A stretch of DNA of 26,117 nucleotides, taken from contig QMKT01000001.1 in the NCBI GenBank assembly GCA_003646505.1, positions 1 through 26,117 of the forward strand. The letters run 5' to 3'. Each line of letters opens with the position of its first letter. Position 1 is the first letter of the stretch. Below the pieces are notes generated by a model. It made no database searches and was not told the origin of the DNA. It saw only the letters and a list, made by a program, of their open reading frames with translations. A program made the position numbers and the translations under genes. This DNA is from Campylobacterota bacterium (lineage in GTDB: Bacteria; Campylobacterota; Campylobacteria; Campylobacterales; Sulfurovaceae). Positions 1 to 26,117 of the stretch are shown piece after piece.

Positions 1-1
1 A

Positions 2-3000
2 ATGATTGAAAAATTAATTGCATTTTCTGTAAAAAATCGTTTCTTGGTCTTGATGGCTACCCTTTTCATTATTGTAGGGTCTGTTTGGGCTATGAAAAAT
101 ACACCTCTTGATGCACTTCCTGATCTCTCTCCTCCACAGGTCATCGTACAAGTTACATGGAAAGGGCAAAGTCCTGAGATCATAGAAGATCAGGGGACCT
201 ACCCTTTAGTATCACAGTTTCTTGCCATTTCAAACATTGAGACGGTACGTGGTTTTTCTGTGTATGAAAATGCATTGATCTACATTATTTTTAAAGAAGG
301 TACAGATCTCTACTGGGCCAGAAGCCGTGTACTTGAACAACTAGCATCAATACAGAGTCAATTACCAGATAGTATGGAAGTGACATTAGGTCCTGATGCA
401 TCAGGTGTAGGATGGGCGTATGAGTATGCACTTACCTCAAAAACAAAAACACTTGATGAACTTAGAACCTTACAGGACTACTACTACAAATATGCACTTA
501 TGGGTGTTGATGGTGTCTCAGAAGTAGCGAGTATTGGTGGGTTTGTACCTACTTATCAGATTACGGTCAATAATGATGCTTTAGTACAATACAACCTATC
601 TATAAGTGACATCTCAAAAACACTGCAAATGAATAACAATGACACAGGTGGACGTATCGTCATTCAAAATGGTTTTGAATGGATGGTTCAGGCCAAAGGA
701 TACATCAAAGACCTCGATGAAATACGTGATCTCGTAGTCACTACTAAAGATGGTGTACCGCTTACACTTGCACAGCTTGGTCGTGTAGAAATGGTACCAG
801 GCGCACGTCGTGGTATGGCTGATCTCAACGGTGAAGGTGAAGTGGTCGGAGGGATAGTCATGGTACGCTATGGGGAAGATGTCTACTCTGCCATTAAACG
901 TATTACAGCCAAAATGGATGAACTCAAGATAGATGATGTTGAAGTCATCACAACGTATGACCGTTCGGGTCTTATCGAAGCAGCGATCAAGACCCTTCAA
1001 ACTACTCTACTGGAAGAGAGTATCATCGTCATCATCATCATTGGATTGTTCTTGATGCACTTTAGATCAACACTCATTATGCTCATTGTTCTGCCTTTAA
1101 CGATAGCCCTGCCATTCTTACTCATGAAACTTTTTGGTATCGGCTCAAATATCATGAGTCTTGGAGGGATCGCCATTGCCATAGGAGCCATGGTTGATGC
1201 CTCCATCGTCATGATAGAAAATGCCCATAAATCCATACATAAACAAGAAGAAGAGAAAGGCAGGGAACTTACCAATGCTGAACGCATAGATGTTATCGTC
1301 AAGTCTTCCCAGTTAGTAGGAAGACCCATCTTTTTTGCGTTAGCACTTGTTGTTGTCTCTTTTTTACCTATTTTTGCACTCTCTGGACAGGAAGGCCTTC
1401 TCTTTTCACCACTTGCATTTACCAAAACATTTGCCATGACTGCGGGTGCAGTACTTTCTATTACTCTGGTACCTGTACTCATGATCTATTTTGTAAAAGG
1501 CAAGATCATACCTGAAGATAAAAACCCTCTCAATCGTTTTTTTATTTGGCTCTATCATCCTATTTTAATTTATGGATTAAAGCTTAAATATCTTGTCATT
1601 TTACTGGCAATAGGAGGACTTGCTTTTGCTGTACCACTCTACCAAAAATTAAACTGGGAATTTATGCCTATGCTTAATGAACAGACTGTTATGTATATGC
1701 CTGTAACACCTTACGGAACTTCTATAGACCAAAGTAAAGTGCTCACACAAAAAACCGATAAAATTATCAAAAGTTTCCCTGAGGTAGATACAGTATTTGG
1801 AAAAGGTGGACGTGCAAATTCACCAACTGATCCTGCACCTCTGGGGATGCTGGAAACGATCATTACCTTTAAACCAAAGTCTGAATGGAGAGAAGGTATG
1901 ACCCATGAAAAGCTTATGGCAGAGATGGAAGAAGCCTTACAAGTGCCCGGTCTGATAAATTCATGGACCTACCCTATCCGTGGTCGTATAGATATGCTTC
2001 TTTCAGGTATTCGTACACCTATAGGTATAAAACTCTATGGTAAAGATGCTGACGGACTACAAGAGGTAGCACAGCAGATAGAATCCAGACTACGTAATCT
2101 TAAAGGTACACAGTCTGTCTTCTCTGACCAAGCTTCAGCTGGTTTTTTTATAGACATAGACATAGATACCGAAGCCTTGCAGCGTTATAACATTTCAAAA
2201 TCACTCATTCAGGAGTATACCTCTGCCGCTATAGGAGGGAAAAAAATAACAACTATGTATAAGGGCTTAGAACGTTATCCTATTGCACTTCGTTTTGAAG
2301 AAGAAGAACGTAGAAATCTCGATGATATTAGAAATATTCAAGTTAAGACCCCCCTAGGCTTTGTACCACTTTCAACTTTTGCAAAAATAGAGTACCGCCA
2401 AAGTGCCTCAGTCATCAAATCCGAGATGGCTACACCGGTGACCTTTGTTTACATCACACCACAAACAGGTATGTCTGCAACCAAATACAAAGAACAAGCC
2501 ATGCTCGTACTTGAAGACTTAAAACTACCTGCCGGATACTATTTGGAATGGGCAGGACAGTCTGAATATCTGGAGTCTGCCATGCAAAAGATCAAATGGA
2601 TAGTTCCTACGGTACTTTTAGTTATCTTTATACTCATCTACTTTGCATTAGGGCAGATAGTTCCAACACTCATCGTATTCTTTACACTGCCATTTGCACT
2701 ATTTGGAGGACTTGTTTACATCGATATGTTAAGCTTTAACATGTCCATAGCCGTTATCGTAGGATTCTTGGCACTGTTAGGTGTTGCTGCAGAAACTGCT
2801 ATTGTAATGATCGTTTATTTACAAGAGAGTGTTGAAGAGATGAGAAAAAATGTAGGTAAAGACTTTAACAGAAAACACCTTTCTCATGCTATCTATGAAG
2901 GTGCTGTTCAGCGGGTAAGACCTAAACTTATGACTGTCTTTGCCATCTTAGCTGGACTGTTGCCTATCATGTACACAACCGGCGTAGGAAGCGAAGTGAT

Positions 3001-3145
3001 GCAACGTATAGCCGCACCAATGATCGGAGGGGTTGTTTCTTCAGCAGTACTGAGCCTTTTACTCATTCCTATCTTCTATGATATGTATGAGAAATATCTC
3101 TTAAAAAAAGACAATACTCTGACTATCAATCAAAAGGATACTTAA
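2..3145 (+). CDS. cusA: CusA-type heavy-metal (Cu/Ag) RND efflux pump, inner-membrane subunit
   Basis: This 1047-residue protein has the same length as E. coli CusA and starts with the canonical HME-RND opening (MIEKLIAFSVKNRF). It is a proton-driven inner-membrane transporter that, with a periplasmic adaptor and an outer-membrane channel, expels Cu(I)/Ag(I) from the periplasm or cytosol. TM4 carries the proton-relay Asp399 in AIGAMVDASIVMIEN. The three methionines that bind copper in CusA (M573, M623, M672) are matched here by Met566 (YMP), Met616 (GMLET) and Met665 (RIDML), at a constant offset of 7, so a monovalent Cu/Ag substrate is favoured over Zn/Co (CzcA). The ATG lies at the left edge of the window, so the expected CusB and CusC partners would be upstream and out of view. 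The stop is 2 nt from the next ATG (TAA-AT-ATG), so translation is probably coupled to the lipoprotein gene. Confidence 0.93.
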   Translation: MIEKLIAFSVKNRFLVLMATLFIIVGSVWAMKNTPLDALPDLSPPQVIVQVTWKGQSPEIIEDQGTYPLVSQFLAISNIETVRGFSVYENALIYIIFKEGTDLYWARSRVLEQLASIQSQLPDSMEVTLGPDASGVGWAYEYALTSKTKTLDELRTLQDYYYKYALMGVDGVSEVASIGGFVPTYQITVNNDALVQYNLSISDISKTLQMNNNDTGGRIVIQNGFEWMVQAKGYIKDLDEIRDLVVTTKDGVPLTLAQLGRVEMVPGARRGMADLNGEGEVVGGIVMVRYGEDVYSAIKRITAKMDELKIDDVEVITTYDRSGLIEAAIKTLQTTLLEESIIVIIIIGLFLMHFRSTLIMLIVLPLTIALPFLLMKLFGIGSNIMSLGGIAIAIGAMVDASIVMIENAHKSIHKQEEEKGRELTNAERIDVIVKSSQLVGRPIFFALALVVVSFLPIFALSGQEGLLFSPLAFTKTFAMTAGAVLSITLVPVLMIYFVKGKIIPEDKNPLNRFFIWLYHPILIYGLKLKYLVILLAIGGLAFAVPLYQKLNWEFMPMLNEQTVMYMPVTPYGTSIDQSKVLTQKTDKIIKSFPEVDTVFGKGGRANSPTDPAPLGMLETIITFKPKSEWREGMTHEKLMAEMEEALQVPGLINSWTYPIRGRIDMLLSGIRTPIGIKLYGKDADGLQEVAQQIESRLRNLKGTQSVFSDQASAGFFIDIDIDTEALQRYNISKSLIQEYTSAAIGGKKITTMYKGLERYPIALRFEEEERRNLDDIRNIQVKTPLGFVPLSTFAKIEYRQSASVIKSEMATPVTFVYITPQTGMSATKYKEQAMLVLEDLKLPAGYYLEWAGQSEYLESAMQKIKWIVPTVLLVIFILIYFALGQIVPTLIVFFTLPFALFGGLVYIDMLSFNMSIAVIVGFLALLGVAAETAIVMIVYLQESVEEMRKNVGKDFNRKHLSHAIYEGAVQRVRPKLMTVFAILAGLLPIMYTTGVGSEVMQRIAAPMIGGVVSSAVLSLLLIPIFYDMYEKYLLKKDNTLTINQKDT

Positions 3146-3147
3146 AT

Positions 3148-3519
3148 ATGAAATTAAAAATCTTTTCAACACTATTATGTACACTTGCACTGCTCTCAGG
3201 CTGTTCAGGAGAAAAAAAAGAATCTATCACAGAAGGTGGTATGAAGTGTGGGCCAGGTAAATGTGGAGCAAGTATGGTAGATGGTTCAGCAGTACTTGTC
3301 AAAAAAAAGATGAATATTTTAAACCAACTTACTGAGGATGACGACAGAAGAGACTGTGTACTGAAGTCTATGACAACCAAAGAACTCTATGCGTGCGTAC
3401 GTGTTAAAGAGACAGGGAGGTTAAGTACAAAATGTGCATCAGACAACACTAAGGTATCGCCAAATAAAGGTGTCGCAACTATGAAGTGTGAAGCAGGAAA
3501 ATGCGGTAGCACTATGTAA
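3148..3519 (+). CDS. Small Cys-rich lipoprotein with two MKCxxGKCG motifs, CusA-linked
   Basis: This 123-residue protein belongs to no named family that I recognise. The N-terminus is a lipoprotein signal with a lipobox LSGC (residues 16-19), so Cys19 should be acylated and the protein anchored facing the periplasm. Two near-identical nonapeptides, MKCGPGKCG and MKCEAGKCG, lie near the mature N-terminus and at the very C-terminus. Between them are three further Cys (in RDCVL, ACVRV, TKCAS). The gene follows cusA by 2 nt with no separate promoter, so it is probably co-transcribed with the efflux pump. Soft thiolate/thioether ligands (Met plus Cys pairs) plus this context suggest copper or silver binding, perhaps as a chaperone or buffer for the pump. 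That role is inference. The same motif ends the membrane protein at 10845-11630. Confidence 0.72.
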   Translation: MKLKIFSTLLCTLALLSGCSGEKKESITEGGMKCGPGKCGASMVDGSAVLVKKKMNILNQLTEDDDRRDCVLKSMTTKELYACVRVKETGRLSTKCASDNTKVSPNKGVATMKCEAGKCGSTM

Positions 3520-3562
3520 GAAGTGTGTTTAAATTATTTTGATTGTTAAGATAAAATTAACT

Positions 3563-3588
3563 ATTCAAAAGCCAAGAGGCTTTTGAAT
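3563..3588. terminator. Bidirectional hairpin between convergent transcripts
   Basis: A perfect 11-bp stem (ATTCAAAAGCC / GGCTTTTGAAT) closes a 4-nt loop between the cusA-lipoprotein unit and the convergent cytochrome gene. The arm itself ends in T-rich sequence on either strand. There is no long separate U tract, so termination strength is uncertain. Confidence 0.65.
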
Positions 3589-3606
3589 GTAAACGTTTAA
3601 AACGTA

Positions 3607-3903
3607 TTATTTCATTGCTGCAATATAAGCTGCAACTGCATCGATAGCAGCGTCATCCATAGAAGCAACTTGACCTTTCATAAGACCACCCATTCCGTTA
3701 ATGTTAAGAGTACCAGCTTTGTAACCTTTAAGTTGCTCAACAGTTTTAGCAGCATCTTGACCTGTAATAACTGCAGATTTACCTAGAGCAGCTTTTTCAC
3801 CGTTTGCACCATGACAACCAACACATTTAGCGTAAGCAGCAGCACCATCAGCCATAAGTAGTGTAGATCCAGCAAATAACATTGAGATTGCAAATTTTTT
3901 CAT
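3607..3903 (-). CDS. Periplasmic monohaem class I cytochrome c (c-553-like)
   Basis: This 98-residue protein has an N-terminal Sec signal (cleavage around ADG, residues 18-20) and one covalent haem site, CVGCH at residues 27-31. The likely distal ligand is Met75 in LMKGQV. A typical C-terminal helix (AIDAVAAYIAAMK) packs against the haem edge. Size and layout match the small soluble cytochromes c-553 of Campylobacterota, which carry electrons between quinol oxidation and terminal oxidases or peroxidases in the periplasm. The ATG is preceded by AAAGGAA at good spacing. The gene is monocistronic, with its own -10 box under a perfect dyad (3931-3959) and a hairpin downstream. The exact redox partner cannot be read from the sequence. 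Confidence 0.9.
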   Translation of the reverse strand: MKKFAISMLFAGSTLLMADGAAAYAKCVGCHGANGEKAALGKSAVITGQDAAKTVEQLKGYKAGTLNINGMGGLMKGQVASMDDAAIDAVAAYIAAMK

Positions 3904-3930
3904 TTTAATTCCTTTAAGTTTATAATTTCT

Positions 3931-3959
3931 ATTGATTACACATTATACATGTAATCAAT
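3931..3959 (-). promoter_or_regulatory. Promoter of the c-553-like gene overlapped by a perfect 10-bp-arm dyad
   Basis: On the minus strand a consensus TATAAT (3947-3942) predicts a start site near 3935, giving a leader of about 32 nt before the cytochrome ATG. The -10 box sits exactly in the spacer of a perfect inverted repeat: ATTGATTACA, 9 nt, TGTAATCAAT. The placement over the core promoter suggests an operator, probably repressive. The half-site begins like the TTGAT of CRP/FNR-family boxes, but the spacing does not match a classical FNR site. Confidence 0.55.
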
Positions 3960-4122
3960 TCCTCTGATTTAATTCTGTTCCAAAAATAATATAGTGATTT
4001 AACTTAATACCATATTAATTCTATTAATAAATGTGACAAGTCGCATGAGCTAACTACTGAAGTGACCAAAGGTAATACCTTTAATGAAACAGTGAAGTAG
4101 CACTATGCCCTATTCAGCTCCA

Positions 4123-4437
4123 TTAACAACTAGGTATATTTCCTGAATCTTTTGCATATTCATATGCAAAATCATAGACATGAGGAACATATTTAGCTTT
4201 TATTTTTGCTTTAGGACACAGTTTTTTTACCTCTGCTGCAAACTTTCCAGCTTCATTGATAGATTCCCATTCATCTTGAGTATGCTTATGTGCAAACTTT
4301 GCTCCAGAGAAACCACAAGGTGCTTTTAACTTCTTGAGATAGATCTTCTGACCTTTTTTAACATCTGCCATAGCAGTTGTTGAAAGCAATGTCAATCCAA
4401 GCAAAGAAGCAACTGCGAATTTAGTAATGTTATTCAT
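4123..4437 (-). CDS. Small exported three-Cys protein, paralogue A (cytochrome-like, no CxxCH)
   Basis: This 104-residue protein has a clear signal peptide ending TAMA (about residue 24). The mature part starts with KKGQKIYLKKLKAPC, which resembles the first helix of class I cytochromes, but the haem motif CxxCH is absent. Instead there is C-G-F-S-G followed by FAHKHTQDEWE. Other conserved points shared with the neighbour at 4565-4888 are KLCPK, a Tyr-rich YDFAYEYAK and a C-terminal Cys, for three Cys in all. I do not know a function. Possibilities are a degenerate cytochrome, a thiol-redox protein or a His/Cys metal site. It has its own -10 box (4468-4463), and AAGGA lies 10 nt before the ATG. 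Confidence 0.72.
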   Translation of the reverse strand: MNNITKFAVASLLGLTLLSTTAMADVKKGQKIYLKKLKAPCGFSGAKFAHKHTQDEWESINEAGKFAAEVKKLCPKAKIKAKYVPHVYDFAYEYAKDSGNIPSC

Positions 4438-4462
4438 TTTTTATTCATCCTTTATATTTAAG

Positions 4463-4501
4463 ATTATATATAATAACATGTAATTGTGAAAGTATTGTGA
4501 A
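4463..4501 (-). promoter_or_regulatory. Promoter with two TTCACAA direct repeats at 11-bp period
   Basis: On the minus strand a TATAAT (4468-4463) predicts a start near 4456, about 19 nt before the ATG of the gene at 4123-4437. Upstream, TTCACAA occurs at 4501-4495 and again at 4490-4484, exactly 11 bp apart, and the nearer copy ends 15 nt before the -10 box. Two direct repeats one helical turn apart over the -35 region is the usual architecture of OmpR/PhoB-family operators. An OmpR-type regulator is encoded 2 kb away at 6428-7099. The assignment is inference. Confidence 0.4.
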
Positions 4502-4516
4502 GTAGTTGCAGGAATG

Positions 4517-4543
4517 TGAAGCAGTAAGAAAATAACTGCTTCA
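4517..4543 (-). terminator. Hairpin downstream of paralogue B
   Basis: A perfect 9-bp stem (TGAAGCAGT / ACTGCTTCA) with a 9-nt loop lies about 20 nt beyond the stop of the gene at 4565-4888. No U tract follows on the minus strand, so it may be a weak terminator or an RNA-stabilising 3' end. Confidence 0.4.
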
Positions 4544-4564
4544 AGAAGTTACATTAAATGAACT

Positions 4565-4888
4565 TTAACATTTTGGAACGTGTGAGCCACCTTTTCCATA
4601 TTCGTAAGTGAACTCATAAATATCGTCCCACCACGCTTTTTTTATCTTCCCTTTTTTCAATTTAGGGCATAATTTATATGTTTCCTTCGCAAAATCTCCA
4701 TCATCATAGATCTCTTCCCACTCATCCTGTGTATGCATTCTTGCAAAACGTACACCTGATACTCTGCAGTACTTACGAAGTTTCTTTTTGTAAAGTTTTT
4801 GTCCTTTTGCCAAACTTGCAGATGAGGTAGTTGGCGTACTCATCATAGCAACTGCTACTATTGTAACGACTGATAACAATTTTTTCAT
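4565..4888 (-). CDS. Small exported three-Cys protein, paralogue B (cytochrome-like, no CxxCH)
   Basis: This 107-residue protein is a tandem paralogue of the gene at 4123-4437. It has a signal peptide (first ~25 residues), then KGQKLYKKKLRKYC, VSGVRFARMHTQDEWEEI, YKLCPK and IYEFTYEYGK, ending in PKC. The order and spacing of the three Cys and the HTQDEWE block are conserved between the two copies, and the mature part is strongly basic. CxxCH is absent, so covalent haem attachment is not expected. A ribosome site AAGGAAG precedes the ATG. It lies 60 nt after the end of the kinase-cytochrome operon on the same strand and could be reached by read-through. Function unknown. Confidence 0.72.
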   Translation of the reverse strand: MKKLLSVVTIVAVAMMSTPTTSSASLAKGQKLYKKKLRKYCRVSGVRFARMHTQDEWEEIYDDGDFAKETYKLCPKLKKGKIKKAWWDDIYEFTYEYGKGGSHVPKC

Positions 4889-4948
4889 TATTCTTCCTTT
4901 TTTGTCTGTTTTAATCTAACCTTGTCCATAGGTATCATACTATTGTAA

Positions 4949-5293
4949 CTATTTCAACTTATCAATTACCTTAAACCTTTCCCAATAGATATCTAATACT
5001 TCATCTATCTGTGTGTCATTCAATGTTGTTTTCTGTTTTATTCCATAATTATCGATAAACAGATCAGACATAACAGAGATCTCTTTTAAGGGATATTTCA
5101 AATAATGTTTAAGACCTGCCTTGACATTTTTTTCTCCTCCATAAACAAGAAGATAACGCATAAACATACGTTGTAAAGAAGTAGGTAATTCTCTATGACA
5201 TTCAACACAATAACGTTCATAGGCATCCGATGAAGACAACTGTGTAGATGCTCCAGATATCAGTAACACTGCCAATAGTACAGGTTTTACCAT
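4949..5293 (-). CDS. Exported CxxCH cytochrome-like protein overlapping the sensor kinase gene
   Basis: This 114-residue protein has a short signal sequence (hydrophobic PVLLAVLLISGA) and a single haem-binding motif CVECH at residues 29-33. The remainder (RELPTSLQRMFMRYLLVYGG, then a C-terminal TQIDEVLDIYWERF helix) is cytochrome-like in shape but diverged. An axial Met is not obvious; Met56 of classical small cytochromes has no clear counterpart. The ATG falls inside the last codons of the upstream histidine kinase (7-nt overlap), with no Shine-Dalgarno of its own, which implies translational coupling. The tight link to a sensor kinase suggests it is either the regulated output or an accessory redox/haem sensor for the kinase. 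Both are inferences. Confidence 0.72.
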   Translation of the reverse strand: MVKPVLLAVLLISGASTQLSSSDAYERYCVECHRELPTSLQRMFMRYLLVYGGEKNVKAGLKHYLKYPLKEISVMSDLFIDNYGIKQKTTLNDTQIDEVLDIYWERFKVIDKLK

Positions 5294-6474
5294 TTTAACA
5301 CCATGCTTGTTCCCTCCCCTTCTTTTGATTTTACCTCAATGGAAATATCATATTCATCCACTATACTTTTAACAATACTCAATCCTACACCAAAACCACC
5401 TTCGGCATTATTAAAGCGTATATACCTGTCAAACATAAAGGGTATGGCCTCTTCATTCAAACCTATACCTGTATCCCAAATGACCAACATTCTTTCTTTC
5501 AATTCTATCCCTACTGTACCATGACGTTTATTATATTTAATGGCATTCGATATCAGATTATCGATCACTCTGGTAAATTTACGTCTGTCTATAGTTATGG
5601 TTGCGTCTTCAAGATCCAAGTTATATTCTAAATGTTTAGACTGTGCTAAACTTGAAAAGTATTCTGCCCTGTCATAAACAAGTTCTCTTATATCGATCAC
5701 TTCATCATGATTTGTCTTCTCCTGCTCCAAGGTCAGATACGTTAAGTCTTTATAGAGTACCGATACTGTTTTAGCGGCAATATTAATACGGCTTAGTTTT
5801 CTTTTATTCTTCTCTACCATGACATCTGTGTCCATCATCTCTATATTGGCCAGTATGGCTGAGAGTGGTGTATTGAGTTCATGGGTTGTATCTTTGATGA
5901 ACCGGTCAAGTAACAATATAGAATCCCGCATTGGTTTCAAAAACAATTTAGCAAGGTAAAGCCCAAAAAGCATAAAAATAAGAAAAGAGATCAAACCATA
6001 CCCTATAATATTTTTCCATATTTCCCCTCTCCAAGCGCCACTGTCTTCTACTTCTATAATAAGATATTTTGTTCCCAAATAAAATTCATCCAGTGTCTTC
6101 ACTAAATGTATATACTTATGGGTCATATATATTTCTTCATGGAAACGTATATTTTCATCTTCTATCAAAGAAAATATTCTGGTAAGTTCAAAATCATAAA
6201 TAGCTGATTTGAAGCGAAGATCACGAGGATAGTCAATTCTTTCATCAAAAAAATGATGTAAGACTTTAAGTCTTTTTGTTTGGATATACGCGTATTTGGT
6301 CAACATGGCTCTTTGGTCAGAAAGCATAAGTTTTTCCTGACTCTGATAGTAAAACAGTGAAAGTAACGTGATCGAAAAGATCACCATAGCAACATAAAGT
6401 GTTAGAAACCTAAAAAGAGATTTTTTCTCACTTTTCAGTAATGAATTTGTAGCCTTGTTTTTTGATACTAACAA
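5287..6474 (-). CDS. Membrane sensor histidine kinase (OmpR-partner class)
   Basis: This 395-residue kinase has TM1 at about residues 20-42, a periplasmic sensor of about 110 residues, TM2 at about 157-176, then HisKA and HATPase domains. The phospho-acceptor is His198 in TTHELNTPLS. The N box (VIDNLISNAIKYNK), G1 box (VIWDTGIGL) and G2 box (GFGVGLSIVK) are intact, so it should be active. There is no HAMP or PAS domain that I can see. The start is TTG at 6474, which overlaps the regulator gene by 47 nt. It is preferred because AAGGA lies 5 nt upstream and the next in-frame ATG would fall inside TM1. The sensor region is not recognisable. Neighbours (trxC, cytochromes, cusA) hint at a redox, metal or envelope-stress signal. 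Confidence 0.88.
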   Translation of the reverse strand: MLVSKNKATNSLLKSEKKSLFRFLTLYVAMVIFSITLLSLFYYQSQEKLMLSDQRAMLTKYAYIQTKRLKVLHHFFDERIDYPRDLRFKSAIYDFELTRIFSLIEDENIRFHEEIYMTHKYIHLVKTLDEFYLGTKYLIIEVEDSGAWRGEIWKNIIGYGLISFLIFMLFGLYLAKLFLKPMRDSILLLDRFIKDTTHELNTPLSAILANIEMMDTDVMVEKNKRKLSRINIAAKTVSVLYKDLTYLTLEQEKTNHDEVIDIRELVYDRAEYFSSLAQSKHLEYNLDLEDATITIDRRKFTRVIDNLISNAIKYNKRHGTVGIELKERMLVIWDTGIGLNEEAIPFMFDRYIRFNNAEGGFGVGLSIVKSIVDEYDISIEVKSKEGEGTSMVLKW

Positions 6475-7099
6475 TTTTTTCCTTACCTATCATTTTACGA
6501 AGATTCTTAATGTATGTACGTAATGCTGTATCACTGGGTTCTTCATCATAGTCCCACAAATGTTCATAGATACGCTCATGTGCTATAACTTCACCTTCTG
6601 TTTTCATGAACAATTTAAGCAGCATCGATTCTTTATGTCCCAGTGATACCGTTTCATTATCTATGATGAGTTCATTGTTTTTAATATCGTATTCAATGTT
6701 GTCTGCAATCTTAATACACTCTTTTGACTCATGAAAAAAACCACGCTTAAGCAATGTATCAACCCGTATATAAAGTTCTTTCAGAACAAAAGGTTTTCTT
6801 ATATAATCATCACAACCACTATCAAAACCTTTTTCCAAGTCATCTACCGAATCTAAAGAAGTAATAAAAATGGCTGGTGTAAGTACACCACCTTCTCTAG
6901 CCTCTTTCAAAAGATCAAATCCATTGATACCTGGTGTATGAACATCCAATAGAAGCAAGTCGTACTTACTTTCATACAGTTTTTCCTGTGCGTCATATCC
7001 ATCATAGACCGACAGAACATCATAACCTTTCTCTGTAAGAAATTCCGTCATGGTTTCATTTAGATTGGCATCATCTTCCAGTAAAAGTATTTTACTCAT
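6428..7099 (-). CDS. OmpR/PhoB-family response regulator
   Basis: This 223-residue regulator has a receiver domain at residues 1-118, with acidic pocket Asp9/Asp10, phosphorylation site Asp52 in LLLLDVHTPG, and Lys102 in RKPF. A winged-helix DNA-binding domain occupies about residues 125-223 (RIYEHLWDYDEEPSDTALR, then IKNLRKMIG, KGYKFI). It pairs with the kinase whose gene overlaps its 3' end. Its ATG follows the trxC stop directly, so trxC, regulator, kinase and cytochrome probably form one transcript. The TTCACAA direct repeat at 4484-4501 is a candidate target. Confidence 0.92.
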   Translation of the reverse strand: MSKILLLEDDANLNETMTEFLTEKGYDVLSVYDGYDAQEKLYESKYDLLLLDVHTPGINGFDLLKEAREGGVLTPAIFITSLDSVDDLEKGFDSGCDDYIRKPFVLKELYIRVDTLLKRGFFHESKECIKIADNIEYDIKNNELIIDNETVSLGHKESMLLKLFMKTEGEVIAHERIYEHLWDYDEEPSDTALRTYIKNLRKMIGKEKIVSIKKQGYKFITEK

Positions 7100-7528
7100 C
7101 TACAGATACTGCCTAACCCAGCTTTTTAACTGTTCTTTAGGTAATGCACCAGAGACTCTATCCAACTCTTTAGCATTTTTAAATGCAATGAGTGTGGGTA
7201 TGCTTTGTATACCATATTGTCCACCCAGTGCTTGTTGTTCATCTGTGTTCACTTTAAGAAACTGGGCCTGAAGCGGCATAGAAAGTGACACTTCTTCAAA
7301 GGCAGGAGCCATTTGCAAACAAGGCCCACACCATGGTGCCCAGAAATCTACAATAAGGGGTATCTCAGAATTAGCGATAAAAGTACCAAGTTTAGATGCA
7401 TCAACAGAGACTGGTTTACTTTCAAGCAGTGATCTTTTACACTCTCCACAATTGGCTTTAGCATACGATTCCTTTTTAGGAATACGGTTTACTTTGAGGC
7501 AATGAGGACAAACGACATTAACATTCAT
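7100..7528 (-). CDS. trxC: Thioredoxin 2 (zinc-ribbon thioredoxin)
   Basis: This 142-residue protein carries an N-terminal zinc ribbon (Cys7-x2-Cys10 and Cys27-x2-Cys30) followed by a thioredoxin fold with active site WCGPC at residues 66-70 and the cis-Pro motif SIPTL. It is a cytosolic disulfide reductase. In E. coli TrxC is induced by oxidative stress and the zinc ribbon modulates its redox potential. The gene opens a minus-strand operon with the two-component system. It has an extended -10 promoter at 7579-7571 and GGAG just before the ATG. msrA, whose product is normally recycled by thioredoxin, is transcribed divergently from the same intergenic region. Confidence 0.93.
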   Translation of the reverse strand: MNVNVVCPHCLKVNRIPKKESYAKANCGECKRSLLESKPVSVDASKLGTFIANSEIPLIVDFWAPWCGPCLQMAPAFEEVSLSMPLQAQFLKVNTDEQQALGGQYGIQSIPTLIAFKNAKELDRVSGALPKEQLKSWVRQYL

Positions 7529-7569
7529 AGATAATCTCCATATATTACATTAATTTTTAATTTCTTAGC

Positions 7570-7579
7570 TATTATAGCA
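7570..7579. promoter_or_regulatory. Overlapping divergent -10 boxes of trxC and msrA
   Basis: The minus strand reads TGC-TATAAT (7579-7571), an extended -10 with predicted start near 7564 for trxC. The plus strand of the same bases reads TATTAT (7570-7575), with predicted start near 7582 for msrA. The near-palindrome GCTATTATAGC therefore serves both directions. No clear -35 is seen on either side, as is common in Campylobacterota. Confidence 0.5.
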
Positions 7580-7610
7580 AATAAAGAAATAAAACAATAA
7601 AGGCTTATAA

Positions 7611-8135
7611 TTGAAACAGGAACTCATAGTCGGTGGCGGATGTTTTTGGTGTACTGAAGCAGTATTTGAACTACTAAAAGGTGTCAGTGACGTAGAAAGT
7701 GGCTACGCAAACGGAGAAACTCTCAATCCTACATACACCCAAATATGCACAGGAACTACAGGACATGTAGAGGTCATTAAAATTACATATGATGATGGCA
7801 TTATCACTTCAGATACCCTACTGGATATCTTTTTTCTCGTGCATAACCCCACTACCCTAAACCAGCAAGGTGCAGACAGAGGTACACAATACCGTTCAAC
7901 CATACTCTATACAAATGAAGAGACAAAAGAAGCTGCCGAAGCAGCACTTGAAGCGGCACAAAATGACTACGCTGATCCTATCGTCACTACCATAGAACCT
8001 TTAGATTGTTACTATAAAGCAGAAGCCTACCACCAAGACTACTACAGACAAAATCAGATGCAAGGGTATTGCATGGCAGTGATACCGCCAAAGTTGGCTA
8101 AACTCAAAGCAAAATTTGGGAAAGAGATGGCGTAG
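7611..8135 (+). CDS. msrA: Peptide-methionine (S)-S-oxide reductase
   Basis: This 174-residue enzyme reduces the S-epimer of oxidised methionine in proteins. The catalytic motif GGCFWC is at residues 9-14 with nucleophile Cys11. The C-terminal YYRQNQMQGYCMAVI supplies a probable resolving Cys, and no fused MsrB domain is present. The start is TTG at 7611: the preceding in-frame codon is a stop (7608-7610), no ATG exists before the catalytic motif, and AAAGG lies 7 nt upstream. Divergence from trxC fits the biochemistry, since thioredoxin regenerates MsrA. The stop codon lies in the arm of a shared terminator hairpin. Confidence 0.94.
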   Translation: MKQELIVGGGCFWCTEAVFELLKGVSDVESGYANGETLNPTYTQICTGTTGHVEVIKITYDDGIITSDTLLDIFFLVHNPTTLNQQGADRGTQYRSTILYTNEETKEAAEAALEAAQNDYADPIVTTIEPLDCYYKAEAYHQDYYRQNQMQGYCMAVIPPKLAKLKAKFGKEMA

Positions 8136-8158
8136 AGATAAAACCTATATATCTCTAC
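8132..8158. terminator. Shared terminator whose two arms contain both convergent stop codons
   Basis: A perfect 9-bp stem (GTAGAGATA / TATCTCTAC, 9-nt loop) spans the junction of msrA and the convergent gene. The TAG of msrA (8133-8135) is in the left arm and the TAG of the minus-strand gene (8157-8155) is in the right arm. Confidence 0.5.
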
Positions 8159-8595
8159 ACAAATAACTGTTTATTGATTTTTGTTAAATGACTAAGTTCT
8201 TTTAATGTATAAGGATCCAAAGATGTTTGTTTTATCTTAGAAACCATTCCTACAAGATGGTCATAACTTTTAAAATCTAACGTTTGTTTATGTAATGCTG
8301 CATGACTCAAATACTCTAAGACTTCATTTTTAGTCACAATGTTTTGCATCTGTAGTGTTTCCATCATCATAGCCAACAACATCTCATCTTCTTCACTCAC
8401 AAGGTTTGAAGCCATTTCTTCTGCCACATCCTCATCTAAACCACGGTTATGTAAAATAGTTGAAATATTAGAAACGACAGATTGATTAATATGTTGACTT
8501 TGTATTACCGTATGATGTACGGTCTCCGCTATAACCGGATTTAAAACCAACCCTGAGATGATAAGTGTAAGCGTTATAAATTTTTGTTTATTCAT
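8155..8595 (-). CDS. Exported protein of unknown function
   Basis: This 146-residue protein has a Sec signal peptide (MNKQKFITLTLIISG, cleavage near VIAE, residue ~24). The mature part is predicted mostly helical and acidic, with a Met-rich stretch (EEDEMLLAMMMETLQMQ) and no Cys. I do not recognise a family. AAAGGAT precedes the ATG. It follows the two coiled-coil genes by 64 nt on the same strand and may be their operon partner. Confidence 0.65.
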   Translation of the reverse strand: MNKQKFITLTLIISGLVLNPVIAETVHHTVIQSQHINQSVVSNISTILHNRGLDEDVAEEMASNLVSEEDEMLLAMMMETLQMQNIVTKNEVLEYLSHAALHKQTLDFKSYDHLVGMVSKIKQTSLDPYTLKELSHLTKINKQLFV

Positions 8596-8659
8596 TCTAA
8601 AATCCTTTTGAACTATTGTAGTTAAATAAGGTAAATGAAATAATAGAACTTTATTTTTA

Positions 8660-9310
8660 CTAAGATTCTTTTTCTAAAATGGTAGTATCGACTATCTCTT
8701 CAGTATTCACATTATTGACTAACCCAAGCTGTGGCAATTGATGTAGTTTAGTTGATGTAAAATGTTCTTTTTCAAGTTCTAACTCTTTTATATTTTCTTT
8801 TAATGTATCGATATATTGTCTTTTAGGTTCCAGAATTGTAAGTGTGTTAATACGTTCTAATTCATGGCTAAGATATGCTATTTCAAGCGCTTCTATTTTC
8901 TCTTGTATTTTATACAGTTCTCTTCTTTTTTTAACAAGTAGTTTTGCATATCCTGCTTCATCTACCAGCTCTTTATACTCTGTGTTAAGTTCTTCTATAG
9001 AATAGAGTTTTTGCATAAACTCATCTTGGTGTTGTTCTAGTACTCTATTGTCTATGGCTAACTCCTGTTCCAACGCCACGAGTACCTTTTCTTCTTTTTG
9101 TTTATCATTTACTGCTTTTTCTATACAATTTAGTAGTTTTTCTATCTCTACATTATATCTGCTTATCCCCTCTGCATAAGCTATGGCACCTTGTTTATAA
9201 TAGTTGTCTATTTCGTTAATGATTTCGGGAACAGATGTAGCGGTAGAAGATGTGAGAGTAAGTGTATTTTGTATATTTTCTGTTATATATTTTTTGTTAT
9301 CCTTCATCAT
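8660..9310 (-). CDS. Coiled-coil protein of unknown function
   Basis: This 216-residue protein lacks a signal peptide or membrane segment. Apart from the first ~25 residues (Thr/Ser-rich) and the last ~25, it is almost continuous Glu/Lys/Leu-rich heptad-like sequence (for example EEKVLVALEQELAID and KKRRELYKIQEKIEALE), predicting a long coiled coil. It starts 1 nt after the stop of the upstream membrane-anchored coiled-coil gene, so the two products probably act together. The start is one of two consecutive ATGs. No enzyme motif is visible. Confidence 0.65.
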   Translation of the reverse strand: MMKDNKKYITENIQNTLTLTSSTATSVPEIINEIDNYYKQGAIAYAEGISRYNVEIEKLLNCIEKAVNDKQKEEKVLVALEQELAIDNRVLEQHQDEFMQKLYSIEELNTEYKELVDEAGYAKLLVKKRRELYKIQEKIEALEIAYLSHELERINTLTILEPKRQYIDTLKENIKELELEKEHFTSTKLHQLPQLGLVNNVNTEEIVDTTILEKES

Positions 9311-9311
9311 A

Positions 9312-9752
9312 TCAATCCAGATTTACGCGTTTGAGCTGTTGTTCTCTTTTATTTTTGCAGGCTTCTAATTTAGCTACTACTTGGTTTTTAGTACCATCAT
9401 TTATCTTCTCTTCCAAGGTAGTGACAGTATGCTGGAACTCTAAAAATATTTTCTCATTTTCATGTTTTTCTTGTGTGTATTTGTACTCATTTTCTGCATT
9501 AATTTCGCGTAAAAATTTTATTTTCTCTTCTTGCTCTATGATAAGCGCATTATTTTGTTTAAGTATTTTTCCCTGTCTTAAAAAGCTAACTATTAAAACC
9601 AACAGCACAAACAATGTGACAAGACCCATAGATACAATGTATATTTTAGGAAAAGTAATACTATTTTCATTTTCTATAGAAGCTTCTAGCATACTCGACA
9701 TTACTAGAATTAAACCCGTTTTTAACGCTATTTTATTTATTATATTTTTCAT
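9312..9752 (-). CDS. Membrane-anchored coiled-coil protein of unknown function
   Basis: This 146-residue protein has an N-terminal hydrophobic segment (residues ~8-24, ending EAS, possibly a cleaved signal), a strong TM helix at about 36-58, then a charged coiled coil (residues ~62-125) and a basic tail. The coiled coil would be cytoplasmic if the first segment is a signal sequence. AGGA lies 10 nt before the ATG. It is the first gene of a probable three-gene unit with 8660-9310 and 8155-8595. No known family recognised. Confidence 0.62.
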   Translation of the reverse strand: MKNIINKIALKTGLILVMSSMLEASIENENSITFPKIYIVSMGLVTLFVLLVLIVSFLRQGKILKQNNALIIEQEEKIKFLREINAENEYKYTQEKHENEKIFLEFQHTVTTLEEKINDGTKNQVVAKLEACKNKREQQLKRVNLD

Positions 9753-9874
9753 CTTATCATTTTCCTACATGTTAGTTCTTTTATTGTAACAAAATATTTT
9801 TGAGTTATTAGCCCAACCATACCATTCATTATTACAACATCCTAAGTTTCTTTTCATTTATCAGTTAAGATACT

Positions 9875-10072
9875 TTATCTCTCCAAAGGATTATCCGATC
9901 TCTTCTTCACTTTTTTCTCTTGCTCTTCGGAGATAGTGGGTTGCGTAAATTCAACCTGACCTGCAATAATACATCCTTTACATCCAGGTTCACAGTGATG
10001 ATACAGTTTTAAACACCACTCTGTATCATTTCCCTTTGTACCCATGAACTGACATCCCCAACCAGAGCTCAT
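9875..10072 (-). CDS. Small Cys-rich protein (CEPGCKGC motif)
   Basis: This 65-residue protein starts MSSGWGCQFMG and contains five Cys at positions 7, 20, 27, 31 and 34, the last three in HCEPGCKGC. It then has a charged, probably disordered tail (SEEQEKKVKKRSDN). The Cys arrangement suggests a small metal or Fe-S site, but no family is recognised with confidence. The start is supported by AGGA 7 nt upstream. It lies 12 nt after the acylphosphatase stop, as the last gene of a three-gene minus-strand unit. Confidence 0.66.
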   Translation of the reverse strand: MSSGWGCQFMGTKGNDTEWCLKLYHHCEPGCKGCIIAGQVEFTQPTISEEQEKKVKKRSDNPLER

Positions 10073-10084
10073 CTGCTTATCCTG

Positions 10085-10357
10085 CTATCGTATTTCAAAA
10101 CCATCCGTTGTAAACTCTGCATCATTAATGATCTCATACTTAATGTCTTCTACGTTACTCAACTGAGATCCATCTTTTAATATACCCATAAAGAGATCAA
10201 ACTCATCGTCAAATATTTCTGCCACCACTTCTACTGTGCCATTACTAAGATTTAGTATATAACCTTTAAACTGTTTTTTCATCAGTGCCTGAGATACAGA
10301 CTTGCGATAAAAAACCCCTTGTACTTTTCCATGAATGATAAACCTATACCACTCCAT
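10085..10357 (-). CDS. acyP: Acylphosphatase
   Basis: This 90-residue cytosolic enzyme hydrolyses acyl phosphates such as carbamoyl or acetyl phosphate. The signature HGKVQGVFYRKS contains the phosphate-binding Arg, and the conserved Asn is in YILNLSNGTVEV. The start at 10357 is preferred over the ATG two codons upstream (10363) because AAGGA lies 5 nt before it but directly abuts the other. The chosen length is also typical for the family. The gene overlaps the end of the TerB-like gene, so expression is coupled. Confidence 0.9.
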   Translation of the reverse strand: MEWYRFIIHGKVQGVFYRKSVSQALMKKQFKGYILNLSNGTVEVVAEIFDDEFDLFMGILKDGSQLSNVEDIKYEIINDAEFTTDGFEIR

Positions 10358-10781
10358 ACTCATCCTTTAGTCCCTGTAAGAACTCCAGTATTCGTTGCTG
10401 AAAAAGTATATCTTCTTCACTCTCCACACATTCATGCAATTGCATAAGAAGTTTCATATCTATTTTACCTGCAAAACGTTTTACAGCTTTGGTTTCTTTT
10501 TCAACAAGTTGAATGAGGTGTTCAAAATCAAGTCCATTCTGGTTAATGATCTTCATATGATATTCATTGATTGTATCTAAAAGCAATTCCGCTCTTTCTG
10601 CATCATCACCATAAATACTTTTTGCAATCACTTTAAGTTTCTCACTTTCACATTCACAGATCGCACCATTTGAGGAGACCATAAGTGTCAAAATTTTTGC
10701 TCTATATTCCAAAGAACTGTGATGATACACTAGAAGTTCCCTAAACATTTTCATAACAGTCCGTTTCAAGCTTTTAAACAC
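10344..10781 (-). CDS. TerB-like (tellurite-resistance-type) helical protein
   Basis: This 145-residue all-helical cytosolic protein has a TerB-like pattern in LEYRAKILTLMVSSNGAICE and SEKLKVIAKSIYGDD, with acidic residues of the kind that form a metal site in TerB domains. The match is by pattern only. The start is GTG at 10781, preferred because AAGGA sits 7 nt upstream; internal ATGs at 10754 and 10748 are less well placed. It is first in a unit with acylphosphatase and the Cys-rich small protein, and divergent from the gene at 10845. Confidence 0.6.
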   Translation of the reverse strand: MFKSLKRTVMKMFRELLVYHHSSLEYRAKILTLMVSSNGAICECESEKLKVIAKSIYGDDAERAELLLDTINEYHMKIINQNGLDFEHLIQLVEKETKAVKRFAGKIDMKLLMQLHECVESEEDILFQQRILEFLQGLKDEYGVV

Positions 10782-10812
10782 TACACTATCCTTAACACTA
10801 TTTTAATCAAAG

Positions 10813-10818
10813 TATACT
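10813..10818 (+). promoter_or_regulatory. Candidate -10 of the TauE/DsbD_2-like gene
   Basis: TATACT at 10813-10818 predicts a start near 10825, 20 nt before the ATG. A TTAACA at 10792-10797 could be a -35 but the 15-nt spacer is short. The core AGTATACT is palindromic, so the same bases could act for the divergent gene. Confidence 0.35.
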
Positions 10819-10844
10819 ATAGTTTTACAAAAGGATTATTACGG

Positions 10845-11630
10845 ATGGGGAACCTCGATCTTATTATCATTCTTACCACGGCTTTTTTAGGCAGTGTAGG
10901 ACATTGCATTGGTATGTGTGGTGGTATTGTTATTGCCTATTCTTCCACAAAGATAGATCAAAAAACAAGTTATTGGGAACAGACCTATGCTCACTTGGCC
11001 TACAACTTTGGCCGTGTCAGCACTTACACCATACTGGGTGCACTATTTGGCTTTGCAGGGCAAGTACTTGCATTTACTCCCACAACAAAAGGTATACTCT
11101 TTGTACTCACAGGTATACTTATGATACTCGCCGGTCTTTCACTTCTTGGCAATCTCAAGTTTTTAAATTCAGCAGAATGGTCTGTTTCAAAATACACCTG
11201 GTATCAAAACAGCTTCAAAAAACTCATGTTGGACAGATCCTATAAAAGTTTTTATCTTTTAGGCTTACTCAATGGGATCATCCCTTGTGGACTTGTCTAC
11301 GCTTTTGCCATCATTGCAGCAAGTACAGCAGATCCACTTTCGGGTGCATTAGTGATGGCAACATTTGGACTGGCTACCATACCTGCACTCTTTTTTTTAG
11401 GATTCATTACCAAATTCTTACAAAAAGGATCACTACGTGGTACTATGATGAAACTGGCTTCCCTGCTGGTTATCCTCTATGGAAGCATCACACTTTACAA
11501 AGGATACAAATTCATAGCACACCCGCAAATGATGAAAGAGCGCATGGATAAAATGCATGGGAGTAGTATGGATGGTACATTAACAGGACAGTTTAACGGT
11601 ATGAAATGTGCACCAGGGAAGTGTGGATAA
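10845..11630 (+). CDS. TauE/SafE (DsbD_2-like) membrane protein with Met/His/Cys metal tail
   Basis: This 261-residue inner-membrane protein has about six TM helices. Two family signatures are present: GHCIGMCGG near residues 20-30 at the end of TM1, and GIIPCGLVYA near residues 145-155. Relatives of this UreH/DsbD_2 type occur near cbb3 oxidase assembly and copper-handling genes and are often annotated as sulfite exporter family. After the last TM comes a tail of about 40 residues rich in Met and His (HPQMMKERMDKMHGSSMDG) that ends MKCAPGKCG, almost the same nonapeptide as in the lipoprotein at 3148-3519. This points to soft-metal (copper) handling rather than sulfite export, by inference. 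AAGGA lies 9 nt before the ATG. Confidence 0.82.
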   Translation: MGNLDLIIILTTAFLGSVGHCIGMCGGIVIAYSSTKIDQKTSYWEQTYAHLAYNFGRVSTYTILGALFGFAGQVLAFTPTTKGILFVLTGILMILAGLSLLGNLKFLNSAEWSVSKYTWYQNSFKKLMLDRSYKSFYLLGLLNGIIPCGLVYAFAIIAASTADPLSGALVMATFGLATIPALFFLGFITKFLQKGSLRGTMMKLASLLVILYGSITLYKGYKFIAHPQMMKERMDKMHGSSMDGTLTGQFNGMKCAPGKCG

Positions 11631-11667
11631 TTTCTTCCCTTTTAGTTGGTTTTAGGAGGATCGTAAA

Positions 11668-11691
11668 AAGCAACTCTAAGTAGAGTTGCTT
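11668..11691. terminator. Bidirectional terminator between convergent genes
   Basis: An 11-bp perfect stem (AAGCAACTCTA / TAGAGTTGCTT) with a 2-nt loop is flanked by A-rich sequence on the left. On the minus strand the stem is therefore followed by a short T run, a good intrinsic terminator for the repeat-protein gene. Confidence 0.75.
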
Positions 11692-11696
11692 AAGTA

Positions 11697-12482
11697 TTAT
11701 TTAATATCTTTTGAGATTGTTTTTGTAGAATCATTTACGTTATCAGAAACACTTTTTAATGAAGCAGAAGAATCAGTTGAAACTTGTTTTACTGAAGCAG
11801 CTGCATTTGTGTTTGTTGATTCAACAGAAGCTCTTGAATCATTAGATACTGTTTTTACAGAATCATTAGTGTTTGTTGCTACTGTATTTACAGATGCTGC
11901 TGAATCATTAGATGCTGTTTTCGCAGATGCTGATGAATCATTAGATACTGTTTTTACAGATGCTGCTGAATCATTAGATACTGTTTTCACAGATGCTGCT
12001 GAATCGTTAGATACTGTTTTTACAGATGCAGTTGAGTCGTTAGATACTGTTTTAACTACATCACTTGAGTCTTTAGATACAGCCATTGCAGAATCTTTCA
12101 TATCTTTAGATGCTACAGTTGAAGAATCTTTAAGATCTTTAGTTGTGTTAGTCAATGCATCTTTAGAATCTGTTGAAACAGCTACTACTGTATCTCTTGA
12201 ATCTTTAGAAGTGTTTACTTCCATTATTCTCATGTCATCAGATACTTTTACAGTTGTATCTTTAGCATCTGCACTTACAGTTGTTACTGATCTTTCAGCA
12301 CTTTTTGAAGTCTCAACAGCACCGTCTTTCATACTTACCATAGAATCTTTAGCATCTTTACTCATGCTAACCATAGCTTCTTTCATGTCTTTAACCATTG
12401 AATTCATATCAAAATCAGACTCAGCCTGAACGCTTGTTAATAATGCAGCTACTGCTACAGAAGTTGTAATAAATTTTTTCAT
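11697..12482 (-). CDS. Exported hendecad-repeat protein (17 tandem 11-residue units)
   Basis: This 261-residue protein has a signal peptide (MKKFITTSVAVAALL, cleavage after VQA, residue 20). From residue 70 to 256 the chain divides without a gap into 17 units of 11 residues with the pattern S-x-D-x-x-x-x-V-x-x-V, for example SNDSAASVKTV. The composition is Ser/Thr/Asp/Val/Lys/Ala with no Cys, Trp, Tyr or Pro in the repeats. Eleven-residue periodicity occurs in LEA group 3 proteins, synuclein-type membrane-binding helices, right-handed coiled coils and type I antifreeze helices. Which applies is unknown. AAGGG lies 7 nt before the ATG and a TATAAT promoter lies upstream. It is flanked by its own promoter and terminator, so it is monocistronic. 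Confidence 0.85.
   Translation of the reverse strand: MKKFITTSVAVAALLTSVQAESDFDMNSMVKDMKEAMVSMSKDAKDSMVSMKDGAVETSKSAERSVTTVSADAKDTTVKVSDDMRIMEVNTSKDSRDTVVAVSTDSKDALTNTTKDLKDSSTVASKDMKDSAMAVSKDSSDVVKTVSNDSTASVKTVSNDSAASVKTVSNDSAASVKTVSNDSSASAKTASNDSAASVNTVATNTNDSVKTVSNDSRASVESTNTNAAASVKQVSTDSSASLKSVSDNVNDSTKTISKDIK
11880..12044. repeat. 33-bp tandem DNA repeat inside the hendecad-repeat gene
   Basis: Five near-identical 33-bp units encode repeat units 8-12 of the protein. The block GAATCATTAGATACTG (with A/G variants) recurs at 11902, 11935, 11968, 12001 and 12034. High DNA identity here compared with the diverged outer units suggests recent expansion or homogenisation, and copy number may vary between strains. 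Confidence 0.85.
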
Positions 12483-12514
12483 TTTGTACCCTTTTATTTT
12501 TTTTGTTATGCAGA

Positions 12515-12520
12515 ATTATA
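12515..12520 (-). promoter_or_regulatory. Candidate -10 of the hendecad-repeat gene
   Basis: TATAAT on the minus strand at 12520-12515 predicts a start near 12508, about 25 nt before the ATG. A 7-bp-arm inverted repeat (AACTTAT / ATAAGTT, 12547-12567) lies about 27 bp upstream of it and could be a regulator site. No clear -35 is seen. Confidence 0.45.
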
Positions 12521-12743
12521 GTAAAACTTATATTAGAGTTAACTTAAACTTATTATAACTATAAGTTCATAGGAATTTATGCCTTATGATTTGTAATGTC
12601 AACATTTAGATTGTCTGCCATACATGCACTCTCTTTTTAATACAGACTTGACTTTTTAATACTAAATTAACTTACTAAGTATAGAATCGATATACTTATG
12701 AAAGGAACCAACTTTTTTGGTTATCAAATTAAAGGAAAAAAGA

Positions 12744-13340
12744 ATGAAAAAAATACTACTTGCAGGACTGATTTCATTACCGATGTTAATGAACACAGCT
12801 CTTATGGCTGACGAGATTGAAGATCAGATACATGCAGGAATCAAAGCATACCAAAATAAAGAGTATAAGATAGCTGCAGATGAGCTAAAGTTTGCGATGG
12901 CTCAAATCGACAAACTTGTCCAGGATGACAATAAAAAACTTCTTCCTCTTGCACTGGACGGCTGGACTAGAGAAACTGATGATAATGCTGCACAGGCTGC
13001 GATGTCTATGCTTGGCGGGGGAACCACTATCGGTGCGAATTATCTGCGTGACAATGAAAATATTCATATCCAGATCATTGCAAACTCGCCGATGATAGCG
13101 ATGGTAGGTATGATGATAAACAACCCTATGATGGCAGCTGCTGATAAAAATACAAAACCATACCGTTATAAACGTATTAAAGGTATCAAAAAGACAGAGG
13201 GGAAAAATACAGAAATCACCCTGCTTCTAGCAGGACAGATCATGGTAAAGATTGATGGTAAAAACCTTAAAAATTCTGCCGTGCTTGAACAATACCTTGA
13301 TGCAATAGATATGAAAAAACTTAAGATGTCATTACTCTAA
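12744..13340 (+). CDS. Exported protein of unknown function with TPR-like N-terminus
   Basis: This 198-residue protein has a signal peptide (MKKILLAGLISLPMLM, cleavage near LMA, residue ~22). The mature N-terminus, IHAGIKAYQNKEYKIAADELKFAMAQI, resembles one tetratricopeptide-type helix pair. It is followed by a Gly-rich AAMSMLGGGTTIGANY and a Met-rich SPMIAMVGMMINNPMMAAA, which are probably part of a beta or membrane-contact segment. I do not recognise a named family. The ATG at 12744 is chosen over an in-frame TTG at 12717 because AAAGGA lies 7 nt before it and the signal peptide begins there. A strong hairpin follows the stop. Confidence 0.75.
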   Translation: MKKILLAGLISLPMLMNTALMADEIEDQIHAGIKAYQNKEYKIAADELKFAMAQIDKLVQDDNKKLLPLALDGWTRETDDNAAQAAMSMLGGGTTIGANYLRDNENIHIQIIANSPMIAMVGMMINNPMMAAADKNTKPYRYKRIKGIKKTEGKNTEITLLLAGQIMVKIDGKNLKNSAVLEQYLDAIDMKKLKMSLL

Positions 13341-13368
13341 ATTAAAAGGGTGTTACTGCCCTTTTAAT
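13341..13368 (+). terminator. Intrinsic terminator after the exported unknown protein
   Basis: A 10-bp perfect stem (ATTAAAAGGG / CCCTTTTAAT) with an 8-nt loop begins immediately after the stop codon. The T-rich second arm provides the U-rich end. Confidence 0.75.
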
Positions 13369-13471
13369 CTAAATATTTTATTGTCTAAATCATATTCATG
13401 TCATTGTTATCAAAGATAAAATATACCCTTACTATTTATCTACCTAATATGCCCACTCTAGATAATAATTT

Positions 13472-13480
13472 TGCTATAAT
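13472..13480 (+). promoter_or_regulatory. Extended -10 promoter of truD, predicting a leaderless mRNA
   Basis: TGC-TATAAT is a perfect extended -10 element. With the hexamer at 13475-13480 the usual start site falls at about 13487, which is the A of the truD ATG. No Shine-Dalgarno precedes the ATG, which agrees with leaderless initiation. Confidence 0.55.
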
Positions 13481-13486
13481 TTCTAC

Positions 13487-14578
13487 ATGAATCACATTAA
13501 AAATTATGCCTATACACATACCCCGCTGCAGTTTGATTTCCAACAGACCATTGAACGTTTTTTTGTTGAAGAGCTCCCTCTTTATACTTTCACAGGTACA
13601 GGTAATTTCCTCATACTCAAAGTGAAAAAAACAGATATGAGTACATGGAAACTCATCACTGTCCTTGCCAAAGCAACAGGATTAGAGGAACGTGACATAG
13701 GGTATGCAGGTCTTAAAGACAAAAATGCAACCACTATACAATACATTTCACTTCCAAAAAGGCATGAAAAAGAGCTCAATAAAAATCTCACCACAGAAAA
13801 AATAGAAATACTCGAACGTACTTACAACAAAGCCCCTATTAAAATAGGACATCTCAAAGGAAACAGGTTTTCCATTATACTGCATGACATTGACAGTAAA
13901 GATGCAAAGTTTTTTAATACCACTGCTAAAAAAATGCAAAAAGACGGTATACCAAACTATTACGGGTACCAACGTTTTGGTGAGGACAGCCGTTCCTATC
14001 TACAAGGGAAAGAGATCGCCCATTCTGGTAAAAGACTCAAAGGAAGTAAAGAGAAATTACTTGTTTCAGCCTATCAAAGCCACCTTTACAACAGATGGCT
14101 AGGTTCACGAGTGAAGCTCTCTACTGTTATTGCTGAAAACAACATAGTTGAGGCAGCTAAAAAACTACAATATCCTGAAGAACTTGTAAAAGTATTGGCA
14201 AAACAGCCTCAATTCTTTAAACTCTTTTTAGGGGATGTCATCATGCCATACCCTTATGGTAAACTCAACTACGTCAAGGATATGTATCAGTCTGCCCAGA
14301 CTTTTGAACAAAAAAAGATATCTCCTACGGGGTTACTTTGTGGTGCAACTGTTGAACGTGCAAAATCTGATGCCTACTATCTGGAAGAACCTTTTGATGA
14401 TACAGAACTGAGTGCCCTCAAAGGAGACAGACGTTTTGCATGGATATGGCCAAAAAAGGTAGAAACAGCCTATGATGAAAATACAAAAAAATTAACCGTT
14501 GAGTTTTACTTGCCTAAGGGATCGTATGCAACAACATTTCTAGAAGAGATCGGAAAATTTTCGTTGAAGGAAAAATAA
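13487..14578 (+). CDS. truD: tRNA pseudouridine(13) synthase TruD
   Basis: This 363-residue enzyme isomerises U13 of tRNA-Glu to pseudouridine. The catalytic motif GYAGLKDKNATT carries Asp78 (Asp80 in E. coli TruD), and the second family block PNYYGYQRFGEDS follows at about residues 157-169. Full length covers the catalytic and insertion domains. The N-terminal FFVEELPLY is the usual TruD opening. The start has no ribosome site and lies exactly at the predicted transcription start. The excalibur-domain gene begins 4 nt after the stop and is probably co-transcribed. Confidence 0.95.
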   Translation: MNHIKNYAYTHTPLQFDFQQTIERFFVEELPLYTFTGTGNFLILKVKKTDMSTWKLITVLAKATGLEERDIGYAGLKDKNATTIQYISLPKRHEKELNKNLTTEKIEILERTYNKAPIKIGHLKGNRFSIILHDIDSKDAKFFNTTAKKMQKDGIPNYYGYQRFGEDSRSYLQGKEIAHSGKRLKGSKEKLLVSAYQSHLYNRWLGSRVKLSTVIAENNIVEAAKKLQYPEELVKVLAKQPQFFKLFLGDVIMPYPYGKLNYVKDMYQSAQTFEQKKISPTGLLCGATVERAKSDAYYLEEPFDDTELSALKGDRRFAWIWPKKVETAYDENTKKLTVEFYLPKGSYATTFLEEIGKFSLKEK

Positions 14579-14582
14579 TTAA

Positions 14583-14894
14583 ATGAAAATAATATTTTTA
14601 ATTGCTTTCATAATTATAGGTGGTTTTACCTATATGAAATTAAATCCTATTGAACCCATAATTCAGCAATCATTCAAAGAAGATACTTTCACAGAAAAAT
14701 CCGTCATAAACCCAGTCAAAAAAACTAAAAAAATACCTCATATATCAAATAAGTCGTATCAATGTGATGGTAGAATACATTGTTCACAAATGCATTCATG
14801 TGAAGAAGCTAAATTTTTTATTAGAAATTGTAGAGGCACAAAAATGGATGGAGATAATGATGGTGTACCTTGTGAAAGTCAATGGTGCCACTAA
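14583..14894 (+). CDS. Membrane-anchored excalibur-domain protein
   Basis: This 103-residue protein has an N-terminal TM or uncleaved signal (residues ~2-18), a Lys-rich linker (residues ~30-55) and a C-terminal excalibur domain (residues ~60-103). The domain shows YQCDG, HCSQMHSCEEAKFF, NCRG and the Ca-binding-like DGDNDGVPCESQWC. Six Cys probably form disulfides, so the domain should face the periplasm. The excalibur family is named for its EF-hand-like DxDxDG loop, and its members are often linked to extracellular nucleases or cell-surface functions. Its role here is unknown. It follows truD by 4 nt, and its stop is only 3 nt from the convergent rhlE stop. Confidence 0.82.
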   Translation: MKIIFLIAFIIIGGFTYMKLNPIEPIIQQSFKEDTFTEKSVINPVKKTKKIPHISNKSYQCDGRIHCSQMHSCEEAKFFIRNCRGTKMDGDNDGVPCESQWCH

Positions 14895-14897
14895 AGA

Positions 14898-16235
14898 CTA
14901 TTTTCTGCCTCTCCCACGCTTTTTATCTTTCTTATCATCTTTCGGTTTTGCTGCATCATATGCTTTAAATCCGTCACGCTTGGTCGTTTTACGTTTTTTA
15001 CTTTTAGGTGCGACACCTACTGACTTTTTCTTTTTACCAAAAGCACCATCGGTTGCTTTATGCTCTTTTGGATTTTTACGTGCACCTTTTTGGGTGACTA
15101 TAACTTTAGGCGCATACCCTTCAAGTCTCTCTTGAGATATGGCCTTTCCCATTAGCTTTTCTACATCTTTGAGTGCCACCATTTCTAATGGCGATATAAG
15201 CGTAATAGCCAAACCTTTTGCCCCTGCTCTACCTGTACGTCCTATGCGGTGTATGTAATCACCTGTAACATGTGGAATATCATAGTTCATTACCACACCC
15301 AGTGAAGGGATGTCTAACCCTCGTGCAGCAATGTCAGTAGCAACCAGTACACGGATTTTTCCTTCTTTAAATCCTGCCAGAGCTCTACTTCGTTCACCTG
15401 AGCTTTTACCTCCGTGGATAACTACTGTTTTAAGCCCCGAGAGATTAAGCTCTTTTGTTACTTCGTCAGCAACTTCTTTCTTTCGTACAAAGACCAGAAC
15501 CTGTTGATAATTACGTGAACCAATAAGGTAAGAGAGTAGTTCTGATTTTTTCTCTTTTTCTACAGGATATACAATTTGTTCTACAGAACTTGCTGAGGTA
15601 CCCATACTGTCTACTTCGATCAGTTTGGGCTTAGTCAAGATCTGTTCACCCAGTCTTTTTACCGATCCCGACAGTGTGGCAGATATCAATATATTTTGAC
15701 GTCTCCCCGGTAAATGTTGAAGTATCTTGCTGACTTCATGCACAAATCCCATATCCAAGATAGTATCTGCTTCATCCAATACCAGGTAATCCACACTTTC
15801 AAGATTGACATTTTTTTGATTGATATGCTCTAAAAGACGTCCGGAAGTAGATACAATGATATCAACTCCCTTTTTAAGTCTATTTGCTTGAGAAGTAAGG
15901 TTTGCACCACCATAGAGTACTATACTTTTAAGTGGCAGATACTTTCCATACGATTCAACAGAAGCCTGTACTTGCCTCGCCAATTCTCGGGTGGGTACAA
16001 GAATGACTGCTTTAGGATAATGCTTTCCTTCTACAAAAGTTTTAGAGAGTTCCTGAAGTATAGGTAAAGCAAATCCTGCAGTCTTACCTGTACCTGTTTG
16101 TGCTCCAGCCATAATGTCCCTACGGGTAAACATTACAGGGATAAGTGCTTTTTGTATGGGGGTTGCAGACTCATAGCCTTTTTCTTTAAGGGCTTTGAGT
16201 ATCTCAGCGGTTAACCCCAGTGTAGCTAATGACAT
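14898..16235 (-). CDS. rhlE: DEAD-box RNA helicase, RhlE-like
   Basis: This 445-residue protein is an ATP-dependent RNA helicase for ribosome assembly and RNA turnover. The Q motif (ATPIQ, ~24-28), Walker A (AGAQTGTGKT, Lys51), PTRELA (81-86), DEAD (154-157), SAT (185-187), RGLDIP and HRIGRTGRAG are all present. The usual TPGR of motif Ib is TSGR here, a mild variant. The C-terminal ~70 residues are strongly basic (KKKKS, SKKRKTTK, KKDKKRGRGRK), fitting RNA binding. The ATG overlaps the stop of the CNNM gene (TGATG) with no separate ribosome site, so it depends on coupling. Confidence 0.93.
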   Translation of the reverse strand: MSLATLGLTAEILKALKEKGYESATPIQKALIPVMFTRRDIMAGAQTGTGKTAGFALPILQELSKTFVEGKHYPKAVILVPTRELARQVQASVESYGKYLPLKSIVLYGGANLTSQANRLKKGVDIIVSTSGRLLEHINQKNVNLESVDYLVLDEADTILDMGFVHEVSKILQHLPGRRQNILISATLSGSVKRLGEQILTKPKLIEVDSMGTSASSVEQIVYPVEKEKKSELLSYLIGSRNYQQVLVFVRKKEVADEVTKELNLSGLKTVVIHGGKSSGERSRALAGFKEGKIRVLVATDIAARGLDIPSLGVVMNYDIPHVTGDYIHRIGRTGRAGAKGLAITLISPLEMVALKDVEKLMGKAISQERLEGYAPKVIVTQKGARKNPKEHKATDGAFGKKKKSVGVAPKSKKRKTTKRDGFKAYDAAKPKDDKKDKKRGRGRK

Positions 16236-17287
16236 CAGTCTAAAGTATGCTCTGTGTTTTCAAACCTGCGCTTGAGACGCATTTGACGCTTAGCTACTTC
16301 GCGCATATCTGCATCAGAATCACTCTCATCTACGATCTCAACACCTAAAATAGTCTCAACACAATCTTCAAGTGTCACGATACCTTCCGTCTGGTCATAA
16401 GAGTCCTGTACTAAAAACATATGCTCTTTTTTCTTAATAAAAAGATCCAGTGCCATAGAAACAGGAATGTTCTCATTGATCTTATAGATATTTTTTTGAA
16501 TACTTCCAAGTGTTACAGAATCATCTTCCAATGCCTGCTTAAAGATTCTTTTGGTCATCACGATTCCTGTGATCTTTTCAATATCACCATTGTATACAGG
16601 AACTCTTGAAAATTTAAAAATGGCAGGTTCATTCTCTACAATATCTTTAATGCTTCTTTTACCGTCAAGTCCAAATATAACCGTTCGGGGTGTTAGTATC
16701 TCTTCTATCTTTATCTTGTCAAGCAGTAAGATATTTTCTATAACATCTGACTCTTTTTCATCAAGAACACCTTCATCTTCACTCATCAATGTACTTTCTA
16801 TGAGTTCTGCTTTAGTAAGACTAAGGCCTTCATCATTCTTACTAATACGGTTGGTCACAAAAAGGGTTAAAAGTATGATCGGATAAGTGATCCAGATAAA
16901 AAACTGTATGAAATATGCAGCCGTTGGGGCTAAAGACTTCCAGTAAACTGCACCCATTGTTTTAGGTATAATCTCCGAAAAAAACAAAATCGCAAAGGTC
17001 AGTATAATAGAAACATAGAAGACTGCTCCAGCGCCATATAAACTTTCTGCCTGCGCACCCACAGCAGCAGCACCCAAAGTGTTTGCTATCGTATTTAAGA
17101 TCAAAATAGAAGCTATAGATTTATTGATATTGGTTTTATGGGATTTAAGAAGTATCCCTACTTTTGGTCGTTCTTTTTCTAACACTGAGATATAAGGCAT
17201 ATTGACTGAAAGCAACACTGATTCCAAAACAGAACAGATAAATGATATAATTACCGCTCCAAAAAAATATAAAAGTAACAAGTCCAT
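16235..17287 (-). CDS. CNNM/CorC-family transporter-like protein (DUF21 plus CBS pair)
   Basis: This 350-residue inner-membrane protein has a DUF21/CNNM transmembrane domain (residues ~1-150, with SILESVLLS and FFSEIIPKTMG) and then a CBS pair (residues ~190-310, with ILTPRTVIFGLDG and SRVPVYNGDIEKITGIV). It has a short acidic/basic tail and no large CorC_HlyC domain. Family members handle Mg2+ (efflux or its regulation) or related divalent ions. The ATG at 17287 is chosen because the first TM starts right there, as is normal for the family. A TTG at 17326 would add 13 residues and overlap mgtE by 23 nt. TAAGGA, part of the mgtE stop, lies 13 nt upstream. The position directly after mgtE supports a shared Mg2+ homeostasis role. 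Confidence 0.88.
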   Translation of the reverse strand: MDLLLLYFFGAVIISFICSVLESVLLSVNMPYISVLEKERPKVGILLKSHKTNINKSIASILILNTIANTLGAAAVGAQAESLYGAGAVFYVSIILTFAILFFSEIIPKTMGAVYWKSLAPTAAYFIQFFIWITYPIILLTLFVTNRISKNDEGLSLTKAELIESTLMSEDEGVLDEKESDVIENILLLDKIKIEEILTPRTVIFGLDGKRSIKDIVENEPAIFKFSRVPVYNGDIEKITGIVMTKRIFKQALEDDSVTLGSIQKNIYKINENIPVSMALDLFIKKKEHMFLVQDSYDQTEGIVTLEDCVETILGVEIVDESDSDADMREVAKRQMRLKRRFENTEHTLD

Positions 17288-17303
17288 TAAGGTAAAATAA
17301 TCC

Positions 17304-18632
17304 TTATAATAAAATGATGGTCGCAAGACCTAAAAAGCTAAAAAAGCCAACAACATCAGTTACGGTAGTCAGTATTACTGTACTTCCTATAGCTGGATCA
17401 ATTTCCATTTTTTTGAGTAACAATGGCACCATTGAACCAATGAACCCTGCACTCAACAGATTAATGATCATAGAAAGTGCTATAACTATGCCAAGCAAAC
17501 CTTTGTCAAACCATATTGAGGCTATTAATCCCATGATTATAGCAAAAAAGATACCATTTACAAGAGAGAGAATGACCTCTTTTTTAATCGTTCTATACGC
17601 ATCATGCTGAGCAATGTCCCCAAGAGCCAATTGACGTACAACAACAGTGAGACTTTGTGTTCCTGCATTTCCACCCATTGAAGCTACGATCGGCATCAAT
17701 ACAGCCAAGGCTACATAGGTCTGTAAAGTCTCCTCAAAAACCCCAATGACCAAAGAGGCAAGAATAGCAGTTATAAGATTTATTCCAAGCCAAATTGCAC
17801 GTGATTTACCCGCTTTGAAAATATCTTCATCTTCCTCAGCATCATCATTAACACCTGCAAGGTTATACATTTGGTCTGTGGCTTGCTCATTTATAATATC
17901 ATAGATATCATCTGACGTAATACGACCTACCAATACTCCCTTTTCATCAATGACAGGAAGTGAAGAGAGATCATATTCTTGAAATTTCTGTACAATATCA
18001 CGAATATCATCATGATCATTCCCAACAATTGTATTAAATTTTTCTGCATTCTCTTCAATATTTTCCTGAATCGTTTTATCAAAGTCAAAGACTAAAAGGT
18101 TGTCTAAACCTATGCCATAACGCAAAATATGATTTTTATCTGTGACAAACAAATAACTTACATTTTCAAGTTCATCTTTTTTTCTAAGTTCTGCAAAATC
18201 CTTGATAACATCATGTACCGTATGCTCAAGATTTGCCGTATAAACTTCAATCTGCATATAGGCACCGGCTTCATCTTCAGCATACTGCTTGAGTTGTAAA
18301 ATATCAGCCTGGTCTTCACTGTCTAATTCATCAAAAACCTCTTTAGCCATTTCCTTATCACGTTCTTCAAGTTCCTGAATAAAGTCTGTCTGGTCATCAG
18401 ATTCAAGTTCGGCAAGAGACTCTGCGATTTCTTTGGTCGTAAAAGATTCAACAACATCCTCAAAATATCTATCGGGTAATTCCAAAGCAACATCCGCAAT
18501 AAGCTCTTTAGGTATGGCTTGCACGGCTTCATTAAAACTTTTTTCCGGTAGATCTTTCAGAAGTTTGGCTATCTCTGAAGGATGTAGTTCATCATGGGTA
18601 TGTTCATTCAAATATTGGGTAAGATTATCCAT
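17304..18632 (-). CDS. mgtE: Magnesium transporter MgtE
   Basis: This 442-residue Mg2+ channel/transporter has an N-terminal superhelical MgtE_N domain (residues ~20-125, very acidic: ESDDQTDFIQELEERDKE), a CBS pair (about 130-255) and five TM helices (about 280-442). The family signature GGNAGTQSLTVVVRQLALGD is intact. The pore Asp corresponds to Asp426 in VTDVVGFFSFLG near the C-terminus. The N and CBS domains sense cytosolic Mg2+ and close the channel. AAAGGA lies 9 nt before the ATG. It is the first gene of a chain with the CNNM protein and rhlE. Confidence 0.95.
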   Translation of the reverse strand: MDNLTQYLNEHTHDELHPSEIAKLLKDLPEKSFNEAVQAIPKELIADVALELPDRYFEDVVESFTTKEIAESLAELESDDQTDFIQELEERDKEMAKEVFDELDSEDQADILQLKQYAEDEAGAYMQIEVYTANLEHTVHDVIKDFAELRKKDELENVSYLFVTDKNHILRYGIGLDNLLVFDFDKTIQENIEENAEKFNTIVGNDHDDIRDIVQKFQEYDLSSLPVIDEKGVLVGRITSDDIYDIINEQATDQMYNLAGVNDDAEEDEDIFKAGKSRAIWLGINLITAILASLVIGVFEETLQTYVALAVLMPIVASMGGNAGTQSLTVVVRQLALGDIAQHDAYRTIKKEVILSLVNGIFFAIIMGLIASIWFDKGLLGIVIALSMIINLLSAGFIGSMVPLLLKKMEIDPAIGSTVILTTVTDVVGFFSFLGLATIILL

Positions 18633-18727
18633 GATATTATTCCTTTAAGAGTATTTTATTATAAAATTATACTTTATTAAATAGTGGGATGGTTGAATTG
18701 TTGGATGATAGAGGAAAGAGAAGGGGA

Positions 18728-18754
18728 ACAAGTGGGGAAAGTCTCCCCATTTGT
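18728..18754 (-). terminator. Terminator after the DUF2892 gene
   Basis: An 11-bp stem (ACAAG-TGGGGA / TCCCCA-TTTGT, including one G-T pair) with a 5-nt loop starts right after the stop codon of the gene at 18756. The GC-rich centre and pyrimidine-rich downstream sequence on the minus strand fit an intrinsic terminator. Confidence 0.6.
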
Positions 18755-18755
18755 T

Positions 18756-18944
18756 TTATTTTGTTTCGACATCACACTTTTTAGTGATAATACATGCTGG
18801 ACAAAAGTTTACAAGTCCTGCGATAAGTGGGATTACACCTAAATAGAACCAGTTAATACCAGTGACAAATCCTGCAACGATCAATGCAAGACCTACTACA
18901 ATTCTAATTGGTCTACATATTGCTCTAAATTTATTTACATCCAT
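18756..18944 (-). CDS. DUF2892 (YgaP-type) small membrane protein
   Basis: This 62-residue protein has two TM helices (residues ~14-30 and ~32-46). The opening CRPIRIVVGLALI and the second helix YLGVIPLIAGLVNFCPAC match the DUF2892 domain, which is also the membrane part of YgaP-type rhodanese proteins. Cys residues in CPACIITKKC could bind a metal or react with sulfane sulfur. No rhodanese domain is attached here. AAAGGA precedes the ATG. It is monocistronic with its own terminator. Confidence 0.82.
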   Translation of the reverse strand: MDVNKFRAICRPIRIVVGLALIVAGFVTGINWFYLGVIPLIAGLVNFCPACIITKKCDVETK

Positions 18945-19112
18945 ATTTTTTCCTTTTAATAAGTTTTTTTGTATTGTAGTATAAATTTCTTAGAACAATA
19001 TAAGAGTAAATGTATCCTAATATAAGAATCTATTATTGAATTTTGATGTCATATTAAAAATGTCAGTGAAAATGGTATAAGAATTTAGTTTCTAACGAAG
19101 GTTTATCCATTA

Positions 19113-19132
19113 CCCACACAATGATATGTGGG
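19113..19132 (-). terminator. Possible terminator after pckA
   Basis: A 6-bp stem (CCCACA / TGTGGG, 8-nt loop), which can extend through CAT/ATG with a bulge, lies about 10 nt beyond the pckA stop. No U tract follows, so the call is weak. Confidence 0.35.
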
Positions 19133-19140
19133 GATGAATC

Positions 19141-20730
19141 TTAGAGTTGTGGACCTGCTGAAGAGTAGTCGAACTCTCCGCCATTGTCATCATAGCGGTG
19201 GAAATTCTTAATGAACATTTCTGCCAGCTTATCACGCTGTACATCAAAATCTTCTTTATTGGGCCATGCATTACGTGGGTTAAGAAGATTTGGATCAATA
19301 TCCCCAAGTGTCTTAGGTACATTAAGATGGAACGTTTTTGTAACATCAAATTCACTTTTATTGATACTTCCATCAAGAATAGCATTGATACAGGCACGCG
19401 TATCTTTGATACTCATACGTTTTCCGACACCATATGCTCCACCTGTCCAACCTGTATTTACAAGATATACATTTACAGCATGTTTATCTATCTTCTCACC
19501 AAGAAGTTTTGCATAAGCTGTTGGATGAAGTGGTAAAAATGCTTCACCAAAACATGCTGAGAATGTTGCAACAGGCTCAGTAATACCTCTCTCTGTTCCT
19601 GCAACCTTCGCAGTATAGCCAGAAAGAAAATAGTACATTGCCTGTTCTTTACTTAATTTTGATACTGGTGGAAGAACGCCAAAGGCATCTGCTGTAAGGA
19701 AAATGATATTGTTTGGATGACCCGCCTGAAGATCTTTTTTATGATTTTCAATATGCTCAATAGGATAAGAGACTCTAGTATTTTCTGTTTTAGAACCATC
19801 AGTATAGTCTACAAGCCCATTTCCGTCTGCTACAACATTTTCCAAGAGTGCATCTTTAACTATAGCACCATAAATTTCTGGTTCAGACTTTTTATCAAGA
19901 TTGATTACTTTAGCATAACATCCACCCTCAAAATTAAAGACACCATGTTCATCCCAACCATGTTCGTCATCACCTATAAGTGCTCTATGAGGATCTGTAG
20001 AGAGTGTTGTTTTCCCTGTTCCAGAAAGCCCAAAGAAAAGACATACGTCTTCATCTGCTCCAACATTTGCAGAACAGTGCATAGAAAGCTTACCCTCTAA
20101 TGGCAACCAGTAGTTCATCATAGAAAAAATACCTTTTTTCATCTCACCGCCGTACCAAGTACCACCAATGATCGAAACATTATCTTCTACATTGAAAAGC
20201 ACATAGACATCAGAATTCATTCCGTGTTCTTTATACTTTTCATTCACTGTCTTACATGCATTATATACAGTAAACTCAGGCTCAAACTTTTCAAGCTCAG
20301 ACTCTGTAGGACGGATGAACATATTTTTAACAAAGTGTGCCTGCCAAGCTACTTCAGAGATGAAACGTACTGAACGCTTAGATGCAGAACTCGCCCCGGC
20401 ATAAACATCTGTTACATAAATATTTTTACCAGAAAGCTGTGTTAAAGTCAGATCAAGAAGCTCATCATAGATCTTTTTATCTATCTTTGCATTCACATCA
20501 CCCCAAGCGATATGTTCGTTTGAAGGTGCCTGATCCACAAAATATTTATCTTTTGGACTACGTCCCGTGAAGATACCTGTATCACACATTGCTGTACCTG
20601 ATGTAGAGATTTTACACTCTCCACTATTTACTTCGTGCGCTTGCAACTCATCATAACTTAAGTTATAGTAAACATCGCCGATGTCTTTTAATCCCAGTTT
20701 ATCAAGTCCGTTGGGCGTTTTCGTACTCAT
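19141..20730 (-). CDS. pckA: ATP-dependent phosphoenolpyruvate carboxykinase
   Basis: This 529-residue cytosolic enzyme interconverts oxaloacetate + ATP with PEP + CO2 + ADP. The substrate-binding TGRSPKDKY (residues ~55-63), the PEPCK-specific Walker [12 protein letters not shown], the Mg/Mn-binding [11 protein letters not shown] and the [15 protein letters not shown] block are intact, and the length is typical. AGAGGA lies a few nt before the ATG. It follows the oad operon on the same strand but is separated by a strong terminator, so it is expected to have its own promoter in the 119-nt gap. An autotrophic or organic-acid-using host would use it to link the C4 pool to gluconeogenesis. Confidence 0.96.
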
Positions 20731-20765
20731 AGTATCCTCTTTGTAAACAAGTAATTTCTATGCTA

Positions 20766-20804
20766 AAGCATAAGTCAAAAAACATTATTTTTTGACTTAT
20801 ACTT
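20766..20804. other. Long imperfect hairpin in the pckA upstream region
   Basis: Two 17-nt arms (AAGCATAAGTCAAAAAA and its complement with one mismatch) enclose a 5-nt loop, 36 nt upstream of the pckA ATG. The proximal arm contains TTGACT on the minus strand, which could serve as a -35, but no good -10 follows. It may be a second terminator, a regulator dyad or a 5'-UTR structure. Confidence 0.55.
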
Positions 20805-20811
20805 TAAAAAA

Positions 20812-20845
20812 TAAATCTAAAGTGAAATATATCACTTTAGATTTA
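20812..20845 (-). terminator. Strong intrinsic terminator of the oad operon
   Basis: A perfect 14-bp stem (TAAATCTAAAGTGA / TCACTTTAGATTTA) with a 6-nt loop follows the oadB stop by 4 nt and is followed on the minus strand by six T. Confidence 0.88.
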
Positions 20846-20849
20846 GAAT

Positions 20850-22178
20850 TTATTTAAAAATAGACAGTAATACACCTGCCGCAACTGCGGAACCAATAAC
20901 ACCAGCTACATTTGGACCCATAGCATGCATGAGAAGAATGTTACCTGGTTTGGCTTCAGAACCAACCTTAGATACAACCCTTGCTGACATTGGTACAGCT
21001 GAAACTCCAGCCGCTCCTATCAGTGGGTTAATAGGCTCTTTTGAAAACTTATTCATAAGTTTAGCCATAAGTACACCTATCGCTGTACCTGCTGAGAATG
21101 CAAGAAGACCGATAACCATGATCCCCATAGTTTCAGCAACCAGGAACTTATCTGCTGCAAGTTTAGAACCAACACCAAGCCCAAGGAAAATAGTCACAAT
21201 ATTAATGAGTGAATTTTGCATTTCATTTGAAAGTCTATCTACCACACCTGACTCTTTGGCGAAATTACCAAAAGTAAATGCCCCAATAAGTGGTGCAGAT
21301 TCAGGAAGTATCATTATAGTAAGCAGCAATACAAGAATAGGGAAGAAAAGTTTTTCAAGTCTGTGTACTTTTCTACCTGTTTTCATAACGATCTTACGTT
21401 CTGCTTCTGTTGTTAAAAGCTTCATTATTGGAGGCTGAATAACAGGTACCAGTGCCATATATGAATACGCCGCAACAGCAATAGCACCCAGCATATCTGG
21501 TGCAAGTCGATTGGCAATAAAGATAGAAGTAGGACCATCTGCCCCACCAATAATACTAATTGCAGAAGCATCTTGTAATGAGAATCCTATCGCTACAGCT
21601 CCAACAAGTGAACCAAAGATACCAAATTGAGCCGCACCACCAAGGATCGCTGTCTTAGGGTTGGCTAAAAGCGGACCAAAGTCTGTCATTGCACCAACAC
21701 CCATAAAAATGAGTAGAGGGAAGAATTCGTTGGCAATACCCATATTGTATATAATACCAAGCATACCGTGTTCACCACCCATACCTGCTAAAGGGATGTT
21801 GGCCAGTAATCCACCAAAAGCAATAGGGATAAGAAGAAGTGGTTCAAAGTTTTTAGCGATCGCCAGATAAAAGAGGATAAATACAATAATGATCATAATA
21901 ATACGACCCAGAGATGATTCAAACCAGCTCATCTCTCTTTCATATGCCGAACCCTTAGGTTCAGATGTTTTTTCTCCATCATTTAAATCAGTAATGGCAT
22001 TAATACCAGTTGTTTCCCAAAAACTTACCAACAGTTCATTGATCGTCTTTGATTGGTATTCTTTTGCAACTTCTTCACTAGGTGCAGGAGGTGCTATGTG
22101 CTCAGCACTCGCCTGTACCATTGACGTAGAAGCCCAAAAGACAAACAATAACGAAAGTAAAAAGTGTTTAAGCTTCAT
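20850..22178 (-). CDS. oadB: Oxaloacetate decarboxylase beta subunit (Na+-translocating carboxybiotin decarboxylase)
   Basis: This 442-residue integral membrane subunit decarboxylates carboxybiotin and couples this to Na+ export. The core carries [27 protein letters not shown] with Asp214 (equivalent to the essential Asp203 of Klebsiella OadB), and [15 protein letters not shown]. The N-terminus is unusual. A cleavable-looking signal ([15 protein letters not shown], ending VQASA near residue 24) and a Pro/Glu-rich stretch precede the usual [12 protein letters not shown] start, and another hydrophilic segment (residues ~62-88) precedes the first long TM. oadA ends 2 nt upstream (TAA-AT-ATG), so translation is coupled. 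Confidence 0.93.
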
Positions 22179-22180
22179 AT

Positions 22181-23971
22181 TTAGTCCATTGTGGCTAATA
22201 GTTGTGCGTCTGCGACTGAGTCGTTAACATTGACATTGATAGTTGCAATCTTACCAGTTTTAGGCGCTGTGATATCAATTTCCATTTTCATCGCTTCAAG
22301 GATCATAATAATATCACCCTCAGCTACAGCATCACCTGGATTTTTAAGGATCTTCCATACATTACCCGGTGTTTGAGAATTGATCTCTACAGAGCCTGCT
22401 CCACCTGGTGTTGGTGCCGGTGCTGCTGCTTCTGCTACCGCAGTTATCGTTGCTGGTGCAATTTGGATATCACCCTCACCTTCTGCTACCTGTACGCTAT
22501 ACTGTTTACCATCTACTACTACTGTATAATTTCCTGCCATTTCTTCATCTCCACTACAATTATTTTTACCTTTTCTAACCATTAAAGGACCTTCGCCCTT
22601 CAAGAACGCAATACCTTTTTGGTCACAAGCTCCAGCAATGAAAATATTTTCATCACTTACTTCCAATCCTTCATCTTCCAACACTTTAGTCCAGTGCGCA
22701 ATAGATTTATTTTCATCTCTATCTGCAATGTCCAAAGGATTTTCCATTGTTGGATCAAGTTTAAGTTTTTGAGATGCAAGTTCCATGATCTCTTTATCTG
22801 GTTGTACAGGTGTTTTACCAAAGTAACCAAGTACCATACGTCCGTAACCTGGAGCAATTTGCTTCCATGGACCAAACATTACGTTTGCATACGCTTGCTG
22901 CCAGTAGAATTGACTTACTGGTGTTACAGATGTACCATATCCACCACGTTCAACTACCTCTTTCATTGCTGCAATAACATCATCAAACTTATCTAAGTCA
23001 CCTGAGTCTCTCATCATTTGTGTGTTGGCAGTAAGTGCCCCACCAGGCATAGGTGAGAATGGTATAAGTGGAGAAACCTGCGTTGCTTCAGGTGGTACCA
23101 TGTATTCGGCAAGACACTCTTTCAGTCTTTCTTCATATTTAAGTATTTTATCTAATTTCAAATCACCAAGGTTATAGTTAGTCCCCTTAGTTGCATGAAG
23201 CATTGTTAAAATATCTGGTTGTGAAGTACCACCAGAGACTGGTGATGCTGCCATATCGATACCATTTGCTCCTGCCTCAAGTGCTGCTAAGTATGATGCA
23301 ACTGATACACCTGCTGTCTCATGTGTATGTAGTCTGAGGTGAACACTTTCCCCAAGAAGTTTTCTTGCCATAGCAATAGTTTCATATACTTTATGTGGGT
23401 TTGCTGTACCAGAAGCATCTTTAAAACATACAGAATCATAAGAGATACCAGAATCTAAAATACTTCTAAGTGTCTGCTCATAAAAGTTTACATCATGTGC
23501 ACCTTTGCATCCTGGAGGTAAATCCATCATTGTTACAACCACTTCATGATCTAAACCATGTTTTTTGATCATTTCTGCAGAAAATGCAAGATTGTTTACA
23601 TCGTTTAATGCATCAAAGTTACGTACAGTAGTTGTACCGTGTTTTTTGAACATTTTTGCAAAGAGATCTATCATTTCACGAGACCCGGTGTCAAGCATCA
23701 CTGTGTTTATACCACGTGAAAGTACTTGAAGATTCGCATCTGGTCCTACGATTTCTCTAAACCCGTCCATCATTTCAAATGCATCTTCCTGTAAATAGAA
23801 GTAAAGTGATTGGAATCGCGCTCCACCACCAAATTCAAAGTGATTAATTCCTGCCTTTTTTGCTGCTTCTACTGCAGGAAAAAAGTCGTCCATAAGTACA
23901 CGACCACCAAAAACAGATTGAAATCCGTCTCTAAAAGTTGTATCCATTACATCAATATATTTTTTAGCCAT
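22181..23971 (-). CDS. oadA: Biotin-containing carboxytransferase, OadA / PycB type
   Basis: This 596-residue protein has an N-terminal carboxytransferase TIM barrel (about 1-300, with [11 protein letters not shown], the lysine in CFKDASG and metal ligands in LHTHETAG), a conserved PYC/OADA domain (about 300-480, with [12 protein letters not shown]), an Ala/Pro linker (about 515-530) and a biotinyl domain with Lys562 in EAMKME. It moves CO2 between oxaloacetate/pyruvate and biotin. Some motifs differ from enteric OadA (DGFQS for DAHQS, HETAG for HDTAG) and resemble the Campylobacter PycB clade, where the partner is a separate biotin carboxylase. Here oadG and oadB flank it, favouring a decarboxylase Na+ pump. 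A role in pyruvate carboxylation is not excluded. AAGG lies 8 nt before the ATG. Confidence 0.92.
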
Positions 23972-24002
23972 TTATAATACCTTGCATTTTATGATTTGTC
24001 AT

Positions 24003-24236
24003 TTATTTGTTCTTGCGAAACTCTGCAACAGCTGCGATAATCGCTGCAACATGATGTGCTTCGTCAGCCTTATCCGCAGTATTGGGTGCGACAGGCGCTT
24101 CTTCCGGGAAAAATTTAGCAATGATCTTTGCCTGAAAATTTACGACAAGTATAAGTATAACAAGAAATGTAAAGACAACTGTCATTCCCAATACCATAAA
24201 CTTTAAACTTTCGAGTAGTAAGTTAGCTTCTTCCAT
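24003..24236 (-). CDS. oadG: Oxaloacetate decarboxylase gamma subunit
   Basis: This 77-residue protein has one TM helix (residues ~15-34, containing LGMTVVFTFLVILI, a typical OadG signature), a short Pro/Ala/Asp linker and a C-terminal helix HVAAIIAAVAEFRK that in other systems contacts OadA. It anchors the soluble alpha subunit to the beta subunit. It leads the oadG-oadA-oadB operon, 31 nt before oadA. Confidence 0.9.
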   Translation of the reverse strand: MEEANLLLESLKFMVLGMTVVFTFLVILILVVNFQAKIIAKFFPEEAPVAPNTADKADEAHHVAAIIAAVAEFRKNK

Positions 24237-24301
24237 TTAATCTCACTTTCTGTATATATAACCTAAATATTAAAACATTTTTGCTTGTTATTAGGTAAAA
24301 A

Positions 24302-24317
24302 AGAAGAATTATCTTCT
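24302..24317 (-). terminator. Terminator overlapping the end of the second DEAD-box gene
   Basis: A 6-bp stem (AGAAGA / TCTTCT, 4-nt loop) that includes the TAA stop is followed on the minus strand by a run of T. A/T pairing can extend it further outward. Confidence 0.5.
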
Positions 24318-25691
24318 CTTTTTTCGACGATTGTTATTTCGTGTAGCTTTTTGTTCTCCTATATATCCCTGGAGCATTTCATCAACTGTGTTTTGATCAT
24401 AACCGATCTGAGATCCCACATTCTGTTGTTCATCATTGATCAAACGGGAAATCAACTTTTCTAAAAGTAACGTTTGATCTATATCACCCATATACTCCAG
24501 CATATCTGCTGCATCATTATGAATATGAATATCCCTTATCTGCTCTGCTAAGTACTCACGTCCCGAATCATCAAGACCTCCAGCACTCTTGATCGTAGCC
24601 AAACGCATCTCTGCACCCACTTCTTTTTGTATACGTTGAAGCTCTTTAAACTCTTCAGGTGTTACCAGTGTTATTGCCTGTCCACTTTTACCCGCACGTC
24701 CTGTACGACCGATACGGTGTACATAAGATTGGGGATCAAAAGGAATATGATAATTAAATACATGTGTGACATCTTTCACATCAAGACCACGTGCTGCCAC
24801 ATCTGTTGCAACCATGATCTTTGTTTCACCCCTTCTATAGGCTTTTATCACCACTTCCCTGTCTCTTTGTTCCAGGTCACCATGTAAACCACTGGCATTG
24901 AAACCAAGTGCCTGTAAATGTTCAGCCAGTCTGTCTACTTCACGTTTCATACGACAAAAAATGATACATTTATTAGTCTCTTCTGTCTCCAAAAGTTTTA
25001 CGATAGCATCATCTCTTTGACTCTCACTGATCACATAATAGCGTTGTTCTATAATATTATTGGTCGTCTCTTCATCCCCAACCACTGAGAGAAATTCAGG
25101 CTGATATAAAATATTGCTTGCCAACTCCTTGATAGGCTCTGGCATGGTTGCGGAAAACAATAAGGTTTGTCTGTTTTGAGGGATATATTCAAAGATCTCC
25201 TTGATCTCTTCAAGAAAGCCCATATCAAGCATTTCATCTGCTTCATCAAGTACGACTATCTCTGGGTTAAACACATCAATTTTACCTTTTTTATACAGGT
25301 CTTTGAGTCTTCCAGGTGTTGCTACAACAATTTGTACACCTTTATGTATCAGTGCGATCTGGCGTCCATACCCTACACCACCATAAACGGTCAATGTTCT
25401 GATACCTGCAAAACGTCCAAGATGATAGAGTTCATCTGCCACTTGTGTTGCCAACTCTCTCGTAGGTGTAATAACCAAAGCTCTTTCTATCTCACCTTTG
25501 GCAAGTTTGTCCATCATAGGTAGACCAAAAGCGGCTGTTTTTCCTGTACCTGTATGTGCTTGCCCCACCATATCAGACCCGTTGGCTATAATTGGTATCG
25601 CTTGCTCCTGGATAGGACTTGGTTCTTTAAACCCTGCTATTTTCACACCTTTTGCGATGTCACGGTGAAAATCAAATTCACTAAATTTCAT
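24309..25691 (-). CDS. DEAD-box RNA helicase, DeaD/CshA-like
   Basis: This 460-residue helicase has the Q motif PSPIQ (25-29), Walker A AHTGTGKT (Lys51; the second residue is H where Q is usual), PTRELA, VLDEADEMLDMGF, SATMP, ATDVAARGLDVKD and HRIGRTGRAG. The C-terminal ~90 residues carry DIHIHNDAADMLEYM and a short basic end (NNNRRKKRR). It belongs to a different subgroup from the rhlE-like gene at 14898. The ATG at 25691 is chosen over the ATG five codons upstream (25706) because AAGG lies 8 nt before the former and no ribosome site precedes the latter. It probably unwinds structured mRNA or rRNA. Confidence 0.93.
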   Translation of the reverse strand: MKFSEFDFHRDIAKGVKIAGFKEPSPIQEQAIPIIANGSDMVGQAHTGTGKTAAFGLPMMDKLAKGEIERALVITPTRELATQVADELYHLGRFAGIRTLTVYGGVGYGRQIALIHKGVQIVVATPGRLKDLYKKGKIDVFNPEIVVLDEADEMLDMGFLEEIKEIFEYIPQNRQTLLFSATMPEPIKELASNILYQPEFLSVVGDEETTNNIIEQRYYVISESQRDDAIVKLLETEETNKCIIFCRMKREVDRLAEHLQALGFNASGLHGDLEQRDREVVIKAYRRGETKIMVATDVAARGLDVKDVTHVFNYHIPFDPQSYVHRIGRTGRAGKSGQAITLVTPEEFKELQRIQKEVGAEMRLATIKSAGGLDDSGREYLAEQIRDIHIHNDAADMLEYMGDIDQTLLLEKLISRLINDEQQNVGSQIGYDQNTVDEMLQGYIGEQKATRNNNRRKKRR

Positions 25692-25776
25692 AGTTATTAC
25701 CTTCATAATAAATGTTCAAAAAAATATTTTGAACTTAAGAGAGGCTCTCATAAGAGACTCTATAAATTCAATGTAG

Positions 25777-25798
25777 GGGCGGACCCCTGTGTCCGCCC
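25777..25798. repeat. GC-rich REP-like palindromic element
   Basis: GTAGGGGCGGAC opens a hairpin with an 8-bp stem (GGGCGGAC / GTCCGCCC, 6-nt loop), followed at 25803-25822 by ACAAC/GTTGT and GGGG/CCCC dyads. The composition contrasts sharply with the AT-rich surroundings. The form resembles the dispersed GTAGGGGC...GCCC extragenic repeats seen in many bacteria, which are usually mobilised by RAYT (REP-associated) transposases. Only one copy is in this window, so repetition is not shown. Confidence 0.6.
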
Positions 25799-25821
25799 AG
25801 AAACAACACGGGGGTTGTCCC

Positions 25822-26117
25822 CTATATCACCATAAGTAAAATCACTCCAAAAATGATCCTATACACACCAAATGCTACAAAAGTAAAACGTTCGATAAAT
25901 ACAAGAAAAAGTTTGATCGTCAAATAAGCGACAATAAATGCCGTGATAAAACCGATTATAAATGCACCCCAATTGGCATCTGCAAAATCTTGATAATGTT
26001 TAAGCAGATCATACCCGCTGACCGCCGCCATGACAGGGATAGCAAGTAAAAAAGAAAACTCCATGGATGTTTTTCTGTCCAATCCTGTCAGTAAGCCGCC
26101 AATGATGGTCGCACCTG
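25822..26117 (-). CDS. uppP: Undecaprenyl-diphosphatase UppP, C-terminal part (5' end outside the window)
   Basis: The reading frame stays open to the right edge, so the gene is cut by the window and not degenerate. The visible ~97 residues start [20 protein letters not shown], the second UppP signature, and continue [18 protein letters not shown] and three further TM helices to the TAG stop. UppP dephosphorylates undecaprenyl diphosphate at the inner membrane to recycle the lipid carrier for peptidoglycan. The 3' end abuts the GC-rich repeat at 25777-25822, which overlaps the stop region. Confidence 0.93.

Follow-up and report, generated by a model that had tools for sequence, protein, structure and literature searches.

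The nine-residue peptide MKCxxGKCG is a real, non-random and portable tag of the Campylobacterota. It looks like one two-cysteine copper-peptide repeat placed on unrelated exported proteins, without the usual enzyme of this peptide family and tied to a flavoprotein gene cluster. Our preferred reading, which we hold with moderate confidence, is that of a grafted Cu(I)-binding or relay peptide of the exported proteome.

Three copies of the tag in one window

The window analysed here, a stretch of DNA of 26,117 nucleotides, holds the tag twice in a lipoprotein and once in a membrane protein:

2..3145, + strand: CusA/CzcA heavy-metal RND transporter (TIGR00914, 1019 bits against a cut-off of 701)
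3148..3519, + strand: lipoprotein of 123 aa with lipobox Cys19 and two tags, directly downstream of cusA
3241..3267, + strand: tag 1, MKCGPGKCG, in frame; its extended form MKCGPGKCGASM reaches 3276
3481..3507, + strand: tag 2, MKCEAGKCG, in frame; its extended form MKCEAGKCGSTM reaches 3516, with the stop codon next
10845..11630, + strand: DsbD_2 (PF13386, E 2.3e-51) membrane protein of 261 aa, whose C-terminal tail has the tag at its end
11601..11627, + strand: tag 3, MKCAPGKCG, in frame; exact C-terminus of the DsbD_2 protein

The first-pass annotation had located the three copies correctly and in frame, but its remark that two of them stand at an exact C-terminus holds for the DsbD_2 copy alone: the second tag of the lipoprotein is followed by Ser-Thr-Met, and the remark is off by three residues. 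A degenerate DNA pattern that covers all possible codings of the tag (ATG-AAR-TGY-NNN-NNN-GGN-AAR-TGY-GG) gave three matches in the window but no match in any of 100 shuffles, against a composition-based expectation of about 3e-6 occurrences over the open frames of the window. These figures, together with a reversed control pattern that had no match in any listed genome (150 relatives, 397 of a phylum sample and 85 of another genus, g26), rule out an origin by chance. The three copies have only 20-22 of their 27 bases in common, so they are not fresh copies of DNA and a recent duplication can be discarded. The same draft genome, which is 80% complete and has 1.46 Mb in 142 contigs, contains a fourth copy, on contig C49.

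The lipoprotein has no match in either Pfam or NCBIfam. Its first tag (M32, K33, C34, G35, G37, K38, C39 and G40) is invariant in 31 aligned lipoproteins. Among the best 120 of 596 relatives, 114 carry at least two exact tags and 117 have GP in the first one, and among the best 120 of 2436 relatives of the DsbD_2 protein, 119 end in MKCxxGKCG (one in MKCAPEKCG) and 113 have AP between the cysteines; since the best 120 are all close relatives, this conservation is weak evidence. The lipoprotein gene adjoins cusA in 16 of the 17 lipoprotein loci compared; as L025 and L049 are the same, these 16 represent 15 distinct genes. The longer stretches have the gene order cusB, cusA, lipoprotein. In the exception, locus L062, the genes ahead of it encode a heavy-metal P-type ATPase, CopB and multicopper oxidase. 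At L043, where the lipoprotein gene follows cusB and cusA, the tag is present on CusB as well as on the lipoprotein, and in CusB it stands at the start of the mature chain, which in Escherichia coli CusB is a copper-binding region. For the DsbD_2 protein, the charges of its loops suggest a probably periplasmic C-terminus; the tail itself is basic.

Other features of the window and of related loci can be mentioned here. Positions 4123-4437 and 4565-4888 encode two small exported proteins that adjoin and resemble each other (K-GQK-Y-KKL ... HTQDEWE), of which the former has no Pfam match, and positions 11697-12482, on the opposite strand just downstream of the DsbD_2 gene, encode an exported protein of 261 aa made of SVKTVSNDS-like repeats. 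In other lineages (L108, L219 and L281), DsbD_2-like tails show the tag expanded to several GKCG units.

Spread among the Campylobacterota

A search across the phylum found the tag widespread, well beyond the three copies originally noted. It is present in 80 of 150 relatives (own genome included), that is, in 70 of the 78 genomes of the same genus (hereafter the home genus), whose nearest named protein matches are from Sulfurovum, and in 10 of the 72 others. In a sample of the whole phylum it occurs in 48 of 397 Campylobacterota genomes and in 13 of 68 genera, and genus g26 has it in 66 of 85 genomes.

Carrier proteins and placement of the tag

Carriers were identified by reading of frames and a Pfam scan, with signal peptides assigned by visual inspection. 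About a dozen unrelated protein families bear the tag, and their members appear to have a signal peptide or a membrane anchor. They include the following:

NosL: L042 (E 4.1e-16) and L053 (E 2e-4, below its cut-off)
CusB-type HlyD_D23 (E 8.7e-51): L043 and L076
YtkA: L016 and L064
PCuAC: L279 (E 4.5e-38)
HMA: L277 (E 1.9e-13)
Cytochrome c: L036 and L048
DUF4395: L012 and L034
Fer4_5 membrane protein: L055
Others: the lipoprotein of the cusA locus (without Pfam match), a presumably Spy-like protein (our own label; no match in the Pfam scan) and small Cys/Lys-rich exported proteins

In NosL, CusB and YtkA the tag immediately follows the signal peptide; in DsbD_2, PCuAC, HMA and DUF4395 it is found at the C-terminus or a few residues before it, and in the small exported proteins it is repeated in tandem. 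The residue after its first cysteine can be Ala, Glu, Gln, Ser or Thr besides Gly, often with Pro next. Where a grafted tag is not the last part of the protein, it often has the longer form MKCxxGKCGxxM: counted over distinct contexts, Met follows GKCG at position +3 in 9/9 NosL, 3/3 CusB, 2/2 YtkA, 15/18 lipoprotein and 8/10 Spy-like tags. This Met is rarer in small KC-rich proteins (12/47), and DsbD_2 tags lack it altogether (0/15, of which 13 end the protein).

A possible role in copper handling

By its sequence, the core KCxxGKCG is one repeat of the oxazolins. The oxazolin precursor HvfA contains AEGKCGEGKCG, whose cysteines are converted into copper-binding 5-thiooxazoles by the MNIO enzyme HvfB together with HvfC, and its operon includes a DoxX-like protein (available text of PMC13419390). 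A literature search with six exact strings of the tag found no papers. The first-pass annotation, which knew of no description of the tag, agrees with this for the exact strings but overlooked the core, which is the repeat of these copper peptides.

In our preferred reading, MKCxxGKCG would be a portable and flexible peptide that binds Cu(I). It would be a two-cysteine repeat of the oxazolin or EGKCG kind (KCGEGKCG) used on its own, grafted N-terminally, C-terminally or in tandem on proteins that encounter copper or electrons in the periplasm. The two cysteines and one or two flanking methionines would capture Cu(I), and the tail would hand the ion between partners: lipoprotein, CusB and CusA in one set, and NosL, PCuAC and cytochrome oxidase assembly in another. 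We infer the binding of Cu(I), its hand-over and the periplasmic side of the tag.

A portable soft-metal site, or a docking or transfer peptide, had been proposed from the window alone. Portability is well supported by the unrelated carriers, and copper is indicated by context (NosL, PCuAC, HMA, CusB and the lipoprotein adjoining cusA): NosL, HMA and CusB handle copper, and the Pfam name of PCuAC marks it as a copper chaperone. The tag, however, is not confined to copper proteins, and for its cytochrome c, Spy-like, DUF4395 and Fer4_5 carriers we know of no copper role. CusB and PCuAC also have Met- and His-rich copper-binding ends. The tag resembles these ends as a flexible periplasmic terminus of a copper protein, and it differs from them as a fixed Cys-based motif, with invariant Lys and Gly, common to unrelated proteins.

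Other observations also count against the copper reading. Among the tagged genes of four well-sampled genomes, the copper-linked carriers (NosL, CusB and the lipoprotein adjoining cusA) make up half or less (3/6 in G015, 2/6 in G050, 2/6 in G023 and 2/5 in G003). Metal ligation alone gives no explanation for the invariant Lys and Gly. Finally, the DsbD_2 tags and most of those in small KC-rich proteins lack the +3 Met.

A flavoprotein gene pair that accompanies the tag

Contig C49 (locus L081) carries a DoxX gene (PF07681, E 5.9e-20) beside a KCG peptide, three KC-rich small proteins in all, a Gluconate_2-dh3 (Gluc3) protein and a GMC oxidoreductase (PF05199, 6.2e-20; PF00732, 3.2e-13). GMC is present in 69 of the 397 phylum genomes: in 43 of 48 with the tag and in 26 of 349 without it (Fisher 9e-34), or, once the home genus is left out, in 33 of 38 and 26 of 348. 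Counted by genus, GMC occurs in 10 of the 13 that have the tag and in 11 of the remaining 55 (p 2e-4). Kinship is ignored in all these figures. Within g26, 62 of the 85 genomes have tag and GMC, 4 the tag only, 1 GMC only and 18 neither (p 1e-13, kinship again ignored), and NosL, taken there as a control for a tag-linked gene, shows no association (p 0.11, in the opposite direction). A GMC gene truncated at a contig end may escape detection, as in G066, which was scored as GMC-less although a GMC fragment ends L077.

This co-occurrence favours an alternative in which the tag is the recognition and modification site of the exported Gluc3/GMC flavoenzyme, which would oxidise its Lys-Cys-Gly after export as a periplasmic counterpart of the cytosolic MNIO and PME1; we consider it rather unlikely. 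The export of the pair by the Tat pathway was judged by eye from RR signal sequences, and a periplasmic enzyme would account for tags anywhere on unrelated carriers. Gene order speaks in the same direction, as some loci in eight families group the pair with KCG peptides, and often also with DoxX:

Same strand, in the order KCG peptide, DoxX, Gluc3, GMC: L258 and L259 (f10), L260 (f13), L285 (f16), L289 (f8)
Same strand, no DoxX found: L267 and L268 (f16), L288 (f2)
Divergent neighbours: L250 and L251 (f20), L063 (f6), and in the home genus L041, L060, L077 and L081

In L285, from one g26 genome, the run continues on one strand (4795-13638) from KCG peptide, DoxX, Gluc3 and GMC into cusB, cusA and the tagged lipoprotein.

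The sequence of the enzyme also argues for this alternative. The nearest solved relatives of GMC are FAD glucose and fructose dehydrogenases (6a2u, E 7.5e-44), and its residues were read by alignment to 6a2u, 7w2j, 8k6j and 8xcn. All 53 GMC entries have Leu at the position of His1147 of fructose dehydrogenase (Ala in 8k6j, named H1147A) and Ala or Pro at that of the second Asn (Ala in 8xcn), and all 53 keep three Cys aligned with cysteines of the Fe-S type; these entries (52 distinct, 31 from the home genus, with one gene twice, and 22 others) are mostly from one genus and thus far from independent. The pair therefore resembles the large subunit of FAD glucose and fructose dehydrogenases (6a2u, 7w2j) in its GMC family, its three Fe-S-type Cys and the adjoining Gluc3 gene, but the loss of the catalytic His (to Leu) and of the second Asn (to Ala or Pro), along with its place beside KCG peptides and DoxX in many loci, sets it apart, and the loss of both residues would make an ordinary sugar dehydrogenase unlikely. 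Cj0414/0415 of Campylobacter jejuni has been described as a gluconate dehydrogenase. In G018, G056, G067, G388, G383 and other genomes, the sequence search reports GMC genes with in-frame stops.

Several results weigh against a flavoenzyme that acts on the tag. GMC is absent from 5 of the 48 tagged genomes of the phylum sample and from 4 of the 66 of g26, and the co-occurrence is in part plain linkage, since the tag lies within 7.5 kb of GMC in 39 of the 57 g26 GMC genomes with listed positions (not in the other 18). With a filter for KC peptides, which is imperfect (it missed L041, L078 and L079, where such peptides are visible by eye), such a peptide was found in none of the 20 control loci (10 kb each), in 16 of 19 MNIO loci and in 16 of 30 GMC loci, ten of the latter (L041, L060, L062, L063, L081 and L285-L289) having been chosen for their tags. 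The other twenty (L250-L269), hand-picked from GMC matches, gave seven positives, of which two (L267 and L268) were previously known tag neighbours, leaving 5 of 18; the 13 negatives include all six loci from untagged f8 genomes. A looser filter found a KC peptide in 26 of 30 GMC loci of the home genus. Extended to the whole phylum, this alternative would mean that Campylobacterota possess a second, flavin-based periplasmic route, wherein an exported Gluc3/GMC pair that has lost its sugar-oxidising residues would recognise the short KCG tag itself in place of a leader, and would oxidise or service any exported bearer, so that copper sites would arise by tag-directed modification after export. 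We regard this wider proposal as unlikely, and as somewhat more doubtful than the recognition site itself.

Other neighbours were considered as partners. In L081 (G000:C49), next to the KCG/DoxX cluster of the home genus, positions 1042-1779 encode a fusion of a ferredoxin-thioredoxin reductase beta chain with a rhodanese domain. L063 encodes a protein with a Glu_synthase domain (PF01645) near DoxX, and similar proteins lie near DoxX in L062, L080, L286 and L287; these loci are from several families and have MNIO or GMC. Each of the two neighbours was rejected as a general partner, for it is found in part of the loci only, and GMC/Gluc3 is preferred. Among the titles listed by literature searches, none links GMC and DoxX with copper peptides, and neither GMC nor gluconate is mentioned in the texts of the MNIO papers that were checked; for Sulfurovum, copper and lipoprotein no relevant title was found, nor a relevant passage in the available text of a Nitratiruptor copper paper.

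A redox-active dithiol (CxxGKC) that swaps disulphides with DsbD_2, GMC or DoxX, with the metal as incidental, is an improbable alternative. DsbD_2 belongs to a group of thiol-disulphide carriers, and the tagged set includes cytochromes and is accompanied by a flavoprotein, as this alternative would have it. Nevertheless, a metal site agrees better with the strictness of Lys and Gly, with the flanking Met and with the carriers PCuAC, HMA, NosL and CusB.

Relation to copper peptides modified by MNIO enzymes

Because the tag and the oxazolins have the core KCxxGKCG in common, the tags could be ordinary cores of MNIO-modified captophorins whose MNIO was overlooked. A precursor with the exact MKCGAGKCG lies directly upstream of MNIO in one genome, G183 (locus L200). 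Yet MNIO (PF05114) is found in none of the 78 genomes of the home genus, several of which are 99-100% complete, although the same search detected it in 7 of the 150 relatives. In the phylum sample it occurs in 27 of 397 genomes (25 over the cut-off), and a small precursor of the KCGAGKCG type lies alongside in 20 of the 22 Campylobacterota genomes whose MNIO loci were read. In 20 distinct MNIO-linked precursors, Gly follows the first Cys in all 56 CxxxxCG units, as collected with a filter that required KC and then G, A or S, against the varied residues and the Pro of the tags.

The MNIO system FonBC tolerated Pro at no site, and in double variants only Ala replaced the Gly after Cys, apart from one other variant, with Tyr after Cys, which was modified once (available text of PMC13097082). 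Measured against these preferences of FonBC and of the precursors, the tags with Pro and with residues other than Gly are unlikely MNIO substrates: an oxazolin would have a small residue after Cys and no Pro, and many of the tags depart from this. In the own genome, the small KCG proteins next to DoxX (L081) do look like exported precursors with repeated (E)GKCG/KCG units; the single grafted tags do not. Moreover, no PME-like open reading frame (PME1/DUF2063 partner) was seen in the 30 GMC loci, against 19 of 19 MNIO loci. We thus hold an overlooked MNIO to be very improbable. Neither is the Gluc3/GMC pair a strict substitute for MNIO, as five f8 genomes have both (Fisher p 0.78, with the 25 MNIO genomes above the cut-off; G273, with a weak MNIO below the threshold, also has GMC).

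With the oxazolins and captophorins (Buf_EGKCG, Lys-Cys group: HvfA and FonA), the tagged proteins have in common their export, KCGxGKCG cores, DoxX in the cluster and a copper context. The tag differs in being single and grafted on so many families, with Met before Lys, Pro, Glu or Gln between the cysteines and Gluc3/GMC nearby, and with no MNIO found in the genus and no PME1 seen in GMC loci. Fusions of bufferin domains to MerC, cytochrome c or EF-hand proteins are also similar, as a copper-peptide domain fused to another exported protein, cytochrome c included; however, the available text of PMC12452194 describes few cases, of whole domains found through MNIO genes, unlike a tag of 9-12 residues on many families with no MNIO found. 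According to the same text, EGKCG precursors rarely occur without MNIO, and would then presumably be unmodified or non-functional.

Outside this context, a scan of a species-genome collection gave at least 118 stretches with the nine-residue motif; among the matches listed, 103 of 118 read MKCxxGKCGxC, which we take to be a [2Fe-2S] site of AsrB/HydG-like proteins. Twelve of the remaining 15 have titles: nine Campylobacterota, two Bacteroidetes and one that looks like a chance match, a 33-aa frame (L148). The two Bacteroidetes proteins (L100 and L159) are lipoproteins with GKCG repeats and the exact motif; neither MNIO nor GMC was recognised among the open reading frames read in their stretches of about 3.6 and 4.1 kb. 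That the tag itself is chance or such a [2Fe-2S] motif, as those 103 stretches would suggest, is scarcely credible, since the reversed pattern is silent and the third Cys (GKCGxC) occurs in 0 of 156 occurrences in Campylobacterota loci (duplicates included), which rules out the [2Fe-2S] site there.

Implications

Members of Sulfurovum, which are frequent at vents and in sulfidic water, depend on copper for their respiration. Under the preferred reading of a grafted Cu(I) peptide, the core of a copper peptide would serve as an interchangeable tag across many exported protein families, and the set of tagged proteins points to copper trafficking via short common tails. The home genus would also be a lineage-wide exception to the rule, as given in the available text of PMC12452194, that precursors of the EGKCG type rarely lack MNIO. 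Finally, the Gluc3/GMC pair offers a concrete candidate partner for the tag, with a role that is open to test.
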